Positions 1-64,000 of a stretch of DNA of 64,000 nt are shown piece after piece. The translations under genes and the position numbers were made by a program. A model generated the notes under the pieces. That model searched no databases. It saw nothing but the letters and a program-made list of their open reading frames with translations, and was not told the DNA's origin. Source of the stretch: Serpentinimonas maccroryi (GTDB lineage: Bacteria; Pseudomonadota; Gammaproteobacteria; Burkholderiales; Burkholderiaceae_C). The stretch lies in NCBI RefSeq assembly GCF_000828915.1, contig NZ_AP014569.1, positions 682,001-746,000 of the forward strand, given 5' to 3'. Every line of letters starts with the position of its first letter. The stretch's first letter is position 1.

Positions 1-1431
1 CAATTCGTCGAGTGCCGCAAAGATGAACTCGCAGCCTTCGCGCCGCTTGAGCACCACCAGATTGCGGCTAGAGCCTGTCTCGGCGGGCGGCACATCTTCC
101 GCGTTGTGCAGCGAGGCCATCACGCTTTCCACAGCACCCGTATCGAAGTACGGCAAAAACAGATGCACGTCGTTGAGCGCGGCATCCTTTTCGATGCGGC
201 GCGCCAGTGGCGTGCGCACCATCCGGCCCAGCAATTGGGCAATGTAGGTGTGATCCTCCGCACGGCGGAACGACATCATCACCTCGGCGCGCGGGCAATC
301 CCAGCCGGTGGACAGGCTGGTCTTGAAGAACACCACACCGATGTTTTTGTCCGCGTCAATCCGCGAGGCTTCGACCTTGCGCACCCGGCGGCCGCCCACA
401 TCCAGGTCGCCCGTGTCGTGCATCGCGTGGGCGACCTCACCTTCGTTCAGGCGGCGGCCAATGGCGCTCTCGATCACGGTCAACGCTGCACCGAGGTCGG
501 TCTTGGTTAGTTGCCGGTCGGTACCGTTTTCGACCTGAACCACCAGCACGGGCCAGATAGTTTGCTCTTTTTCGTCATGGCAATACCCGCTCCATGCCGA
601 AGTCATCTGCCCCCAACGCCGAGCCGCTTCTTCCAAAAGCGCCATCTCAGCCGTGGTGGTGGCTTCAGGGTGATGAATCAGGATGCGGTCTTTCAGCAGG
701 CCAGACTTGCGCACCTCCTCAGCCGGCACGGCCACCTTGTGCGTGGTCACGGTGTGTTCGGCATTCGCAATCAAATCGAGGAATCGTTTCGGCGTGGCCG
801 ACACCCCAATCACCATCGGCATCTTGACCAGGCCAACCTCGGGGTAGCCCAGCAAGAAGCGCTGCATCAAGGTCTGCGCAGCCTGCGCGCCTTTGCCAGA
901 AGTCATGCCGCGGTGCGCTTCATCAATCACCACATAGAAGCGGTCAGGAATAGCCCGCGCAGTGTTGGTCAGCGTTTCCCAAATCAGATGCTGCCGTCCA
1001 TCGCCGCGGTTGGTCAGCGGTTGATTGACCGCCAGCTTTTGGGTGTTGATGAAATAGATACGCCCGCCGTCCAGCCGGGGCGCGTCGAAATGTGCATCGA
1101 TGGTGATGAGCTGGTTGACCCGATACACCTTGTCCGATTTGCCCTCAATCTTGAGCTTGGTCTGCTCGTTGAGCTCAGGCATGTCCGACACCCACAGGAT
1201 CACGGCATCCGGTTGGGGTGCCCAATCCAGCGGCCAAGCCAGTTGATCATCCGGCTCATCCAGGATGGCCTCGAACAGCGCCGTCATCATGATTGTCTTG
1301 CCGCTGCCGGTGGCCGCCGACAAGGCGACGACTTGCTGGTTGTCTGGCGAGACACTCTTACGGGCGCTCACCAAGGCATCGCGCAGCTTACCCAACGCGT
1401 CTTTCTGAAAATCGAACAGCGTGACCTTCAT
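1..1431 (-). CDS. res: Type III restriction enzyme Res subunit (helicase part), 3' truncated by window edge
   Basis: The frame is open from an ATG at 1431 to base 1, so 477 codons are visible and the C-terminal part lies outside. It reads as a superfamily 2 DEAD/DEAH helicase. Walker A (AATGSGKT) is at residues 39-46, the DEAH box (VIDEAH) ends near residue 173 and SATP is at 211-214. In Type III systems Res translocates or slides on DNA with Mod and cuts when two head-to-head unmodified sites are engaged; the nuclease domain is normally C-terminal and is not visible here. The ATG overlaps the mod stop as ATGA, indicating translational coupling. The family call is firm; the exact R-M type rests on the neighbouring mod gene. 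Confidence 0.93.
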   Translation of the reverse strand, partial: MKVTLFDFQKDALGKLRDALVSARKSVSPDNQQVVALSAATGSGKTIMMTALFEAILDEPDDQLAWPLDWAPQPDAVILWVSDMPELNEQTKLKIEGKSDKVYRVNQLITIDAHFDAPRLDGGRIYFINTQKLAVNQPLTNRGDGRQHLIWETLTNTARAIPDRFYVVIDEAHRGMTSGKGAQAAQTLMQRFLLGYPEVGLVKMPMVIGVSATPKRFLDLIANAEHTVTTHKVAVPAEEVRKSGLLKDRILIHHPEATTTAEMALLEEAARRWGQMTSAWSGYCHDEKEQTIWPVLVVQVENGTDRQLTKTDLGAALTVIESAIGRRLNEGEVAHAMHDTGDLDVGGRRVRKVEASRIDADKNIGVVFFKTSLSTGWDCPRAEVMMSFRRAEDHTYIAQLLGRMVRTPLARRIEKDAALNDVHLFLPYFDTGAVESVMASLHNAEDVPPAETGSSRNLVVLKRREGCEFIFAALDEL

Positions 1432-3986
1432 GCCCGCACTCCCTGTGTGTCGGTGTGACCGGCAGCGCGGTCCTGGTTCTTGTTGATCATGAAATTGAGC
1501 AGGTAATCGCGGTACAACTGCACTACAGCCAAGCTAGGGTTGGCCTTGCCCGCCACCTCGCGCACGTCCTGCGCCATGGTTTTGAAAGATTCATCCGCGT
1601 CGGTGACGATGAACACCTGCGACAAGCCGGTGCGACCTTCCAGCGACTTCAGCAAACGGCCCATGCGGGTTTCATCCAGCAACACCACGAAGTTGCCGCA
1701 TTCCGGCGCAAACAGCACAGGTTCCGGCTCGCCGCGCTTCAATTCAGGCCGCGGCCCCACGGCGCCCGCCTTCAGCCACAGCAGCGGCAGGATTTCGTGG
1801 AAGGCGCGGCGCAGCGACACGCGTTCGCGCTCCAGAAAATCCAGCTTGAAGTACGCGAGGTTAGAGGCAAAGCCCGCGCTCATCGGGCGCTTTTCTTCCT
1901 CCGGCACCAGTATCGACCCGAGCAACTCCACCACCTGCGCCTTCAACTGGTCGAACACACGCTTGACGGGCGTGACGATATAGAAGTCGGTGATGTGCTC
2001 TTGTCCGTCCAGCGCCTCCAGCCAATCTTCTGCGGCTGCCGGGTCAAACAGCACTGTGGCCTTGTGGTCCTCAGACACGATGAAGGGGCACGGATCTTTC
2101 ACCAGCGTCTGCGGCAGGCCATCGATCAGTGCCACCACCTGCTTCTTCTTGGGCAGTGTGTCGAGCTGCGCCGGATCGACAAAGCCGATCTGCGTGAAGC
2201 CGCGCGCTTTCTCACGCTCCACCGTTTTGCCGGTCAGGTATTCGCCGGTCAACACAGAGCCATCGTCCCGCTTGCCTAGGATGGTGTACTTGCTGCGCGG
2301 CCAGGTCACCGAACGGCAGATGCCTTGGGCTTCCCATCCTGCGTCGCCGGGATGCAAGCCACGGGCGGTCAGCGCGGCAGCCTCCTCAGCCGAGACTTCG
2401 TTGTTGGTGACCAGGATGCAGCGGCGTGACCCGCCATCGGTGGCGTTGAGCAGGTTGACGGCATTCAGCGTGGTGCCGCTACCAGCAAAAAAATCGACGA
2501 TCAGGGCGTTGGGACGATCCCGCACAACGGCTGCTACTGCATCGCGAGTGGCGTAGAGCGATTTGGGAAACGAGAATTTTCGTCCTTCGCCAAAGATCGA
2601 TTTGAGTATGTCAGCGCCGTAGGCCCCGGCATCGTGTGCACTGCGATGCCAGACGGTTTTGATCTGTCGCTCGCGCTCCTCAGCGTACTCAACGCTTACA
2701 ACATTGCGTAGTTTGTCAAACTCGACGACCCGAATCGCACCACTTTCAATTTGCAGTTGAAGTTTGCGACTAAGGTACGAGATACCCCAAGTTCGTCTGC
2801 TCTCGTCAAAACCGCCTAGGCTTACGTAGCCTTTCTTAATCAATCCACGCAACGATTCAGGACCAACGCCCCAGTTCCCGAAACTTCCATCCATGCGAAT
2901 CGGCCAAGCAGCGGCAAAACCGTCAACTTTTGCGTCCAAGTCTGGAGTTTGATCCAAAGGAAGGTAATCACCGGCCCCAACAATGGCATTCCGCTCAGTA
3001 TCAATAAGCACGGGGAAGAACATCTTGTGTCGATCCTGGCGGCGCGCATTTGTACCTGACCGAAGAAGCCCCTTCCATCGCGGAGTCGTATTTGTGCCAG
3101 GTTTAGCTGGCGAGAGCAGGTCATCACCCAAGCTGTTTACGAATGCTTGGTTTCTAAAACAAAAAAGTGCGTACTCCTCAACCCTAGAGAAACGCCCCTG
3201 AGTTACACCTTTTGGGTTAATAACGATGGTTACCAACTGCCGGTACGCCTCCGGAAATTCCCGTTCCAGCAGCATCCCGAGATGATGCACCTCGTGCTCG
3301 TCAATCGTGACGATCAGTACACCGGTATCCGGCTTGAGCAGCCGCTTCGCCAGCTTGAGCCGCTTTTCCATGAAAGCCAGCCACTTGCTGTGCCGCCAGC
3401 CATCATTGCCGTCCACGTAGTCGTTGTTGTATTTCCAGTCGCGCGCGCCGGTGTTGTAGGGCGGGTCGATGTAGATGCAATCCACCTTGCCGGCATAGAG
3501 GTAATCCAGCAACTGCAGCGCGTGGTAGTTGTCAGCCTCGATCAGCGTGTGCCAGGGGGCATCTGCCGGGCCGTTGGCCACGGCATCCACCGGCACCAGC
3601 GCGGGGAAGATCGGCTCGCCAAATTCCCGAACCACCAGCAGTTCATCCACCGGGAACTGCACTGGCTCTGCCGCTGCACGGGTAGACTCGCTCGGGTGTG
3701 ACTCGTTGCTGGGCTTGACGCAGGTGGCCATGCCCGAGTGGATGGACTTGATTTGCCACACATCTTTCAGCGCCCCCTGACGGCGACACACCAGATCGCC
3801 CTTGCGTGGCTTGGCACCGTGCAGTGGCAACAACTCAGGCAGGTGATCTTCGAACACCAAACCAAATTTCTTTTCCTTGGCGGCATTGGCCCACTCGGCG
3901 GACAGGCGCTCGCGCAGGCGGTGATCGCTGATTTGTGCGATCAGATCATGGATGGCAGACAAACGATCCTCCTTGAGGTCTGCCAA
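1428..3986 (-). CDS. mod: Type III-like site-specific DNA methyltransferase (Mod), 5' end probably frameshifted
   Basis: This 852-residue beta-class amino-methyltransferase has DPPYNTG at residues 174-180 and the AdoMet loop FFAGSGTT at 499-506. The order DPPY before FxGxG and the long C-terminal region fit Type III Mod, which recognises the site for both modification and restriction. The only in-frame start is TTG at 3986, with a stop just upstream. In another frame an ATG at 4039 overlaps the upstream HTH gene stop (TGATG) and has a GGAAAGG-like ribosome site. It encodes MTGPIELLDEHESVARAG before running off frame. Adding one G to the GGG run at 3987-3989 would join it to LADLKEDRLS. The native gene therefore probably began at 4039, and here is either frameshifted or rescued from TTG. 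Confidence 0.9.
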   Translation of the reverse strand: MADLKEDRLSAIHDLIAQISDHRLRERLSAEWANAAKEKKFGLVFEDHLPELLPLHGAKPRKGDLVCRRQGALKDVWQIKSIHSGMATCVKPSNESHPSESTRAAAEPVQFPVDELLVVREFGEPIFPALVPVDAVANGPADAPWHTLIEADNYHALQLLDYLYAGKVDCIYIDPPYNTGARDWKYNNDYVDGNDGWRHSKWLAFMEKRLKLAKRLLKPDTGVLIVTIDEHEVHHLGMLLEREFPEAYRQLVTIVINPKGVTQGRFSRVEEYALFCFRNQAFVNSLGDDLLSPAKPGTNTTPRWKGLLRSGTNARRQDRHKMFFPVLIDTERNAIVGAGDYLPLDQTPDLDAKVDGFAAAWPIRMDGSFGNWGVGPESLRGLIKKGYVSLGGFDESRRTWGISYLSRKLQLQIESGAIRVVEFDKLRNVVSVEYAEERERQIKTVWHRSAHDAGAYGADILKSIFGEGRKFSFPKSLYATRDAVAAVVRDRPNALIVDFFAGSGTTLNAVNLLNATDGGSRRCILVTNNEVSAEEAAALTARGLHPGDAGWEAQGICRSVTWPRSKYTILGKRDDGSVLTGEYLTGKTVEREKARGFTQIGFVDPAQLDTLPKKKQVVALIDGLPQTLVKDPCPFIVSEDHKATVLFDPAAAEDWLEALDGQEHITDFYIVTPVKRVFDQLKAQVVELLGSILVPEEEKRPMSAGFASNLAYFKLDFLERERVSLRRAFHEILPLLWLKAGAVGPRPELKRGEPEPVLFAPECGNFVVLLDETRMGRLLKSLEGRTGLSQVFIVTDADESFKTMAQDVREVAGKANPSLAVVQLYRDYLLNFMINKNQDRAAGHTDTQGVRA

Positions 3987-4038
3987 CCCGCTCGGGCAAC
4001 AGACTCGTGTTCATCCAGCAATTCGATGGGGCCAGTCA

Positions 4039-4245
4039 TCACAAGCCCTTTCCTTCCGGAGCCGCATGCTCATCCGCACCACCGGCGCGCACCCAGTCAT
4101 CCACCTCGGAAACCTGGAACTTCCACAACCGACCCACGCGGTGCGCTGGCAGCCCCTTGCGGTCGATCCAGCGGTAGATCGAGTCGCGCGTGACACCCAG
4201 ATGCTCAGCGATCTGGTCCACGGACACCCAAGGTTCAGCAGTCAT
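4039..4245 (-). CDS. Small excisionase/MerR-like helix-turn-helix DNA-binding protein
   Basis: This 68-residue protein reads MTAEPWVSVDQIAEHLGVT at its start, then RDSIYRWIDRKGLPAHRVG, a typical winged HTH of the excisionase (HTH_17) family. ATG 4245 is preceded by GGAG at about 7 nt and preferred over upstream codons. It is the first gene of the operon with mod and res, with its stop overlapping the probable native mod ATG by one base. Small HTH proteins in front of Type III R-M genes are common and may control the operon, but that role is inferred from position. Confidence 0.85.
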   Translation of the reverse strand: MTAEPWVSVDQIAEHLGVTRDSIYRWIDRKGLPAHRVGRLWKFQVSEVDDWVRAGGADEHAAPEGKGL

Positions 4246-4365
4246 CGCAGCGCTCCGGCAGCAGGGGTTCGGATGGCATAAAGTCGGTCTGAATCGTAAA
4301 GATCGCAATTTATCAGGTAAGAGGGCAGCAGACGAGCGCTCTGTGCCGTGTGCAGTATCTTTTTC

Positions 4366-4426
4366 TTGACTTCCTGCTCCTTCAGCGCGTGAATGGTGGC
4401 GTCATCCACCAACCCGCAGCCCAGCC
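4366..4426 (+). promoter_or_regulatory. Iterated leader cassette, copy 1
   Basis: TTGACT at 4366-4371, an 18-nt spacer ending CAGCGCG, then TGAATG at 4390-4395. The downstream ATG is 32 nt after the second hexamer. The layout matches six other copies in the window, so it is probably a promoter with a shared operator core; the weak -10-like hexamer is the least convincing part. Confidence 0.65.
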
Positions 4427-4630
4427 ATGACCACCCAGCCCACCGCCCTCGACACCTACCTGCAGCGCCTGCCGCTGATCCTCGACAAGATCGAGGCCCT
4501 GCGGCAACTGGCCAACGACCACTTCGGCCACGACCCAGAGGCCATCCACTGGGGCCACGTCGGTGACCTTGGGCGAGTGGAGCAGGCTCTGGATGAGCTG
4601 CTGTCGATCCTCAACGGGCAGCCCAAGTGA
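4427..4630 (+). CDS. Small hypothetical protein behind leader cassette copy 1
   Basis: 67 residues starting MTTQPTALDTYLQRLPLILD, acidic and mostly helical by composition, with no membrane segment or signal peptide. I recognise no family. It is followed directly by the DUF3489 gene and sits on plus among minus-strand element genes, like the cassette genes at 56118-57690. Probably an accessory gene of the mobile element. Confidence 0.75.
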   Translation: MTTQPTALDTYLQRLPLILDKIEALRQLANDHFGHDPEAIHWGHVGDLGRVEQALDELLSILNGQPK

Positions 4631-4641
4631 GGCAGACGACG

Positions 4642-5127
4642 ATGGACACCCTGCCCAAACTCTCCCCGGCTCAAAGCCTGCTGCTGCGCACAGCCGCCCG
4701 CCATCCCGATGGGCGAGTGATCCCGCCTGAAACCCTGCGCGGCGGCGCACTGGCCAAGGTGTTGACCGCACTGCTGCAGCGTGGCTTGATCGAGCTAGCA
4801 GGCGACGGCCACGTGCTGACCGACGCAGGCTATGCAGCCATCGGCCAGCAGCGACCCGTGCCGCCGGATGACTTCCAGATGATGGACACCACCGGCGACC
4901 TCCAACGTCTGGAGGGCATCCCGGTGCGCCCCGGCACCAAACTCGCCGCGCTGGTGTTGGCGCTGCGCCGTCCGCAGGGTGCAAACCACTTGCAACTGCT
5001 GCTGACCACCGGCTGGCAGCCGCACACGGTGCGCGGCGCCATCTCCGGGATGCTGCGCAAGAAGCTCGGCCTGAACGTGGTGCTGGCGCACAACGACAGC
5101 GGCGAGCGCGTGTATCGCGTGGTGTGA
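4642..5127 (+). CDS. DUF3489 family protein (paralogue of 56419-56934)
   Basis: About 161 residues. The C-terminal half holds the DUF3489 signature GWQPHTVRGAISGMLRKKLG, followed by a GERVYRVV end. The N-terminal half resembles a winged-helix fold that asks for renewal of a two-state helix pair (SPAQSLLLRTAARHPDGRV). The same architecture occurs in the gene at 56419-56934. The ATG at 4642 has GAGG about 9 nt upstream; a GTG at 4627 overlapping the previous stop would add five residues. DUF3489 proteins are typical of proteobacterial phages and islands; DNA binding is plausible but not shown. Confidence 0.85.
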   Translation: MDTLPKLSPAQSLLLRTAARHPDGRVIPPETLRGGALAKVLTALLQRGLIELAGDGHVLTDAGYAAIGQQRPVPPDDFQMMDTTGDLQRLEGIPVRPGTKLAALVLALRRPQGANHLQLLLTTGWQPHTVRGAISGMLRKKLGLNVVLAHNDSGERVYRVV

Positions 5128-5181
5128 TTGGTAGCTCCAAGGGAGTCCAGTTGCTGGATGTCCTTACCGACACCTAGGCGC

Positions 5182-5280
5182 GTCTGACGCAGCCGACGCT
5201 TTTGCACGTAACGCTCTAAACGCGTGTGCGCGTGCGCGCCTTATGGAAAGTTACGGCAATCCGTGTCAGCTGCGTCAGAC
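5182..5280. repeat. Origin-like inverted-repeat element A (alternating Pu/Py tract between IR arms)
   Basis: Perfect 12-bp arms GTCTGACGCAGC (5182-5193) and GCTGCGTCAGAC (5269-5280) enclose about 75 bp. The interior runs from an AT-richer stretch to an alternating purine-pyrimidine tract (GCGTGTGCGCGTGCGCG) and then AAGTTACGG. The same order of parts occurs at 61811-61904 next to the other primase gene. The region 5128-5901 has no convincing gene. Confidence 0.6.
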
Positions 5281-5518
5281 CTTGTCCAAACTGGCTTTTC
5301 GACGATCGCTGAATTGGCCGCGGTCGTCGGCAGATGGCCGCGAACTGGGCGGCGAAGCGGCCGCAACTCTTCGCCAGCATTGTGTTTTCTACCTTGGCCG
5401 ATTTCGCATGGCCGAGGTGCCAAACTGCAAACCTGGTGCGCACCTCGGTACGCACCTTCTGCGTTGCCGCCTTCCCGCACGCACCCGCGCTAACGCGACG
5501 AGGAGCCCACTGGCCCAC

Positions 5519-5630
5519 ACCACAGGTGCGAACCGCAAACCCTGCAAACCTTGTTTTCTGGTCTGACGGTGGCGCAATGCCGCGCTCGCGCCACCTGCAT
5601 TGGAATATCGCCAGGAAGGACCCATCTTAT
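5519..5630. other. Non-coding block homologous to 60441-60575
   Basis: Shares GTGCGAAC, a run of CAAACC/CGAACC motifs, a GCGCT-rich stretch and a near-identical GCCAGGAAGGACCCAT with the block upstream of the ParB-methyltransferase operon in the prophage. It lies in the same non-coding region as element A. No conserved frame is apparent, so this looks like a shared cis-acting sequence or a remnant of common ancestry. Confidence 0.5.
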
Positions 5631-5718
5631 TTCGGCGGGCACGTGCGCCCCTGCCCGGCCAGCACCAATACCCGAGTGAGGTGAGCATTCCCAATGCTCA
5701 CCCTCTCTTTAGAGAGGA

Positions 5719-5884
5719 ACCCCGGGAACTTGGAAACATGTTGATTTGACTGGTATTTATTCCTTTCCGGCATAGCTGGGAACGAATAGCCCCGGGAACG
5801 ATTTAACCCCTTGTTTTTGCTGGTGCCAAACCGTTCCCATCCCCTGACCGTTCCCGGTGGGAAGGCGGGAGGCTGGGAACGATT
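5719..5884. repeat. Iteron-like GGGAACG repeats next to the primase-helicase gene
   Basis: GGGAACGAWT occurs at 5778-5787, 5794-5803 and 5875-5884, with a related GGGAACT at 5724-5730. The inverted form CGTTCCC is at 5832-5838 and 5849-5855. Clustered short repeats directly downstream of a replication gene resemble initiator or primase-helicase binding iterons of P4-like elements. Function is inferred. Confidence 0.5.
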
Positions 5885-5901
5885 GTTTGGGGCGGGAGCC
5901 A

Positions 5902-8046
5902 TCACTCAGCGATCGGCCGGCCTGCACTGGAGCGGGTCAGGTGGCCGGTGATGAACACCGCTTGACCGAGAGCGACCGGGCCATCGGGCACATCGAGCCA
6001 CTTGACCAGCTTTGAACCATCGGCCATGGCCGTGACCAGTGCGCCTTGCGCCAGCAAGGCATCCACCCAGCCGGTGAGCCGATGCTTGCCGACGGCGTGA
6101 AAGGCCTTGGGCAGTTCGTGGCGGCGCTCGTACAGCCCATTGCCACCGGTCTTGGTGTAGGGCTGGCCATCCCGAGCCGCGCGGGCGATGGCGGATGTCA
6201 GCGCGGGCAGCAGGTCATCGGGCTCCGGCCGGGCCTGGCGCAGACGGTCGCTGCAATCGACCAGCAAGCCGCTGGCGCTGCGCAAGAAGGTGGTCACGCT
6301 CAAGTTGGCGCGGCCATTGGCCTTGACCACGCCGCCCATCACCACGCGCCCACGCTCAAAGGACTCGCCCAACGCTTCAGAGAGCTTCTTGGCCTGATCC
6401 TCTCTGGGGTGCCAAAGGGCATAGACCGCGCGCACGCCATCGACCAAGCCGCCAGTACCCCGGATCGCCTCGCGGGCCTGCTCGGGGGTGGATGCCTCGC
6501 GTTTGGCAAAGTGGTGCGAGACGATGACGGCTGCGCCCGTGCTGGCTGCCAGAGCCGCCAAACGGGAGCAGACGAACTGGGCGTTCTCGGGCACGTTCAG
6601 GTCCAGCGCACACAGCGGCTGCAGCGGGTCGAGCACCACCAGACACAGGCCGGGCATGGCCTTGAGCTGGCGTTCCAGTTCCATCCATGCGTTCGTGATC
6701 GCGGGGCCTCGGCTGGCGGGATCGGGCGCAAACAGCGGCACCGCACCTCCGGCATCGGGCAGTGGCAACACGTACAGCCGGATGGGAATGGGGCCTAGCG
6801 CGTGGAGCCGGTTGTGAACCTCGATGGCATCGTCCTCGGCGGTGATGTAGATCGCCACGCCATGGCCAGCCAGCGCGCCGCCAAACAGCGTGGGGGCATT
6901 GGTGCACAGGCCATTGAAGGCCGCGACTTCACGCGTGAGCGCCAGCAACAGGAACGACTTGCCTACACCGCCGGCAGCGGCAATCAATGCGGCTTGCGCC
7001 TGCGGGAAGACGCCTTCGACCAGCCAACGGCGTTGCTGGGGCTGCCCGGTAAAGCGGTCGGCCGCGTGCCAGCGGGAGAGGTCCAGCGCCGGGGCGGCTG
7101 CGGTTGAGAGGCCGGTGACCCGCTGGGAGGCGCGCAGCAGCGCCGTGATGTCGAAACCTTCGACCATGGCATCGGCGGCATCCCATTTCGCGGGCTTGTC
7201 CGGTGGCACGCTGACACGGCGCACCACGGCTCCGATGTGCATCAGCTGCTTGATGACCGCATCGGCATAGCGCGCGCCAGCGTCGTCGTGATCGGGCCAC
7301 ACGGCGACCGTCTTGCCGGTCAGTGGCGTCCAGTCGGTCTTGTCTAGAGCCGAGGCGGCACCGCCCATTGCGGTGGTGGCGGTGATGCCAAGCTGCATCA
7401 ACGCATCGGCACATTTCTCACCTTCAACCAGAACCACGGCCTCGGACTGCGCGATGGCGGGCAGGTTGTAGAGCGGTCGCGGTTCTGGCATGCGCATTGC
7501 CCGCGCCCGTGCATCCCAGGGGCGGTACTGCTTGCCCCTTGGGGTGTCGTAGCGATACACGCAGGCCAGCAGGCTGCCATCCGCTGCCAAGTAATCCCAC
7601 TTGCCGCTGTGCGGACCAAGGTCATCGTAGGCCACGGGGGCGCGCGTTGCGGGCGCAGATGCAATGCGCGGCACCATCAGCCACGTGCCTGCGTCTTCCA
7701 GCAGGTCGCTGAAATCGCTCGGCAGCGTGTAACCCCGGGCAGCGGCCCACAGAGCCAGCACATCGCCCGATTCGCCGGTGGCGAAGTCGATCCATACGCC
7801 ACGCTTGGGGCCCTGGAGTTCGACCACCAGACTGTCCCCCGGATCGCCTTGCAGGTTGCCAATGCAGAACTGGCTGCCGCGCCGCTTACCTTGCGGAAAC
7901 AGATAAGCCAGCACCGATTCAATCTGCTCCAGCAAGCGGGTGCGGATTTCATCCCTGTCGTGGCGCGGCAGGACGAACCCATCCAGCTGGTTGAAGTCGA
8001 AGAAGGGGTGGCCGAGAGCCGTGGGGGTTTGGAGGGGGGTCGCCAT
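5902..8046 (-). CDS. Toprim primase fused to RepA-like hexameric helicase ATPase
   Basis: 714 residues from ATG 8046, which overlaps the preceding stop by one base. The N-terminal 120 residues carry a CHC2-like primase lead-in (IDFATGESGDVLALW). A Toprim domain follows with VVLVEGEKCADAL at 204-216 and VWPDHDDAG at 249-257. The C-terminal RepA/RecA-type ATPase has AAAGGVGKS at 356-364 and a VVLDPLQPLC Walker B. It probably primes and unwinds DNA at the element's own origin. Its Toprim half is clearly homologous to the prophage primase at 61916-64000, but the helicase half is a different family. Upstream neighbours are the small gene at 8046-8291 and an HTH gene. Confidence 0.9.
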   Translation of the reverse strand: MATPLQTPTALGHPFFDFNQLDGFVLPRHDRDEIRTRLLEQIESVLAYLFPQGKRRGSQFCIGNLQGDPGDSLVVELQGPKRGVWIDFATGESGDVLALWAAARGYTLPSDFSDLLEDAGTWLMVPRIASAPATRAPVAYDDLGPHSGKWDYLAADGSLLACVYRYDTPRGKQYRPWDARARAMRMPEPRPLYNLPAIAQSEAVVLVEGEKCADALMQLGITATTAMGGAASALDKTDWTPLTGKTVAVWPDHDDAGARYADAVIKQLMHIGAVVRRVSVPPDKPAKWDAADAMVEGFDITALLRASQRVTGLSTAAAPALDLSRWHAADRFTGQPQQRRWLVEGVFPQAQAALIAAAGGVGKSFLLLALTREVAAFNGLCTNAPTLFGGALAGHGVAIYITAEDDAIEVHNRLHALGPIPIRLYVLPLPDAGGAVPLFAPDPASRGPAITNAWMELERQLKAMPGLCLVVLDPLQPLCALDLNVPENAQFVCSRLAALAASTGAAVIVSHHFAKREASTPEQAREAIRGTGGLVDGVRAVYALWHPREDQAKKLSEALGESFERGRVVMGGVVKANGRANLSVTTFLRSASGLLVDCSDRLRQARPEPDDLLPALTSAIARAARDGQPYTKTGGNGLYERRHELPKAFHAVGKHRLTGWVDALLAQGALVTAMADGSKLVKWLDVPDGPVALGQAVFITGHLTRSSAGRPIAE

Positions 8047-8291
8047 CAGTGCGTGTGCTCCGCATCCAGCCGGGCCTTGAACCAGTCGCCCTTGGCACGC
8101 ACGCAGCAGTAGGCGCGGCCGGGGCCGGTGTCCTTCGTGTCGGGCACGATCCACAGCTGTTCGTGGGCGCCGTAGATCCAGTTACCCGGGCCATACAACT
8201 GGTCGAGTAGGGTCTCGATGCCGTGTTTGGCAATGTGGGTGTGCAATTGCCGGGTGATGCGTGCACGCTGGCGGCGTTGGGCCCGGTTCAT
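8046..8291 (-). CDS. Hypothetical phage/plasmid protein in primase operon
   Basis: 81 residues starting MNRAQRRQRARITRQLHTHI. It is basic at the N-terminus and followed by a compact domain (LLDQLYGPGNWIYGAHEQLW) that ends in AEHTH. The start at ATG 8291 overlaps the HTH gene end by 4 bp, and the stop overlaps the primase ATG. This coupling argues for co-expression with the replication protein. No family function is known to me. Confidence 0.8.
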   Translation of the reverse strand: MNRAQRRQRARITRQLHTHIAKHGIETLLDQLYGPGNWIYGAHEQLWIVPDTKDTGPGRAYCCVRAKGDWFKARLDAEHTH

Positions 8292-8512
8292 CGCCAGATC
8301 CCTTCGCTGATGGATTGCCCTGCGGTGCAACGGCGTGTGCGCTGCGCCTCGTGCGCCGACACATCGGCCATGCGGTACAGCACACGGCTGCCCAGCTTGA
8401 GAAACGCGGGGCCGTTGCCGTTCATGCGCCAGCGTTCGAGGGTTTTTTGAGAAAGGCCCCAGCGGGCCGCCAGCGTGCGCGGGGTAATCAGTTCGTGTAG
8501 CGTGTTTTGCAT
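8288..8512 (-). CDS. AlpA/excisionase-like HTH protein
   Basis: 74 residues, MQNTLHELITPRTLAARWGL then SQKTLERWRMNGNGPAFLKL, the classic HTH_17 arrangement with a GSRVLYRMADV wing. ATG 8512 has GGAG 6 nt upstream; a TTG two codons earlier is less likely. It heads the primase operon. AlpA-type proteins act as excision factors or activators of element genes. The role here is inferred from family and position. Confidence 0.85.
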   Translation of the reverse strand: MQNTLHELITPRTLAARWGLSQKTLERWRMNGNGPAFLKLGSRVLYRMADVSAHEAQRTRRCTAGQSISEGIWR

Positions 8513-8832
8513 TGGCAACTCCAGTCGGTGGGGGCGCCGTCCCGTCGTGAGGGCGATGCGCCTGCAATGAGGGGATTATTCGCCTTCGGATGGCTGAAGG
8601 CAAATGGCCAAAATGCGCTCTATTACGAAACGGTGGCCAATGGCCCCATCTATTACCCGCAATTGCTATCTGCTTCGGGGCTTTTTTACAACACCTAGGC
8701 GGACATTGATCTTTGCCACGCGTGCGCGGTACCCGCAAACCCTCAGCCACCCGCTGCGCCCCGATCGACCTGAACTGTCTCTGCGCGGATCATTGCTGCG
8801 GTCTGAAGCAGCCCAATTGAGCGCGGTTTGAC

Positions 8833-8893
8833 TTGACTTGTGCCCGCCACAGCGCGTTCATGGAGGTCCGCAAACCCCCTCTTGGAGAAAGCA
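8833..8893 (+). promoter_or_regulatory. Iterated leader cassette, copy 2
   Basis: TTGACT at 8833-8838, 18-nt spacer ending CAGCGCG, TTCATG at 8857-8862, with ATG 32 nt further on. It lies in the 381-bp divergent gap between the HTH gene (8512) and the plus-strand recombinase cluster. The rest of that gap (8513-8832) shows no gene. Confidence 0.65.
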
Positions 8894-9142
8894 ATGAGCA
8901 CCCACCAAACCCTGCGCGTGCAGGTCACCGACAGCAACCAGCGCACGCGCGGCGTGATGGCCGTCGAGGCCGATTTTGATCACCTCGGGCCCTACCGCGT
9001 CCAGCACGATGGCCGCACCTACTGGTTCACCGGCAAATCCAGCACCCACCGCGCCAGTGGCGTGACCACCCGCGAAATGGCCAGCGCTGACGCTGCCCGG
9101 CTCTGGATCACGCTGGGCGGCGTCGCGATCTGGGAGGCCTGA
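8894..9142 (+). CDS. Hypothetical protein, first gene of the recombinase cluster
   Basis: 82 residues from ATG 8894 with a GGAGAA site. The sequence reads MSTHQTLRVQVTDSNQRTRG and later RTYWFTGKSSTHRASG, a small beta-rich soluble protein. It is followed at 2 bp by the DUF2924 gene. It is expressed behind leader cassette copy 2, which suggests regulation shared with the other small cassette genes. No function is recognised. Confidence 0.75.
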   Translation: MSTHQTLRVQVTDSNQRTRGVMAVEADFDHLGPYRVQHDGRTYWFTGKSSTHRASGVTTREMASADAARLWITLGGVAIWEA

Positions 9143-9144
9143 GG

Positions 9145-9606
9145 ATGGGCGCAGATCAACCCAACACCATCGTTGCACAACTGGCCAAGTTGCCCTCGAT
9201 GCCAATGGTCGAGCTCTGGGTGCTGTGGGATCAACACTTCCCACGGCGGCCTAGCCATCGCAACCGCAACTACGTGGAGTCGCGCTTGGCCTACCGCATC
9301 CAAGAGCTGGCCTACGGCGCGCTGCCCAGCAACATCCGCAGGATGCTGGTCGAAGCCGGCGCCAAGCACTCCAAGATGAAGTCGCCCGCCGGTCGCAGCG
9401 CGCAAACCTTGCTCATGCCCGGTACCACCCTGATCCGGGAGTGGGATGAACGCGAGCACCGCGTGACCGTCACGCCCGATGGTCTGTATGCCCTGGATGG
9501 TCAGGTGTTCAAAAGCCTGTCGGCGGCGGCGCGCCACATCACCGGCACGCGCTGGAACGGGCCCAAGTTCTTTGGTCTGCGCGACGACAAGGTGAGCGCT
9601 CAATGA
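9145..9606 (+). CDS. DUF2924 domain protein
   Basis: 153 residues. It contains the DUF2924 pattern: an N-terminal LWVLWDQHFPRRPSHRNRNY segment, then LAYRIQELAYGAL, a basic linker and a C-terminal GTTLIREWDEREHRVTV core with SLSAAARHITGTRWNGPKFF, which resembles a small DNA-associated fold. DUF2924 genes usually precede serine recombinases in proteobacterial islands. Here the stop overlaps the recombinase ATG (ATGA), supporting a joint role in integration or its control. Confidence 0.88.
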   Translation: MGADQPNTIVAQLAKLPSMPMVELWVLWDQHFPRRPSHRNRNYVESRLAYRIQELAYGALPSNIRRMLVEAGAKHSKMKSPAGRSAQTLLMPGTTLIREWDEREHRVTVTPDGLYALDGQVFKSLSAAARHITGTRWNGPKFFGLRDDKVSAQ

Positions 9607-10943
9607 AAGCGCCCCTGCTCGCAGCACCCAAACGCTGTGCGGTGTACTGCCGTGTTTCCAGCGACGAGCGCCTAGACCAGTCTTTCAACTCCATCGACGC
9701 GCAAAAGGAAGCCGGGCACGCTTTCATCAAGAGCCAGAGCCACGAGGGCTGGATTGCGGTGGCCGATGACTACGACGACGGCGGCTACTCTGGCGGCAGC
9801 ATGGATCGGCCCGCGCTGCGCCGCCTGATGGCCGATATCCAGATGGGCAAGGTGGACCTTGTGGTGGTCTACAAGATCGACCGGCTGTCGCGCTCGCTGG
9901 CCGACTTCGCGCGCATGGTCGATGTGTTCGACCGCCACCGCGTCAGCTTCAGCGCCGTCACACAGCAGATCAATTCGGCCACGTCGATGGGCCGCTTGAT
10001 GTTGAACGTGCTGCTGTCGTTTGCCCAGTTCGAGCGTGAAGTGACCGGCGAGCGCATCCGCGACAAGATCGCCGCCAGCAAAGCCAAGGGGATGTGGATG
10101 GGCGGGCCGCTGCCGCTGGGCTACGACGTTGATAACCGGTTGCTGGTCGTCAATGAAACGCAAGCCAAGCTGGTGCGCCGCATCTTCGACGACTTCGTGA
10201 CCCTGCGCTCGTCTACGCTGATGGCCAAAGCCTACGGTGCAGCAGGGGTGCTCACCAAGGGCGGCAAACCCTTCACCAAGCAGGCGATCTACAAGGTGCT
10301 GCACAACCGGATGTACTTGGGCGAGATCGTGCACAAGGGGCAGGGCTTTCCGGGCCAGCATCAGGCCATCATCACTCAGGCGCAGTGGGACGCGGTGCAC
10401 GCGCTGATCGCGACCGATGGCATCGAGCGGCGGCGCGAGACCAATGACCGCCAACGTGAACCGGTGTTGTTGCGCGGCCTGCTGTACACGCTCGATGGCG
10501 AACGGCTGGTGCCCAGCTACACGGTCAAGAAGGGCAAGACCTACCGCTACTACACCCCGATCAAGCACCGGTGCTTTGGGGCATGGGCCAGCCAGCACGG
10601 CGCGCTGCCGGCGCTGCCCATCGAGGAATTGGTGAGCCAGCAGATCGTGGCGGCGCTGTCGGCCCCGCACATCGTCCAGTCGGTGTGGGGCAGGGCGCAG
10701 CAAATCCGTCCAGACCTGAGCGAGCCGCAAATCGTGCTGCCGATGCGCAACCTCGCCAGCCTGTGGCGGGAGCTGTTTCCGACCGAGCAATGCCGGCTGG
10801 CGCAGTTGCTGATCGAGCGCGTGGTGATGGCCGAGGGTGGACTGGAGATCATCTGGCGCGATCAGGGCTGGCAGCAACTGGCCGGTGAGCTGGTGCCCGG
10901 CACCATCGGCGCAGAGTTGCAAGAGTGGGAGGAAGCGGCATGA
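9603..10943 (+). CDS. Large serine recombinase (site-specific integrase/resolvase family)
   Basis: 446 residues. The N-terminal resolvase domain begins CAVYCRVSSDERLDQSFNSI with the likely nucleophile Ser19. DRLSRSLADFARMVD and the FEREVTGERIRDKIAASKAK helix follow. A recombinase domain (AIYKVLHNRMYLGEIVHKG) comes next. A short C-terminal part lacks an obvious Cys4 zinc ribbon, and the length is at the low end for large serine integrases. It would catalyse att x att recombination for one of the islands. The DUF2924 gene precedes it and another small gene follows, all overlapping. Confidence 0.9.
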   Translation: MKAPLLAAPKRCAVYCRVSSDERLDQSFNSIDAQKEAGHAFIKSQSHEGWIAVADDYDDGGYSGGSMDRPALRRLMADIQMGKVDLVVVYKIDRLSRSLADFARMVDVFDRHRVSFSAVTQQINSATSMGRLMLNVLLSFAQFEREVTGERIRDKIAASKAKGMWMGGPLPLGYDVDNRLLVVNETQAKLVRRIFDDFVTLRSSTLMAKAYGAAGVLTKGGKPFTKQAIYKVLHNRMYLGEIVHKGQGFPGQHQAIITQAQWDAVHALIATDGIERRRETNDRQREPVLLRGLLYTLDGERLVPSYTVKKGKTYRYYTPIKHRCFGAWASQHGALPALPIEELVSQQIVAALSAPHIVQSVWGRAQQIRPDLSEPQIVLPMRNLASLWRELFPTEQCRLAQLLIERVVMAEGGLEIIWRDQGWQQLAGELVPGTIGAELQEWEEAA

Positions 10944-11392
10944 GGCCCAAAGTGCAGGCCGTGGGCGGACCCGTTGTGCGCGAGCATCGGGATGCGGGCC
11001 AAGTGAAGCTCTCGACCTTCATCCCACTGAAGATCCGCAAGCGCGGTGGCCGCAAGGTGGTGCTGCGGCCCGATGGTCAGGTCGAGGCTGCGGCCAAGGT
11101 GGCCACGCAGATCGACCAGCCCTTGCTGGTGGCGCTGACGCGGGCGTTCTACTGGCAGCGGTTGCTCGACGACGGCGTGGTCGGCAGCGGCAGCGAGATT
11201 GCCCAGCGCGAGGGCCTGCACCACTCGACGGTCAATGAGCTGCTGCGCCTGACGCTGCTGGAGCCGGCCATCATTCAGGCCGTTCTGGCCGGGCGGCAGC
11301 CCCGGTGCATGAGCCTGCTGTGGTTCCAGCGCAATCCGCTGCCGACAGACTGGGTGGCGCAGCGGGCGGTGGTGAGTGGGTTTGATGTGTGA
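10940..11392 (+). CDS. Recombinase-associated HTH-like protein
   Basis: 150 residues. The start ATG overlaps the recombinase stop (ATGA). It has a basic N-terminus (FIPLKIRKRGGRKVV) and a helical segment GSEIAQREGLHHSTVNELL that reads as a helix-turn-helix of the resolvase type. It may supply the DNA-binding part missing from, or auxiliary to, the recombinase. This DUF2924-recombinase-HTH trio is known from proteobacterial islands; the functional split is inference. Confidence 0.8.
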   Translation: MRPKVQAVGGPVVREHRDAGQVKLSTFIPLKIRKRGGRKVVLRPDGQVEAAAKVATQIDQPLLVALTRAFYWQRLLDDGVVGSGSEIAQREGLHHSTVNELLRLTLLEPAIIQAVLAGRQPRCMSLLWFQRNPLPTDWVAQRAVVSGFDV

Positions 11393-11397
11393 GATGC

Positions 11398-11718
11398 TCA
11401 GGCCAACACGATCTGGGTGTGAACCTCGACCTTCAGAGCGCGCTTGATGGCCGCAAAGACCGCCGAGATGTTGCTCATGGTCGGGTTGCCCGATTGCGAC
11501 AGCATCCGATGCAGGCTCTTGGCGGGCTTGTGAACTTCCTCGGCCAGTGCCTCGAAGCCCATGGTGGCGTTGACGAGGTCGCGCAGGATCAGCTTGGCCG
11601 ATTCGGGTTCTCCATTGACGAACAAGGTGATGGCCTCGTCCAGAAGCGCTTGCGCAAAGGCCGGGTCGTTTTGCACGCGCGCGGCCACGGTTGTTTTGAA
11701 ATCGCGGGTCAGTGCCAT
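11398..11718 (-). CDS. higA: Addiction-module antitoxin with HTH (HigA-like)
   Basis: 106 residues, starting MALTRDFKTTVAARVQNDPA. The C-terminal half is an HTH of the XRE/COG3636 type (FEALAEEVHKPAKSLHRMLS, then NPTMSNISAVFAAI). ATG 11718 lies 2 bp after the toxin stop. Toxin-first order is characteristic of HigBA. The antitoxin would neutralise the RelE-family partner and repress the shared promoter. Confidence 0.85.
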   Translation of the reverse strand: MALTRDFKTTVAARVQNDPAFAQALLDEAITLFVNGEPESAKLILRDLVNATMGFEALAEEVHKPAKSLHRMLSQSGNPTMSNISAVFAAIKRALKVEVHTQIVLA

Positions 11719-11720
11719 GT

Positions 11721-12059
11721 TCACTTTCCTTGTCTGGTTAAAGACTTGCGGCGCTTGTAGTCTTCCCACAGCCCCACCGCTTGGTCAATGTCCTGCTGTT
11801 GACGCTTCTTGGTGCCACCACCGATCAGGATGATGATCTTCTGACCATCTTTGGCCAGATAGATGCGCAAGCCCGGCCCCCAGTCGATCTTGTACTCTCC
11901 AATGCCGCGAAACCACTCGACGTTGGACAGGTTGCCCTGCTCCATGCGGCTCACAGCGATGCGCACCTTGGCAGCGGCAACCGCATCTAGCGCCCCGAAC
12001 CATTGCGCAAAGGGGCAGTCGCCATCGGCCAAGAGCAGCTCTTTGATCTGGTAGCTCAT
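11721..12059 (-). CDS. higB: RelE/ParE-superfamily toxin (HigB/Gp49-like)
   Basis: 112 residues from ATG 12059. Typical phage-derived Gp49 pattern: DCPFAQWFGALDAVAAAKVR, then GLRIYLAKDGQKIIILIGGG and a basic KKRQQQDIDQA tail. Members are mRNA interferases acting on ribosome-bound mRNA. It is followed 2 bp later by its antitoxin. The pair stabilises the neighbouring mobile DNA or serves as a stress or phage response module. Confidence 0.88.
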   Translation of the reverse strand: MSYQIKELLLADGDCPFAQWFGALDAVAAAKVRIAVSRMEQGNLSNVEWFRGIGEYKIDWGPGLRIYLAKDGQKIIILIGGGTKKRQQQDIDQAVGLWEDYKRRKSLTRQGK

Positions 12060-12088
12060 GGGTTGGATGGTAACGTATAAGAACCCAT
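12058..12088 (-). promoter_or_regulatory. Inverted repeat over the toxin start (probable TA operator)
   Basis: ATGGGTT at 12058-12064 and AACCCAT at 12082-12088 form a perfect 7-bp inverted repeat overlapping the toxin ATG. Autorepression by the antitoxin at such a site is typical of type II TA loci. The rest of 12089-12301 shows nothing recognisable. Confidence 0.5.
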
Positions 12089-12301
12089 TTGCTGACGTGG
12101 CGGGTTCGATGCCCGACCGCTGGCCTTGGTTGACAACGAACCGGCACGCGTAAGTTGTTGATTTATAAATGCCTCCATCTGCTCCTACCCGCAGGCCAAA
12201 CGGAGAATAGAGACAGACTGGGAGCCTAAAACGCTTAAAACAGGGCGTTGCGGCCGGTCGCCACCCGCAGCACTTTGGCCCACTTCCTTGGGGGAACAGG
12301 C

Positions 12302-12333
12302 AAAAGACAAGAGCCCGGAGATTGTCCGGGCCC
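12302..12333 (-). terminator. Hairpin terminator beside repeat copy 1
   Basis: Stem GCCCGGA (12313-12319) / TCCGGGC (12325-12331), followed on minus by TCTTGTCTTTTG. It sits just past the tmRNA-like repeat on minus, as a 3'-end terminator would. Confidence 0.55.
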
Positions 12334-12340
12334 TGGTGTG

Positions 12341-12373
12341 TGGTGGTGGAACACGGAACCGAACCCGCGTCCG
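12341..12373. repeat. 33-bp direct repeat, copy 1 (candidate attachment site)
   Basis: Identical over 33 bp to 19854-19886 and 25/26 matched at 21835-21860. On minus it contains GGACGCGGGTTCGGTTCC, which resembles the T-arm end of tmRNA/tRNA genes, common integration targets. About 70 further bp on the right (TTACTATCT, CTCAAGGCC) are also shared with copy 3. The T-stem does not pair after this point, so this is not a working RNA end. Confidence 0.6.
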
Positions 12374-12507
12374 GTACCCGAGTTAGATAGTAACGCCTCG
12401 GCCTTGAGGGCGTGATTTATAAAGCCTTGGCCATCTGAGGGAACAATCTCGCAATGCCCATCCAAAATGCCACTTCGATCTAGTGGCCCTACCGAGTGAC
12501 TGGTTCA

Positions 12508-12999
12508 TCATCTCCCGAGAAATTCCTTCGGAGATTCCTCTGCCGGGCAAACAAACGCACGAAATATTCGCCGCCCGTCATACGATGAGGCCCCTAGGAT
12601 GAGTAACAGCGGTTCCTTGCAGTCGTACTCTCTGCCCCTACTGATCTCGATCATCTGCCCAAAGTCCTCGCTGCTAGGCTCCACATGGTTGACAGGATGG
12701 AAATGCCATTCGCCGATGTAGAAGGTCCGCTCTTTGGCCCGCCACCGAGCCTGAAGCATCTCTCGTAGGCCACTCACGCCGCGTACGAACCAAAAGCGAC
12801 TTTGCTTCGAATCTGTTGGCGGCGGTGTTGCCTCACTTACTATCGCAAGCGTAAGGTCGTCCGAATAGCACCCGATCAGAATGCCACCAGTTTCCACAGA
12901 TCCAGCATCGCGACAGTAGCGATCGAGCACGCCGAGAACGGACGCCTGTAGCTCAACCGCGAACGTGCTGTCAGCAGTCCTGCCTTTCCAGGTCTTCAT
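12508..12999 (-). CDS. cap3: CBASS Cap3, JAB/JAMM-family peptidase
   Basis: 163 residues. JAMM metalloprotease signature: Glu36 in SVETGG, then EWHFHP with His99 and His101, and SSED with Ser109 and Asp112 (H-x-H-x7-S-x2-D). In type II CBASS Cap3 removes the conjugate that Cap2 forms on the CD-NTase and so limits signalling. Its ATG overlaps the cap2 stop (ATGA). Last gene of the operon. Confidence 0.93.
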   Translation of the reverse strand: MKTWKGRTADSTFAVELQASVLGVLDRYCRDAGSVETGGILIGCYSDDLTLAIVSEATPPPTDSKQSRFWFVRGVSGLREMLQARWRAKERTFYIGEWHFHPVNHVEPSSEDFGQMIEISRGREYDCKEPLLLILGASSYDGRRIFRAFVCPAEESPKEFLGR

Positions 13000-14849
13000 A
13001 ACGCTGACCTCTCCATGGCGGGCGGCGTACTCTCGGGCGCGAAACCCTGGAAGCCGTCATCGGTTGACGTCTGCGCGAACACGCGGAAGCGCGGCTCCGA
13101 CGGCATCTTCGCCATCAACATCTCCAACTCCTTCACACAAACCGCCGCAGCGAGAACGACGTCATCGTAGCGAGCCGGAAACAGCGGCGACCAGCAGCCA
13201 GCCCCTTCAAACACCTCGTCGTTGTCGGCCCACACCTTCGACTCGTGTTCTAGCCAGGGACGGACGCTCCTGATGAATTCATCATGCGGAAACCGGTTGC
13301 CACTCACGCCGAACGAGAAGAGGCGCCTCCCGCCGAAGCCCATGGAGAACGACGCGAACGTGCGAGGGATAGACCACCAAGCGCGTTCGAGCGTCGACAA
13401 GGCCACGTCCGATGACGTGCAGTCGATGATGATGTTGTACTCGTCTAGCTGCGCCTCAATGGCCGTGGTATCGCTGGGGAGCCTTTCGCTGAACTCTACG
13501 ACTCGAACGGTCGGCGAAATCTGCCGAAGCCGCTCTGCCACAACGGACACTTTGGACGAGCCGACGTCTGCGAGAGTTGCCGCGTGTCGGTTGATATTGC
13601 CTGACTCCAGTACATCCTCATCGACCAGTGCGATATTCTTTGCCCCAGCGCGGACGAGCAGCTCGCTGACAACCGACCCGAGCGCGCCGACACCGAGGAC
13701 CGTGATGTTGCAGTCTCGAACCGAGCGCGGCAGCCGTCCTCGAGCTTGGAGGCGATCTTCGCTCCAGTTGTCGGTAAACAAGTACTTGAGCGCGACGGTG
13801 TCTGCGAAGTTTCCACAGCGGTCGCGATGCCACCAGCCGTGCGCGTTTGGACGGAAACCACGCGGTTGCCCCGCCGCTTCATCGAGAATAGGAAGTAGCA
13901 ATGAATCCCAGTGGACCTCGCTGGCATCCTCTCCCAAGCGCCTAGGCATGGGATACCCGAGCAAGAGGATGGCGCTGAACTTCGAACCTTGAAGCTGCGG
14001 AAACAGCCATCGGAACATCGAATCGACGTCGATATTCATCGTCTTCGCGATTCGCCGGATGTCGCGCCACGTTTCTGGTGCCTGCCAAGGCCGAACAACA
14101 ACTGGCTGCGGCCACAGCCACCAGAAGCCGTTCACGCGCTGTTCCATCGCTAGGTCACCGAGCTCCCGGCCTGACCACCCCCGTACGACATCGCCGCGCT
14201 GATCCTCAAAGCTCTGGGTTGCTAAGACGCCTTTGATTTCCTTCAGCGTACCCAACCGAACAATTCCGAAGCTCCCCACTCGCCCATTCCATGCAGTAAA
14301 CGATGCTGAACTCTCGTCGTGAATGACGCGCGCGTGGCGCCAGCTACGCACGGGACGGTCAGGCAGTTCGAAGGGATCACCCGCTGCGACGAGCTGGTCA
14401 TTGGCCGCACGGTCCAGCCACTCGAGTGCTCGCTCGGTATGCCATCGAAGACGCTGGTCAGCGTCACCAACGGGATCGCGCACGACGACCACGCGCCGTT
14501 CGCCGCCAAGAGGCATATCGAGGCAAAGGCGTCCCTCTCGCCACTCACGTCGATCCTTGCCCGGCGCGTTCCGCGACTGGTGTGGGAAAGTCGCGGTGAT
14601 CCCACCTTCGGAAGACGGGTAGAACGAAATACGCCCGAAGGGATAAGTGTTATCGAGTAGAACGCACCATCGTGTCGCAGCACCAACGAACTCGGTGCCC
14701 ATATCCCGTCGAAGCGTGATCCGAACGACCCAACGCTTCGCCTGTTGGTTGAACTTCGGACTATCCTCTACGGAGCAAGCGACGACCGAACGAAGACCAC
14801 GAAGGCCACGCTCGATCGCGGACGGTAGGAGGACGGTAGTCGTGGTCAC
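12996..14849 (-). CDS. cap2: CBASS Cap2, E2-E1 (ThiF-like) conjugating enzyme
   Basis: 617 residues. The N-terminal E2-like domain has a candidate catalytic Cys109 in GRLCLDMPLGG. A linker region leads to a C-terminal E1/ThiF adenylation domain with LGVGALGS (GVGALG 386-391), VDEDVLESGNINR (Arg421) and a candidate E1 Cys552 in GAGCWSP. In type II CBASS Cap2 links the C-terminus of the CD-NTase to target molecules and primes it for cyclic-nucleotide synthesis. The overlaps with cdn and cap3 are 4 bp each. Full length for the family, with no defect seen. Confidence 0.93.
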   Translation of the reverse strand: MTTTTVLLPSAIERGLRGLRSVVACSVEDSPKFNQQAKRWVVRITLRRDMGTEFVGAATRWCVLLDNTYPFGRISFYPSSEGGITATFPHQSRNAPGKDRREWREGRLCLDMPLGGERRVVVVRDPVGDADQRLRWHTERALEWLDRAANDQLVAAGDPFELPDRPVRSWRHARVIHDESSASFTAWNGRVGSFGIVRLGTLKEIKGVLATQSFEDQRGDVVRGWSGRELGDLAMEQRVNGFWWLWPQPVVVRPWQAPETWRDIRRIAKTMNIDVDSMFRWLFPQLQGSKFSAILLLGYPMPRRLGEDASEVHWDSLLLPILDEAAGQPRGFRPNAHGWWHRDRCGNFADTVALKYLFTDNWSEDRLQARGRLPRSVRDCNITVLGVGALGSVVSELLVRAGAKNIALVDEDVLESGNINRHAATLADVGSSKVSVVAERLRQISPTVRVVEFSERLPSDTTAIEAQLDEYNIIIDCTSSDVALSTLERAWWSIPRTFASFSMGFGGRRLFSFGVSGNRFPHDEFIRSVRPWLEHESKVWADNDEVFEGAGCWSPLFPARYDDVVLAAAVCVKELEMLMAKMPSEPRFRVFAQTSTDDGFQGFAPESTPPAMERSAL

Positions 14850-15982
14850 GCGAAGCGGCCGCTCCCCGGTGTAGCGGGCCCCGTGGGTGGGGTGTAGCCA
14901 CGCCCTGATCCGCTTGATCCACCCCCATTCTCTGGCGGCTTCGGGAACTTGCTGCCGAATAATTCACGCCAGAGGTTTCCGCTCTCGGTACGGTCTTGCG
15001 AGTCGTAGGCGCGGCGAGCGAGGGCAGCGCCGTCCTTGACCTGGTCGTAGAACTTTTTGAAGTCGTCTACCGCAATCCGCTTGAACACGTCGTGAGTCGG
15101 CACGCCATAGTCCGGCAGTGTCGGCTTACCGCCGACCAGTACCGTCAGCTTGTACTCGGAGACGATCTTCTCCAGTGTTTTCACGACACCCTCAGCGACG
15201 CTCTCGATGTCGTCGGGGCAGCACTCACCGATGAGCCGCTCAAGCGGAAACCCTTTCGGATGCTTCGGCTCCTCGTGCTTTTCGACGCGCCACCACTTGA
15301 TGGCTTTCACGACGTTAACGAAGTGCTTGCCTGTGCGGTTGTTCTTGTCGCGCGTCCATGTGATTTGCGCGAGCGGGTGGGTCGACTCCCACTTATTTGC
15401 GTCGCGATCCGGGATGCGAAGGGGCTGAGATTTCCACTCGGGCTCGTTCTTTGCCTCGGCGATGAGCGTTCGCGCATCGCTCCTGTAGCGGGAGCTGAGC
15501 CCGAGCCACGAGCGATGTAGTCGCCACTCGGGATCGTCTTCGAGGCTATCGTCAGCCGAAAGTGCCTCGGATCGGAGGATGCCCATTTCGGCCTCGGACG
15601 GTGCAGAGGTAAGGACGAGATCCAACTCGACATAAGACAGTTCGATACCAAACGACCGCCCCTGCTGTCGCCACTTGCCCTTGTAGTGCTTGTCTAGGAA
15701 CGGCGTGAAGATGTCCATCGCCTTCGCAGGCGTGTACTCCTGCTCGGAGAGCTTCGTGACGACGATGATGTCGACATCGGATCGTCGGTCCCCCTTCGGA
15801 CGAATCGCGGTCGAGCGTTTGTAGCTGCCCTGAAGGAAATCCGAGACTAGACACTTCTTCAGCCCCTCGTCAGCGTTGAGCCGGTCACGCAGCGTCTGAT
15901 GCCCGGTCTTCAGGTCGTCGCGCATTGCCTTGGTGGGGCGGATGTCTTGTAGGAAACTAGCAAAATCAGCCTCAAGGATCAT
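14846..15982 (-). CDS. CD-NTase (cGAS/DncV-like nucleotidyltransferase), CBASS signal synthase
   Basis: 378 residues. Pol-beta-like active site: Gly52-Ser53 (LQGSYKRSTAI), then Asp69 and Asp71 in RRSDVDIIVV, and a third acid Asp121 in YVELDLVLT. An OAS-type helical C-half follows, and the end is Gly/Ser/Pro-rich (GGGSSGSGRGYTPPTGPATP), exposed for Cap2-dependent conjugation. It would make a cyclic di- or trinucleotide when phage infection is sensed, activating the SAVED effector encoded immediately upstream. The clade and product cannot be fixed by eye. Confidence 0.93.
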   Translation of the reverse strand: MILEADFASFLQDIRPTKAMRDDLKTGHQTLRDRLNADEGLKKCLVSDFLQGSYKRSTAIRPKGDRRSDVDIIVVTKLSEQEYTPAKAMDIFTPFLDKHYKGKWRQQGRSFGIELSYVELDLVLTSAPSEAEMGILRSEALSADDSLEDDPEWRLHRSWLGLSSRYRSDARTLIAEAKNEPEWKSQPLRIPDRDANKWESTHPLAQITWTRDKNNRTGKHFVNVVKAIKWWRVEKHEEPKHPKGFPLERLIGECCPDDIESVAEGVVKTLEKIVSEYKLTVLVGGKPTLPDYGVPTHDVFKRIAVDDFKKFYDQVKDGAALARRAYDSQDRTESGNLWRELFGSKFPKPPENGGGSSGSGRGYTPPTGPATPGSGRFA

Positions 15983-17604
15983 GGCGTGGCCTCTTGGTGT
16001 GCCGCGACGGCCTTCGCCGAGGGCGGTAGCGAGAAGGAAAGCTGGTAGGAGCCGTCACGCTCGATGCCGAAGTCGAACTCGTAGAGCGCGATTCGACCGA
16101 GGGCCTCGCGCTGTTGGCCGATGAAGAACATCAGCGCGTTGGGGCATGCGAAGAAGACGTGAACCCTGGCGGCTCGATTCGGACGGGCGCTCATCAGAAG
16201 CGCAGGCAGTGCGGCCGCAAGCTGGTAGGCGTGATCGGCGTCCTTAATACTCTGGGGCGATGGCCCGCCCTCCGGGCTCAGCACCACGAGACGTCGCACC
16301 GGCGGCGCTCCCGCCGACAAGAGGTAATTCTCTACGTCGACGCGAACGTCGTGGGTGACGGACAAGCAGAACGCCACGTCGTCCGCATCCGCGTTCTTCT
16401 CGATCATCTGCGGTGCCGCCCACGAGCCCCCCGTCGACGCGTCCTTGACCGGTCGCCACACATCGAGGTTCGGCTTCTGTATCGGCGCTGCCCTCACGCC
16501 GGAGTTGCGGCTCAACTCCCAGCCCGCAAGCAGCGCAAACGAGCCGTGGCACTCGAGGGCGATTACCGACTCTTCACCACGGAGACGTGCCTGATTGCTA
16601 AGGAATGAGCGTACCTGCACCGTGCTAGCCTCCCACGAACCTTCATCTGTCAGGTGGCGGCCGTCGAAGTTGGACGAGACGCAGACGAGCTCGTCCACCT
16701 CGGACTCGAGCCGCTCGGCGAAGCGCATGAAGCTCCGCACGCCGATAGCAAAGGGGCGTTCGGACCTCACGCTGCCCCCGAGTAGGAGCCCCTCCTTCTG
16801 GCACAACGTGCGGAATTCGGCCTCGTCGAACGAGTGCTGGCCGCTCATCAGGAACTGCTGCGCCAGGCTCTCGTAGGGGCACGCCGCGCGGTCAGCACTT
16901 GGAGTGCGGAGGCCAGCGGCCTGAAGAGTCGCGTAGACGTACGCCTTAAAATCGCGTCGACCGAAGTGTTCGAGCTGGAACCGCAACGTGCGCGCGAACG
17001 CCGTGAACGGCTCGACTTCGAGGCTCAGATGGGCGCGCCATTTCTCGCGGACCTTCCCGAGGTCGCCCTTCGCGCCATCCGTGAAGAACTTGGGTGGCAG
17101 CTCACCGTCGAACTCGCGCAAGAGACCAGCGAGCTTGTCGTCGTCCTTCCACCGCCAGTTGGACGCGAGGTGGAGCCGAAACGGGACGCGCCCCTGCGCC
17201 GAGAGACGGGCATAGGCCTTATAAAAGCGTTGAAGCAGCGAGACCTTCGCGCTGATGAACGAGGGATCGATCAGCGCGTCGGCGCTGTACGCATCGCGGT
17301 TGTCGACGTGGTACTTAAGCTGGAAATAGTCGGCACTCGCCTGCCAGCCGCCCGCGTTGACCCCAGGCGCTCGGTAGAAGACGGCGACATCGTCAACGCC
17401 AGCTGCGGCGTCGTGCTCGAGGATGACCCGTTCGACCAGAGAGGTTGGACGCAACAGGTCAGCTGCCTGCCGCCAGAAGAACAGCCCCTGGTAAACATCC
17501 CCTTCGGTTCTTGCGCCAACTTGGCCAAGTGCCACGATCTTCCTCCCTGCCTGAAATTTTGCCTTGGCTTCAGCCGCCCCTTGATGTAATGTAACATGTA
17601 TCAC
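15979..17604 (-). CDS. cap4: CBASS effector: DUF4297-like nuclease with C-terminal SAVED domain (Cap4-like)
   Basis: 541 residues from a GTG at 17604, with a stop codon upstream in frame and no Shine-Dalgarno. The N-terminal part resembles the PD-(D/E)xK nuclease of Cap4: GDVYQGLFFWRQ near 35, VDDVAVFY at 70-77 and the YFQLKYH motif with Gln95-x-Lys97. The last 80 residues are a SAVED sensor end (VHVFFACPNALMFFIGQQ, then ALYEFDFG). Cap4 proteins bind the cyclic oligonucleotide through SAVED and degrade DNA without specificity, killing the infected cell. First gene of the operon; the stop overlaps the CD-NTase ATG. Confidence 0.9.
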   Translation of the reverse strand: MIHVTLHQGAAEAKAKFQAGRKIVALGQVGARTEGDVYQGLFFWRQAADLLRPTSLVERVILEHDAAAGVDDVAVFYRAPGVNAGGWQASADYFQLKYHVDNRDAYSADALIDPSFISAKVSLLQRFYKAYARLSAQGRVPFRLHLASNWRWKDDDKLAGLLREFDGELPPKFFTDGAKGDLGKVREKWRAHLSLEVEPFTAFARTLRFQLEHFGRRDFKAYVYATLQAAGLRTPSADRAACPYESLAQQFLMSGQHSFDEAEFRTLCQKEGLLLGGSVRSERPFAIGVRSFMRFAERLESEVDELVCVSSNFDGRHLTDEGSWEASTVQVRSFLSNQARLRGEESVIALECHGSFALLAGWELSRNSGVRAAPIQKPNLDVWRPVKDASTGGSWAAPQMIEKNADADDVAFCLSVTHDVRVDVENYLLSAGAPPVRRLVVLSPEGGPSPQSIKDADHAYQLAAALPALLMSARPNRAARVHVFFACPNALMFFIGQQREALGRIALYEFDFGIERDGSYQLSFSLPPSAKAVAAHQEATP

Positions 17605-17611
17605 ATTACAT
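17584..17611 (-). promoter_or_regulatory. Perfect palindrome over the CBASS operon start
   Basis: ATGTAATGT (17584-17592) and ACATTACAT (17603-17611) form a 9-bp perfect inverted repeat with a 10-bp gap. It covers the GTG start of cap4. No CapW/CapH-type regulator lies beside the operon, so the binding protein is unknown. Confidence 0.5.
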
Positions 17612-17638
17612 TGTCACGTCACTAACCATGAGCATAGG

Positions 17639-18715
17639 TGTCGCATCCCCGATAATTGTATAGACTCGAAGCGTTATCCGCTGTTCATCGCTCGCGAGGC
17701 GATGAGGGCGCTGGTATACGATCTGACGCAAGCTCAAGGAGAGTCTACATGATGATAGCCCTGCACAAGAACGCGCGCACCACGCCCGCCATCCGCGCAG
17801 AAATCGCTGCCAGCAGCGCCAGTGCCGCCAGCCTAGCCCAGCGCTTTGGCATCACCCTAGCCACGGTCTACAAGTGGAAAAATCGCAGCAGCGTGCAGGA
17901 CGGTTCGCACACCGCACACCGTCTTCAGACCACCCTCACGCCCGCCCAAGAGCATGTGGTCGTGCAACTGCGGCGCACCCTGTTACTGCCTCTGGACGAC
18001 CTGCTTGCCGTCACGCGCGAATTTCTCTGCCCCAAAGCCAGCCGCTCTGGCATTGACCGCTGCCTGCGCCGCCACGGCGTGGGCAACCTCAATGCCCTCA
18101 AGCCCGCCACGCCCCGTGAGCCCCACAAGCGCTTCAAGAGCTACGAGCCGGGCTACCTGCACGTCGACGTGAAGTACCTGCCGCAAATGGCCGATGAGAC
18201 AAAGTGGCGCTACCTGTTCGTGGCCATCGACCGCGCCACGCGCTGGGTGTACGTGGCGATCAAGAGCAACAAGACCGCAGCCAGTGCCAAGGCTTTCCTT
18301 GGCGCCTTGCACAAAGCCTGTCCGCTCAAGATTCATAAGTTGTTGACTGACAACGGCAAAGAGTTCACGGACAGGCTCTTTGCCTCCCGTGCTAGGCAGC
18401 CCACGGGTCAGCATGAGTTTGATCAGTTGTGCCAAGCCTTGGGCATTGAACACCGCTTGACCAAACCCAGAACGCCCAGAACCAATGGCATGGTCGAGCG
18501 CTTCAACGGCCGCATTGCCGATGTGCTCAAGACGCATCACTTCCACAGTGGGCAGGATCTGGAGCAGACCTTGATGCGCTACGTGACTTTGTACAACCAC
18601 CAACTGCCACAGTCAGCGTTGAAGAGCAAAACGCCGATGCAAGCCATGAAAGAATGGTACGCTTCTCGCCCCGATCTATTCCACAAACGTCCGTATGATC
18701 GTCCGGGATGTGACA
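17639..18715 (+). mobile_element. IS481-family-like insertion sequence, about 1.08 kb
   Basis: Terminal inverted repeats start TGTCGCATCCCCGAT at 17639 and, on minus, TGTCACATCCCGGAC at 18715; they match over about 28 bp with transitions. The element holds one transposase gene. No target-site duplication is visible (left flank ends CATAGG, right flank begins GGCTTG), and the integrase on the right stops exactly at the IS end with its missing part absent on the left. That points to an IS-linked deletion. Confidence 0.8.
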
Positions 18716-18951
18716 GGCTTGCAGCGCACGCAAAATGTCCAGCGCTTGCCGGGACAATGGCACCAAATGGGGGTCGCCGTTTTCCTTGCCGAACTTGTTG
18801 CGCTTCATTCGCTGGGCAGGAATTGTCCAAAGCGCCGCCTCGAAATCAATCTCGGCCCATGCCGCCGCCCGAAGCTCGCCGGGTCGCTGAAACAGCATCG
18901 GTGCCAGTTGCAGCGCCGCACGAACCGCTGGGCCGCCACGGTAGGCCTTGA
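17749..18951 (+). CDS. IS481-family-like transposase, reading through the IS end
   Basis: From MMIALHKNARTTPAIRAEIA (ATG 17749; RBS AAGGAG). An N-terminal HTH (LAQRFGITLATVYKWKNR) is followed by the DDE catalytic core: YLHVDVKYLP, LLTDNGKEF and GMVERFNGRI. The normal C-terminus, FHKRPYDRPGCD, coincides with the IS end at 18715. No stop lies inside the element, so the frame runs 79 codons into the antisense of the integrase fragment and stops at 18951. The catalytic domain is complete; the tail is an artefact of insertion context. Confidence 0.88.
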   Translation: MMIALHKNARTTPAIRAEIAASSASAASLAQRFGITLATVYKWKNRSSVQDGSHTAHRLQTTLTPAQEHVVVQLRRTLLLPLDDLLAVTREFLCPKASRSGIDRCLRRHGVGNLNALKPATPREPHKRFKSYEPGYLHVDVKYLPQMADETKWRYLFVAIDRATRWVYVAIKSNKTAASAKAFLGALHKACPLKIHKLLTDNGKEFTDRLFASRARQPTGQHEFDQLCQALGIEHRLTKPRTPRTNGMVERFNGRIADVLKTHHFHSGQDLEQTLMRYVTLYNHQLPQSALKSKTPMQAMKEWYASRPDLFHKRPYDRPGCDRLAAHAKCPALAGTMAPNGGRRFPCRTCCASFAGQELSKAPPRNQSRPMPPPEARRVAETASVPVAAPHEPLGRHGRP

Positions 18952-19612
18952 TCGCCCTCAGCAGCGTGCCCAACTGCTCGGGCTCTGTAATCGCTGCAAA
19001 GTGCCGCCCCCGGTAGGGCTGTAACGCTTTCTTCAAGCCTGCCGTTATGTCGTGCTTGACCCTGCCCTCGGCCATAGCGAAATGCCACACTTGCCGCGCC
19101 AGCATCAGGCCACGGTCGGCGGTCTCAATGGCGCCTCGGGCCTCGATCTTGCGCAGCACTGCCAACAGCTCAGGCGCTTCAATGTCGGTCATGCGACGCT
19201 TGCCAAGGTAGGGGAACAGATCACGCTCTAGCTGGCGCTTGGAGCGCACCGCGTGGGCCTCGCTCCATTGGGGCTCTTGCTTTTCGTACCACTCCAAGGC
19301 AACCAGCTCGAAGGTGTCGCCGTCGATGCTGCGCGCTTTGAGCTTGGTTTGCTGGCGCTGCTGCACTGGGTCTAGGCCTTCGCCTAGCTGCCGCTTGGCC
19401 TCATCGCGCCCGCGCCGTGCAGCCGTCAGGCCTACCTCGGGGTATGAACCCAGCGCCAGCCGCTTTTCCTTGGTGTCCAGCCGGAACTTGTAGAACCAGC
19501 GCTTGGAACCTGCCGGGGAAACTTCGAGGTACAGGCCGCCGCTGTCGGCTAGCCGTGCGCGTGGTTTATCCGCCGGGCAGCTTGCGTTTTTGCACTGTGT
19601 GTCGGTCAGCAT
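18716..19612 (-). pseudogene. Tyrosine integrase (P4-like), C-terminal truncated by the IS
   Basis: 299 codons from ATG 19612. A DUF4102 arm-binding N-terminus (ARLADSGGLYLEVSPAGSKRW) and core-binding domain are present. The catalytic domain begins (RPGELRAAAWAEIDF with the first Arg; RMKRNKFGKENGDPHLVPLS), then breaks at ILRALQA. The HxLR box, the second His and the Tyr nucleophile are missing, so it cannot recombine. The frame continues spuriously into the IS antisense to 18527. It would have integrated the CBASS island at the repeat sites beside it. Confidence 0.88.
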
Positions 19613-19640
19613 GGGGGTACGCTTTCTCGTGATTGGTGGG

Positions 19641-19735
19641 TGCCGTTCCCCCTATGGAATGGATGCCGTTCCCCTCTGTGGGGGTAGCTATTCCCCCACG
19701 GGGGTAAAAAGGCCGTTCTGTGCCCCCCGATATTC
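19641..19735. repeat. Repeats upstream of the integrase (arm-type sites)
   Basis: TGCCGTTCCCC occurs at 19641 and 19664, followed by TGTGGGGGTA, TATTCCCCCACGGGGGTA and GGCCGTTCTG. Clustered direct and inverted C/G-run repeats before a P4-type int are typical arm-type integrase sites. The CGTTCCC core recalls the iterons at 5719-5884. Confidence 0.45.
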
Positions 19736-19805
19736 CCCCGCTTTGGTCTGGCTGTCAATGCCCTTCGGTGTTCAATTCTGCTCTGTAAGGCTGTGATTTA
19801 CCAAT

Positions 19806-19840
19806 GAAAAAGGCCTCCAAGTGTTTGTTCTTGGAGGCCT
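19806..19840. terminator. Strong hairpin terminator beside repeat copy 2
   Basis: Perfect 11-bp stem AGGCCTCCAAG (19811-19821) / CTTGGAGGCCT (19830-19840). On minus it is followed by TTTTTCATT, on plus by TTGTTTGG. Placed directly after the tmRNA-like repeat on minus, as for copy 1. Confidence 0.7.
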
Positions 19841-19853
19841 TTGTTTGGTGTCG

Positions 19854-19886
19854 TGGTGGTGGAACACGGAACCGAACCCGCGTCCG
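19854..19886. repeat. 33-bp direct repeat, copy 2 (candidate attachment site)
   Basis: Identical to 12341-12373 and in the same orientation. Together they bracket the CBASS-IS-integrase island (about 7.5 kb), and with the copy at 21835 they bracket the TA unit. The gap 19887-20054 shows nothing else recognisable. Confidence 0.6.
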
Positions 19887-20054
19887 TCATCTGAATAGGA
19901 GTCCGTCCGCAGGTCTCCAGTCCCGAATTTGGATCATTTGGCCGTTTCCGTGGACATCCGTCCGAACTGGAACAACCCCGGAGAGTGGGTTTTGAAGCGC
20001 TGTACTGGCTACCAATCGGCACTCGACTTTGCGGTTGGTCAGCCTTGATCAACA

Positions 20055-20098
20055 GGTAATGCACTCGCATTGACATGGCAAGGCGAGTGCATTACCAT
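20055..20098 (+). promoter_or_regulatory. prlF-yhaV promoter inside a 14-bp perfect inverted repeat
   Basis: GGTAATGCACTCGC (20055-20068) and GCGAGTGCATTACC (20083-20096) are exact inverse complements. Between and over them lie TTGACA (20070-20075) and TACCAT (20093-20098) with a 17-nt spacer. Repressor binding would block the -35/-10 region, matching PrlF autoregulation. Confidence 0.75.
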
Positions 20099-20131
20099 GC
20101 ATGGCATTACCCTCTTTGATTGGAGAACGCC

Positions 20132-20461
20132 ATGCCTGCCACCCTCGAAGTCGAATCCACGCTGACCGACCGCTACCAGACCACGGTGCCGGAGACGGTG
20201 CGTCGCGCCCTTCGACTCGGTAAGCGCGACAAGATCCACTACACGATCCGCCCCGGCGGCGAGGTCGTGCTGACGCGCGTCGAGGCCCCCGAAGTTGACG
20301 ATCCGGTGCTCGGTCAGTTCTTGGGCTTCCTGGCGCGCGACATCACCAGCCATCCGGAGCGCCTGCAGGCCATCGACTCCACCTTCGTGCAGCGCATCCA
20401 GTCGTTGACCGGCGGCATCGAAATCGACATCGACGCCACCCTGTCGGCGGACGATGAATGA
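20132..20461 (+). CDS. prlF: PrlF-type AbrB-fold antitoxin
   Basis: 109 residues from ATG 20132 with GGAG 7 nt upstream. The N-terminal swapped-hairpin AbrB motif is ESTLTDRYQTTVPETVRRAL, then IRPGGEVVLTR. The C-terminal part (DDPVLGQFLGFLARDI) matches PrlF antitoxins. It neutralises YhaV and represses the operon, here through the palindromic promoter at 20055-20098. The stop overlaps the yhaV ATG. Confidence 0.9.
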   Translation: MPATLEVESTLTDRYQTTVPETVRRALRLGKRDKIHYTIRPGGEVVLTRVEAPEVDDPVLGQFLGFLARDITSHPERLQAIDSTFVQRIQSLTGGIEIDIDATLSADDE

Positions 20462-20970
20462 GCAGCAACAAGCCCGCGCCCCTGCTCATCCACGACTGGA
20501 CTGTTTTCGCGCACCCGCTGTTTCTCGCGCAAATTGAGGTCATCGTCCAGCAGGTCGAGGTACTGAAGGAGAGAGACCCTGTCGGATATGTAAAGAAGAA
20601 CGCCACCAAGAGGCTGGCGGCAATCGCCAAACTGGCATTCGATGTCATCCCGCAAGACCCGACGAGACCGGAGTACCGACAAGGCAATACGCTCGGCGAC
20701 GACTACAGGCACTGGTTCCGGGCCAAGTTTTTCCAGCAGTACCGCTTGTTCTTTCGCTACCACGCACCGAGCAAGGTCATCGTGCTGGCGTGGGTAAACG
20801 ATGAGGATACGAAACGCGCCTATGAAAGCGGGGACGATGCATACCGGGTGTTTCGGAAAATGCTTGCCAGCGGTCACCCGCCCGACGATTGGGATCAGCT
20901 ACTGAAAGAGGCCAAACCTGCTGCCGACCGACTGCAGTCCAGCATGGGTTCACTGAAGGGGTTGGAGTGA
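20458..20970 (+). CDS. yhaV: YhaV-family toxin (RelE-superfamily ribonuclease)
   Basis: 170 residues. YhaV signatures: HDWTVFAHPLFLAQIEVIV, then YRHWFRAKFFQQYRLFFRYH, VLAWVNDEDTKRAYE and DDAYRVFRKML. YhaV is a ribosome-associated mRNA/rRNA endonuclease that arrests growth when free. It is translationally coupled to prlF (ATGA) and to the next gene (TGATG), which makes a three-gene unit rather than the usual two. Confidence 0.92.
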   Translation: MSSNKPAPLLIHDWTVFAHPLFLAQIEVIVQQVEVLKERDPVGYVKKNATKRLAAIAKLAFDVIPQDPTRPEYRQGNTLGDDYRHWFRAKFFQQYRLFFRYHAPSKVIVLAWVNDEDTKRAYESGDDAYRVFRKMLASGHPPDDWDQLLKEAKPAADRLQSSMGSLKGLE

Positions 20971-21161
20971 TGAACAACAGCCAGCAGACCAAAGAACCAC
21001 AGGATCAAGTTCTATTCTCCGTCGACGCCGAAACTTTCCGGCAGTTTTGCGAGCTGCTGGATGCCCCGTCCAAGGACAACCCGGGACTGGCGCGACTCAT
21101 GAAGTTGACGCCACCCTGGTCAAAAGCGGCTGACATCAAAGGTGCAGGCGAGACCATGTGA
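20970..21161 (+). CDS. Miniature DUF1778-like (TacA C-terminal) protein
   Basis: 63 residues, MNNSQQTKEPQDQVLFSVDA, then ETFRQFCELLDAPSKDNPGL and LMKLTPPWSK. This matches only the toxin-neutralising tail of DUF1778/TacA antitoxins; the N-terminal ribbon-helix-helix DNA-binding domain is absent. The ATG overlaps the yhaV stop. No GNAT toxin (TacT) is nearby. It may be a decaying fragment or an anti-toxin peptide that neutralises a GNAT toxin elsewhere. Confidence 0.7.
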   Translation: MNNSQQTKEPQDQVLFSVDAETFRQFCELLDAPSKDNPGLARLMKLTPPWSKAADIKGAGETM

Positions 21162-21163
21162 GC

Positions 21164-21217
21164 TTGGCTTCTTCGTCGAACAGCGTTGTCATGGGGTCAT
21201 CTGTTCAGGAGAAAAAG
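21164..21217 (+). promoter_or_regulatory. Iterated leader cassette, copy 3 (diverged)
   Basis: AGCTTGGCTT with TTGGCT at 21164-21169, 18-nt spacer ending CAGCGTT, then GTCATG at 21188-21193; ATG follows after 25 nt. The spacer length and the GAACAGCG core are kept, the second hexamer is diverged. Confidence 0.6.
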
Positions 21218-21772
21218 ATGCACTACCCCGTGATGACCGAAAAGCATTTGGCTGACCGTTGGCAGGTCAGCCTCAAGACGCTGCGACGCTGGCGGCTCGA
21301 TGGCGAAGGGCCTGTGTGGCACAAGCTGTTCCGACAAGTGCGCTACCACGAAGCCGATATCCTCGAATTCGAGCGCCGCAGTGCACAGCACCTGATGGCG
21401 CTGCTCGGGATCAACCGGGAATTCAAACCCGCCGAGCCGGATGCGACCCTGGGCCAAGGTCTCGACGCCGAGGCTGAAAGTCACTACCTCACGGCCAAGG
21501 AAATTGCCGAGGCGGCATCACTGCCGATCCATCTGTTCCGCGATCAGGTTGAACGCAATCGCAAGTGTGTGCCACACCTGATGCTGGTCGGAAACCTGCG
21601 CTTTTCGCTGCAAGCGATTCTGGAATGGGAGATGGCCAACAGTGTGCCTGGCAACGCCGCTGCAGCAGCCGTCGAGGAAGTCGAAAGTCCGGTAGAACCT
21701 TCAGCACCAGCCAAGCGCTGGTACGAAATCGTCAGGGAACAGGAAGGAGAACGGTTCGATTCCGCACCGTAG
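21218..21772 (+). CDS. Protein with two excisionase-like HTH modules
   Basis: 184 residues from ATG 21218 with AGGAG 6-7 nt upstream. The first module is EKHLADRWQVSLKTLRRWRL, then QVRYHEADILEFE. The second is LTAKEIAEAASLPIHLFRDQ, then LMLVGNLRFSLQAILEWE. Both look like HTH_17 folds. It could regulate or excise the unit; nothing in the sequence shows its target. Only cassette-driven gene in the window recognised as DNA-binding. Confidence 0.8.
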   Translation: MHYPVMTEKHLADRWQVSLKTLRRWRLDGEGPVWHKLFRQVRYHEADILEFERRSAQHLMALLGINREFKPAEPDATLGQGLDAEAESHYLTAKEIAEAASLPIHLFRDQVERNRKCVPHLMLVGNLRFSLQAILEWEMANSVPGNAAAAAVEEVESPVEPSAPAKRWYEIVREQEGERFDSAP

Positions 21773-21834
21773 CCTGAACAGATGTCCCTGCTTTTGGCCA
21801 AAAGTCCACCGTTTCGGCCATTTGTCCCCGAGGG

Positions 21835-21860
21835 GGAACACGGAACCGAAACCGCGTCCG
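21835..21860. repeat. Diverged third copy of the attachment-like repeat
   Basis: 25 of 26 bp match copies 1 and 2. Downstream, AGATAGTAACG and GGCCTTGA..GGCGTG also match the flank of copy 1. Just upstream lies an imperfect direct repeat TTTTGGCCAAAAGTCC / GTTTCGGCCATTTGTCC (about 21792-21827). Confidence 0.55.
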
Positions 21861-21944
21861 CTTTCAGAACCAGATAGTAACGTATGGGCCTTGATGGCGT
21901 GGATTCGACGATTTGGCCATTTCGACAGGCGTCGTCTTCCAGCC

Positions 21945-22193
21945 TCAACGCTGCTTATTGGCCTGGGACAGTACCGAGGCCGCCAGTTCTTTCGTCTCTT
22001 TGGCGGATCGGTCGCTGGCCAAAACGCGTGCGGCCTTGTCTTCCATCTTGGCACCGGTCTGTTTGTCGCCGCTGCGCTGAGACAGTGCCGAAGCGGCCAG
22101 ACTCTTGGCCACTTGCGACGAACTGCTGCTTTTCAGCGTTTCCGACGCCAGCCGACCAATTCGTGAGGACGTCTGCTTTGTGTTCTTGGACAT
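21945..22193 (-). CDS. Small Ser/Ala/Lys-rich hypothetical protein
   Basis: 82 residues from ATG 22193: MSKNTKQTSSRIGRLASETL, then repeated SLAASALSQ, VLASD, LAASVLSQ segments. It is low-complexity, helical and without membrane segments. It follows the XRE-ImmA gene by 16 bp on minus and probably belongs to that operon. The AASxLSQ repeat at about residues 34-41 and 74-80 is the only internal pattern. Function unknown. Confidence 0.7.
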   Translation of the reverse strand: MSKNTKQTSSRIGRLASETLKSSSSSQVAKSLAASALSQRSGDKQTGAKMEDKAARVLASDRSAKETKELAASVLSQANKQR

Positions 22194-22209
22194 CGCTGCT
22201 CCTTTTACA

Positions 22210-23418
22210 TCAGGATTTGGAGACGGGCCGGAACGGCACCACCTTATTGCCTTGGGCTGGTTGGTCATCAACCTGCTTCTGGGTTGCTTTCAGTCGCGCA
22301 AACTCCACGACATTGGTTTTGCCCTGGAAGTAACCTTCGGGCAATCCGGCGAGTGCTTCCACGTCGCCCGCAGCCAGTCCGATGTGCCTCGGGATGGCGT
22401 CCAAAGGCATGACCTTCTCTTCGACCAATAGATCGATGGTGCGACGAAGCAGACGTGGCTGCTCTGGTCGACGGTCCTCGTCTCCGGGTTCCGATTTCGC
22501 ACCCCACCGAGCAGAGCGGCGCTTGAAAAGCATCAGAGCGCCATCTTCATCCAGCATCTCAAGAGCCTTCAGCCGCATGATGATCGCTGCCGCCGATACG
22601 CCCCAACGGCGCTTCAGCAGCAACATGTCATCCAGGGTCGGAGGCACGCGAACTTCGCTGGCGAACGTTTCGGCGGGCAGCAAAAATGCGCCTGCGAAAC
22701 GGTGTGCCTGCGCTTCCATCATTTTGTGGCGCGCGTTGTCTGTCGTGCGCTGAATGTGACGATGCAGGATCAGATGCCCGACCTCGTGGGCAAGATCGAA
22801 GCGACTGCGGTACCCATTGTTTTTGTCGGCGGACAAAAGAATGAGCGGTCGCCCCAATGCTTTACTCCAAGCCGATAGCCCTTCGATCTGAGCGATGCCG
22901 GTTTCTTCCCGGACGACGATCACTCCAGCGCCTTCCACTGCCAGCGCCAAGTCTTGAATCGCCGAACGGCCCAAACGCCACAGGTCCCGGCATTCGCTGG
23001 CAGCCTTCTCGATGTCCTCGTTAGTGATCTCTTCTGGATCGGTGTAATCCCGAGAGGGCAAATTGACATCGGGGTAGTCAACGTACTCCATCAGGGCAGC
23101 CGCCACGTCCTGGGCCCACTCAATGCGGGCCTCAAGCATGGCTCGTGCAGCGACGTGTGCTGACGCGTTGCTGCGAAAAAGCGGCAACGACAACTTCGCC
23201 CCGGGCACACGCGTAAACCATTCCGGCGTGACGTTGACCACGCCAGCAAGGCGTTCAAGCGCGTCACGCTCGGGCGCTTGCGTTCCTGCGCGCCACTTAC
23301 TGATGGTCGCCGGAGACACATCGACCATCGAGGCCAGCTGGACTTGAGTCAGACGACGGGCCGCAAGAATTTGGCTAAGTCGATCTTTCTGAAATCCTTG
23401 TACACCGCCCCTGCTCAT
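22210..23418 (-). CDS. XRE regulator fused to ImmA/IrrE metallopeptidase
   Basis: 402 residues. The N-terminal XRE HTH (LTQVQLASMVDVSPATISKW) is followed by a COG2856 zinc peptidase with FDLAHEVGHLILHRH as HEVGH motif, and MEAQAHRFAGAFLLPAE supplying the third ligand. The C-terminal VPPTLDDMLLLKRRWGVSAA is typical of ImmA. Such proteins cleave phage- or ICE-type repressors, or act as stand-alone sensors. The start overlaps the stop of 23415-24071, so the partner upstream may be its substrate or cofactor. Confidence 0.88.
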   Translation of the reverse strand: MSRGGVQGFQKDRLSQILAARRLTQVQLASMVDVSPATISKWRAGTQAPERDALERLAGVVNVTPEWFTRVPGAKLSLPLFRSNASAHVAARAMLEARIEWAQDVAAALMEYVDYPDVNLPSRDYTDPEEITNEDIEKAASECRDLWRLGRSAIQDLALAVEGAGVIVVREETGIAQIEGLSAWSKALGRPLILLSADKNNGYRSRFDLAHEVGHLILHRHIQRTTDNARHKMMEAQAHRFAGAFLLPAETFASEVRVPPTLDDMLLLKRRWGVSAAAIIMRLKALEMLDEDGALMLFKRRSARWGAKSEPGDEDRRPEQPRLLRRTIDLLVEEKVMPLDAIPRHIGLAAGDVEALAGLPEGYFQGKTNVVEFARLKATQKQVDDQPAQGNKVVPFRPVSKS

Positions 23419-24071
23419 GATCCTGTTCCGTCTTTGTCTTGTTGTTTGCCAATGTTCTTCTTCAGCTTCGGCACAGCCAAATCGTCCTGGCCTGCTGTCG
23501 ACTGCTGGTCGTAGCGCTTGATGAATGCGTCAATGGGTTCCCGGAAAAGCCAGCCTTGCATGTGGCGATCTGGGACCGCGATTTCGATGGAGACGGGTGT
23601 GTCCGGCTGGCTGTGCAGCGATCCTGCAAAGCAGGCCACGACGAATACAACCGCTTGGGATGGCTCCACGTAGCCTGAAAAGAGCCCGGGTTGAACCAGT
23701 GGCTCGATGGCCGCGTTTACCAGCGACATCTGTCTTCGGGTTTCGCTACGCCGCCCGCTGCTCCAGACCCCATACTTGGTGTTGAACCGTGCCAAGGTGA
23801 AGATCCCAGACCGGCCCGTGGCGATCTGATTGCCTCGCAGCGGTGAAGGAGATGCGTCCGCAACGGCGAGTGCGCGATGGAACGACTCATTCATATGGAA
23901 GTGACGCAACTGACCGACCACGCTGGGCAAGTGCCCGTCATCCATCCCGCGCGCTGCGGCAAAAGCACGTTGAGCGCCAACGAGCTTGGCTTCTTCGAGG
24001 CCCATGACAAGCTCACGCGGGATATTCCTCACGAGCAGGTCATTGATCGTTTCTTGGTTCGGCAGGGCCAT
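23415..24071 (-). CDS. Hypothetical protein coupled to XRE-ImmA gene
   Basis: 218 residues from ATG 24071 (GGAG 6 nt upstream; an ATG at 24086 lacks a ribosome site). Starts MALPNQETINDLLVRNIPRE and contains NTKYGVWSSGRRSETRRQMS and VVFVVACFAGSLHSQPDTPV. Soluble, no known domain recognised by me. Coupling to the ImmA gene (ATGA) and an operator upstream suggest a two-protein switch or defence regulator. Confidence 0.75.
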   Translation of the reverse strand: MALPNQETINDLLVRNIPRELVMGLEEAKLVGAQRAFAAARGMDDGHLPSVVGQLRHFHMNESFHRALAVADASPSPLRGNQIATGRSGIFTLARFNTKYGVWSSGRRSETRRQMSLVNAAIEPLVQPGLFSGYVEPSQAVVFVVACFAGSLHSQPDTPVSIEIAVPDRHMQGWLFREPIDAFIKRYDQQSTAGQDDLAVPKLKKNIGKQQDKDGTGS

Positions 24072-24096
24072 TGGCAACTCCGTCATCGGATTTCGT

Positions 24097-24132
24097 TCAA
24101 GCGGATTCTATCATCAAATAGTTTCGCTTAAA
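24097..24132 (-). promoter_or_regulatory. Imperfect inverted repeat operator before the XRE-ImmA operon
   Basis: TCAAGCGGATTCTAT (24097-24111) and ATAGTTTCGCTTAAA (24118-24132) are related inverse copies around an AT-rich centre, with a -10-like TAGAAT on minus. A natural site for the XRE protein. The remaining gap 24133-24231 holds no gene. Confidence 0.5.
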
Positions 24133-24231
24133 AGAGAATTTTCAATAAAATGATGCGATTGAGGCTGTAGTCACCGAGACTTGTAGAGGCCAGATCCGCA
24201 CCAGATCGAGGCACAAATGGTGACCAAAAAT

Positions 24232-25557
24232 CTACGACGCGGCTGATAAAGCGACGGACTTGGCACTTTGCGAGAGCAGCGCACGCATCTTGGCCACTGC
24301 GTCGGTGGGGTTGTGGGGCAAAGTGGCAAAGCTGATCTTCTTCCTGTCATCAAGGCTCCACGGGCTGTTCTGCTCGGCATTGGGCGTATCAGGTTTTGAT
24401 AGGTCGAAGGGATACGCCAAGAGGCCCCAGGTCTCTATTTCGACGGGTGCTTGAAAGCGTCCCAGGTAGGCGGCCATCTGGTACAGGTCGTCGCGTTGCG
24501 GCCCATTTGGTGAGCTGGCAGATGGATGGAGGGACTTGTACTTGGCATCAACTACCCCCTTGATGGCAGAGCCTGAGAGCAGGATGGCATCGGGTATCAA
24601 TGTGCCCAGACCTTGGCCCGAGACATCGCTGTGGAGCAGTTTCTTAGTGGCTGCCTTCTCCCGGGTACCGTGAGTCACGGTTAGCGGTGCGGCAGCCTTG
24701 CGCAACACGCTGAGTACGTACATCTCCCACAGCTCCGCAACGTCAAGCAGGACGCCCTTTGCCTCACCACTGGCATCGACATCGGCGGCAAGACCTCTGC
24801 GGTTCGCAATCTGGCGGGAGAGTTCTGCGACGGGCGCAAAGCCCGCCGTGATCGGCGTGTAGCGAATCCGGTCGAGCTCGGCCTTCGTCGGCGCGCGTGG
24901 TCGCGCACCGGTGACAGCCATCAGATGGGGAAGGAGTTCCTTGGCACGCGTAGGCAGCCATTTTTCGTCTGGCACCCCGAGCCACCGTCGCAGAACCTCA
25001 TAGGCGGCGACGATGGCATCGGACGCTGCGTGATCCAGCGATCGCTCTGAGCGTATGGACACGACCTGGCCTCCGCCTGCAGCGATCAACCGGAGCGACG
25101 CCGGGACGTCGAGCCGTCCTCGAATCGTCGGGCTCCTAGTGGCGACGTCACGGCGCAGTGCGGGCAGCCCGTGCCGAGCTGCCTCGACAAACCCGTGAGC
25201 CCATACGGATGCCAGGAGTTGAGCTATGAAGGACTCGTCCTCCCGCAGCTTTCCTGGTGCGTCGGTCAACACGACTGACGTCGCCTCGAAGAGCCAGTTC
25301 CGCAGCGTGGCCAGGCCGAAGCGCGGCTCGATGGTCAGACTGTTCCCCTCGAAGGAAAGCGAGCCGACGTATCTGCCGGCCCACCAGGTGCCGTCCCAGG
25401 CGCAGTAGACGACCGGCTCATCCTCGTCACGTTCGCCGGAGACCGGAACGACCAAATCCGTCGCGCGTACATTGGTCGCCAGCCGGCGAAGCCAAGCCGC
25501 CTCTGCAGCCGTCGGCTGCGAAGCGAGCGGCGAACAGTCCCGCGCGACGAGTTTCAC
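24232..25557 (-). CDS. mcrC: McrC-like nuclease subunit of a McrBC restriction system
   Basis: 441 residues. McrC family features: EPRFGLATLRNWLFEATSVV, then RSERSLDHAASDAIVAAYEV. The PD-(D/E)xK nuclease core IPDAILLSGSAIKGVVDAKY (Asp and Asp-x-Lys) is near 335-355. The start overlaps the mcrB stop (ATGA). In E. coli McrC joins the McrB hexamer and cuts methylated DNA after GTP-driven translocation. Specificity here is unknown; the divergent N-terminal domain of the partner decides it. Confidence 0.88.
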   Translation of the reverse strand: MKLVARDCSPLASQPTAAEAAWLRRLATNVRATDLVVPVSGERDEDEPVVYCAWDGTWWAGRYVGSLSFEGNSLTIEPRFGLATLRNWLFEATSVVLTDAPGKLREDESFIAQLLASVWAHGFVEAARHGLPALRRDVATRSPTIRGRLDVPASLRLIAAGGGQVVSIRSERSLDHAASDAIVAAYEVLRRWLGVPDEKWLPTRAKELLPHLMAVTGARPRAPTKAELDRIRYTPITAGFAPVAELSRQIANRRGLAADVDASGEAKGVLLDVAELWEMYVLSVLRKAAAPLTVTHGTREKAATKKLLHSDVSGQGLGTLIPDAILLSGSAIKGVVDAKYKSLHPSASSPNGPQRDDLYQMAAYLGRFQAPVEIETWGLLAYPFDLSKPDTPNAEQNSPWSLDDRKKISFATLPHNPTDAVAKMRALLSQSAKSVALSAAS

Positions 25558-27344
25558 TCGGCCACCGTGGGCTTGAGCAGAACCTTGGATAGCCGGTCAA
25601 GCTCCACGTTGCGCGCAGTCGCATCCAGCCCGGCGAGGTACTGCTCCAGCAGCGGGCAAAGTGACAGGCTCCACACCTGCACAACGGGCTCCAGGGCTTC
25701 ACCCTTCTTGTTCCAGAGGTAGTTCTGCTTGCGCGTCGGCCGAGGGCCGAGGAAATTGCGCAAGAACACGACCACGTCGAGCAGGTAGGTGTGCCCGATC
25801 TCGTACTGCGCGCCGAGCAGCGGGCTGTCGTGAATCTCCCTGTTCAACGCCGCTGCCGCTGCGGCCAACTTGCGGAAGTCCGGTTCGATGCGATCCCAGT
25901 CCAGGCCCGACTTCAGGTCACTCCACTTGGCTTCGGCGGCACCGAGCAGAGCCTCGGCGTCAAATGGGCACAGCAACCACAGAAAGCGGCGGCGCAGCGC
26001 GAAGTCGATCTGCTCGATGGACTGGTCGATCAGATTCATGGTGCCGATCACGAAGAGATCGTCCGGGATGCGCAGCTTCATCGCAGCCCCATCACCGTCG
26101 CGGGCTGGAAGTTCAATGGTTTCGTTGCGGTCTTCAAGCAACGAGAAGCATTCGCCAAGCATCCGGCTCAAGTCGGTCCGGTTCATCTCGTCGAGGATCA
26201 GGACATGTGGCAGTCGCTCCGAGCGAGGCTTCTGCTCGACGTCCTCAATCAGCCGAGGCAGGTAGCCCGCCCGGTACTCAGTGCCCCCGCCGCTTGAAAT
26301 GTGAAGGGCCCGGATGAAGTCCTCGTAGCTGTACGCCGGGTGCAACTGCAATCGGTGGACGTTGTCCTGGATTGCCGCAGCAACGACGGGCTGCGACTGG
26401 AAGTACCGAGCCGGCCCCATCTGGCTCAACGCGGCGGATCGGATGACCCGCTCCGCGAGCTTCTTTGCACGGAACGTCTTGCCCGTGCCCGGAGGCCCAA
26501 AAAGGACGATCTGCTTCTTGTGCTGGATGATCTCCAGGGGCGCTTCCTCAGACGCGCCTTCGCCGTCGTCGTACCACGCCTCAACGAGCGGTGACCAGTA
26601 GAAGTCAAGCTGCTGGTTCGGCAACAGCTTCTCGAGCTCGCGTCGGATGGCCAGGATCGCGCGGTCTTCGTCCTCCGGCTCAGAGTCGACCAATCCGGAG
26701 AACGCCTTGATTACCCTCCGCTTGTGATTGCCGCTCGCGATGCGCTCGAAGTGGTCCGGGAACAGGAGGTAGAGCAGCATGTGCCGCAGCTGCTTGGACT
26801 CCGCATCCTCGATGCTGTCGACGATCTCCTGAAAGAGCCAGGGGTCAGCCGCAACCAACGCCTGTCGATCTGCAGGCAACTTCTTCCATGCGATGACGAG
26901 ATCGATCAGGAACGCGATCTCGAACGGTCGACGGGTGTTGTAGCCCTGACCGCCGCTGCCGATCCCGTTCGAGAAGGCACCGAAGACCAAGTGGGATTCT
27001 CGCAGGCTGTCGCCCGCCCAGCCGAGAACCTCGTTCACGACCTGCCGCTTGCGCGCACCGCCCACGCTGGATGGAAACAGGAAGTAGACGCACAGGATCT
27101 CCGCGGCCAAGCGAATAACTTCCGGTCCAGCCTGACCGATCTGGTCCTTGAACTTGACGATGAAGGACCGGTCGCCCTCGTCAGGGGTGGCGACGAATGC
27201 CTTGTGAATGCGTTCCAGGACATCCGGGCGCCAAACCGACGCATCGTCGAACAGCAGAGATCCGTCGCGCAGGAGACAGTTGGCGCGGAACGCCTCCGCC
27301 ACCCGATAGATCTTGCTGGTGTCGTGTTCTGTGTGGCGGGCCAT
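25554..27344 (-). CDS. mcrB: McrB-like AAA+ ATPase/GTPase with target-binding N-terminus
   Basis: 596 residues from ATG 27344 (GAGGA 11 nt upstream). About 270 residues of N-terminal, poorly conserved domain precede an AAA+ motor: GPPGTGKT at 283-290, LILDEMNRTDLSRMLGECFS and GTMNLIDQSIEQIDFALRRR. The MNxxD element is the McrB guanine-binding signature, so GTP use is likely. Pairs with mcrC downstream. An 87-bp gap separates it from vsr, so it may have its own ribosome or promoter entry. Confidence 0.88.
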   Translation of the reverse strand: MARHTEHDTSKIYRVAEAFRANCLLRDGSLLFDDASVWRPDVLERIHKAFVATPDEGDRSFIVKFKDQIGQAGPEVIRLAAEILCVYFLFPSSVGGARKRQVVNEVLGWAGDSLRESHLVFGAFSNGIGSGGQGYNTRRPFEIAFLIDLVIAWKKLPADRQALVAADPWLFQEIVDSIEDAESKQLRHMLLYLLFPDHFERIASGNHKRRVIKAFSGLVDSEPEDEDRAILAIRRELEKLLPNQQLDFYWSPLVEAWYDDGEGASEEAPLEIIQHKKQIVLFGPPGTGKTFRAKKLAERVIRSAALSQMGPARYFQSQPVVAAAIQDNVHRLQLHPAYSYEDFIRALHISSGGGTEYRAGYLPRLIEDVEQKPRSERLPHVLILDEMNRTDLSRMLGECFSLLEDRNETIELPARDGDGAAMKLRIPDDLFVIGTMNLIDQSIEQIDFALRRRFLWLLCPFDAEALLGAAEAKWSDLKSGLDWDRIEPDFRKLAAAAAALNREIHDSPLLGAQYEIGHTYLLDVVVFLRNFLGPRPTRKQNYLWNKKGEALEPVVQVWSLSLCPLLEQYLAGLDATARNVELDRLSKVLLKPTVAE

Positions 27345-27431
27345 AGCTTGCGTATTCCTCACTGTGTCTATTAAAAGCAGGCCTGTCCGCTGGGACCCGC
27401 AGATTGTTCGGGTTGATCATTGAAATACCAG

Positions 27432-27902
27432 TCACCTCGAGCCAGCCCGCACAGATGAGATTTCGAACAGTTGCGTAACAGAGGCTTGAATGACCTGCGC
27501 AGCAAGATCAAGAACTGTCTTTTCACTCTGGCGACCCGGTCCGCGCAGCGCACACTCCCAGATCACGAGTACACGCCAGCCGCTGGCCTGCAGGGCTTCT
27601 ATCGCCTTTCGGTCCCGGGCGACATTGCCTTCCAACTTCTGCGTCCAGAAGACGTGACGCGTCGCTGGCAGCTTCGACAGCGCGCAGCCATGCGCGTGCC
27701 AGAAGCAGCCGTGGATAAATACGGCGGTGTGGTACTTCGGAAAGACAAGGTCAGGGCGGCCGGGCAGCTTCCGGTAATGCAGCCGGTAGCGCAGGCCGCG
27801 CGCGTGCAGGCCGCGCCGGATCAGCATCTCGGGCTTCGTGTCCTTGCCCCGGATGCGGCTCATGTTGAACTGACGCTGTTCGGCGGTGAGCACGTCGGCC
27901 AT
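27432..27902 (-). CDS. vsr: Very short patch repair endonuclease
   Basis: 156 residues, starting MADVLTAEQRQFNMSRIRGK. Vsr residues seen: Glu25, Asp51 in GRPDLVF, His64 in VFIHGCFWHAHGC, His69 and His71, plus the zinc Cys/His set. Vsr nicks beside T:G mismatches created by deamination of 5-methylcytosine. Its presence argues that the nearby C5-methyltransferase is active. Adjacent to the DUF2357 gene with no gap. Confidence 0.93.
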   Translation of the reverse strand: MADVLTAEQRQFNMSRIRGKDTKPEMLIRRGLHARGLRYRLHYRKLPGRPDLVFPKYHTAVFIHGCFWHAHGCALSKLPATRHVFWTQKLEGNVARDRKAIEALQASGWRVLVIWECALRGPGRQSEKTVLDLAAQVIQASVTQLFEISSVRAGSR

Positions 27903-29561
27903 TCACGCCCCCGCCCCTGCGTCCGCGACGATGGTGCGCAGACACGTCCGCAGATCGTCGCCGCTCATTCCCGGCCGTAGCGTCACCGCGCCGAAGCGGA
28001 ATTTCTCTCGGTACTGCGGATGGAACAGCCGGCCTGGCACCGGGGTGTCCTTGAAGTCATCCTTCAGGGACGGCACATGCGGGGTGAGCAGGTAGGCCGC
28101 CGTGACGATGCCTTCGGTCTGGCCGCTTTCGGCCTCCTGCACGAGCGCGTCGCGATAGGTATGGATCGAATTCAGCGCATCGTTCAGGCCGTCATTGATG
28201 CGGTACTTGGCATCGAGCACGATCACGCGGCGCTCAGTAGCACCGGGCAACGGCCCGGCGAAGACGACATCGGGCACCATGTCGCGGCTGAAGCTGCCCA
28301 CGCCGTCAGGCTCGACCCAGTATTCGCGGTATTTGCGCTGAAAGCACAGGACCCGGTCACCGCCGATCGGCACGATGACCGCGCCGGCGGCAATCGTCAC
28401 GCCGCCTGCGGCATCGCTGAGGAACAGCCTGCTCAGGTCCACGCCTTCGGGACCGTATTCCTCGACGGCGGCGCGCAGCAGGCGCAGGAAGCACCACAGC
28501 TCGTACAGCTCATAGGTCCGGGCTAGCGGCATATTCAGGAAGTCGCCGAACAGCGCCGCAAGGCCCAGATTCATGTCCTGCCACAGGCGATAGAAGCGCT
28601 GATAGACCGGATCGTTTCGGAACAGCGAGGACATTCGCAGCTGTGCGGGCCCATCACCGACTTCCGCCATGAAACCCGCCCCGGCGGCATCGTTCAGGCG
28701 GCGCGCGATATGGCGGGCGCGGATGGCCCAGCTGCCGGCCGTGGTGACGATCTCGGGATCATCTTGGGCGCCGGTCCTGGCCAGCATGTCGGCCACGCCG
28801 GCCAGCCATGCCGCCCATGATCTGAGGCAGGCCTTGATCTGCCGGTGTTCTGGAATGTCGACGCTGTTCCGGCGCTGCCGAAGCGCGATCTGCGCCGGCA
28901 GGCGACCCTGCAGCGCCGCTGGCAGCCGCGAAGGTTTGACCGTTTCGGTAAGGATGACTCCGGACCGGAACGACTTGATGATCTCGGGGCCTGTGGCTCG
29001 GGATGCGCGGTGCGACGGCACTGTGACCTCTTCAGCGCGCAGGAAGTGACGCGGGGCGCGGGCAATGGCCGCAACCGTGCCCACAATCGCGTCGGCGCGG
29101 GAGCGAAGAAATTCAAGCCGGGCCAGCGGCGGGGCCCGGTTGCCTGGTTGGCGCGCGATGCCCTTGCGGAAGGCGCTGAGGGAGAACAGCGCGAAGGTGT
29201 CTTCCAGCACCTCGCGCACCATGGCGTCGAAATCGTCGCGGGTCAGCTTGCGCAGGTCCGGATCGGTCGTGATCTCAAAGCGCCGCGTCCCGGTGCCCGG
29301 GACCCGCAGCACTGCCTCGACCATGCCGGCATGAAATCCAGGTTGCCAGCGCCAGCGCGCCATGCGCGGCTGACGCGAGCGCAACGCTTCGGCCGGAACA
29401 TCATCGATCAGCAGGTCGGCGGCGAGCGCGTCATCGCTGTCGCGCAGTTCAAAAAGGTAGGAGGCGCCTTCCCGAACCGTCCCCACCGGCACCGCATCCG
29501 GCATCGGCCAGACCTGCCATGCAGGTCCGCCGACTTCAGCCTGGATGAAGAGTGCCGCCAT
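27903..29561 (-). CDS. DUF2357/DUF524 nuclease (McrC-like partner)
   Basis: 552 residues. The N-terminal DUF2357 region is followed by a C-terminal PD-(D/E)xK core, DMVPDVVFAGPLP and VIVLDAKYRINDG (about 430-455). The ELYELWCFLRLLRAAVEEYG segment is typical of McrC-related enzymes. It lies 3 bp after the second McrB-like gene. By analogy with LlaJI-type systems, such an ATPase-nuclease pair with a C5-methyltransferase restricts unmodified DNA; that specificity is inference. Confidence 0.82.
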   Translation of the reverse strand: MAALFIQAEVGGPAWQVWPMPDAVPVGTVREGASYLFELRDSDDALAADLLIDDVPAEALRSRQPRMARWRWQPGFHAGMVEAVLRVPGTGTRRFEITTDPDLRKLTRDDFDAMVREVLEDTFALFSLSAFRKGIARQPGNRAPPLARLEFLRSRADAIVGTVAAIARAPRHFLRAEEVTVPSHRASRATGPEIIKSFRSGVILTETVKPSRLPAALQGRLPAQIALRQRRNSVDIPEHRQIKACLRSWAAWLAGVADMLARTGAQDDPEIVTTAGSWAIRARHIARRLNDAAGAGFMAEVGDGPAQLRMSSLFRNDPVYQRFYRLWQDMNLGLAALFGDFLNMPLARTYELYELWCFLRLLRAAVEEYGPEGVDLSRLFLSDAAGGVTIAAGAVIVPIGGDRVLCFQRKYREYWVEPDGVGSFSRDMVPDVVFAGPLPGATERRVIVLDAKYRINDGLNDALNSIHTYRDALVQEAESGQTEGIVTAAYLLTPHVPSLKDDFKDTPVPGRLFHPQYREKFRFGAVTLRPGMSGDDLRTCLRTIVADAGAGA

Positions 29562-29564
29562 GGT

Positions 29565-31241
29565 TCACCGCATCGCCTGGAAGGAGCCGAAATCGTCCAG
29601 ATCGCCGAGCAGCTTACGGACATAGCCCTGCGCCCTCGGCAGGCCCGCGCACGCTTTGTCCAGGCTGGTCAGCAGCGGGCGCTGCCGTTCAGCGCCGCGC
29701 AGCTTCACCAGCACCTTCTGCACCAGCAACTGGTCGGTCACTTCGTCGGGCGGATTCTTCAGATGCTGCGCGTCGAAGGCGTGATAGCGCACGAACTCTT
29801 CGATCAGCCGGTAGCCGAAGCCCAGGTTGTGCTGCTGCATCAGGCCGTTGATCTCGGTGAGCTTCGCCTCACTGGCGGCACGCGCCGCCTTGAGGTTCGG
29901 GAAGCGGCTTTCCAGCGATGCGAGGAAGCCCGGCACATCCACGGCCGACATATCGATCACGGATGCGCGGTCGAGCACCTTGTCGCTGACAGGGTTCGTC
30001 GTCTCATCGACGTTTATGGTTCCAATGATGAACAGGTTCGCGGGCAGCGGCAGTTCGGCGCGGATGCTGGCGCCGGTCGTCCCTTCCAGCGGGACACCGT
30101 TCGAATGCAACTGCAGGGCACCTTCCGTCTCCATGCAGGAGAGCACGTCGGACAGGTAGTATTCGACGCGGGCCAGGTTCATTTCGTCGAGGAGGACGAA
30201 GACCGGCGATGTGCCGTGGGCCGTAGCGACCAGGACAGCCTCCAGGAAGGTCGGCACGACGTAGCGGTTGGTCAGCACGTCGAAATAGCCGGTCAAGCCC
30301 GTGGGATCGGTCCATTCCGGCCGCACCGGGCACTCGAAGATCAGCGGGTCGGGCGCAGTGTTCGAGGTCAGGCCATGGACCGCGCGCGCGTATTTCAGCG
30401 CCAGCTGCGTCTTGCCGGTACCGGACAGGCCCGACAGGATCACAAAGTGCTTGTGCGTGAGGAAATTCAGCGCGGCATGGAATCGTCGCACCTCACCGTT
30501 TGGGTAGTAGCCGCCCAGAGAGGTGACCGCAGCTTCGATGTCGGCCACCGGGATGGAAGCCGGCATCCGCTGCATCGCAGGCGCGAGTGTCGCGGCATCC
30601 TTCCAGACCTGTAGCTCGTGAATCTTCTCGCGACCGACCAGACTGCCCAGCCATCCGATGAACTCACGGGCCAGCAAACTGCGACGTGCGGAAGCGGTTG
30701 GTGGATAGAGCGCGACAACGATCTCATCTGGTTCAGTCGCCGGACCGAAGGGCGTCATGTCGAAGGCGAGGCTGTCCCAGAACTTCGCGTTGCGCAGCCA
30801 CAACTTACCGTCGCGGGCGATATAGATCGGCACCACGTTGTTGCGCGCGCTGTACTTGATCGTCGCGCCAGGGTCTTCCGCTGCTTCCTCGTCGGCACCC
30901 TCGGTCAGCAGATCGGCGGGATCAGCGCCACCGGCTTTGGTGGAGGCACCGAGCTTCTTCATCTCGGCGAGGCGGTTCAGGAAGCTGGCCTTGTCCTTGC
31001 GCACCAGAACGGCGAAGTACACTTCGTCTTCGGGCGGGAATCGCATAACACACCCGAAGATGAATGCATCGGCGTCTTCCTTGACGTTGTCGAGATTGAC
31101 GACACCGAGCTGAATCCCGCCTTCGACGATCTTGGCGCTGTTCGAGACCCCGAACAGTTCGCGCGGACGAACGGCCTTCGTGGTCCCGAAATGCTTCTGT
31201 GCAGCGTCAAGAAACTGCTGCTGCCGTTCGACGAGGCTCAT
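29565..31241 (-). CDS. McrB-like AAA+ ATPase of the methyltransferase operon
   Basis: 558 residues. N-terminal 260 residues of unknown fold. AAA+ domain: GLSGTGKT at 271-278, LLDEMNLARVEYYLSDVLSC and GTINVDETTNPVSDKVLDRA, the last an McrB-like signature. The start lies 35 bp inside the methyltransferase gene end, so translation is coupled. It differs strongly from the other McrB at 25554-27344, in both the recognition domain and the motor, so the two systems are not recent duplicates. Confidence 0.85.
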   Translation of the reverse strand: MSLVERQQQFLDAAQKHFGTTKAVRPRELFGVSNSAKIVEGGIQLGVVNLDNVKEDADAFIFGCVMRFPPEDEVYFAVLVRKDKASFLNRLAEMKKLGASTKAGGADPADLLTEGADEEAAEDPGATIKYSARNNVVPIYIARDGKLWLRNAKFWDSLAFDMTPFGPATEPDEIVVALYPPTASARRSLLAREFIGWLGSLVGREKIHELQVWKDAATLAPAMQRMPASIPVADIEAAVTSLGGYYPNGEVRRFHAALNFLTHKHFVILSGLSGTGKTQLALKYARAVHGLTSNTAPDPLIFECPVRPEWTDPTGLTGYFDVLTNRYVVPTFLEAVLVATAHGTSPVFVLLDEMNLARVEYYLSDVLSCMETEGALQLHSNGVPLEGTTGASIRAELPLPANLFIIGTINVDETTNPVSDKVLDRASVIDMSAVDVPGFLASLESRFPNLKAARAASEAKLTEINGLMQQHNLGFGYRLIEEFVRYHAFDAQHLKNPPDEVTDQLLVQKVLVKLRGAERQRPLLTSLDKACAGLPRAQGYVRKLLGDLDDFGSFQAMR

Positions 31242-32718
31242 CCGCCGTCTCCCTGTTTGTCTGTTTGAGTGTTTTCATCATGTGCGTCGCGACAGCCTTC
31301 GCCAGCAGCGGCGGCACGGCGTTGCCGATCTGGCGGAAGGCCGGATTCATCGTTCCGCAGAAAACGAAACCGTCGGGAAACGAGTGGAGGCGTGCGGCTT
31401 CGCGGACCGAGATCGTCCGCGCCTGACGGCTGTCGTAATGGATATGGCTGTAGCTGTCCTTGCCGAGATGCGCCATGAGCGTGCGCGCCGGCTGGTCTCG
31501 CCACATCTTCCGCCACTTGTTCGGGAACTTACCCACGTCGTAGGGCGGCACGATCGTGGCCTTGATATCCTCGTACTTCTTTGAGCCGGGTTTGACCTTC
31601 ACGCCCTGTTTGGCCAGCTCGGCGAGGTGCTGTTCGAACATTTCCATTGCGTGCTTGTAGGCCTGGGGATACTGATCGCCGGGGTTCATGCGGGCGAACA
31701 ACGGATAGTCGCGCGGCAGATAGCGGATCACATGATCGGTCAGGGCCGCCGGGGCCTCGAACCCAGGCCATGTACGCATTTGCTTGGCATAGGGCGTATG
31801 CGGTTCCTTCCCATAGGGCATGGGTACGTCAAAGCGCCGGGCGCCGCGACGCAGCTCACCGCTCTTCAGCAGTTTCCGTGCATCTATTGCCGGCAGGTCG
31901 CCGAGCGCATCCTCGGCCGTGACAGCAGGAGGAAGTGACCGTGATGCCCGTGGCGCCTGCACATAGTGATGCGCATCGTCGGAGATCTCGCCGTCGAGAA
32001 ACTTCAGTGCCACCGAGCGCGTGCCTTCGTAGCCAGGCGGCAGATCGATGAAATGCGACGGTTCGGGGAACGTGATGCTGTCGGCGATCTCTCGTCGGTA
32101 GGCGATGAGGATCATCCGTTCGCGCATCTGTGGCACCCCGTAGAAGGCGGCGTTCAGCAGCGTGTAGCGACAGACATAGCCCTTGCTCTCCAGAACCTCG
32201 GCGATTTCCTCCGCAATGTTCTGGCCGCCGTGATTCAGAACATCGGGGACATTCTCGACCAGTACGGCGAGCGGGGCAAAGGCCTCGACATAGCGCAGAT
32301 AGTCGATATAGAGCTGGGCGCGCGGGTCATGTTTGAAGGCCTCGACATGGTTGTCCACTTCGCGCAGCTTGGGTCGGCCGACACGGGCAAAGGCTTGGCA
32401 GGGCGGGCCGCCGACCAGCACGTCGAAGGCATCGGCGGTCTTGCCGAGCCTCAGTTCGCAGACCAGATCGTCGGGACTGGTCTTCGTGATGTCTCGGGCC
32501 TGGGCGTGCGCAGAGTCACCCGCGTGGAAGTTGCGGCCGTGGGAGGCTGCGGCTTCGGGGTCGAATTCCACGGCGGCAGACACGGCGAAGCCCGCTGCGG
32601 AGAATCCGAGCGAAATACCTCCGCAGCCGGAGAAGAGATCAAGCACCCGGGGCTTGCCGCCGCCTTGCAGGCGGGCAATCTTCTGGCGGATCGCGCGATT
32701 GGCAAAGGTGCTAGTCAC
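31207..32718 (-). CDS. dcm: C5-cytosine DNA methyltransferase (Dcm family)
   Basis: 503 residues from GTG 32718. Motif I is VLDLFSGCGGISLGFSAAGF, motif IV GGPPCQAFARVG with nucleophile Cys107, and an ENVPDVLNH motif VI follows. The AARLHSFPDGFVFCGTMNPA, then IGNAVPPLLA motifs IX-X close the fold. It marks host sites for the McrB/DUF2357 pair and creates the substrate for Vsr repair. First gene of the operon; the ribbon-helix-helix gene lies 77 bp upstream. Confidence 0.93.
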   Translation of the reverse strand: MTSTFANRAIRQKIARLQGGGKPRVLDLFSGCGGISLGFSAAGFAVSAAVEFDPEAAASHGRNFHAGDSAHAQARDITKTSPDDLVCELRLGKTADAFDVLVGGPPCQAFARVGRPKLREVDNHVEAFKHDPRAQLYIDYLRYVEAFAPLAVLVENVPDVLNHGGQNIAEEIAEVLESKGYVCRYTLLNAAFYGVPQMRERMILIAYRREIADSITFPEPSHFIDLPPGYEGTRSVALKFLDGEISDDAHHYVQAPRASRSLPPAVTAEDALGDLPAIDARKLLKSGELRRGARRFDVPMPYGKEPHTPYAKQMRTWPGFEAPAALTDHVIRYLPRDYPLFARMNPGDQYPQAYKHAMEMFEQHLAELAKQGVKVKPGSKKYEDIKATIVPPYDVGKFPNKWRKMWRDQPARTLMAHLGKDSYSHIHYDSRQARTISVREAARLHSFPDGFVFCGTMNPAFRQIGNAVPPLLAKAVATHMMKTLKQTNRETADEPRRTAAAVS

Positions 32719-32795
32719 AGCGTCACACGCTCTCGTGAGTGTTGGTTGTTCATCGTCTTGGCCTTTTCTGCGTTCTTAATGTTTCAGCTGCGGCG

Positions 32796-32987
32796 CTATG
32801 GCTGGCGCCGAAACAGCGGGTACTGCGCCTCGACGTACTTCTCGACGGCGTCCCGCACGACCCAGGCGACGGACACCTTCTTTTCCTCAGCGATGCGCTC
32901 AAGTTCGGCGTAGAGATCGCCCGGAAAGGTCACAGAGGCACGTGTGGCTTCCTTGACGGGTGCTTGCTGTTTCGAGGTGACTGCCAT
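32796..32987 (-). CDS. Ribbon-helix-helix (CopG-type) protein
   Basis: 63 residues: a basic N-terminus, TRASVTFPGDLYAELERIAE as strand plus first helix, then KKVSVAWVVRDAVEKYVEAQ as second helix. CopG-like repressors of this size control TA or R-M genes. It is the first gene before the methyltransferase on minus, and a promoter with TTGCAC-N18-TGTATA precedes it. A likely operon regulator; no toxin partner is seen. Confidence 0.82.
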   Translation of the reverse strand: MAVTSKQQAPVKEATRASVTFPGDLYAELERIAEEKKVSVAWVVRDAVEKYVEAQYPLFRRQP

Positions 32988-33014
32988 ATGGCTTTGCCTA
33001 CCGTTTTTCAGAGG

Positions 33015-33044
33015 TATACATCATATTACACCACATCGGTGCAA
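33015..33044 (-). promoter_or_regulatory. Predicted promoter of the RHH-methyltransferase operon
   Basis: On minus, TTGCAC (33044-33039) and TGTATA (33020-33015), 18-nt spacing. AT-rich for the window. The rest of 33045-33098 shows nothing; it marks the boundary with the prophage. Confidence 0.5.
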
Positions 33045-33098
33045 ACTAGGCGAGTGACGCAGGGCAACTATGGGTGGAAGCTGACTCCCGTGGTTCGG

Positions 33099-33653
33099 TC
33101 ACGACTTCGCCTCGGCCCGCAGGGGCGGAATGCGGCGTTGTGCGCGGGAGCGGTAGTGAGGATCACCAGCCGCTAAGTCGATCAATGCAAGCGAGTCGCG
33201 AGGCAAGAGCGCCACTTCAGCGCTGCGTCGGGCTACGAGACCTGGAAGCACCTTGCCTCCGCCGATAACCCAGCGCTGCAGCTCGCCTGCGGCACCGGGC
33301 CAGTCCCGCTGGTTGATCCGTCGCCGTAGCGTCGACGTCTGCAAACGCCCAGCCCCGAGGTTGAACGTGAAGTCCACGATGGCCGCAAGCCGCCCCTCGG
33401 GTTCGGTGGCTAATACCGGGCAGTAGCGCAGCGTGGCGGCGAGCGCGGACATCAGGTCACGGGCCAGATAGACCTCGGCTTCCGCCTCGGTGATCGGCGG
33501 TTGCGTCGGATCACACAGATGGCCGTAGCCAATCGTCCAGTAGCCCGCTGGGCAGATGTACGGGTGGGCACGGCCGGGATCGGCCCTCGGCACCCGGTGG
33601 AAACCCTCGAAGCGCTTGGCCAGCTCGATGGCATGCTGCGGGATCGTGGTCAT
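33099..33653 (-). CDS. Phage lysozyme (GH24 endolysin)
   Basis: 184 residues from ATG 33653, overlapping the HNH stop (ATGA). Catalytic Glu16 in AKRFEGFHRV. The Thr/Tyr part is YWTIGYGHLCD; ATEPEGRLAAIVDFTFNLGA and RRRINQRDWPGAAGELQRWV are typical GH24. No signal peptide or anchor, so export depends on the holin at 34119-34601. It cleaves peptidoglycan beta-1,4 bonds at lysis. Last gene of the prophage on this side. Confidence 0.93.
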   Translation of the reverse strand: MTTIPQHAIELAKRFEGFHRVPRADPGRAHPYICPAGYWTIGYGHLCDPTQPPITEAEAEVYLARDLMSALAATLRYCPVLATEPEGRLAAIVDFTFNLGAGRLQTSTLRRRINQRDWPGAAGELQRWVIGGGKVLPGLVARRSAEVALLPRDSLALIDLAAGDPHYRSRAQRRIPPLRAEAKS

Positions 33654-34132
33654 GGCAGGCACCTCCACGTTTCACGACGTTTGATCTGGTAGAGCGTGGT
33701 TTGGCCGATGCCGTATTGCGCGCGAATGAGGCGGGGCGCACGCGTGTCGTCACGAATGGCGACGACATCTGCCGTCGACAATTTGGCCCACCGGTGAAGC
33801 TCACCACTCGGCCATTGGCGGCGACCTTTACGCACCATGTCCAGGACGTTCTCGCGCTGCGTGGCGACGAACAGGTGCTGCGGATTGACACAGGCCCTGT
33901 TGTCGCAAACATGGCAGACCACCAGCACTTCAGGAATCGGTGCCACGCAAAGCTCGTAGGCCACCCTGTGGGCGCGCCGAAGCGGCTTATCGCCATCCGC
34001 TCCAATGTTGCCGTAGCCCCGTGTGTCAATGGAACCGATCCAGGGCCAGCATTCGTCTGGGCTGCGTTTCTCGACCTTCTTCCAAAACCGCTCGGACAGC
34101 GGGCGCGGCTGACGCCCTTTATGCCTGCCCAC
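33650..34132 (-). CDS. HNH endonuclease, homing/phage type
   Basis: 160 residues. The HNH_3 core is CWPWIGSIDTRGYGNIG, then AHRVAYELCVAPIP and VCHVCDNRACVNPQHLF (His, Asn and His of the motif plus zinc Cys). A C-terminal NUMOD-like HTH follows (STADVVAIRDDTRAPRLIRA). Lies between the holin and lysozyme genes, overlapping both, a usual place for selfish HNH insertions. Target unknown. Confidence 0.88.
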   Translation of the reverse strand: MGRHKGRQPRPLSERFWKKVEKRSPDECWPWIGSIDTRGYGNIGADGDKPLRRAHRVAYELCVAPIPEVLVVCHVCDNRACVNPQHLFVATQRENVLDMVRKGRRQWPSGELHRWAKLSTADVVAIRDDTRAPRLIRAQYGIGQTTLYQIKRRETWRCLP

Positions 34133-34601
34133 CGCGACGCTCCCAAACTCTTGAAATGAACCAGAAGTTCAAAATCCCAGATAGCAGGGCTTGGTCTGCA
34201 TCAGTCCACGAAGCCAGGAGCGCCTCTCCAAATTCCATGCCGGTCTGAACAGAGCCAACGAAGGTTGAGAGCTTGACCCCCACATACATCAGCATGAAGA
34301 GATAAGTCACCACAGGCCTGACCGTCGTTGACAAGGCATCGGCCCACTTCATGCCTGAAGGTCTGCCTTGGGCGGCAACAGCTTCGCGCAACGCATCGAT
34401 GGCCCCGACGTTCCACGCCGCATCGGCACCCGCGCCGATCTCTGACATTCGCTGCGCGCCGCGAATTTTCTCGAACTCCAGCGCCTTGTCCTGCATCGCC
34501 AGTTCGTGGCCACGCTCGCCCTTGCGGTCGAGCCACTTGAGCAATTCGGGCGCGAGACGGAAGGCCCCGCCCATCAGGCCACCGAGCAAGGTCTCGATCA
34601 T
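34119..34601 (-). CDS. Holin, GTA_holin_3TM-like
   Basis: 160 residues starting MIETLLGGLMGGAFRLAPEL. Long amphipathic charged middle, then two hydrophobic stretches (VRPVVTYLFMLMYVGVKLST and ALLSGILNFWFISRVWERR). The pattern fits the three-TM holin family of GTA-like phages. It would form inner-membrane lesions releasing the GH24 enzyme. Overlaps the HNH gene by 14 bp. Confidence 0.78.
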   Translation of the reverse strand: MIETLLGGLMGGAFRLAPELLKWLDRKGERGHELAMQDKALEFEKIRGAQRMSEIGAGADAAWNVGAIDALREAVAAQGRPSGMKWADALSTTVRPVVTYLFMLMYVGVKLSTFVGSVQTGMEFGEALLASWTDADQALLSGILNFWFISRVWERRGGQA

Positions 34602-34888
34602 TGGCCACCCCCGAACACCTTGAATTTGATGATGGCACCCGCGACCAGGGCGAGCAGGAAGCCGGTCGTGATCATCTTGATAACGGTCTGCCAGGCGGTG
34701 TGCTTGGCGGTGTTGAAGGCGTCCAACAGGCCGCGCAGCTCACGGATGTCGTTGGCAGCGTCCTCGCCGTCCAAGCCAACATCGGCCAGTGCACGCCTGG
34801 CGCCGCGCTCGGCAACACGTTCCAGCAGCTCTTCGAATTCATCCTTGGGCATGGTGACCATGCCATCCGTCACAGTGGGTGCATTCAT
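34598..34888 (-). CDS. Small membrane-anchored phage protein (DUF6127-like)
   Basis: 96 residues from ATG 34888. Soluble N-half with MPKDEFEELLERVAERGARR, then a C-terminal TM helix (TVIKMITTGFLLALVAGAII) and a basic end. Overlaps the holin start by 4 bp, so it is probably part of the lysis set, perhaps an antiholin or spanin-like helper. Not proven. Confidence 0.75.
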   Translation of the reverse strand: MNAPTVTDGMVTMPKDEFEELLERVAERGARRALADVGLDGEDAANDIRELRGLLDAFNTAKHTAWQTVIKMITTGFLLALVAGAIIKFKVFGGGQ

Positions 34889-34903
34889 TTGCGTTCTCCA
34901 GAA

Positions 34904-34932
34904 AAGCGAAACCCGCATCAAAGGCGGGTTTC
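34904..34932 (-). terminator. Intrinsic terminator between tail and lysis genes
   Basis: 9-bp perfect stem GAAACCCGC (34908-34916) / GCGGGTTTC (34924-34932), followed on minus by a T-rich tail (GCTTTTC). It would end the long structural transcript before the lysis genes. Confidence 0.65.
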
Positions 34933-34954
34933 TGGTGGGTAGGAAAATGGGAAA

Positions 34955-35305
34955 TCAGATGGCGAGGCCAGCGCTCCAGCCGGTGGGCTTGAATGCCGAC
35001 AGCCTGTCCTCGTCCTCGATGTAGCAAAGCCAACCCACCCTTGGGGTGTGGAATTCCCATGCGCCAGCGATGTGCACGGCGACCTGGCTGGCTCTGCCCG
35101 CCCACGCGCCGGTGGCTGCGGCAGGCACGATGTAGCGGTCGCCATTGGCCGGGCTGGTCGGTGGCGTGGTCAGGTCGCGGTCTTTCACGGACAGGCCGAC
35201 CAGCGCGCCGAGGCGCTTGAGATTGGCATCCATGCCGGCGTCCCAGCCGCTTTCGCCGAGCGTCCAGCCGTAATCGAGTCCAAGGTTCGGGTCGGTTGAT
35301 GACAT
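34955..35305 (-). CDS. DUF2793 domain phage tail-end protein
   Basis: 116 residues. DUF2793 features: LGLDYGWTLGESGWDAGMDA, then LTTPPTSPANGDRYIVPAAA and GAWEFHTPRVGWLCYIEDED. Found at the ends of tail modules of GTA-like siphophages, where it may decorate or bind the receptor. Precedes the terminator at 34904. Confidence 0.88.
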   Translation of the reverse strand: MSSTDPNLGLDYGWTLGESGWDAGMDANLKRLGALVGLSVKDRDLTTPPTSPANGDRYIVPAAATGAWAGRASQVAVHIAGAWEFHTPRVGWLCYIEDEDRLSAFKPTGWSAGLAI

Positions 35306-35308
35306 GTT

Positions 35309-35920
35309 TTATCTCCAGAGATTCGATGCTTGGCCTAGGGTGTGTCGGGTACGCCGGACGGCGTCCGGATCGCCGCCGGTGCGATGGCTTTGCTGCGGGT
35401 ACTGTCGCCAATGACGCCCGACGATGGGCAGGTACAGGACGCCGCCGCGCATGGCCACGAGCAGCGTCAGCAGCCAGTCGGCAAAGTTGTTGATGTCGGT
35501 GGTTTCCTTGAGCACGGCCTGTACGGCAGATCGACGCATCACGATCAGGCCGTGAACGTGGCTGGCGCTGTTGGCGTGCTGCCAGCGGCTGTAGGCCAGA
35601 CGCCGCACGGCAATGTCGCGGCCAGCCTCGTCCGTCAACGCCTCATCGGTGTAGGCCATCACGGCTTGCGGGCAGGCATCCAGTGCATCGGCCAGGTGCG
35701 TGAAGGCGCTGGCTTCGTACAGATCATCGGGATCGACGAAGGACAGCAGCGGCAGCGTGCCCTGCGCATAGCCTGCCGCGCGTGCCTCACCGATGCGGCC
35801 CGGGATGCCCGGCAGCACGTGCAACTGGATCGGTGCGCCGTCGAGGCTGGCGATGCATGCTTCGCGCCACTCGACAGGTTCGTTCAGGGTGAGTAGATGA
35901 ACATCGATGCGCGGCTCCAT
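35309..35920 (-). CDS. GT2-like glycosyltransferase-fold protein in the tail module
   Basis: 203 residues from ATG 35920. IDVHLLTLNEPVEWREACIA begins a GT-A fold; GRIGEARAAGYAQGTLPLLS then FVDPDDLYEASAFTHL supplies the nucleotide-sugar/metal DxD (DPDD). Ends soon after, lacking an obvious acceptor domain. Phage-borne glycosyltransferases can alter host O-antigen or decorate virion proteins. Overlaps the tail-tip gene stop, so it is part of the late operon. Confidence 0.75.
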   Translation of the reverse strand: MEPRIDVHLLTLNEPVEWREACIASLDGAPIQLHVLPGIPGRIGEARAAGYAQGTLPLLSFVDPDDLYEASAFTHLADALDACPQAVMAYTDEALTDEAGRDIAVRRLAYSRWQHANSASHVHGLIVMRRSAVQAVLKETTDINNFADWLLTLLVAMRGGVLYLPIVGRHWRQYPQQSHRTGGDPDAVRRTRHTLGQASNLWR

Positions 35921-38178
35921 CACACCCCTCCCCAATACTGTCCCCAGCGCAGGCCGTAACCCGTCCTATCCATGACGCGCACCTGCGGCTGCCAACTGCT
36001 CAGGCCACCGCGCTCGGCGCTGATCTTCACCGTGATGCGGTCGCCCAGCGCACCGGCCTCTGCGGCAGCGGTGGGCACATCCCAAACGAAACTGGTGCCA
36101 GGCAGCGCGGCTTGCGTGCGCACCAGCGCGCCGTTGCGGTTGCGGATGCGCACGGTATAGGTGGTGCCAGGTTCCGGCCCGATGTTGCCCTCGTTTTGCT
36201 GCACGAAGTAGGCGGTCTGCTGGATGCGGTCGCGGTGTGCCCAGGCAACGGTGATGTCGCCGGCCACCACTGCAGGCTCGGTCTGTCCATTGATGCGGAT
36301 GCGACCGGGTGGATACGGCAAAGCCTGCCGACCGATCAGCACCAGCGGCTGGGCGTTGCTGGCCAGTGTCGCGCCAGATTGACCCCTCGAGGTGTATGGG
36401 ATGGCTCCCACGAACACCGACTCGCCCGGGGCGCGCTCCACTTCTTCTGACGCCAGCCATTCGCCGACACCGATCAGCCGCGCGCCCAGGGCATGCGCTT
36501 GGGGTGTGGTGTCGAGCACCCCGCGTGCAAGGCCGATGGTCGAGCCGACAGCGTCGAAGGCCAACACGAGGACGACTTCTCGAATCTGCCCGCTGGCATC
36601 GACCAGATAGGCGTAATCACCCACGGCCAGTCTTTCGGGTTGGCTGATGGCCGTCACCGGCACGCCGATGGCATCGACCTCGCTGGCAGGCAAATCCGCA
36701 TCGAGCCTTAGCAGCGGCGCGTAGTCCTCACGCACGGCGGCGATGAGATTGCCACTCGACGCGCCGGTGGCCAGTTGCCAGTTCAGTTGCCCGGCACCAC
36801 CGGCAGCTGCCAGCGCGCCAAGGTAGGTATCGGTATCTGTCAAAAAAGCCAGGTCGGCACGCGACAAACGCCGGGCCAGTTCCCAATATGGCATCTCGAC
36901 GGCCAGTGCCAAGGCGGGCGGCAAAGGCTCGATGACCGACTCATCGACGCGCGGTGGCGGCGGGGGTGACAACACGGTGTTGCCCATCCCGAACACATCC
37001 TCCAGCGCGTCGATGTGCCATTCGGCGCCGCCCAGGGTGCCGGTGTCGATGCCGATGACGCGCACCACCATCTGACTGATACCCAAGCGCGGCCAGTTCA
37101 GCCGCAACACATCGCCGGGCAGCGGTGGACGCTGCAGCGTGTTGCGTGCCACGGTCAGGCTGAGGCGGGCCAGGGGCGAGCCCAGGGCACGCAGGTCACG
37201 CAGGGCAAGTCGCGCGGCCAGCGGTCCGTGGTTGACGCCAGGATAGTCGCGGCGCTGGTTGATCACGCCGCCCTGCAAATGGATGGCAGCCAGGTTTTCG
37301 ACCGCGACAGTCGCTTCACCGCCGGTTTGCCAGTCGGTGTAGACGACGGTAATTTCGTTGGGCAACTCGCCCCACTGGGCGCGCTCAAAGCGATCAAGAC
37401 GCACGATCTCGTCGGGCCCCAACTGCGGCAGGTTGTCGATCCAGTAATCGTCGCGCAAGAGCTTGAGCTCGAAGGTGCCCAGCGAAGGATCGGTGTAGAG
37501 GATGCCGCCGATGTGGTCGATCACCTGGCCGATGAAGCTTTCGATGGGCTGCTGGCGCGTCCAGATCAGATTGAGGCCGAAGCCTTCGTTCGACAATTGA
37601 TGCGCCGCGTTCCAGAAACTCCAACCGATGGTGCTCTGCGGATAACCCATGCCCCAATGCGGGTCGGTGAGGCATTGCACCAGGATGTGCGCCGGGTTCA
37701 TGCCGACGCTGATTCCCTGGATAACTTCGGCGTTCCACTCATGCCATGGCTGACCATGCCAGCCCGCAGTAAAGCGGCGCACGCGCACGGCCCACGGTTT
37801 GATGTAGGGGTTGTTGGCCGCGAACAGGATCTTGCGCGCCACCAAGGACAGCACGCCTCGGAACGCCGGAATGGCTGGCCCAAGGCGACTCATCAGGTAG
37901 TCGTTACGTCCCTGACCAGCATGGCCTGACAGCACATCGATGGTGCCCACCACGCCGCCTTCACGCTCGTCACCGCCAAACAGGGTGGGCTTGTTGATGG
38001 AGAGGCTGGTCAGCCCATGCCCGCTGCCCAACGGCGCGCGGCTGGCGTCGCCCCACGCGGTGCGGTCGCCCATCTGGATCTCCTGCACGGTATCGACCGG
38101 CCCCTGGCACAGGGCCAGATGCAGCCCCATGCGGTAGCGGTAGCCAACGGTTTGCTGACTGCTTCTTCTGCGACCCAT
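35920..38178 (-). CDS. Phage tail-tip/host-specificity protein (GTA/lambda J-like)
   Basis: 752 residues, starting MGRRRSSQQTVGYRYRMGLH. Typical segments include QEIQMGDRTAWGD, SRLGPAIPAFRGVLSLVARK, WGMGYPQSTIGWSFWNAAHQ and ESFIGQVIDHIGGILYTDPS, of the putative phage tail (TipJ-like) family. The fibronectin-like C-terminus (TYTVRIRNRNGALVRTQAAL) may contact the host. Sits last among the tail-tip genes. Probably makes the baseplate central part and sets adsorption range. Confidence 0.82.
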   Translation of the reverse strand: MGRRRSSQQTVGYRYRMGLHLALCQGPVDTVQEIQMGDRTAWGDASRAPLGSGHGLTSLSINKPTLFGGDEREGGVVGTIDVLSGHAGQGRNDYLMSRLGPAIPAFRGVLSLVARKILFAANNPYIKPWAVRVRRFTAGWHGQPWHEWNAEVIQGISVGMNPAHILVQCLTDPHWGMGYPQSTIGWSFWNAAHQLSNEGFGLNLIWTRQQPIESFIGQVIDHIGGILYTDPSLGTFELKLLRDDYWIDNLPQLGPDEIVRLDRFERAQWGELPNEITVVYTDWQTGGEATVAVENLAAIHLQGGVINQRRDYPGVNHGPLAARLALRDLRALGSPLARLSLTVARNTLQRPPLPGDVLRLNWPRLGISQMVVRVIGIDTGTLGGAEWHIDALEDVFGMGNTVLSPPPPPRVDESVIEPLPPALALAVEMPYWELARRLSRADLAFLTDTDTYLGALAAAGGAGQLNWQLATGASSGNLIAAVREDYAPLLRLDADLPASEVDAIGVPVTAISQPERLAVGDYAYLVDASGQIREVVLVLAFDAVGSTIGLARGVLDTTPQAHALGARLIGVGEWLASEEVERAPGESVFVGAIPYTSRGQSGATLASNAQPLVLIGRQALPYPPGRIRINGQTEPAVVAGDITVAWAHRDRIQQTAYFVQQNEGNIGPEPGTTYTVRIRNRNGALVRTQAALPGTSFVWDVPTAAAEAGALGDRITVKISAERGGLSSWQPQVRVMDRTGYGLRWGQYWGGV

Positions 38179-38393
38179 CAGCCTTGCTCCTGTTGATCGA
38201 TGTGCGTGCGAGCGTGCTCGACCACGCGCTGGGCCATCGCATCGCCGGTGGCCAGCAAGGTGTCGGCGTCAATGCCCTCGATCAGGAAGGCGCGAAAGTC
38301 CAGGTTGTGGCGTGCGAACCAGGCGCGTGCGCCGTGCACGCACATGCCTGCGGCGCGCGCGTGGTCGACGGTGATGATCAATTCATTGCTCAT
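38178..38393 (-). CDS. Small tail-module protein
   Basis: 71 residues from ATG 38393: MSNELIITVDHARAAGMCVH, GARAWFARHNLDFRAFLIEG. Overlaps its neighbours by 1 and 4 bp. It is conserved in position in GTA-like tail clusters, but I know no function. Confidence 0.75.
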   Translation of the reverse strand: MSNELIITVDHARAAGMCVHGARAWFARHNLDFRAFLIEGIDADTLLATGDAMAQRVVEHARTHIDQQEQG

Positions 38394-38620
38394 TTCTTGC
38401 CGCCTCCACGCCTCTTGATCGGCTCGGCTTCCAGATCGCCGAACCAGACGACGTTGGAGCCACGGATCAGCACGGAGCCGAACACGACCGGTATCGGTCG
38501 GCCCTCTTCCGCTGTGGGTGCATCGATGTCGGACAAGGATGCCGGTTTGGGCTGGGGCGGCCTCGGAGCGAGTGCGACCGAAACCAGCGCCGCTACCACG
38601 ATGACGACGAGGTACCACAT
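38390..38620 (-). CDS. Small membrane protein of the tail cluster (tail assembly I/K region)
   Basis: 76 residues: N-terminal hydrophobic helix MWYLVVIVVAALVSVALA, then a short soluble domain (EEGRPIPVVFGSVLIRGSNV). The C-terminus is basic (KRRGGGKK). This resembles the N-terminus of phage tail-tip assembly proteins split into a small gene, and it may help tail-tip assembly at the membrane. Confidence 0.7.
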   Translation of the reverse strand: MWYLVVIVVAALVSVALAPRPPQPKPASLSDIDAPTAEEGRPIPVVFGSVLIRGSNVVWFGDLEAEPIKRRGGGKK

Positions 38621-38638
38621 GGCTGTTTCTCCAGGGAT

Positions 38639-39427
38639 TCAGAACACGCCCGTCGAAAACGGGTTTTTGATCGGGATGAATGGAAAACCGCCGAAGTTGT
38701 CGAGGTTGCCGAAACGTCCGCTGCAGGTTGCCGTGCTGTGGTCGCAGCCGACCGTCAGCACCACTTGCGTGCCGGCTTCAATGGCCACCGGATACAGCAG
38801 CTCCACACCGCTGCCGTAGTCGGCCAGGATCATGTGGCGCAGCCCTTGCGGCGTTTGCAGCCAGCCACCAGCCAGACCGCCACTCAAGCCCGCTGGAACG
38901 CCGCCGTCGAGATCGACGTTGCGCCCAGATGTGTTGCTCACGAAGGCGCTGGAGAAAATCGGTGGCGCACCGCAGGCAGCCGAATACAGCACATGGGAAC
39001 AATTGCGGCTGTAGAGCCGCCGCAGCCCGATGCGTTTGAGACTGACCTGCGCAGACTCGCAACGAATGCGCGCCACGTCATCCGCGACCTCGACGCCCAG
39101 CACCCGGCCCATCCAGCGCGTGCCTGAGATCCACCAGAAGTCGCCCCAGGTGTCGCGCCGTCCGATGCGCAATGTGATCGAGGTGATTTCCCCGGTCAGT
39201 GAGGCGGCGAGCAGGTGGCGCACCAGATCGCCGTCGGGCGGCAGTTTGAGCTCCAGCGCCGACTTGGCCGCTTCGGCACCCAGTGCCAGTTCGTTGCGCT
39301 CGAGGGCCAAGCTCTTGTAGAGGTTGCCATCCAGATCAACGTCGAATTCGTGCGGCGTCAGATAGAAATTCGCACTGCTGCTGGCAAACGTGTACAACTC
39401 GACTTCCATCAGTGCTTGATTGCTCAT
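38639..39427 (-). CDS. DUF2163/BR0599-like tail protein
   Basis: 262 residues from ATG 39427. MEVELYTFASSSANFYLTPH starts the DUF2163 region; CESAQVSLKRIGLRRLYSRN and CSHVLYSAACG mark the conserved Cys-rich core, and VLTVGCDHSTATCSGRFGN with GGFPFIPIKNPF closes the BR0599 part. These form the tail-hub region in GTA-like phages. Overlaps the previous gene by 4 bp. Confidence 0.85.
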   Translation of the reverse strand: MSNQALMEVELYTFASSSANFYLTPHEFDVDLDGNLYKSLALERNELALGAEAAKSALELKLPPDGDLVRHLLAASLTGEITSITLRIGRRDTWGDFWWISGTRWMGRVLGVEVADDVARIRCESAQVSLKRIGLRRLYSRNCSHVLYSAACGAPPIFSSAFVSNTSGRNVDLDGGVPAGLSGGLAGGWLQTPQGLRHMILADYGSGVELLYPVAIEAGTQVVLTVGCDHSTATCSGRFGNLDNFGGFPFIPIKNPFSTGVF

Positions 39428-41001
39428 ACGGCGTACTCCCCATAGGTTTCTCGGTCGTTGCCGCGAGGCTCGGGCACCTGGCGCGCGGTCAGCGTGATCT
39501 CCACCAGCGCCGCGCTGTGCCAGTGCAAGTCGACGGCGTCGTGGTCGAGGCGGCAGCGCACGAGGCGAATGACCCGGCTGCCCACGGGCACCCATTGATC
39601 GATGCCGGAGCGCAAGACCAGCACGCCGCCTTGATCGAAATGGCAAATCGATGTCAGCGCGTGTTGCCGAGAACCGTCTGGATGGGCGATCACGCAGGCA
39701 GCGGGTCGATGCCAGAAGGCCGACACGTCCTCACCGCTGACACGCAGATAGCCATCGTCTGGCGAAGCTTCGCTGGTGACCCGCAACACCGGAGCCAAAC
39801 CATCGGGCAGCCAGAAGGCTTGCAAACGGCCTTGGGTTCGCCACAGCCGCGCACGCCAGATTTCAATGGCATTTGCTGATCCAGCCAGATAGCGCCGCTG
39901 GAAGGTGGCGGTCGACCAGGGGTCGTCCCGGCGCACCCACGGGTCTGCGGGCGAAAAATCCTGGCGGGTGATCGTCGCTTGCGCGCCGGTCGTCGGGTCG
40001 TCGCGCCAGTTGCCATCGGGCCAGACCGGGATCTCGTCCAGCCACGGGTCGCTCAGGACGCCCGGGTTGGGCAAGGGCGCGGGCTGGATCTGCGCAGGCA
40101 CGTTGCCGCCGACCATGCCCGGCACCCATTGCGTGAACCCTGCCGGGTCTGTGGCACTGCCCCACACCAGCGGCATGACGGTGCTGCCAGTGGCTGCGGC
40201 GCGCGCCAAGGGCTCCGTCAGCCACAGCCGATTGCTTTGCACGTCGCTGAGTTGGGCCACTTGCCAGCCATCGGCGGCGATGATGAGCACCCAGCGGCCA
40301 TTGCCAAGCCCCTCCTGCCAGCCCTGCACCCCGCCGGGGGTCAGGCGCAGATTGGCCGAGAGCGGCCCGAAATGCTGCCAGTCGGCATTCGTCACATTGA
40401 GCGCCAGTGCGCCACGTGCGGCGGCGCTGCTCATGTGCACCGCGTACTGCGGCATCGGCCACAGCGCGGCCTGGCCAAGATGGTCGGCCAGCCAGTCGGC
40501 CACCAGGGCGTCGGTCTGGCGGGCGTTGCCCACTCGGTAGGTGAGCCAGCGCCGGGGAACGCGGCGGCGTGCCTGCCGGGATTCGTTGCCGCTGGCCAGC
40601 CGCGTGACGCTGGTCTGCCACTCCAGCCGCTCGACGAGCGGCGCGGCCCAGTCGTGGCGCAAGGCAAACACGCCGCGCTGCGCATCCGGCCACGGTTGAT
40701 CGCCGAAGGCGTCCATGCCGGTGGCGACGATGGCGCTGGATGCCGTGTCCCGGCGCAGCACCTCGACCAGGAATGCGGGTGCATCGATGGGTGGCTGGGG
40801 ATACGCCAGAGACTCGGCAAGCAGGTTATCGACCAGACTGGACGGCCAAGGTGTGGCGACCGTTTCCGACGCGATTGCGGCTGCGCTGGCACCAGGAGAC
40901 GCACGCGAGAGCACTTCGCCGCGCAGCGCGGCTGCGCTGGCACCGGGCGTGGGTCGGCTGGAAACTTCTGTGACCTTGCGGTCAACAACCCGGTCCGTCA
41001 C
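39424..41001 (-). CDS. Phage tail structural protein (unassigned)
   Basis: 525 residues. The N-terminus carries a degenerate repeat PGASAAA (about 19-25 and 36-42). The centre has WLTYRVGNARQTDALVADWL and the C-terminal half contains DDGYLRVSGEDVSAFWHRPA and LVEITLTARQVPEPRG. Placed between the DUF2163 gene and a lectin-like protein, matching hub-associated proteins of GTA-like tails. Exact role not recognised. Confidence 0.75.
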   Translation of the reverse strand: MTDRVVDRKVTEVSSRPTPGASAAALRGEVLSRASPGASAAAIASETVATPWPSSLVDNLLAESLAYPQPPIDAPAFLVEVLRRDTASSAIVATGMDAFGDQPWPDAQRGVFALRHDWAAPLVERLEWQTSVTRLASGNESRQARRRVPRRWLTYRVGNARQTDALVADWLADHLGQAALWPMPQYAVHMSSAAARGALALNVTNADWQHFGPLSANLRLTPGGVQGWQEGLGNGRWVLIIAADGWQVAQLSDVQSNRLWLTEPLARAAATGSTVMPLVWGSATDPAGFTQWVPGMVGGNVPAQIQPAPLPNPGVLSDPWLDEIPVWPDGNWRDDPTTGAQATITRQDFSPADPWVRRDDPWSTATFQRRYLAGSANAIEIWRARLWRTQGRLQAFWLPDGLAPVLRVTSEASPDDGYLRVSGEDVSAFWHRPAACVIAHPDGSRQHALTSICHFDQGGVLVLRSGIDQWVPVGSRVIRLVRCRLDHDAVDLHWHSAALVEITLTARQVPEPRGNDRETYGEYAV

Positions 41002-42068
41002 ACCGACTCCACGCCGAATTCAGCGGCATTGAAAGCAGCCTGCGTCCACTGCACGGCTCCGTTGGGATTGCGCTCGAACAGCGCGCTCTGCCAGGCCAGC
41101 TGCTCCTGCAAGATGATGTCGGGGCTGACGGCGCTCTGCGCGCCACTCACCGCCAGGCCGCGCATCCTGCCCATACCGGCATCGGTCTTGCGGGCCAGCA
41201 GCGTGAGCTGCACGCCGTGAATGGCGGGACTGGCCATCACCGGCAGCGGCTCGACATCGAAAGACTGGCGCAGCCCCGCGCTGGGCGCACTGATCGCTGT
41301 GGCTTCGTCCTCGTCGCTGACCACAGCCCACGCGGCCATGTTGCCCAAGTTCGCGACCGGTATCACCGTCCACTGGTTCAAGCCGCCATTGGCCTGCGCC
41401 CGCAAGGCATCGACTCGCACGTCGCCCAGAAAGCTGTTGTTGATCGTGCCCGTGGTGTCGGCGATGTAGCAATCATCAACATCCAGCGTCACCGGGCACG
41501 GCTGGCCGGGAAACGCTCCGATGAATGCCGTGAGCAGTTGCCCACCACCTTGCGTGGTGTTCTGCGCAGTCATGTGGATCGCCAGGATGCCGTTGAGGCG
41601 CACCGACAGCACGCCGTTGCTGACGCCTTGCGTGACCTGCAGCTCGATGTAGTGCCAGCCGCGCGCCGGGGCGCTGGCCACCGAGGTCGAGATCAACTGA
41701 TCCCAGCCGTGCTGCCAGCGGTAGAGCTTGAGCCGCCCGTCCTCACCGATCTTCACCAGGTGGGCGACCTGCGAATTGACATCGCGCACGCCGATCAGCA
41801 GCGGCTCTGCGCCGGTGTTCTGGTGTGGCGCCACACGCACGGCCGCGCCCACGATCAGGCTGGTCCTGGGGGTGTCCAGATTCCTGACGTAGCCTCCGCC
41901 CGGACCTTCTGGCAGGCGCAGGCCGAAGGAAGACGGACGGCGGCCATTGATGCGGGTGGCCTGCGGCGAGAGATACGCCGCCTTGCCGCGCGCCAGCCAA
42001 GGAGCGCCAAAGGAGTCCAGTTGTTGCGGGTCGTAGTGATCGAATCCGTCGATGAACAGCAGTGCCAT
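40998..42068 (-). CDS. Phage tail protein with lectin-like fold
   Basis: 356 residues, MALLFIDGFDHYDPQQLDSF then a beta-rich region including GWHYIELQVTQGVSNGVLSV and LDVDDCYIADTTG. The pattern is that of concanavalin-like domains of tail proteins. It may bind cell-surface carbohydrate. Overlaps 39424-41001 by 4 bp and follows the tape measure gene by 4 bp. Confidence 0.75.
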   Translation of the reverse strand: MALLFIDGFDHYDPQQLDSFGAPWLARGKAAYLSPQATRINGRRPSSFGLRLPEGPGGGYVRNLDTPRTSLIVGAAVRVAPHQNTGAEPLLIGVRDVNSQVAHLVKIGEDGRLKLYRWQHGWDQLISTSVASAPARGWHYIELQVTQGVSNGVLSVRLNGILAIHMTAQNTTQGGGQLLTAFIGAFPGQPCPVTLDVDDCYIADTTGTINNSFLGDVRVDALRAQANGGLNQWTVIPVANLGNMAAWAVVSDEDEATAISAPSAGLRQSFDVEPLPVMASPAIHGVQLTLLARKTDAGMGRMRGLAVSGAQSAVSPDIILQEQLAWQSALFERNPNGAVQWTQAAFNAAEFGVESV

Positions 42069-42072
42069 GAAA

Positions 42073-44796
42073 TTACCCCTGAATCGCGGCGCGGATGGCC
42101 CGCGCGTTGCGCCCGATGATGTTGACGATGACCCGCTCCCCGGCGGGCGACTGCAGGTGGTCGTGGGTGACGCCCGGGTCGACCGCGTTGACGATGCGTA
42201 CCGCCTGATTCATCTGCGGCTGTGCCGGTGGCACTTTCACTTCCGGCACCAGACCACCTGCCGCGAAGGCCAATTCGCCGCCCTTGAAGCGTGGGCCTGC
42301 CGACAAGCCATTGAGGGAGTCGAGGAAGGCCACACCGACCTGGCGCACAGCGGCCGCACGCACGACGTACTCGCCTGCGGACAGGCGTGCCGGGATCGAG
42401 TCCGACGTGGCGCTACCAGGGCCAGAAACCAGACCGCCACCCGCGAACTTCTTGATGCCGCCCAAGAGCGCCATCACGGCGGCGACCATGGCCACCATGG
42501 CGGCAATCGCCAGCCCCGGGCCAATGACGGGGACCGAGGCCTGCGAAGCGGCAGCGCCCGCGCCCGCCTTGGCTGCCTCCATCGATACCACGGCGGTTGT
42601 TTCCGTGGCCTTCTGCCCAACTTTCATGGCGCTGGCAGCCGCATCGACGACCTGCTCCTTCTGCACGAATCCGAGCTTGATCGCCAGCATCCGCGCCTGC
42701 ATCGCGATCCACTGCTGGAACGGCTGGATCACGATCTGCTGCAGGAAGGCGTCGGCCACCTGCTGGAAGATGCTCGCCAAGGCACTGCGCCAGGTCTGCG
42801 CGCCAGTGATCATTCCGTTGAGCGCGCCGCCGAAACTCTCGCCGATGCGATTCCACAGGGGAGCCATTTCATCGACGACGAGCCGGGTGCGATCCAGCTC
42901 GTTGCGCCACGCCTGCACGCGGATCACCGCATCCGCTCCGATGGCCTGCGCGGCCTGCTGCATCGTCGGCAGCAAGCGCTCCATTTCGGTGGCCGATTGC
43001 TGTTGCAAGGTCACGATCTGCTGGCGCGCCTGCGCTTCGGTCAGAAGGCCCGCCTGCTGCTGGGTCTGGATAGCTTCCTGCGCGTTGCGCATCCGCTGCG
43101 TGACCAGTCGCCATTGCGCCTCCAGTGCGGCCAGATTGGCCTGCGCCGCCTTGACGTTGATCAGCCGATCAACGAGCGACACGCCATCGGCATCGCCTTC
43201 GGCTGCCAGACGCGCCAGCAGATCGCGGTAGCTGCTGGCGATGGCGGCCTGGCGGTCGGCGTCGGTGGCTGCGCCGGTGATCTGCGCCAGCTCATCGCGC
43301 ACCCGTCCCATGGCGTCGGCCAGCTCGCGCTCGGCCTGCGCGGCCCTGCGGGCATTGGCCTGCTCGATGTCCGTGCGCCGGTTGCTGAGCGTGATGAGGT
43401 CGGCTTGCGCCTTGGCGACCTCGGCCTTGGCACGCAAGCGGTCGTTTTCTGTTCTGCCGGTGTCGGCGACTTGCTGGCTGCGCGCCAGATCCTGCTGCCT
43501 GCGCGCAATCTCGGCGTCGATCTCTTGCTGCTCGATGGCCGTTTTTTGCGCATGGAAGTCGCGCACAGAGACCAGGCGGTCCTCCAGCGCGGCATCCAGC
43601 GCGGTTTGCTGGCGCGTGAGGCCGTCTTTGAGCAGCGCGAGTTCGGCATCCAGTTGCGCCCTCGTCAGCGCGGCCAGCGCGCCGGTGGTGTCTTGCTCTG
43701 GCCTGGCAGCCCTGGCCGCCCTGGCCGCCCTGGGCGTGGTCAGTCGCTGCAGCAGCGCGGGGTCGGCCTGGATCTTGGGAGCCTTGACCTCGATGGGCTT
43801 GGGGTCGAACAAGCTGTCGCGAAATGCCGCCAGGTCGCCGAGCCGTTTGCCCCGCTGGCCCTCGAGGTCGGCCATGATGGCTCTGGCTCCAGCGACGTTG
43901 CCTCTCAAAGCCTGCGCAGCCGCAGCGATACTGGCACCGATGTCCTCGCCCATTCCCGACAACACCGTGCCGACCGTGGCCGCACCGAGCGCCATGGTCT
44001 TGAGCACCCGCACCACACCGCCCAGAATCGAATGCAGCGCTCCGCCTTGCTTGGCCGACTCGACCATGCCACCCGCCATGTCGTTCAAGGCGGGCAGCAA
44101 GGAGGTGATGATCTGGTTGCCGACCATGCCGCTGGCCAAACGCAGTTTGTCGAGCGAGTCATTGAATGTGGCCGCTTGTGCCGCAGTTTTGGTACTCACC
44201 TCCAGCCCGAAAGCCTGCATCTCGGTGCGCAATGCATCGACGCCATCTCGCCCCTGATTGAGAAACGGAATCAAGTCGGCACCCGATTTGCCGAACGCGT
44301 CGATAGCCAAGGCCGTTTTTTCGGCACCGTCGGGCATGGCTTTGAAGCGGTCAGCCAGATCCAGCAGCACCTCATCGGTGGCGCGCAGCGTTCCGTCCTG
44401 GTTCTGGAAGGCCACACCCAGCGCGTCGAAGCGCTGCTTGGCAGACTCTGAACCCGTGGCGGCCTCGAGCATCGTCGTCGAGAGCCTGCGCAAGCCCTTC
44501 TCGAAAAGGTCCGCCGAGACGCCTGATAGTTCGGCTGCAGGCCGCAGGGTCGACAGCATTTCTACCGAGATGCCGACTCGTTGCGACATTTCATCCAGCG
44601 CATCGGCCGATGCGATGCTGGACCTGATCATGGCCCCGAAGCCAGCCAGCGACACGCCAACACCGATGTCTGCCAGCACGCCCTTGACTCTATCGGCCGT
44701 ATCGGTGAGGCCGCCCAGACCCCGCTTGATCGAATCGAAGGCGGTCTTGGTCTGGTCGACGGCGCTGATCAGGATTTGGGCACGATTGACTGCCAT
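42073..44796 (-). CDS. Tail length tape-measure protein
   Basis: 907 residues, the longest gene of the prophage. The N-terminus MAVNRAQILISAVDQTKTAF matches tape-measure families; LRPAAELSGVSADLFEKGLR follows, then coiled-coil blocks rich in Ala/Gln/Arg (about 350-700). Hydrophobic segments near 780-830 (VIGPGLAIAAMVAMVAAVMA). A Gly-rich GLVSGPGSATSDSIPARLSA module, then VRAAAVRQVGVAFLDSLNG, closes it. Length suggests a tail of about 130-140 nm by the usual 0.15 nm per residue rule. Confidence 0.92.
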   Translation of the reverse strand: MAVNRAQILISAVDQTKTAFDSIKRGLGGLTDTADRVKGVLADIGVGVSLAGFGAMIRSSIASADALDEMSQRVGISVEMLSTLRPAAELSGVSADLFEKGLRRLSTTMLEAATGSESAKQRFDALGVAFQNQDGTLRATDEVLLDLADRFKAMPDGAEKTALAIDAFGKSGADLIPFLNQGRDGVDALRTEMQAFGLEVSTKTAAQAATFNDSLDKLRLASGMVGNQIITSLLPALNDMAGGMVESAKQGGALHSILGGVVRVLKTMALGAATVGTVLSGMGEDIGASIAAAAQALRGNVAGARAIMADLEGQRGKRLGDLAAFRDSLFDPKPIEVKAPKIQADPALLQRLTTPRAARAARAARPEQDTTGALAALTRAQLDAELALLKDGLTRQQTALDAALEDRLVSVRDFHAQKTAIEQQEIDAEIARRQQDLARSQQVADTGRTENDRLRAKAEVAKAQADLITLSNRRTDIEQANARRAAQAERELADAMGRVRDELAQITGAATDADRQAAIASSYRDLLARLAAEGDADGVSLVDRLINVKAAQANLAALEAQWRLVTQRMRNAQEAIQTQQQAGLLTEAQARQQIVTLQQQSATEMERLLPTMQQAAQAIGADAVIRVQAWRNELDRTRLVVDEMAPLWNRIGESFGGALNGMITGAQTWRSALASIFQQVADAFLQQIVIQPFQQWIAMQARMLAIKLGFVQKEQVVDAAASAMKVGQKATETTAVVSMEAAKAGAGAAASQASVPVIGPGLAIAAMVAMVAAVMALLGGIKKFAGGGLVSGPGSATSDSIPARLSAGEYVVRAAAVRQVGVAFLDSLNGLSAGPRFKGGELAFAAGGLVPEVKVPPAQPQMNQAVRIVNAVDPGVTHDHLQSPAGERVIVNIIGRNARAIRAAIQG

Positions 44797-45437
44797 CAGA
44801 CTTTTTCCAGTTCTTGTTGAATGGCGCGCGCCAGTGCAGGCAGGGCGCGCTGCACGCCACCGGCCAGATTCAGGCGGCGCTTGAGATCGACGCGCTTGAC
44901 CAGCACGGCAATGGGCACCTCCTGACCGCGCTTGATCTGCTTGGCGCCGGTGCGAGCGCGCTCGGCACGTTTAAAGCGCGCGAGCTCGGGTGCGTTGTCT
45001 TTGATGTTCTCGGCCATCAGCAGCACGCGCCCGTTCTTCTCGATGAAGAAGGCATTGCCCGCGCGCATCAGGCCATCGATGACCGCCCTGAAGCGCTTGG
45101 GGCCGATGCGTTGGGTCAGCAGCGGGATCAGCATGTTGCCGCTGACCGTGCCGCCTTTGGCGTGCATGCCGAGCCAGGGAATCTTGCTGCCCACCAGCAA
45201 GGCGGGTAGCCGATCCGGCTTCTTGTCGAGCAGCTTCGCACCCATCGATTTGACGAAGCTGCTGCGCTTGACGGTGAAAGCGCGGCGCATCTCGGCGCGT
45301 GCGGCGTCACGCACCTCGCGCCCGCCGGACTGCATGCCCTTGGCCACGGCGGCGTGGATGGCGCGACGCCGATCGGTACTCCACGCCGTCAACTGGCGCG
45401 GGTCCAGCAGTCCGGATGCGGCGAGTGAGATGCGCAT
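44796..45437 (-). CDS. Phage protein upstream of tape measure (DUF6441-like)
   Basis: 213 residues from ATG 45437 (MRISLAASGLLDPRQLTAWS). Basic, helical: AARAEMRRAFTVKRSSFVKS, then LIPLLTQRIGPKRFRAVIDG and KRVDLKRRLNLAGG. The stop overlaps the tape-measure ATG. Location and size fit a minor tail or tail-completion protein. Chaperone genes lie just upstream. Confidence 0.78.
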   Translation of the reverse strand: MRISLAASGLLDPRQLTAWSTDRRRAIHAAVAKGMQSGGREVRDAARAEMRRAFTVKRSSFVKSMGAKLLDKKPDRLPALLVGSKIPWLGMHAKGGTVSGNMLIPLLTQRIGPKRFRAVIDGLMRAGNAFFIEKNGRVLLMAENIKDNAPELARFKRAERARTGAKQIKRGQEVPIAVLVKRVDLKRRLNLAGGVQRALPALARAIQQELEKV

Positions 45438-45442
45438 TTGGG

Positions 45443-45598
45443 TCAACCCTTCAGAAGATTGCGTTGCAGTTGTTCGATGCCGCGCTTCTCGCCCTGGGCT
45501 GCCACGGCATGGATGCCGAGCAGTTGGGCCAGTTGCTGCCGCTCGATCTGTCCGTCGGCCTCCAAAAAGGCATGCGCCTGCGCGAGCGTGTAGGTCAT
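45443..45598 (-). CDS. Tail assembly chaperone C-part (T-like), probably made by -1 frameshift
   Basis: From the first ATG only 51 residues (MTYTLAQAHAFLEADGQIER, then GEKRGIEQLQRNLLKG). The same frame is open upstream through LADEIGWDAAVARLIRAGHH to the run of seven T at 45730-45736 (minus sense), inside the preceding gene. No ATG, GTG or TTG is present between the run and GTG-ATG at 45601-45598. A -1 slip would give an extended chaperone, as in lambda G-GT. Confidence 0.65.
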   Translation of the reverse strand: MTYTLAQAHAFLEADGQIERQQLAQLLGIHAVAAQGEKRGIEQLQRNLLKG

Positions 45599-45627
45599 CA
45601 CGTCGCCCAGGTGGTGACCGGCGCGGA

Positions 45628-46032
45628 TCAGGCGGGCGACGGCGGCGTCCCATCCGATTTCGTCAGCAAGCGCAGCGTCGGGGCGAGTCGCTGCGCCGCG
45701 CCTTGAATCGCCGGATTGATCCGCGCCACAAAAAAATCCGCGTTCACCTCGAACACGGCGGCGGCCAGTTGCACGGCATCCTCCAGCGACAGATCGTTGA
45801 TCCAGGCACGCTCGCGCCGCGTGGTGATGGCCAGCAGGTCGAGCACGGCATCGCCGTGCCGCCCCAGCAGCGCCATCCAGTCCGGATCACTGCTGATCTC
45901 CTCGGCCAGCGGGCGCACCACGGCCAGCAGCCGTGGCAATTCGCCCAGCCGGATCGGCGTCAGCTCCAGCGCGATGCCGGACAGCGTCACGACCACCGGT
46001 GCAGACGGGAAGGTTTTGAAGCCGTCCATCAC
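45628..46032 (-). CDS. Tail assembly chaperone G-like protein
   Basis: 134 residues, start overlapping the tail-tube stop by 4 bp. MMDGFKTFPSAPVVVTLSGI, LTPIRLGELPRLLAVVRPLA, then a helical centre and VNADFFVARINPAIQGAAQR. Its size and place between major tail protein and tape measure fit the G-type chaperone that coats the tape measure before tail assembly. It contains the slippery run near codons 99-101. Confidence 0.82.
   Translation of the reverse strand: MMDGFKTFPSAPVVVTLSGIALELTPIRLGELPRLLAVVRPLAEEISSDPDWMALLGRHGDAVLDLLAITTRRERAWINDLSLEDAVQLAAAVFEVNADFFVARINPAIQGAAQRLAPTLRLLTKSDGTPPSPA
45730..45736 (-). other. Candidate -1 ribosomal frameshift site (T7)
   Basis: Seven T on minus (GAT TTT TTT GTG in the 0 frame). 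After a -1 slip reading is TGT GGC GCG and stays open for 97 codons to 45443. A slip at T7 would keep both tRNA-Phe pairings. Confidence 0.6.
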
Positions 46033-46781
46033 AGCAGCACCAGACGGCCAAATTGACCGAGATCACCACCGACCGGCTTGGTCATATCGGCCAGCACCTG
46101 GCCCGACAACTCGAACTTCAGCAGCTCGTCGGTGATGACGGAGAGTTCCTTGGCCGGGTTGATGGCCACGCGATAGAGGTCGATCACCACGGCGCGGTTT
46201 CCGTCGGCGGTGTTGAGCCCCTCGAAGCGAATCCAGCGCTCGGGCAATGGCTGGGTGAACATCGCCGTGCTCTGCGCCGTGCCATGGGCGTAGTCGACGG
46301 TGAAGGGCGCGGTGTACGGGCCGCCGGTTGTGACATCGAGCAGCACCAGCGAACCGTGCTGGGCATTGACGTTGTACTGGCTGGCCGGGAGCGTCAAGGG
46401 CGGGGTGGACGAGTCCCGAATCTGCACAGCGGACACGTTTTGCCTGGTCAGCAGGTTCAGGCTGCCCGGCGTGACAGGGTTGGGCAGCCGCTCGCCGGTC
46501 ACGGTGCCGGGAGTGGCCGTGGTCGTGCTGCCGTACAGCGCCAGTTCAAGGTTGACCGCGATCAGCTCTTCCAGCGTGCAGGCAAACTCGCCTTTCTTGG
46601 TCTTGATGAGCTGCAAGTCGGTCAGGCGCTGGCCCGACTGAGACTCTTGGTGTTCGAGTGTCTCCACCGACAGCGACACCTTCAGCTCGGGCACGTTGCC
46701 GACGAAGGTCAGTCCTGCCGGGTTGCCGTTGATGTCGCGTGCGCCGATGTAGACGCGGCCTTGTCCAGAAAAATAAGCCAT
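46029..46781 (-). CDS. Major tail tube protein
   Basis: 250 residues from ATG 46781. MAYFSGQGRVYIGARDINGN, then VPELKVSLSVETLEHQESQS and RLTDLQLIKTKKGEFACTLE, a pattern of tail tube subunits of siphophages. The Thr-rich centre (ALYGSTTTATPG) may be an Ig-like or loop insertion. It lies directly before the chaperone in the late operon. Confidence 0.85.
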   Translation of the reverse strand: MAYFSGQGRVYIGARDINGNPAGLTFVGNVPELKVSLSVETLEHQESQSGQRLTDLQLIKTKKGEFACTLEELIAVNLELALYGSTTTATPGTVTGERLPNPVTPGSLNLLTRQNVSAVQIRDSSTPPLTLPASQYNVNAQHGSLVLLDVTTGGPYTAPFTVDYAHGTAQSTAMFTQPLPERWIRFEGLNTADGNRAVVIDLYRVAINPAKELSVITDELLKFELSGQVLADMTKPVGGDLGQFGRLVLL

Positions 46782-46783
46782 GG

Positions 46784-46999
46784 TCAATCTCCTTTGGGTT
46801 GGGTGGTGCCGGACGCAGCGTCGCGGCGGGCGGGTTTGGAATCAGGGGCGGGTGTGACTGGCGCAGTGGCGGCCTTGGCCACGTCCAGATCGATCAGCCA
46901 GCGGGCGCTGTCATCGGGCAGATCGATGCGCGCACCCACGGCGAGGCGCTTGCCTGCGTGGGTGTGGGGCTTCAGCAGTTCGATTGAGCGGGTTTGCAT
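46784..46999 (-). CDS. Small phage protein before tail tube (DUF7210-like)
   Basis: 71 residues: MQTRSIELLKPHTHAGKRLA, VGARIDLPDDSARWLIDLDV, then a Pro/Ala/Lys-rich tail. Two bp separate it from the tail tube gene. A small head-tail or tail accessory factor; exact role unknown. Confidence 0.75.
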   Translation of the reverse strand: MQTRSIELLKPHTHAGKRLAVGARIDLPDDSARWLIDLDVAKAATAPVTPAPDSKPARRDAASGTTQPKGD

Positions 47000-47006
47000 A
47001 AGGGGT

Positions 47007-47432
47007 TCATCCTGTTTGGGTAAGGTCAATGGCGTGGGTGCGGTAGCGGATTTGGTATCGGGCGGGCAGCGCAACGGCCCCGGCGTCGGCGTCGTCAACA
47101 TCCCATTCGCAGTCGATCTCGCGCACCGCGATGGCGAGACCACCCAGATTCGGGTCGGCCAGCAAGGCTGCGTGAGCAGCCACCAGCACCCGGTCGGCAA
47201 CGTCGAAGGCATCCGCGCCGCGTGCCACCACAGCCAGACGTACTCCCAGCAGCCGGTCGACGAGGTGGTTGACGTGGGCGGCGATGCTGTCGCCATCAAC
47301 AAACAGCAGCAGCGCCGGGCTGGCTTCGCGGGTGACCGGCACGGCGGGCATGCGCAGCACCGAAATAGGTGCAATGGCGGATGACAGGCGCGCGACGATC
47401 TCCCGCAAGACGCGCTCGCGGACGGAGTTCAT
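47007..47432 (-). CDS. Tail terminator-like protein (gpU-like position)
   Basis: 141 residues: MNSVRERVLREIVARLSSAI, then ASPALLLFVDGDSI and GARADAFDVADRVLVAAHAA-type helices (here GADAFDVADRVLVAAHAALL). DWDVDDADAG-like acid loop near the end (EWDVDDADAGAVALPARYQI). Fits tail terminator proteins, which cap the tail tube. Based on order and fold pattern. Confidence 0.72.
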   Translation of the reverse strand: MNSVRERVLREIVARLSSAIAPISVLRMPAVPVTREASPALLLFVDGDSIAAHVNHLVDRLLGVRLAVVARGADAFDVADRVLVAAHAALLADPNLGGLAIAVREIDCEWDVDDADAGAVALPARYQIRYRTHAIDLTQTG

Positions 47433-47442
47433 GGCGGATTCC

Positions 47443-47721
47443 TCAGAGGTGGGAGAGCGAGGCGCGACGCTCGGTGCCGTCGCCGATGGCGCGCACGTCG
47501 CGCACCTGATAGGTGTTGCCTGCCACCTCCACCGTGTCCCCGGCAGTCAATGTCAGCCAGGACGCCGGGTAGTCGATCTGGTAGTCCCTTGAGAGTGCGA
47601 AACCATCGAGCACGGTTTCGTCCGGGGCACGGAAGGCGCAGTGCACCGTGTTGCCTGCCGCCGTGACGACGGTGAGCAGCCCGGCATTGCGTGCGGCTTC
47701 GTACAGCGTCGTGACATCCAT
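47443..47721 (-). CDS. Head-tail joining/completion protein
   Basis: 92 residues from ATG 47721, overlapping the capsid stop by 1 bp. MDVTTLYEAARNAGLLTVVT, then GFALSRDYQIDYPASWLTLT and TVEVAGNTYQVRDVRAIGDG, a beta-barrel pattern like lambda FII-type connectors. It would join the tail to the portal ring. Position between capsid and tail genes supports this. Confidence 0.75.
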   Translation of the reverse strand: MDVTTLYEAARNAGLLTVVTAAGNTVHCAFRAPDETVLDGFALSRDYQIDYPASWLTLTAGDTVEVAGNTYQVRDVRAIGDGTERRASLSHL

Positions 47722-48743
47722 CAGGCAGAGGTCAGCTTGATCAGCACGCCCGGGCGGTGGCACATCGGCAGCGGGTTCGATTGCGTGTGCAGATCGGTGC
47801 CGCGCTCGAACTTGCGCGGCTCCTGCTTGGCGTACAGCGGCTGACCGATGGTGTTCACGGTTTCGTTGAAGTCCGCTGGCGCGAAGTAGGTGGCGAAGGT
47901 GTCCACCGTGCCGACCGGGAAGGCATGGGCTTCCCCTGCGGCAATGAAGCGGCGCGTGCCCAGCGTGCCGTCGGCCTGCACAAAGGACGCCTGGCCCCGG
48001 TACTCCTCGAAGGTGATGCCGCTGTAGCTGAAGCCAGATCGCATGTCGTTGATCAGCACCGCGCCCTGTTGCCAGTTCTGGTAGGCGGTCTTGACCTCCT
48101 TGTGGGTGGTCAGTGCCCGGAAAAACTCGGTCGAGCACAGCACATGCACGCCGCTCGAGAACTCGCCCGTGAGCCCATCTTCCATGAGCCCCAGCAGCTC
48201 CAGGCAGGCGCTCTTGAGTTGCCCGTTGTCGGCCGCCGTCGAAAACTCGAAGGGCACCGATTGCGCGGTGATGTCGAACTCGTCGAACAAATCGACCAGA
48301 TCGCTACCATCCGCATCGAGGATCTTGCCCTTGAGCGCGCCCATGCGCAGATGCTCCAGGGTGATCGCGTGCTTGTTGCGCATCGTCTCCAGATGACGGG
48401 CCATCACACCGCCAATGGCTTCCATCTCGGTTTCCGAGCCGAAGGCACGCAGGCCTTGCACCTCCTCGGGCAGCACCACATCGTCATGCGGGATGTGCGG
48501 GATCACGAAGGAGCGCAGCTTGCGTTTACCGCGCTCCCCTACGGTGCCGGGCGAACCGGGTGCGCGGGTGGGCAGCAGGTTCAGGCGACCGGCGTACTCC
48601 TCGACGATGATCTGCCGGGTGCGCACCGGCTTGGCCGGGAACAGGTTGAGTTGCTCCAGCCGACCATAGCGGTTGGGCAGGAGGTTGAGGGCTACCGTCA
48701 GGCTGGCCATCGAGAAGCCGGGGGTTTCAAACGGATTGAGCAT
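47721..48743 (-). CDS. Major capsid protein E (lambda gpE family)
   Basis: 340 residues: MLNPFETPGFSMASLTVALN, KPVRTRQIIVEEYAGRLNLL, RSFVIPHIPHDDVVLPEEVQ, AITLEHLRMGALKGKILDAD, then C-terminal FVQADGTLGTRRFIAAGEAH. All are gpE-family blocks of an HK97-fold capsid. It assembles the icosahedral head with the decoration protein upstream at 48795-49169. Confidence 0.94.
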   Translation of the reverse strand: MLNPFETPGFSMASLTVALNLLPNRYGRLEQLNLFPAKPVRTRQIIVEEYAGRLNLLPTRAPGSPGTVGERGKRKLRSFVIPHIPHDDVVLPEEVQGLRAFGSETEMEAIGGVMARHLETMRNKHAITLEHLRMGALKGKILDADGSDLVDLFDEFDITAQSVPFEFSTAADNGQLKSACLELLGLMEDGLTGEFSSGVHVLCSTEFFRALTTHKEVKTAYQNWQQGAVLINDMRSGFSYSGITFEEYRGQASFVQADGTLGTRRFIAAGEAHAFPVGTVDTFATYFAPADFNETVNTIGQPLYAKQEPRKFERGTDLHTQSNPLPMCHRPGVLIKLTSA

Positions 48744-48794
48744 TTGGGTCTCCAGAAATGACTGAACGTGTTCAATGAGCCACCAGCGGCGGGT

Positions 48795-49169
48795 TTAGGC
48801 GCTGTCGCGGACGAGGATTCCGCGCGCCGCCAGTTGCAGGGTGGCAGCTTGTTGTGCAAGACCGATGCGGGCTGGCCAGACCAAGGCGGCGCGCGCGACG
48901 ATGGCGTGGCGCGCGATCAGGATCGCGTCCTCGCGGTCGATGAGCGTCGCATCGACGTCATTGCCGAGCACGCCAACGGCGATTTCCGTGCCGTCCGTGG
49001 CGCTCGGCTCGAGGGCCTTGAGCTTGGCCGTGGCCGTTTCGCGGCCCACCACGGTGCCCAGCGCCAGGTTCTGCGCCGCAGCAACCGTGTCCTGGTCGCG
49101 CGAGTAGAGATTCGGCGCTTCGTACTTCAGCAGGTCGCCGAGATTTTTGGGTTGAGTGATTTCGGGCAT
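48795..49169 (-). CDS. Head decoration protein (lambda gpD-like)
   Basis: 124 residues: MPEITQPKNLGDLLKYEAPN, LYSRDQDTVAAAQNLALGTV, GIEIAVGVLGNDVDATLIDR-type core. gpD family proteins stabilise the expanded head as trimers. Lies between protease and capsid, exactly as in lambda (C-Nu3-D-E). Confidence 0.92.
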   Translation of the reverse strand: MPEITQPKNLGDLLKYEAPNLYSRDQDTVAAAQNLALGTVVGRETATAKLKALEPSATDGTEIAVGVLGNDVDATLIDREDAILIARHAIVARAALVWPARIGLAQQAATLQLAARGILVRDSA

Positions 49170-49172
49170 GGC

Positions 49173-49529
49173 TTACTCCTTGATGGCGTTGAGTTTTTTG
49201 ACTGCGGCAACGACTGGGCTGTTTTCCGGGCGCTGGGTGGTGCCTGTATCGGCGGTGATGCGCGAGGCGATCTCGGTCTGGTCTGCTCGGGCATCGAGCA
49301 AGGTGCGGCGCACCTGCGCTTCTGAAAAACCAGCAGCCAAGAACTCCGTCGTGCGGTGCGGCTGGCGCGCAATCAGACACAGCTCTGCAATGGCCTGTGC
49401 TTGGCTGCGTCCGCTCGCGAAGGACTGCGCCAGCGCAGCATCATGGATGGCAGGCTGCGGCTGATCGTCCTGCATGGTCGGATCGCTCGGTTTGTCGTCG
49501 CGGTCGTCGTGGTCGTTGGGTTCTTTCAT
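49173..49529 (-). CDS. Nested in-frame scaffold start (Nu3-like)
   Basis: ATG 49529 within the protease gene is preceded by a clear CGGAGAACGCC ribosome site (GGAG 6 nt upstream). The product would be 118 residues: MKEPNDHDDRDDKPSDPTMQ, acidic and helical to the shared stop. This mirrors lambda Nu3 within C. Supported by the ribosome site and the family precedent. Confidence 0.6.
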   Translation of the reverse strand: MKEPNDHDDRDDKPSDPTMQDDQPQPAIHDAALAQSFASGRSQAQAIAELCLIARQPHRTTEFLAAGFSEAQVRRTLLDARADQTEIASRITADTGTTQRPENSPVVAAVKKLNAIKE

Positions 49530-50471
49530 GGCGTTCTCCGGGTTAAAAGTTTGGGTTGAGGGCTGGACTGAGATATGCCGCGCAGACAGTCTGCGCGGCG
49601 AGGCGCGGGCCAGACCCGGCTGCGCCAGCCGACGCTGGGCACCCAGTGCATCGGCAAATTCGGTCATCACCTGTTCGAGCGGCATCACCGCATCGGCCAG
49701 GCCTTGGGCCACGGCCTGCTGGCCGTAAAACACGCCCGCATTGCTGGCGCGCACGGCATCAGGCCCGAGGCCGCGCATCTGCCCGACCTGATTCACGAAG
49801 ATGTCGTAGAGCCGATCCACCTCGGTCTGCAACGCCGTGGTGGCCTGCGGGCTGAGGGGCTCGTGCGGCGAGAAATCGTTCTTGTGGCTGCCCGCGAAGA
49901 CGGCGGTGTAGCTCAGGCCGTCCTTGGCGTCCCGCACCGACTGATCGACGTGCAGCGCGATCACGCCAATCGACCCGACACCTGCGGTTTGCGACAGCGT
50001 CAGGCGCTGGCAGGCGGCCGCGATGGCATAGGCAGCCGAATACGCGGCGTCGTTGGCGTGCGCCCAGATCGGCTTGATGGCGCTGGCAGCGCGGATGCGA
50101 TCAGCCAGCTCGAACACGCCCGATGCTTCGCCGCCGGGCGAGTCCAGATCGAGCAGGATGCCAGCCACCTGCGGGTCGGCCAATGCGGCATCCATGCGCG
50201 CATCGATCTCGCTGTAGGACATCAGGCCGGAGGCGGCGTCGATGCCCATCGAGCGCTTGACCAGCGTGCCGACCACCGGGATGACAGCAATGGGTGACTG
50301 GGCAGCAGGACTGGCTGGGTGGCTCTGCCGTGCAGCCAGTATCGGAGCGGCCATGCCCAGATCGGGCAAGCCGATGCGCGACCCCAACACCGAAAGAATG
50401 ACCTCGAGTTTGGGGCGCGCAATGAGGAGCGGTGTCCCAACGAGCCGGGACGCCAGATGAACGAGGGGCAT
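49173..50471 (-). CDS. S49 head maturation protease with scaffold tail (lambda C-like)
   Basis: 432 residues from ATG 50471. N-terminal S49 (SppA-like) core: GILLDLDSPGGEASGVFELA, SAAYAIAAACQRLTLSQ, TAGVGSIGVIALHVDQ (catalytic Ser) and FAGSHKNDFSPHEPL (catalytic Lys). From residue about 315 an acidic, Asp/Gln-rich scaffold follows. It processes the portal and scaffold during head assembly. The in-frame internal start at 49529 would release the scaffold alone, as Nu3 in lambda C. Confidence 0.92.
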   Translation of the reverse strand: MPLVHLASRLVGTPLLIARPKLEVILSVLGSRIGLPDLGMAAPILAARQSHPASPAAQSPIAVIPVVGTLVKRSMGIDAASGLMSYSEIDARMDAALADPQVAGILLDLDSPGGEASGVFELADRIRAASAIKPIWAHANDAAYSAAYAIAAACQRLTLSQTAGVGSIGVIALHVDQSVRDAKDGLSYTAVFAGSHKNDFSPHEPLSPQATTALQTEVDRLYDIFVNQVGQMRGLGPDAVRASNAGVFYGQQAVAQGLADAVMPLEQVMTEFADALGAQRRLAQPGLARASPRRLSARHISVQPSTQTFNPENAMKEPNDHDDRDDKPSDPTMQDDQPQPAIHDAALAQSFASGRSQAQAIAELCLIARQPHRTTEFLAAGFSEAQVRRTLLDARADQTEIASRITADTGTTQRPENSPVVAAVKKLNAIKE

Positions 50472-50472
50472 G

Positions 50473-51954
50473 TCAGTGGTCCTGGTCTTGCTGCACCACC
50501 ACCGTGGCGGCTTCCTGGGTGGGGGCTTTGTCGTGGCGCGGGTCGGAATCGAACACCAGGCCGAGTTCGTCGGCACGTTGGTTGTCGGCGGCGATCTCGC
50601 GGTCGATGTCCTCGGCGTCGTAGCCGAAGCCTGAGATGGCTTCCGAGCGAGACAGCAGCCCGGCCCGGATGGCGGTCAGCATCGCCTCAAATTCTTTCTT
50701 GGGATCGACCCACTGCCAGCCCTGCGGCACCCACTTGGCCGCGAGGTACTCGCGCTTCTTGTTGCTGAACTGCGGCAGCGCCAGCGCACCCTCCAGTACG
50801 GCCTGCTCCATCCAGGCACGCCAGATCGGGCGACACATCTGGTGGACGATCACGCCATGCTGAATGGCCCCGCAGCGGCGGCGAAACTCCAGCAACCCGG
50901 CCCGGATCGACGAATAGTTCACCTGCGTCAGGTCGCCGGTCAGCATCTCGTAGGTGATGCCCATCGCAGCAGCGACGGCCCGAAACTGCATGCGCAGGAA
51001 TTCGGCGTAGCTCGCGCCGACGTCGGCCGGCGCGCTGAATTTCACGTCCTCGCCCGGCTCCAGAATCTGCATCGTGCCCGGCTCCAGCCCGGCCATGGCC
51101 GCGCCATGGGCGTCCGGCAGCCCTTCGCCCATCAGGTTGTCCTCGGGCGACAAGCGCGTGATGAAGCCTGCGAACATCGCGGCGGTCTTCTTGCGCACCA
51201 GTTCTGCGTCGTCGTATTGATCCAGCTCGTTGAGCTTGACCAGCGCCCGGGCCAGCCACGGTTCGCCCCGGATCTGGCCGGGGCGCAGCGGGCGAAACAG
51301 GTGGATGATTTCGGCGGCTGGCACGCGCACCGTGTCGATGCCGCCCGTGCCTGACATCGGCGACAGCGAACCATCGCCAGGGTGCGAGGTGTGCAGGTGG
51401 TAGGCCACACGTCGCCCGAGCCGGTCGAATTCAATGCCGGCGCGGACCACATTTCCCGATGCCAGCTCCTGGTTCAGCGTGGCTGGCAGGTGCTCGGGTT
51501 CGAGCACCTGCAGTTGCAGGCCGACCTGTAGGCCATCCTCCGGGCGGCGGTAGCGCAGCCGCACCAGACATTCCCCGCCTTCGACCATGGCGCGACAGGC
51601 CAGCGCCTGCAGGCCGTAAAAATCGGTCAGACCGGCGGCGTCGGCCTGCTCGCACCAGTCCCACCACAGGCTGTGGATGGCTTCTCGCAGGGGCTGGTCG
51701 GCCAGCATGCTCTGCGGCTTGATGCCGGTGCCGATGGCGTTGGCAACGAAGGCCTCTACACCCGCCGCCGCCCAGGCGTTGCGCCGCACCAGGTCGCGGC
51801 TCTTGGCGCGCAGCTCGTTCTGGGTGAACGCCAGTGCCGCCACCGCGCCGGGGTTGCCGACCTGCCACGCCATCGCGCGTCGACCGCCTCCAGTGCCGTC
51901 GTAGAGCGGTGTGGCACCGAACAGCCCCCGTCGAATTTTGGACAACCAGCTCAT
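50473..51954 (-). CDS. Portal protein, lambda gpB family
   Basis: 493 residues: MSWLSKIRRGLFGATPLYDG, AKSRDLVRRNAWAAAGVEAF, VVRAGIEFDRLGRRVAYHLH, MLTGDLTQVNYSSIRAGLLE and REYLAAKWVPQGWQWVDPKK. All match lambda-type portals. Its dodecamer forms the DNA entry and tail-attachment vertex. The stop lies 1 bp before the protease start. Confidence 0.94.
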   Translation of the reverse strand: MSWLSKIRRGLFGATPLYDGTGGGRRAMAWQVGNPGAVAALAFTQNELRAKSRDLVRRNAWAAAGVEAFVANAIGTGIKPQSMLADQPLREAIHSLWWDWCEQADAAGLTDFYGLQALACRAMVEGGECLVRLRYRRPEDGLQVGLQLQVLEPEHLPATLNQELASGNVVRAGIEFDRLGRRVAYHLHTSHPGDGSLSPMSGTGGIDTVRVPAAEIIHLFRPLRPGQIRGEPWLARALVKLNELDQYDDAELVRKKTAAMFAGFITRLSPEDNLMGEGLPDAHGAAMAGLEPGTMQILEPGEDVKFSAPADVGASYAEFLRMQFRAVAAAMGITYEMLTGDLTQVNYSSIRAGLLEFRRRCGAIQHGVIVHQMCRPIWRAWMEQAVLEGALALPQFSNKKREYLAAKWVPQGWQWVDPKKEFEAMLTAIRAGLLSRSEAISGFGYDAEDIDREIAADNQRADELGLVFDSDPRHDKAPTQEAATVVVQQDQDH

Positions 51955-51956
51955 TG

Positions 51957-52349
51957 TCAGTAGCTCCAGATCGTGGGGCGGGGCTGTTGTGCTTGTGCCG
52001 ACAGGTCATCGAGGTGGATGAAGCGACCTGAGCCCTTTTGTTGCACACCAATGCCGGTGAACCCGTGCTGGACCGCCAGTGCAATGAGTTGCAAGGCCTC
52101 CGCGCCGCGCACACTCACATCGACGGCGCGACCGCTGGCGTGCGATCCAGGCTGCGACTTGATGGCTTCCAGGGGATGCGTCGGATCGCGATAGCCGCTG
52201 CTGATCAGCATCGGACGCGCGAAGGCGCTGCGCAGCGCTTGCAATCGGTCCATGAAGTCCGCGTCCATGCGAACGCGCCCGGTATGCCGACACGCAAATT
52301 CTTGCGGCTGAAAATTGGGATAGCGCCGCCAATCCAGTGCTCTGTTCAT
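51957..52349 (-). CDS. M15-type peptidase (phage endolysin-like)
   Basis: 130 residues from ATG 52349. MNRALDWRRYPNFQPQEFAC, MLISSGYRDPTHPLEAIKSQ, SHASGRAVDVSVRG (zinc His-Asp) and RFIHLDDL (second His and Asp). D-Ala-D-Ala carboxypeptidase-like peptidoglycan peptidase (Peptidase_M15_3). Placed among head genes rather than with the lysis set, so a role in DNA injection or virion-associated lysis is possible. Confidence 0.85.
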   Translation of the reverse strand: MNRALDWRRYPNFQPQEFACRHTGRVRMDADFMDRLQALRSAFARPMLISSGYRDPTHPLEAIKSQPGSHASGRAVDVSVRGAEALQLIALAVQHGFTGIGVQQKGSGRFIHLDDLSAQAQQPRPTIWSY

Positions 52350-52359
52350 CGGTTGGTCC

Positions 52360-52581
52360 TCATGTGGCTTTGCGGGTGGCGACCCGGATCTGACGCGGCG
52401 CACCGGGCCACAAGCCGGTAGCCACCGCCTGCTCAAAGAGGTCGCGCTTGACCACCTCGATGGCGGCCATGAGCTCATCGACGCTGCGGTACTCGACGGT
52501 CTTGTCGCCGAAGCTCACGCGCCGCTCACCTTTGGCCAAGGCTGCCTTCAGGGCGTCGAGGTGTGCTTGTGTGTAGGTCAT
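52360..52581 (-). CDS. gpW-like head-tail joining protein
   Basis: 73 residues: MTYTQAHLDALKAALAKGER, VSFGDKTVEYRSVDELMAAI, then basic GAPRQIRVATRKAT. gpW-family signature (KGERRVSFGDKTVEYRSV). It plugs the portal after packaging. Overlaps the next gene's stop by 1 bp. Confidence 0.9.
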   Translation of the reverse strand: MTYTQAHLDALKAALAKGERRVSFGDKTVEYRSVDELMAAIEVVKRDLFEQAVATGLWPGAPRQIRVATRKAT

Positions 52582-52973
52582 CAGATATGCACCGTGAGGT
52601 TGATTTCGGTTGAATCAGAAAACGTCGCCGCTGTCGTCGCGCAGCTGATGTCGACGAACTGGGCGGTCTTCTGGTCAGTGATGGAGCGCACGATGGCAAT
52701 GCGCTGCGTGCCGCTGTCGGTGCTGCTGCGGGCAAGCGCCGTCCAGCAGTAGTGGGCGTTGGGCATGGCGGTGGCGAAGCTCACGCGGTAGCGGCCAGCG
52801 GCCGTCCGGGTCACGCTGGCCACGTTGTGCGAGGCGCGCACGACGATCTGCGTGCCGACATAGCCGAAGCACACCCACGCCCGGGCCAAGCCAGGGTGGG
52901 TGGCGTCGATCTTGGTCTTGACCTCGAGCCCGACACGACTGGCCAGCGCACTGATGCGCGACGCGAGGCTCAT
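52581..52973 (-). CDS. Phage surface/fibre-like protein with coiled N-terminus
   Basis: 130 residues, MSLASRISALASRVGLEVKT, then a beta-rich domain (VASVTRTAAGRYRVSFATAM, TDQKTAQFVDISCATTA). The GRYRVSFATAM motif is typical of small fibre-tip or spike domains. Start overlaps the stop of the neighbour with an equally shaped N-terminus. Unusual location between gpW and terminase. Confidence 0.72.
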   Translation of the reverse strand: MSLASRISALASRVGLEVKTKIDATHPGLARAWVCFGYVGTQIVVRASHNVASVTRTAAGRYRVSFATAMPNAHYCWTALARSSTDSGTQRIAIVRSITDQKTAQFVDISCATTAATFSDSTEINLTVHI

Positions 52974-53464
52974 CAGACCAACGCACCCACAAAGACCGCG
53001 ACGAAGTCGGTGTCGGTGTTGCCGACATCACTGGCCGCGACCGCACCGATGTTGCTGCGCGCCTGCAGTTGTTCGGCAACGGTCAGCGACTGCGCGCCAT
53101 CGAAGCGCACGCGGTTGTTGACGGCGGCGAGCAACGCATCCAGACCCGTGGTGCCGCTCTGCAGCAGTTGCTGGATTTCGACCAGCGTGTCATAGGCGGC
53201 ATCGGCACCGCCCAAGATCTCGGTCTTGAGCGCATCGAGCAGCGAGACGATCCTGCTCGACGAGTAGGTGCTGGTGGTCGTGACCTGCGCATCGTCGATC
53301 ACCGCCGACGACACGACAGTCGCCTTGAGTTCGTTGATGGCAGCGACCAGATTCGACTTGTCGGTGGTGGTGAGGCGGGACAGGTTGCCTGCCTTGGCGC
53401 GGACGTCGTTGAACTCCTGCGCGACGCGGATGACCAGGCTTTCGATACGGGTGGAAAGACTCAT
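52973..53464 (-). CDS. Phage fibre-like shaft protein
   Basis: 163 residues, MSLSTRIESLVIRVAQEFND, LTTTDKSNLVAAINELKATV and AQSLTVAEQLQARSNIGAVA. These are standard tail-fibre repeat motifs (TDKSNLVAAINEL; QLQARSNIG). With the 52581 gene it may form a split fibre, shaft plus tip. The gap to terminase is 17 bp. Confidence 0.78.
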   Translation of the reverse strand: MSLSTRIESLVIRVAQEFNDVRAKAGNLSRLTTTDKSNLVAAINELKATVVSSAVIDDAQVTTTSTYSSSRIVSLLDALKTEILGGADAAYDTLVEIQQLLQSGTTGLDALLAAVNNRVRFDGAQSLTVAEQLQARSNIGAVAASDVGNTDTDFVAVFVGALV

Positions 53465-53481
53465 GTTTTCTCCTTTAGGGG

Positions 53482-55452
53482 TCAGGACAGCCAGCGGCTT
53501 TTGATGACGCGCCGACCTGATTGACGAGACCCGGAAACAGCGAGGCCACCGCGTTGGGTGGCCTCGTCGTTGTGCGGGATGAGATCGGAATCGGGTGGTG
53601 CCGCGATCCCGAGTTGTCGCTCCAATTCACGCCAGTGGCGTTCCTCGAAGCGATCCAGACCCGCCGCCGATGCGGCCGCGCGGGCGTAGACGTAGCAGTC
53701 GAGCGCTTCATTGCGCTCGCGCATCTTTTGCCACTCCCGGATGGCAAAGCCGTTGCGGTCGCGGCGGGTGATCAGTTGCTCTGCGCAGAGTTGCTGGATG
53801 AACTCCGCGTCGATCTTGGGCAAATGGACAAACCCGGCCGGGAACACCGTGGTCAAGCCGTCCTCGCCAACATCGGCGCTCTTGCGCAGGTTGTTGTAGA
53901 ACTCCAGCTTGGCGATGCTGACCGCCACCGTGTACACCTTGATGCCACGGCGCAGCTTCTTGCCACCCTGCGAGACATCGATGGCGGTCGGCGTGCCGAT
54001 CAAGGCTGCACCACGCGGAACCCCCTTGACCGCCATCACGCGCGGATCGCGGCAGGCCCGCACAAAGGCGTAGGCCTCCTGCGTGGCATACCCGGTATCC
54101 AGGGCAAAGCGGGCCAGCGGCATCGCAGCGCCCGAGGCGTGTGTCCAGTTCTCAGCCAGCATTTCAGCGAGGTGCTTCCAAACCGCGTCGCGGGCGCCTC
54201 CTTCCAAAGGACGGCCCATCAGCACGCGGTGCTCGATGAGCCACGATTCCTTGCCGCGCCCAAAGGCCCAGACCGAGGCCTCGATGCGATCCTTCTGGAC
54301 GTCGGCCGCGCCCACCAGCAGCAGTCCTCCCCGTGGCACGCCGCCGATGTGGTAGTCCTCGCGGCGCTCGACCAGCCGTTGCCAGTCCGGTGCTTCGCCT
54401 TCTTCGACCCAGGTTTCACCCAGTTCGGTGTTCTTGAAGGTCTTGATGGCGGCGGCCGATCCCGACTCTTTGCTGACGGCGGCCTCCCACGCTGCGGCGA
54501 TGTCACGCCACGAACGCCAGCCCACCGGGCTGTACAGCGACGACAGGTGAAAGCCCGCCGTCTTGCCAGGGCCATCCGTGATCATCGCGCGCCACTCGCC
54601 GTGCTCGAGCATCCAGGTCTTGTGGTATTCGGCAATCGCGCTGTCACACGACTCGCAGATGTAGGCCGCCGTGTCCGGTTGCCCCTTTTCCCAGCGCAAC
54701 TGCTCGAAGCGCAGCCACTGGCGGTGCGAGCAATGTGGGCACGGCACGAAGTAGCGGCGCTGGTCGCTGGCTTCGTACTCGCGCTCGATGGCGCTCGCGC
54801 CTGAGATCGTCGGCGTCGAGACGATGAAAATCTTCCGGCGGGCGAAGGTGCGGGTGCGCGCCTCGGCCAGCGAGATCGCATCGCCTTCGCCCTCGACGTC
54901 CAGCGGATAGCCATCCACTTCGTCCAGGAACAGATACCGCACCGGCATCGAGCGCAAGCCCACCGCGCTGTTCGCACCCGTCATCACCAGCACGCCGCCC
55001 CGGAACTCTTTGGCCAGGATGGTGTTGCCTGAATCGCGCGAGCGCGCCGGTGCAATCAATTCGGCCAGTGCCGGCGATTCCTCAATCAGCGGATCGATGC
55101 GCTGCTTGGAGTTGCGCTTGGCCATCTCCACCGTAGGTGACACGGCCATCATCGGGCCGGGCGCGTGGTGGATCACGTAGCCGATCCAGTTGTTGCCCAT
55201 CTCGGTCGCGCCGAGCTGGGCGGCCTTCATGAACACCACGCGCTCGACCGGTGAGGTCGGCGACAGGCAGTCCATGATCGCCTTCAGATACGGCGTGCGG
55301 CTGGTACGCCATCGCCCCGGTTCGGCGGATGCCTTGTTGGAGAGCATCCGGTGCCGATCCGACCATTCGGACACGGTGAGCAGCGGGTCGGGCGTCAAGC
55401 CTTCACGCCACGCGCGTTCGATCTCGGCAGCGCCTTCGTAGTCCATGGCCAT
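53482..55452 (-). CDS. Terminase large subunit, lambda gpA family
   Basis: 656 residues from ATG 55452. GpA-type Walker A AAQLGATE at 77-84, Walker B LFLDEVD at 174-180, a zinc cluster (CPHCSHRQW, then CESC) near 250-275 and an RNase-H-fold nuclease part (GADVQKDR, FALDTGYATQEAYAFV). It cuts concatemers and drives packaging with the small subunit encoded upstream. Cos-type packaging is expected for the family. Confidence 0.94.
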   Translation of the reverse strand: MAMDYEGAAEIERAWREGLTPDPLLTVSEWSDRHRMLSNKASAEPGRWRTSRTPYLKAIMDCLSPTSPVERVVFMKAAQLGATEMGNNWIGYVIHHAPGPMMAVSPTVEMAKRNSKQRIDPLIEESPALAELIAPARSRDSGNTILAKEFRGGVLVMTGANSAVGLRSMPVRYLFLDEVDGYPLDVEGEGDAISLAEARTRTFARRKIFIVSTPTISGASAIEREYEASDQRRYFVPCPHCSHRQWLRFEQLRWEKGQPDTAAYICESCDSAIAEYHKTWMLEHGEWRAMITDGPGKTAGFHLSSLYSPVGWRSWRDIAAAWEAAVSKESGSAAAIKTFKNTELGETWVEEGEAPDWQRLVERREDYHIGGVPRGGLLLVGAADVQKDRIEASVWAFGRGKESWLIEHRVLMGRPLEGGARDAVWKHLAEMLAENWTHASGAAMPLARFALDTGYATQEAYAFVRACRDPRVMAVKGVPRGAALIGTPTAIDVSQGGKKLRRGIKVYTVAVSIAKLEFYNNLRKSADVGEDGLTTVFPAGFVHLPKIDAEFIQQLCAEQLITRRDRNGFAIREWQKMRERNEALDCYVYARAAASAAGLDRFEERHWRELERQLGIAAPPDSDLIPHNDEATQRGGLAVSGSRQSGRRVIKSRWLS

Positions 55453-55988
55453 CAATCCACCCTTGGGCGCATCTCGCCCAGTTCCTGCAGGTGCTCGCGC
55501 ACCGCCGCCTCCAAGGCGATGTGCAGCGTGTGCGGATCGACGCCAAGCTTGGCCGCCATCTGCGCCGAGATGCGCGCGGGCCAGTTGAGCCACGCATCGC
55601 GTTCGGAGCGCGCCAGCTTAAAAACGTGGGCGATGGCCTGCGGCCGATCTACCAGTTCGCCTTTGAGACGGGCCAGGCGCACCTTGTTGGTTTGCGCCTT
55701 GACCACTTCGTTGACCGTGCGCGCTTGGAGCAAGGACGTGCCGCCTGCTGGCAATGCGGCAGGCCCGTCACCGGTGGTGCCGCTGGACTCCGGCACGGAA
55801 ACCTTGACCGCGCGGGTGGCCGTGCCATTGCGCGGCGCATCGGAATTGCGCGCCCATTCGCGGTCGACGCGCGCGGCATCAATCGTTCCGTCTGCCTCCG
55901 GCGTGATCCGCCCCGCAGCGATGGCCTTGCGCACCGCCGCGTCGGACACCCCGCGGTGGCGTGCGTAGGCACGAATCGAAATACCCAT
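55452..55988 (-). CDS. Terminase small subunit (Nu1-like)
   Basis: 178 residues from ATG 55988 with AGGGGAAAT site. N-terminal HTH (SIRAYARHRGVSDAAVRKAI) recognises cos. The C-terminal half (LARSERDAWLNWPARISAQM, VDPHTLHIALEAAVREHLQE) matches Nu1/DUF1441-like subunits. The stop overlaps the terL ATG. First gene of the late operon. Confidence 0.88.
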   Translation of the reverse strand: MGISIRAYARHRGVSDAAVRKAIAAGRITPEADGTIDAARVDREWARNSDAPRNGTATRAVKVSVPESSGTTGDGPAALPAGGTSLLQARTVNEVVKAQTNKVRLARLKGELVDRPQAIAHVFKLARSERDAWLNWPARISAQMAAKLGVDPHTLHIALEAAVREHLQELGEMRPRVD

Positions 55989-56054
55989 ATTTCCCCTTCG
56001 GGGCACCTGCAATCATTTGTTCGCTCATTGGCCAAATTTGCCAGCGAATTGAGC

Positions 56055-56117
56055 TTGGCTTTCATCGGGAACAGCGCGTTCATACGTTCGTCATCAACAC
56101 CATGAAAGGACACGGAC
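56055..56117 (+). promoter_or_regulatory. Iterated leader cassette, copy 4
   Basis: TTGGCT at 56055-56060, 18-nt spacer ending GAACAGCGCG, TTCATA at 56079-56084, ATG 34 nt on. It is divergent from the terminase genes at 55988. Confidence 0.7.
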
Positions 56118-56324
56118 ATGAGCCAGATCGAAACCATCCTCACCCTAATCGCGCAGAAGCACCTTGGCATCGAGACGCTGGAAACCCGCAGATCCGACAG
56201 CCTCGACTTCCACGACACGGCGGTCTGGCGCCTCAAGGACGCACTGGAAGCCGCCTTCAAGGCAGGCGTCGAACTTGGCGCATCGATGCCGAGTGCGACG
56301 GAGTCGGAAATTGGCAAGGACTGA
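56118..56324 (+). CDS. Small cassette protein, DUF6900-like
   Basis: 68 residues: MSQIETILTLIAQKHLGIET, SLDFHDTAVWRLKDALEAAF, then an acidic end. The DFHDTAVWRLKDALEAA core is that of the small DUF6900 phage family. It is followed by another leader cassette. Function unknown. Confidence 0.8.
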   Translation: MSQIETILTLIAQKHLGIETLETRRSDSLDFHDTAVWRLKDALEAAFKAGVELGASMPSATESEIGKD

Positions 56325-56355
56325 TCGGAAGGCCAGCAAGCCAAGCACAAAGCGC

Positions 56356-56418
56356 TTGGCTTCAGTCCCGAACAGCGCGTTCATCACATCGTCATCAACC
56401 ACCGCAACGGAGCAGATC
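56356..56418 (+). promoter_or_regulatory. Iterated leader cassette, copy 5
   Basis: TTGGCT at 56356-56361, 18-nt spacer ending GAACAGCGCG, TTCATC at 56380-56385, ATG 34 nt on. The text GTCATCAAC after the hexamer is also shared with copy 4. Confidence 0.7.
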
Positions 56419-56934
56419 ATGACCACCACCCAACTGACCCCAGCCCAGCACGCGATCCTGGCCTACGCCCTCGAACACACCAGCGGCAAGATCGACTGGT
56501 TCCCAGACAACATCAAAGGCGGTGCCCGCAAGAAGGTGCTCGACGCGCTCTTCAACCGCGCATTGATCACCCGTGACAGCACCGACTGGTTCGTCGCTGC
56601 CGAGGGTTACGACGCGATGGGGCGCGCCCGGCCTGCGCCTGCGCCCGTGGTCGCCGACCCCGAGATCGAGGCCACCGTCGCGGCCGCAGAGGCCTCGTGG
56701 GCCTTGGCCCGCGCGCAGGCCAAACCCCGCACCCGCGACAACAGCAAGCAGGCCGAAGTGATCCGAATGCTGCAACGCCCGGAGGGCGCAACCATTGGCC
56801 AGATCTGCCTGGCCACCGGCTGGCAGCCGCACACGGTACGCGGCACCTTCGCCGGGGCCTTCAAGAAAAAACTTGGCCTGACCATCGTCTCGGACAAGCC
56901 GCAGGGTGGCGAGCGGGTCTACCGCAGCGCCTAA
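56419..56934 (+). CDS. DUF3489 family protein (paralogue of 4642-5127)
   Basis: 171 residues from ATG 56419. MTTTQLTPAQHAILAYALEH opens a winged-helix-like N-domain; an Ala-rich linker (VADPEIEATVAAAEASWALA) leads to the DUF3489 core GWQPHTVRGTFAGAFKKKLG and a GERVYRSA end. The C-terminal half is nearly identical in pattern to the protein at 4642-5127, and both stand behind the same leader type. A DNA-binding role is inferred only. Confidence 0.87.
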   Translation: MTTTQLTPAQHAILAYALEHTSGKIDWFPDNIKGGARKKVLDALFNRALITRDSTDWFVAAEGYDAMGRARPAPAPVVADPEIEATVAAAEASWALARAQAKPRTRDNSKQAEVIRMLQRPEGATIGQICLATGWQPHTVRGTFAGAFKKKLGLTIVSDKPQGGERVYRSA

Positions 56935-56963
56935 AAAATGTTGCGAGAGAGGCCGGAAATAGC

Positions 56964-57025
56964 TTGGCTTCTTTCGCCACCAGCGCGTTCATACAGGCGT
57001 CGCAACGATCACACTGGAAAACGCC
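56964..57025 (+). promoter_or_regulatory. Iterated leader cassette, copy 6
   Basis: TTGGCT at 56964-56969, 18-nt spacer ending CAGCGCG, TTCATA at 56988-56993, ATG 33 nt on. GTCGCAACGATCA downstream is shared with copy 7. Confidence 0.7.
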
Positions 57026-57226
57026 ATGAACACCCCGCAGTCCACCACCGAAATCAACTACGACAAGTTCATCGCCGAACTGACTGAGCTCACCCGCAAG
57101 TACGGGGTTGCCATTCAGTCGGTTGGCGGCGTGATCCTGGCCGACACGCAGGGCGAATTCAGCAAGGTCAGTTACCGGGCCGACATCAGCAGCGGCGACC
57201 TCTACCCGGAGTTTCCGGAGGACTGA
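57026..57226 (+). CDS. Small cassette protein of unknown function
   Basis: 66 residues: MNTPQSTTEINYDKFIAELT, ELTRKYGVAIQSVGGVILAD, then an acidic C-terminus (GDLYPEFPED). Soluble; no family recognised. Third of four consecutive cassette genes. Confidence 0.78.
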   Translation: MNTPQSTTEINYDKFIAELTELTRKYGVAIQSVGGVILADTQGEFSKVSYRADISSGDLYPEFPED

Positions 57227-57258
57227 GCAGAAAGATCGAGCAGGAGGCCAAGCGGCGC

Positions 57259-57321
57259 TTGGCTTCCTGCTTGAACAGCGCGTTACTACAGGTGTCGCAA
57301 CGATCAACCCAGGAGCCCGAG
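57259..57321 (+). promoter_or_regulatory. Iterated leader cassette, copy 7
   Basis: TTGGCT at 57259-57264, 18-nt spacer ending GAACAGCGCG, TTACTA at 57283-57288 (closest to a consensus -10), ATG 34 nt on. Confidence 0.7.
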
Positions 57322-57690
57322 ATGAACACCAACCAACCGATCCCCGCCACCCAGAACGATGCCTGGGGGTTTTGGGGCACGATGAACGAACACGCCAGCA
57401 CCGCCTGGACCCTGGCAATGACCACCGTCTCCGACGCCACCGGCCAGACCCTCGAATCGGTACGGATCTTCCTCGACAGCCGCCACGGACGCCACTTTGC
57501 CGACGATGTGCAGAACGGGCTGTGCCAGGGCCAGACCCTTGCGGACGCGATCAACTCCGCCACCCAGCAGTGGCTGGGCTGGAAGATCGGACGCCAGACC
57601 AGCAAGGACTACGGCATCCCGCGCGGCCTGCCTTACCTGACTGGCTTTGTGATTCACTGCGAAGTCACCGACGAAGCACTCTCCACCTGA
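57322..57690 (+). CDS. Small cassette protein of unknown function
   Basis: 122 residues from ATG 57322 with AGGAG 8 nt upstream: MNTNQPIPATQNDAWGFWGT, TAWTLAMTTVSDATGQTLES, LADAINSATQQWLGWKIGRQ. Helical, acidic; may be an antirestriction-type decoy by composition but no motif proves it. The 3' end overlaps the convergent methyltransferase by 37 bp. Confidence 0.8.
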   Translation: MNTNQPIPATQNDAWGFWGTMNEHASTAWTLAMTTVSDATGQTLESVRIFLDSRHGRHFADDVQNGLCQGQTLADAINSATQQWLGWKIGRQTSKDYGIPRGLPYLTGFVIHCEVTDEALST

Positions 57691-58919
57691 TCATCGAACA
57701 CCACCCCATCCGACTCGCGGGTGGCCTGCTGGCCGGTCCAGTCCTGCCAGCGGCGCACGATCACGTCCACATACTTCGGATCGAGTTCGATCAGCCGCGC
57801 CACACGTCCGGATTTCTCGGCTGCGATCAGCGTCGTGCCGGAACCACCAAACGGGTCGAGTACCACGTTGCCGGGGCGGCTCGAATTGCGGATCGCCCGC
57901 TCGACCAACTCCACCGGCTTCATCGTCGGGTGCAGATCGTTCTTCTGCTGCCTCTTGATGTTCCACACGTCGCCCTGATCGCGGTCACCGCACCATTGGC
58001 GCGTCGCGCCCTCGCGCCATCCGTAGAGGATCGGCTCGTACTGGCGCTGGTAGTCGGAGCGGCCCAGCGTGAAAGTGTTCTTGGCCCAGATCACGAAGGT
58101 CGACCACTTGCCACCGGCGGCGCGAAAGGCTGCCTGCAGCACATCGAGTTCACTGGACGACATCGCCACATAGATGCCACCCTGGCAATGCGCGACAGTC
58201 GGCGTCAGCGCTGCCAGCAGGAAGTCGTAGAAGCCATCGCCCAAGTTGTCATTGAGGATCGCCCGATCTTTACCGCGCATCTTGTCCTTGGCGCTGTTGG
58301 CGTAGTTCACGTTGTACGGCGGGTCGGTGAAGACCATATCCGCCACGTCGCCTTGCATCAGCCGGGCATAGCTCTCGGCCACGGTCGAGTCGCCGCATAA
58401 CAGCCGGTGCTGGCCCATGATCCAGACATCGCCCGGGCGCGAGATCGGAATCTCGCCAACCTCTGGCACCGCATCCTCATCGGTCTGGCCTTCGTTGTCC
58501 GGCTCCTCGCCCGCGATCAGTTCGGCCAGCGCGTCGGCGTCAAAGCCGGTGATGTCCAGATCGAAACCTTCCAGCTGCAAGGACTCCAGCTCGATGCGCA
58601 ACATCGCCTCATCCCAGCCAGCGTTCTCCGCGATGCGGTTGTCTGCGATGACCAAGGCGCGGCGCTGGGTCGGGCTCAGGTGATCGAGTACGACCACTGG
58701 CACGATCTCCAGCCCGAGTTTCTGCGCGGCGGCCAAGCGTCCATGCCCGGCGACGATGATGCCGTCACTGCCTGCGAGGATCGGATTGGTGAAGCCAAAC
58801 TCGGCAATCGATGCGGCGATCTGCGCCACCTGAGCATCGCTATGTGTTCTGGCATTTCTTGCGTATGGCAGCAGCTTGGCCGTGGCCCACTGTTCGATCT
58901 TGTCGGCCAGCCAATTCAT
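57654..58919 (-). CDS. ParB-like domain fused to DNA methyltransferase, DPPY type
   Basis: 421 residues. N-terminal ParB/Srx domain: LLPYARNARTHSDAQVAQIA and GSDGIIVAGHGRLAAAQKLG (about 52-69). Methyltransferase: TDPPY at 198-202, a target region, then LDPFGGSGTTLIAAEKSGRV. DPPY suggests adenine-N6 (or cytosine-N4) modification. The start overlaps the stop of a paralogue (58916-60313). Such fusions are frequent in phages and may protect phage DNA from host restriction. Confidence 0.9.
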   Translation of the reverse strand: MNWLADKIEQWATAKLLPYARNARTHSDAQVAQIAASIAEFGFTNPILAGSDGIIVAGHGRLAAAQKLGLEIVPVVVLDHLSPTQRRALVIADNRIAENAGWDEAMLRIELESLQLEGFDLDITGFDADALAELIAGEEPDNEGQTDEDAVPEVGEIPISRPGDVWIMGQHRLLCGDSTVAESYARLMQGDVADMVFTDPPYNVNYANSAKDKMRGKDRAILNDNLGDGFYDFLLAALTPTVAHCQGGIYVAMSSSELDVLQAAFRAAGGKWSTFVIWAKNTFTLGRSDYQRQYEPILYGWREGATRQWCGDRDQGDVWNIKRQQKNDLHPTMKPVELVERAIRNSSRPGNVVLDPFGGSGTTLIAAEKSGRVARLIELDPKYVDVIVRRWQDWTGQQATRESDGVVFDDQVESASSVTSQ

Positions 58920-60313
58920 GTCACCCCCTCTGTTTCACGCTCGGCGGCGACCTCGTCCAAGGACTGACCGGTGGCAAGCAAGGTGACCGGCACATCCGGA
59001 TGGTTCTGCTGAAAACGTTTGATGGCGACGTCGACATACTCCGGCGCGATCTCCACGCCGCGGCAGATGCGACCGGTGCGCTGCGCGGCCAACATCGTAG
59101 TACCACTACCGCCGAAGGGCTCGAACACGATGTCACTGGCATCGGTGTAGGCCTCGATGACGAACCCCGGCAGCGCGACCGGGAACACGGCCGGGTGGTC
59201 GATGTCCTGACCGATCTTGCCCTTGTGCCGCATCACCCGGATCACCGAGTCGGGAATCCGCTTGTCCTGCGTGGGCTGGCCTGCGTGCGTCCAGCCGCCA
59301 ACCTCGCCATCCTTGCCGCGCATCGCTGTCGACGAGCCATCGGCGCGCAGATGCGAATCCTGTCCCGCGTGCTTGCAGGGCACGATCTTGTTGGGCTTGC
59401 GGCTCTGCCGATTGAAGTGGAAAACGAACTCGAAGCTCGGCGCGAAGCGACCGGCCCAGTCCCCCGGCATCCCCGGCCCCTGATCCCAGACGTACCACGC
59501 GAAGCGCCGCCAACCCTGCGTGCGCATCCAGCCAAGCCAGGCATCCCAATACGGGATGACTTCGTTGTCGCGGTGGATCAATCCGAGGTTGACCAGCACC
59601 TGTCCGTCGTCGGCCATCGGCACGTTGCCGAACACGCCGCGCATCAGGCCATCCCAATCCTTGACACCGCCGCTGGTGTAGTCGCGCTGGTTGCCATAGG
59701 GCGGCGAGGTGAAGCACAAGCGCGCCGAGTCGCCTTGCATCAGCGTGGCGATCACGGTTGGGTCGGTGGCGTCGCCGCAGATCAGCCGGTGCTGACCCAA
59801 GGTCCACACATCGCCAGAGCGAGACACCGGGATTATCGGGGTGTCGGGTACGTCGTCGGCAGCATCGGGCTCGTCGGCGTCCTGCTCCTGGTCACCATCA
59901 CTATCACCGAGGTCGTCGGCCAGCAAGGCTTCGATCTCGGCATCCTCGAAACCAGTAAGTGCGAGGTCGAACCCTGCTTCTGACAACTCGGCCAGTTCCA
60001 GCGCCAGCATCGCGTCGTCCCATCCGGCATCCAGCGCGAGGCGGTTGTCGGAGATCACGTAGGCACGCCTTTGCGTCGGCGACAGATGCGCCAGTTCAAT
60101 CACCGGCACCTCGGTCAGGCCCAACTTGCGCGCGGCAGCGAGCCGACCGTGGCCAGCAATGATGCCGTTGTCGCCATCCACCAGTACCGGATTTGTCCAA
60201 CCGTACTCGACGATGCTGGCGGCGATCTTGGCCACCTGCTCGTCGTTGTGCGTTCTCGGATTCCGTGCGTAGGGGATCAGCGCCTCGACCTTGCGGTACT
60301 CGACGTTGAGCAT
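58916..60313 (-). CDS. ParB-like domain fused to DNA methyltransferase, SPPY type
   Basis: 465 residues from ATG 60313; a 125-codon upstream extension of the frame lacks coding character and is rejected. ParB part: ALIPYARNPRTHNDEQVAKI and NGIIAGHGRLAAARKLG (49-65). An acidic linker (SDGDQEQDADEPDAADD, 138-154) precedes the methyltransferase with TSPPY at 202-206 and FEPFGGSGTTMLAAQRTGRI. The SPPY motif is commoner in N4-cytosine enzymes, so the two paralogues may modify different bases. Confidence 0.9.
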   Translation of the reverse strand: MLNVEYRKVEALIPYARNPRTHNDEQVAKIAASIVEYGWTNPVLVDGDNGIIAGHGRLAAARKLGLTEVPVIELAHLSPTQRRAYVISDNRLALDAGWDDAMLALELAELSEAGFDLALTGFEDAEIEALLADDLGDSDGDQEQDADEPDAADDVPDTPIIPVSRSGDVWTLGQHRLICGDATDPTVIATLMQGDSARLCFTSPPYGNQRDYTSGGVKDWDGLMRGVFGNVPMADDGQVLVNLGLIHRDNEVIPYWDAWLGWMRTQGWRRFAWYVWDQGPGMPGDWAGRFAPSFEFVFHFNRQSRKPNKIVPCKHAGQDSHLRADGSSTAMRGKDGEVGGWTHAGQPTQDKRIPDSVIRVMRHKGKIGQDIDHPAVFPVALPGFVIEAYTDASDIVFEPFGGSGTTMLAAQRTGRICRGVEIAPEYVDVAIKRFQQNHPDVPVTLLATGQSLDEVAAERETEGVT

Positions 60314-60402
60314 ATTCAGTTCGTGTCTCTCAAAAAGAAGCGGCCCGGACGGGTAAGGAGGGAACCCCGTCGCGGGCCGCGAGCGGCGCTGCTGCGTGAA
60401 AC

Positions 60403-60439
60403 AAAAAACCCGCCGACGGAAAACCGTGGGCGGGTTTTT
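60403..60439. terminator. Strong bidirectional terminator
   Basis: AAAAACCCGCC (60404-60414) pairs with GGCGGGTTTTT (60429-60439), with an inner ACGG/CCGT stem. On minus it lies between 60701-61117 and the ParB-methyltransferase gene, so it separates the replication and methyltransferase transcripts. Confidence 0.72.
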
Positions 60440-60440
60440 G

Positions 60441-60575
60441 GGTTGGTGCGAACTGGCTGGGTGCGAACTGCGAACCGTGCGAACCTTGGTTCGCACCCTG
60501 ACGCTAAAAAAGCGTCGCGCTGTCGCCCCCCGCATGGGATTTTGGCCAGGAAGGACCCATTGATTTCTGGGCTGC
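60441..60575. other. Non-coding block homologous to 5519-5630
   Basis: Repeated GTGCGAACTG/GCGAACC motifs, then a GCGTC..GCGCTGTCGCC stretch and GCCAGGAAGGACCCAT shared with 5519-5630. The following stretch to 60700 has only a direct repeat AGGACAAACA (about 60660 and 60681). No gene is seen in 60314-60700. Confidence 0.5.
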
Positions 60576-60700
60576 TCCCTCTGCCGTAACCGCTGTTCAG
60601 AAGATAGAGGAATACTACGCTCTAACCGGTGGTTTTGTTGCACGCCTGGGCAGACACGAAAAGGACAAACAAGGCAAAGCGAGGACAAACATGGTTGGCA

Positions 60701-61117
60701 TTACCCTAAATTGCCCACGTTTTTGGAAGGCAGTCGAACGCCTTCGCTGTTGAGGTTCGTGGCCACGACCTCCATTGCCCGCTGCCAACGCCGCCACGCC
60801 GTCGTGCGGTCGCAGGCAAAGCGGATCGTGATATCCCTCCAGCCGTAGCGTTTGGCCCGCATCCACACAAGGTGGCGCTGCTCGACCTCGAGCCACTGCA
60901 CCCAGCGCATCGCCTCCAGCATCCGGTCGATGGCCTCGGGGCTTGGTGGGAAGGGCCGGTACACCTTCTCGTCAGCAGCAAAGGCTTCCCAATCCTTGCG
61001 AACGAAGGCAGGCCAGCAGTTGAAGTAGCCCTGCACACGCACAGGGGGAAGGCGTCGTCCAGTGGTGGCGGCATCTTCGAAGCGTGCAGCCACGTCGTCG
61101 ATAGTCCACTCAGCCAT
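60701..61117 (-). CDS. Phage replication-module protein, DUF6362-like
   Basis: 138 residues from ATG 61117: MAEWTIDDVAARFEDAATTG, RMLEAMRWVQWLEVEQRHLV, YGWRDITIRFACDRTTAWRR. The last looks like an HTH. DUF6362-type proteins are common beside phage RuvC and primase genes. Overlaps the 61110 gene by 8 bp. May regulate replication or act as late activator; not shown. Confidence 0.8.
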   Translation of the reverse strand: MAEWTIDDVAARFEDAATTGRRLPPVRVQGYFNCWPAFVRKDWEAFAADEKVYRPFPPSPEAIDRMLEAMRWVQWLEVEQRHLVWMRAKRYGWRDITIRFACDRTTAWRRWQRAMEVVATNLNSEGVRLPSKNVGNLG

Positions 61118-61319
61118 GACGTGCCCCTCCCAGCCCGTACAGACGTTCGCCAATGCGTCGCACGATCTCGCGCTCGATGAAGTCCAGGCGCTCGTCGGAC
61201 GCGTTGACCACCAGGATGTGCTGGTCACGCCAGCCGTTGCGCTTCATCGCATCCAGATCCGTGGTGTCTGGTTGCAGCCGACCCAAGGGGCAGCGGTATT
61301 GAGGTGTTGAAACCTTCAT
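61110..61319 (-). CDS. Small phage protein
   Basis: 69 residues from ATG 61319: MKVSTPQYRCPLGRLQPDTT, WRDQHILVVNASDERLDFIE, then LYGLGGARHG. Lies between the RuvC-like gene (1 bp gap) and the DUF6362-like gene. No family recognised. Confidence 0.75.
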   Translation of the reverse strand: MKVSTPQYRCPLGRLQPDTTDLDAMKRNGWRDQHILVVNASDERLDFIEREIVRRIGERLYGLGGARHG

Positions 61320-61320
61320 G

Positions 61321-61785
61321 TCACACCTCCTGCGTCTCGATAGCCCAGTGCAGCAGCGCCAGGGCATCGGCTTCGTTGTCGTCGCAAGGGGCGTGACCAC
61401 GCAACTGGACGGAGGCGATCATCTCGTCCTTGCCTGCATTGCCCTTGCCGGTGGCGTGCTTCTTGATCGTGCCGACCGGAACGCCCTGGTACGGGATCTT
61501 GTGGTGCTCGCACCACGCGGTGAGCGTGGCGAGAAACCCACCGTAGGCGTGGGCGGCGTCGGTCGAAACGTGGCGGCGCACTTCCTCGAAGTGCAGGCAG
61601 TCGATGCCGTCGCAGGATTGCTTGATCTCGGCGAGCCAGCGTTTGAATCGCAGGAAGCGCATTCCGCCGCCTTCGAAGCGCTGCGGCCGGAAGCTCTCGG
61701 AGCCGCTGGTGATGTGGCCGTCGTTGCCGCGCAATGCCCATCCGGTGGTGGTGCCCAGATCGAGAGCGAGGATGGTGGTGGTCAT
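61321..61785 (-). CDS. RuvC-like Holliday-junction resolvase
   Basis: 154 residues: MTTTILALDLGTTTGWALRG with the first Asp, CLHFEEVRRHVSTDAAHAYG with the Glu, VGTIKKHATGKGNAGKDEMI and CDDNEADALALLHWAIET with the last Asp pair. RNase-H-fold catalytic residues are all visible. It would resolve branched intermediates for packaging of phage DNA. Directly downstream of the primase and the IR element. Confidence 0.9.
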   Translation of the reverse strand: MTTTILALDLGTTTGWALRGNDGHITSGSESFRPQRFEGGGMRFLRFKRWLAEIKQSCDGIDCLHFEEVRRHVSTDAAHAYGGFLATLTAWCEHHKIPYQGVPVGTIKKHATGKGNAGKDEMIASVQLRGHAPCDDNEADALALLHWAIETQEV

Positions 61786-61810
61786 GGTGTCAGTCCTTGT
61801 TTTTGCTGGC

Positions 61811-61904
61811 CTGACGGATCGGACGGATTCAATCGAAACCTTCTATTGGGCGCACACGCACGCACACGTATAGGAGTTACGACGCAGTCCGTCCGATCCG
61901 TCAG
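61811..61904. repeat. Origin-like inverted-repeat element B
   Basis: Perfect 17-bp arms CTGACGGATCGGACGGA (61811-61827) and its complement (61888-61904) enclose 60 bp, with an alternating GCGCACACGCACGCACACG tract then TATAGGAGTTACG. It fills the 130-bp gap between primase and RuvC genes and has the same build as 5182-5280. Confidence 0.65.
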
Positions 61905-61915
61905 ACGCGGAGGGT

Positions 61916-64000
61916 TCAGTTATCGGCATAAGAGGTGTAAGCAGGCGCGGGTGGGTACTTGAGGCCAACGCCCTGAAAGCCACGCAGCCCCATGCCGTTG
62001 CGCCACTTCTCCAGACCACGAGTGATGAGCAGATCGGCAAAGCGCTTTTGCGAGCCCGTGAATTCCCCTGCGGACTCGGCCCATTGCTTCCAGTCGTTGA
62101 ACAGTTCGGCGGTCAGCGACTTGGCGTTTGGCTCGCGCACGCAGCGCTCCTCGAGCCAGCGGCCTAGCGCGTCCTCGCCCTCGAAGTACTCCTCGGTAGC
62201 ATCAACGACCTGCTGGGGCGGTGCGAGCTTGCCCAGACGCTGCCAGTCGAGGCATCCCTGAACTGCCCACGCAAGGATGCCGTCACGCTCGGCCAAGAGC
62301 TTCTGCTGTAGGTGCTTGTCGCGACGCTCGGGCGGCACAGTGATCGTGAAGGGGATCAGGTGCAGTCGCCGCTTCATCGCCTCGTCCACGTTGCGAATCG
62401 ACGGCTTGTGATTGCCCGCCACGAACAACTTGAACTGCGGGAAGAACTCGAAGAAGTCCTGGCGCATGAAGCGCGCAGCGATCTTGTCGCCACCGGTGAG
62501 GTTCTTGACCTTGGACTCGGCCCAGCGACGACCCTGCTCGGTTTCGATGGCCGCCACGAAGCGTGCGCCGCGCAAGCCTGCCATGTCGGTCGGATGCCGG
62601 TCTGTGCGCGTCTCCATGAAGGAGTCCATCGGCGCGTTGGTGGCGTAGTCACCAAGGATGGTGGCCAGCGTGTTGACGAACACCGACTTGCCATTCGCGC
62701 CCGTGCCGTACAGGAAGAACAGTGCGTGCTCCTGCGTCGATCCGGTCAACGCATAGCCCACCATCCGTTGCAGGTAGGTCTGCATCTCCTGGTCGCAGCC
62801 CGTCACCTCGGACAGAAACTGCTTCCACGTAGGACAGTCACCGAAGGGGGTGGCCGTCGTGATCTTGGTCATCCGGTCACCGCGGTCGTTCGCACGCTTG
62901 CGACCTGTCTTGAGATCGACCACGCCCCCGGGTGTGTTGAGCAGCCACGGGTCGGCGTCCCACTCGTCGGTCGTGGCCGCGTGTCGGCGATCAGCTCGGG
63001 CCAGCCGCTCCACGCCACCGACCGTGCCGGAGCTGGCGAGTTTGGCCGCGATCTTGGGGTTGTTGGCGTTGACGGCCGCGTGGCGACAGACGCTGCGGAT
63101 CAAATCGGTCGCAGCCAGCGTGTCCTCGGTGCGCCAGCGGTGGCCGTCCCACACCAGCCAGCGCCCCCACGTCGCCACATATCGCCAGTCGCGGTGGAAG
63201 CGCCGGGTGAAGGCCAGGGCCAGCGCATCTTCCGTACCCCACACCGACTCATCGCCGCTGACCACCGACTCGGCATCGTCAGTAACATCGTGCATCTGCA
63301 AACGCGGGCCATGGGCTAAAAGGGCCGCGAAATCATATCCCTCGGCGATGGCGTCAGCCGCATCCCAGCCCTCGGCAGCATCCTCGGGCGGGTACAGGAT
63401 GTGGCAGGACTTCGCGCCCGCAGACAAGATCGCCTGCGCCGCCAGCGTGGCGTAGGCCCAGCCCGGCTTGTCGCGGTCGGGCCAGATGAGCACGGCTTTG
63501 CCAGCCAAAGGCAACCAGTCGGTTTTATCGACCGGCGCGTTGGCGCCGTGCATCGCCGTGGTGGCCACGACGCCCGCGTCGATCAGTGCCTGCGCGCATT
63601 TCTCGCCCTCGACCAACACCACCTGGGCGGCGCTGGTCATTCCCGGCTGGTTGTAGAGCGGGCGCGTCTCGGGCGGGGCCATCTTGCGCCGCTTCACATC
63701 CCAGGGTCGGAACTCTTTCTTGCGTCCGAGCGGGTCGTAGCGGTAAACCACTGCGATCAGCTGCCCCGTCGCGTCCAGGTAATCCCACTTGGCTGTGGCT
63801 GGGCCCAGATCGTCGACCGGAGCCTCCTTCTTGCTGGATTTGCGCACAGGCTTTGCCCGAGCGCGGCCCAAAAGGTCTGCAGCAGCGTCGAGCACGCGCG
63901 GGAAATCGCCGTGAACGTCGATGCCGAAGTGCCCGCCAATGAGGGCGTAGACGTCGCCCCCGGTGTTGTCGGCGCGATCCGTCCACAGCCCGGCTTTCTC
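61916..64000 (-). CDS. Phage primase-helicase (Toprim + D5/P4-type), 5' truncated by window edge
   Basis: The frame stays open from 61916 to the right edge (694 codons visible), so the true start lies outside; GTG 63895 is internal. The visible N-terminus GLWTDRADNTGGDVYALIGG is a primase lead-in. Toprim: VVLVEGEKCAQAL then LIWPDRDKPGW. D5_N and a helicase SF3 part follow with Walker A FFLYGTGANGKSVFVNTLAT and FKLFVAGNHKPSIRNVDEAM. It synthesises primers and unwinds the phage origin. The Toprim part is homologous to the 5902-8046 protein, the helicase part is not. Confidence 0.92.
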   Translation of the reverse strand, partial: EKAGLWTDRADNTGGDVYALIGGHFGIDVHGDFPRVLDAAADLLGRARAKPVRKSSKKEAPVDDLGPATAKWDYLDATGQLIAVVYRYDPLGRKKEFRPWDVKRRKMAPPETRPLYNQPGMTSAAQVVLVEGEKCAQALIDAGVVATTAMHGANAPVDKTDWLPLAGKAVLIWPDRDKPGWAYATLAAQAILSAGAKSCHILYPPEDAAEGWDAADAIAEGYDFAALLAHGPRLQMHDVTDDAESVVSGDESVWGTEDALALAFTRRFHRDWRYVATWGRWLVWDGHRWRTEDTLAATDLIRSVCRHAAVNANNPKIAAKLASSGTVGGVERLARADRRHAATTDEWDADPWLLNTPGGVVDLKTGRKRANDRGDRMTKITTATPFGDCPTWKQFLSEVTGCDQEMQTYLQRMVGYALTGSTQEHALFFLYGTGANGKSVFVNTLATILGDYATNAPMDSFMETRTDRHPTDMAGLRGARFVAAIETEQGRRWAESKVKNLTGGDKIAARFMRQDFFEFFPQFKLFVAGNHKPSIRNVDEAMKRRLHLIPFTITVPPERRDKHLQQKLLAERDGILAWAVQGCLDWQRLGKLAPPQQVVDATEEYFEGEDALGRWLEERCVREPNAKSLTAELFNDWKQWAESAGEFTGSQKRFADLLITRGLEKWRNGMGLRGFQGVGLKYPPAPAYTSYADN

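What the first reader, a model, noticed from the sequence alone, without database searches (positions are those of the whole stretch)
56055..57321. Four small genes each behind its own near-identical leader
Four consecutive plus-strand genes (68, 171, 66 and 122 aa) are each preceded by TTGGCT, exactly 18 nt ending in AGCGCG, a TTCATA/TTCATC/TTACTA hexamer, then 33-34 nt to the ATG. The genes are not homologous, so the leader rather than the gene is repeated. They lie in a prophage otherwise on minus. The pattern suggests a cassette system in which small (perhaps anti-host) genes are shuffled behind one regulated promoter.
Basis: partly seen in the sequence, partly recalled or inferred. Interest (0 to 1): 0.75.

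Follow-up and report, generated by a model that had tools for sequence, protein, structure and literature searches.

The report
Repeated start signal for phage genes
Many bacterial prophages and related mobile elements use one short, rigidly conserved DNA signal in front of unrelated small genes, often with a fold-back hairpin when another gene lies just before it, which looks like a movable switch-on module that lets such genes be swapped in ready to be expressed.

Summary
The four leaders are present (GCTTGGCTTC-N7-AACAGCGCGTTCAT, small deviations; ATG 62-63 nt after the first T) and the genes are unrelated. Three more copies lie in the window, one 8.6 kb beyond it. Gene-based retrieval finds it before 70/73 DUF6900, 94/107 DUF3489 and 83/83 phrog_8020 genes. 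Of the 13 DUF3489 exceptions, 12 follow another gene closely; for 6 a leader lies at the front of that run, for 6 a sister leader. So the leader marks starts of transcription units, most likely as a promoter, although it does not match sigma-70. Over half of the array-internal leaders form a strong hairpin with the sequence before them, and its arms co-vary; leaders that open an array mostly lack it. Leader and downstream gene go together. This resembles promoter/stem-loop cassettes (PeSLs) of T4-like phages and the ESAS promoters of cluster K mycobacteriophages, with different sequence and hosts. 'Regulated' and 'anti-host' are not shown; no transcript data exist here, and the factor that reads the signal is unknown.

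The parts
56053..56083 (+). leader core 1, GCTTGGCTTTCATCGGGAACAGCGCGTTCAT, before gene 1; first of the array, divergent from the terminase small subunit; no hairpin beyond shuffles
   Evidence: fold z-score 0.26
56118..56324 (+). gene 1, 68 aa, DUF6900 (PF21841)
56338..56362 (+). hairpin before gene 2 (arms 56338-56346 and 56354-56362, loop 7); the 3' arm is the leader's GCTTGGCTT
   Evidence: z -0.58, not significant alone; class-level support
56354..56384 (+). leader core 2, before gene 2
56419..56934 (+). gene 2, 171 aa, DUF3489 (PF11994); predicted two winged-helix domains
56943..56977 (+). hairpin before gene 3 (14-bp stem, loop 7)
   Evidence: z -2.56
56962..56992 (+). leader core 3, before gene 3
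57026..57226 (+). gene 3, 66 aa; no Pfam match up to E 0.1, best PHROG E 0.071
57236..57274 (+). hairpin before gene 4 (18-bp stem, loop 3), overlaps leader 4
   Evidence: z -3.71
57257..57287 (+). leader core 4 (TTACT variant, the majority form before this family), before gene 4
57322..57690 (+). gene 4, 122 aa, phrog_8020; predicted all-helical, no PDB match at E 0.001
4366..4394 (+). further leader (TTGACT...CAGCGCGTGAAT) at the front of a tight two-gene run: 67-aa gene 4427-4630, then DUF3489 (ORF 4627-5127) without its own leader
8833..8861 (+). further leader before an 82-aa gene (8894-9142), followed by DUF2924 (9145-9600)
21164..21192 (+). degenerate leader (CAGCGTTGTCAT) before a helix-turn-helix gene (21218-21772)

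Best explanation
The leader is a transcription start signal (promoter) of a large family of prophages and other recombinase-bearing elements, mostly of beta- and gammaproteobacteria and Acidithiobacillus. TTG of TTGGCT would be the -35, GCGTTCAT would hold the -10 after a fixed 17-nt spacer, and transcription would start 6-8 nt later, giving a 5' leader of about 28 nt with a ribosome site. Each small gene, or each small operon, starts with one copy. Where a co-directional gene lies just upstream, the copy often pairs with the sequence before it into a hairpin whose 3' arm is the -35 and spacer; it probably ends, processes or insulates the upstream transcript. Leader and ORF travel together, so an incoming gene brings its own start signal, and the hairpin's 5' arm is fitted to it at the junction. 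Shown: conservation, rigid spacing, position, one per transcription unit, co-varying hairpin downstream of a neighbour, leader spacer and 5' part following the downstream gene. Inferred: promoter activity, start point, role of the hairpin. Unknown: the protein that reads it; the lack of a sigma-70 match, and of near-matches above chance elsewhere in the host genome, suggests a factor tied to the elements.
For: Gene-based retrieval: leader before 70/73, 94/107 and 83/83 unique upstream regions, gap between the halves 7 nt in 70/70, 94/94 and 81/83. Start codon 57-70 nt after TTGGCT in 390 of 431 unique sites. Of the 13 leaderless DUF3489 genes, 12 follow another gene within 47 nt; upstream of 6 a leader scores 18-24 of 24 bases, upstream of 6 lies a sister leader with TTG, GCGTTCAT (one base off in two) and, exactly in three, GTCATCAAC at the same positions. 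The sister leader occurs once in each of 9 viral contigs; 7 of the 9 show two or more short genes in a tight run behind it. After 567 leader-borne genes: 264 next leader only, 132 tight second gene only, 14 both, 157 neither; in 13 of the 14 the 'second gene' is a peptide read through the leader. Gene 1 is divergent from the terminase, with 105 nt between the start codons (129 if the terminase starts at its first ATG). Hairpin: duplex below -15 kcal in 113/201 array-internal, 8/95 first-of-array and 29/130 single leaders; exchange of the spacers weakens it for internal ones only (0/200 permutations); within DUF3489 and DUF6900 internal differs from first or single (p 1.7e-6 and 2.5e-5). Unit: spacer and TTCAT-to-ATG similarity 0.77 and 0.79 when only the downstream gene is shared, 0.49 and 0.60 when only the upstream gene is, 0.39 and 0.55 when neither is.
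Against: No 5'-end or expression data. The sites fail a sigma-70 consensus scan (0 found; shuffles 0.3) and the putative -10 (GTTCAT) is poor. The hairpins lack a T-tract. Gene 2's hairpin alone is not significant and gene 1 has none; 88 of 201 internal leaders have no strong hairpin. The hairpin's 5' arm follows the downstream gene no better than the upstream one (last 25 nt before the leader: 0.58 and 0.61, neither shared 0.44). Family f7 (n = 6 and 5) goes the other way on the hairpin test, not significantly. No protein of the window's prophage was found in all nine other leader-bearing elements. 13 of 18 leader-bearing genomes have DUF3489, so DUF3489 is not a required reader. L446 has no clear upstream leader and L430's sister leader is no better than its control. 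157 of 567 leader-borne genes are followed by neither a leader nor a tight gene.
Confidence: 0.72

Rival explanations
1. The leader is a recombination site of a cassette system (integron-like): small genes are inserted by a recombinase that recognises it.
For: Tandem arrays of unrelated small genes with a repeated, rigidly conserved element between them; a hairpin in many array-internal copies but rarely in the first one, as in attC against attI; the same leader stands before DUF2924 genes, which are followed by recombinases where checked.
Against: The element precedes single genes and whole operons (135 singles, some cut by locus ends). It sits at a near-fixed distance from the next start codon. 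Its spacer and 5' part follow the downstream gene, whereas attC goes with the upstream gene. The core reads GTTCATA, GTTCATC or GTTACTA, not GTTRRRY (the attC rule is recalled).
Confidence: 0.08
2. It is an RNA element (cis-regulator or translation signal) in the 5' leader of each mRNA.
For: Each copy lies just before a start codon; many can form a hairpin.
Against: The spacing between the conserved halves hardly varies, unusual for an RNA. The hairpin is mostly absent from first-of-array copies of the same families. No Rfam match. Genes of the same families inside operons have only a ribosome site.
Confidence: 0.1
3. It is the operator of an element-encoded repressor or another regulatory protein site, and the real promoters lie elsewhere or are ordinary.
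For: Strong conservation inside what would be the promoter spacer (CAGCGCG) is more than RNA polymerase needs; DUF3489 is predicted to be a two-winged-helix protein.
Against: Only 105-129 nt lie between the divergent start codons before gene 1. No sigma-70 consensus site was found in the block. The sister leader keeps TTG, GCGTTCAT and partly the start region, which are promoter positions. This overlaps with the best explanation, since operator and promoter may coincide.
Confidence: 0.08
4. The conserved stretch is coding sequence on the opposite strand (peptide MNAL..EAK) or another artefact of relatedness.
For: The opposite strand reads MNALxxxEAK in many copies, and the fixed spacing would suit codons.
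Against: 60 of 431 sites (26 of 248 distinct peptides) have an in-frame stop, about what chance gives for three free codons, and the TTACT form common before phrog_8020 removes the ATG. The downstream genes form many unrelated clusters.
Confidence: 0.02

Closest known systems
PeSLs (promoter-early/stem-loop mobile regulatory cassettes) of T4-like phages
   Same: Composite promoter + stem-loop motif, dense where genes are shuffled and said to mediate the shuffling. Basis: titles of Arbiol 2010 and Comeau 2014 in reference lists and one passage of PMC4503421; the two papers were not held. That they separate small unrelated genes is recalled.
   Different: T4-like myoviruses with host-type early promoters (passage and recall) against prophages and recombinase-bearing elements here. 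Here the hairpin's 3' arm is the leader itself, the hairpin is mostly missing when no co-directional gene precedes, no T-tract, no sigma-70 match.
SAS/ESAS of cluster K mycobacteriophages
   Same: Repeated motif before many genes of different families, with an imperfect inverted repeat; the 2024 Adephagia paper reads ESAS as putative promoters with -35/-10 17-18 bp apart, and shows a stem-loop between genes 90 and 91 (passages of PMC3203893, and PMC11373665).
   Different: Different sequence and hosts; SAS lies a few bases from the start codon; described from cluster K, with a single imperfect copy in Corndog. Here the signal crosses many elements and is shared with the recombinase operon.
Morons (prophage genes with own promoter and terminator)
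   Same: Autonomous small transcription units inserted among phage operons; criteria as in a passage of PMC5567305.
   Different: Arrays of several units with one and the same start signal; no intrinsic terminator found.
Integron gene cassettes
   Same: Arrays of unrelated small genes with a repeated element that can form a hairpin (features of integrons recalled).
   Different: Element belongs to the downstream gene, behaves like a start signal, lacks the attC core.

Membership tests
PeSL cassettes of T4-like phages | stem-loop and promoter motif combined between genes | tested here: inconclusive
   array-internal leaders: hairpin co-varies and overlaps the leader, strong in 113 of 201; promoter function itself inferred
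PeSL cassettes of T4-like phages | associated with shuffling of genes | tested here: met
   51 kinds among 95 arrays, with changed orders and contents (fragments included); leader follows the downstream gene
PeSL cassettes of T4-like phages | host-type early promoter and terminator | tested here: not met
   no sigma-70-consensus promoter and no T-tract terminator on this strand
PeSL cassettes of T4-like phages | T4-like myovirus | tested here: not met
   prophage with lambda-type terminase small subunit; relative AcaML1 is titled temperate (title of Tapia 2012)
ESAS promoters of cluster K mycobacteriophages | -35/-10 17-18 nt apart plus inverted repeat | tested here: inconclusive
   spacing fits (17-18 nt) and a hairpin is present in many internal copies, but no sigma-70-type -10
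ESAS promoters of cluster K mycobacteriophages | SAS 13-mer GGGATAGGAGCCC next to the start codon | tested here: not met
   not in the sequence before the four genes (motif)
Integron cassette (attC) | recombination element inherited with the upstream gene | tested here: not met
   spacer and 5' part of the element follow the downstream gene (0.77/0.79 against 0.49/0.60); the hairpin arm follows neither more than the other
Integron cassette (attC) | GTTRRRY core | tested here: not met
   core is GTTCATA/GTTCATC/GTTACTA (rule recalled)
Moron | own promoter and intrinsic terminator | tested here: inconclusive
   promoter-like start signal; terminator scan negative on this strand
Rfam cis-regulatory RNA | match to a curated family | tested here: not met
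   0 matches at gathering score in the window and 0 up to E 5 in 55900-57800
sigma-70 promoter | TTGACA-N16..18-TATAAT | tested here: not met
   0 sites in 55950-57750
Promoter in general | transcription starts at the site | not testable with these tools
   needs 5'-end mapping or a reporter

The most novel reading that the evidence does not exclude
A previously undescribed promoter class, read with the help of an element-linked factor (not plain sigma-70), serves as a common 'plug' across hundreds of prophages and other recombinase-bearing elements of several proteobacterial groups. It controls both the DUF2924-recombinase module and arrays of swappable accessory genes, and inside arrays it doubles as one arm of a hairpin that insulates each unit from its neighbour. 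Any gene that lands behind it becomes part of the element's regulon.
Probability: 0.35. Interest if true: 0.78.

Novelty: new variant of a known kind. Interest (0 to 1): 0.64.

Why it matters
If right, one 31-bp motif finds the accessory genes of a large, little-studied prophage group and says where their transcripts start. It gives a second, sequence-unrelated case of promoter + stem-loop units in gene exchange among phages, in temperate elements and across bacterial classes. It also names a regulon (integration module plus accessory genes) whose reader can be looked for.

Tried and rejected
First own-genome pattern had the spacer wrong by one (it did not find the four leaders); repeated correctly. 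Rfam: nothing. Plasmids: one 101-nt leader region gave no match. Cultured phages: a 79-nt leader query matched only the three AcaML1 records. DUF3489 as the required reader: rejected as a general rule, 13 of 18 leader-bearing genomes have it. A protein common to all leader-bearing elements: none found at E 1e-6 among ORFs of 60 codons or more; DUF2924 + recombinase is in all but G619 among the 10 compared, a helix-turn-helix protein of the window's prophage in 7 of the other 9; the G599 and G467 stretches were short. Reverse-strand coding: rejected. attC-like site: disfavoured. Hairpin arm as part of the moving unit: a first look suggested it, a fairer comparison does not bear it out. Tandem duplication of genes: rejected, products fall into separate clusters (50 clusters, several of them chance ORFs or fragments; the number of real families is not settled). 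Structure of gene 4: confident helical model, no PDB match. Rows dropped: five of 23 order-level genomes (G499, G532, G536, G627, G655) whose only hits end TTGAT, and two of five phylum-level genomes (G171, G252), judged chance or coding by sequence alone; own-genome loci L001-L008 and L131-L138 left out of the pooled counts; tblastn rows without the protein's start, without a near ATG or with under 110 nt upstream, and duplicates, were left out (494 rows gave 263 unique regions).

Literature: ten answered searches (AcaML1, DUF3489, start associated sequence, DUF2924, repeated intergenic promoters, TTGGCTTC, AGCGCGTTCAT, ESAS, mobile regulatory cassettes, PeSL); in what I looked at of their listings I saw no description of this motif. 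One search held 236 papers, of which 10 were listed. Only open-licence PMC papers are held, so this is weak evidence of absence. Passages seen: PMC3203893, PMC5567305, PMC3826726, PMC4503421, PMC11373665. Reference-list lines only: PMC4177764, PMC5931544, PMC5348500. Listings only for the rest.

Full report
WHAT IS THERE. Each reads GCTTGGCTTN, a variable stretch, then CAGCGCGTTCAT (TTACT in the fourth); the following hexamer ends 32-33 nt before the ATG. The genes are DUF6900, DUF3489, an orphan, and phrog_8020. They form a plus-strand island between a divergent terminase small-subunit gene and convergent DNA methylases. The same layout (plus-strand small genes between terminase and methylases) is annotated in Acidithiobacillus phage AcaML1. 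The 40 kb of AcaML1 examined hold four leaders, one of them before a gene that clusters with DUF2924.

The window holds three more copies: at 4366 before a tight run (67-aa gene, then DUF3489), at 8833 before an 82-aa gene followed by DUF2924, and a degenerate one at 21164 before a helix-turn-helix gene. A further exact copy, 8.6 kb right of the window, lies before a DUF2924 gene. The other near-matches of the genome (2 mismatches, or 1 at C1:364830) are scattered; the backward control gave 1 and 1, against 13 and 3 for the pattern.

HOW COMMON. Among the 80 of 119 records shown, hosts are mostly Burkholderiales, Rhodocyclaceae, Accumulibacter, Lysobacterales and other gammaproteobacteria, with Nitrospira defluvii; a few others (Paenibacillus, a Coriobacteriia and an archaeal MAG) look like chance. 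Collection-wide controls: spacer 10, 2 stretches; spacer 12, 1; the pattern reversed, 0. In 398 genomes of the phylum 5 match, 3 after dropping two. In 300 genomes of the order 23 match, 18 after dropping five with TTGAT endings. Of these 18, 13 have DUF3489, 16 have DUF2924, and 17 have one or the other.

UNBIASED TEST. Because exact-pattern retrieval fixes the motif, I retrieved loci by gene (DUF3489 and phrog_8020 proteins in IMG/VR, the best 80 kept of 598 and of 488; DUF3489 profile in 300 genomes, 30 loci), and scored the 110 nt before each gene against both motif halves with a free gap. DUF6900 genes were scored where they lay in these same loci. Unique upstream regions with at least 18 of 24 bases: DUF6900 70/73, DUF3489 94/107, phrog_8020 83/83; the reversed control never exceeded 16. 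The gap was 7 nt in 70/70, 94/94 and 81/83 (the other two 8 and 11). So conservation and rigid spacing are not search artefacts. The IMG/VR loci were the closest relatives, so this is not a sample of all diversity, and the 13 leaderless DUF3489 genes all come from the genome sample.

ONE PER TRANSCRIPTION UNIT. Of the 13 DUF3489 genes without a leader, 12 follow another gene within 47 nt, with little but a ribosome site between. Upstream of 6 a leader scores 18-24 of 24 (L436, L444, L445, L442, L422, L437). Upstream of 6 others lies a sister leader, (A)ACTTGATT...ATGAAGCGTTCAT, whose TTG and GCGTTCAT (GCATTCAT in L441, GCCTTCAT in L430) fall at the same positions, with GTCATCAAC exactly in three (L449, L432, L420) and nearly in two (L441, L435); in L430 it scores no better than the control. 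L446 is unclear. Two of the three leaderless DUF6900 genes (L449, L420) stand behind the same sister leaders; the third, in L430, has none. The sister leader occurs in 9 viral contigs, once each; in 7 of the 9 two or more short genes follow in a tight run. After 567 leader-borne genes, 264 are followed by another leader only, 132 by a tight second gene only, 157 by neither and 14 by both; in 13 of the 14 the 'second gene' is a reading frame that runs through the leader. A leader-bearing gene needs about 60 nt of room, so part of this exclusion is geometric.

DISTANCE AND PRODUCTS. In 431 unique sites found by a weight matrix (468 hits above 20 bits, none in the reversed control), 390 have a start codon 57-70 nt after TTGGCT. 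Products fall into 50 BLAST clusters, led by DUF2924 (78), DUF3489 (73), phrog_8020 (61) and DUF6900 (58); several clusters are chance ORFs or fragments. There are 95 arrays of two or more and 135 singles; some singles are cut by locus ends. Content and order vary, e.g. DUF6900-DUF3489-phrog_8020, with f4, f5, f10, f13, f21, f23, f24 or the window's orphan between the last two, and DUF3489-DUF6900 in two cases.

HAIRPIN. Duplex strength between the leader's 3' arm and the upstream 35 nt averages -16.0 kcal in 201 array-internal leaders, -9.1 in 95 first-of-array and -12.1 in 130 singles. Exchanging spacers among sites weakens it for internal leaders only: energy -17.86 against -16.65, sd 0.17, 0 of 200 permutations as strong, n = 116; no effect for first (n = 58) or single (n = 78) ones. 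Within families, internal exceeds first or single for DUF3489 (54 against 17, p 1.7e-6), DUF6900 (11 against 39, p 2.5e-5) and f4 (18 against 6, p 0.007); f7 goes the other way (6 against 5, p 0.18); phrog_8020 and DUF2924 had too few of one class. There is no T-tract. I read the hairpin as punctuation for the upstream transcript that shares bases with the next start signal; this is inference.

UNIT OF EXCHANGE. Among 301 adjacent leader units I compared pairs that share only the downstream gene (1377), only the upstream gene (1493), neither (15145) or both (2509), up to 1200 pairs each (pairs not independent). The leader's 7-nt spacer is 0.77, 0.49, 0.39 and 0.85 alike, the stretch from TTCAT to ATG 0.79, 0.60, 0.55 and 0.84. 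So leader and downstream gene go together. The first 12 nt after the upstream stop are near background unless both genes are shared (0.33, 0.35, 0.31, 0.76). The 25 nt before the leader, which hold the hairpin's 5' arm, do not tell: 0.58, 0.61, 0.44, 0.85. The arm is thus fitted to the leader at each junction rather than carried by either gene. One search, a cruder look, had suggested that it moves with the downstream gene.

MECHANISM. TTG, a fixed 17-nt spacer, GCGTTCAT, a partly conserved start region and a ribosome site are the layout of a promoter, and the one-per-unit rule fits. Yet no sigma-70 consensus is found, and CAGCGCG within the spacer is more conserved than polymerase alone needs. 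I therefore think a promoter with an element-linked factor is likeliest. DUF3489 is predicted to be two winged helices (pLDDT 84, pTM 0.42; Foldseek hits to PadR, ArsR and MarR among others, best E 0.015, none below 0.001), but 5 of 18 leader-bearing genomes lack it. Nine of ten elements compared share DUF2924 + recombinase, missing in G619.

KNOWN KINDS. PeSLs of T4-like phages and ESAS of cluster K mycobacteriophages are the closest in working. Neither is the same in host or phage type, and defining features fail (membership table). I call it a new variant of a known kind.

Noticed in passing
window 8894-9600: 82-aa orphan gene followed by DUF2924 with a RAMA-domain match below its cut-off (E 1e-5); the DUF2924-recombinase pair recurs in 9 of the 10 leader-bearing elements compared.
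   Followed up: partly
L481-L489: Sister leader TTGATT-N10-ATGAAGCGTTCAT, once per contig, before small genes, often in tight runs; ATGAA-GCG-TTCAT is an interrupted palindrome.
   Followed up: partly
L009 18190-20070: AcaML1: Gp30's annotated start (19314) lies upstream of the leader, so its true start is probably the ATG about 63 nt after TTGGCT; the leader near 18195 lies opposite the annotated 5' part of Gp33 and precedes an unannotated ORF.
   Followed up: no
window 57322-57690: Gene 4 (phrog_8020) has a weak match (E 0.001, 52 residues) to PADLOC candidate defence family PDC-M17A.
   Followed up: no
L010 2932-3135 (OR683401.1 37873-38076): Pseudomonas phage Bise has a gene with a 94-nt stretch 75% like gene 1 (DUF6900), near its end, after a DNA adenine methylase and a reverse transcriptase family gene.
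   Followed up: no
window 57654-60238: Two adjacent DNA methylases with ParB-like N-termini (matches below cut-off) on minus; two adjacent methylases are annotated in AcaML1 too.
   Followed up: no
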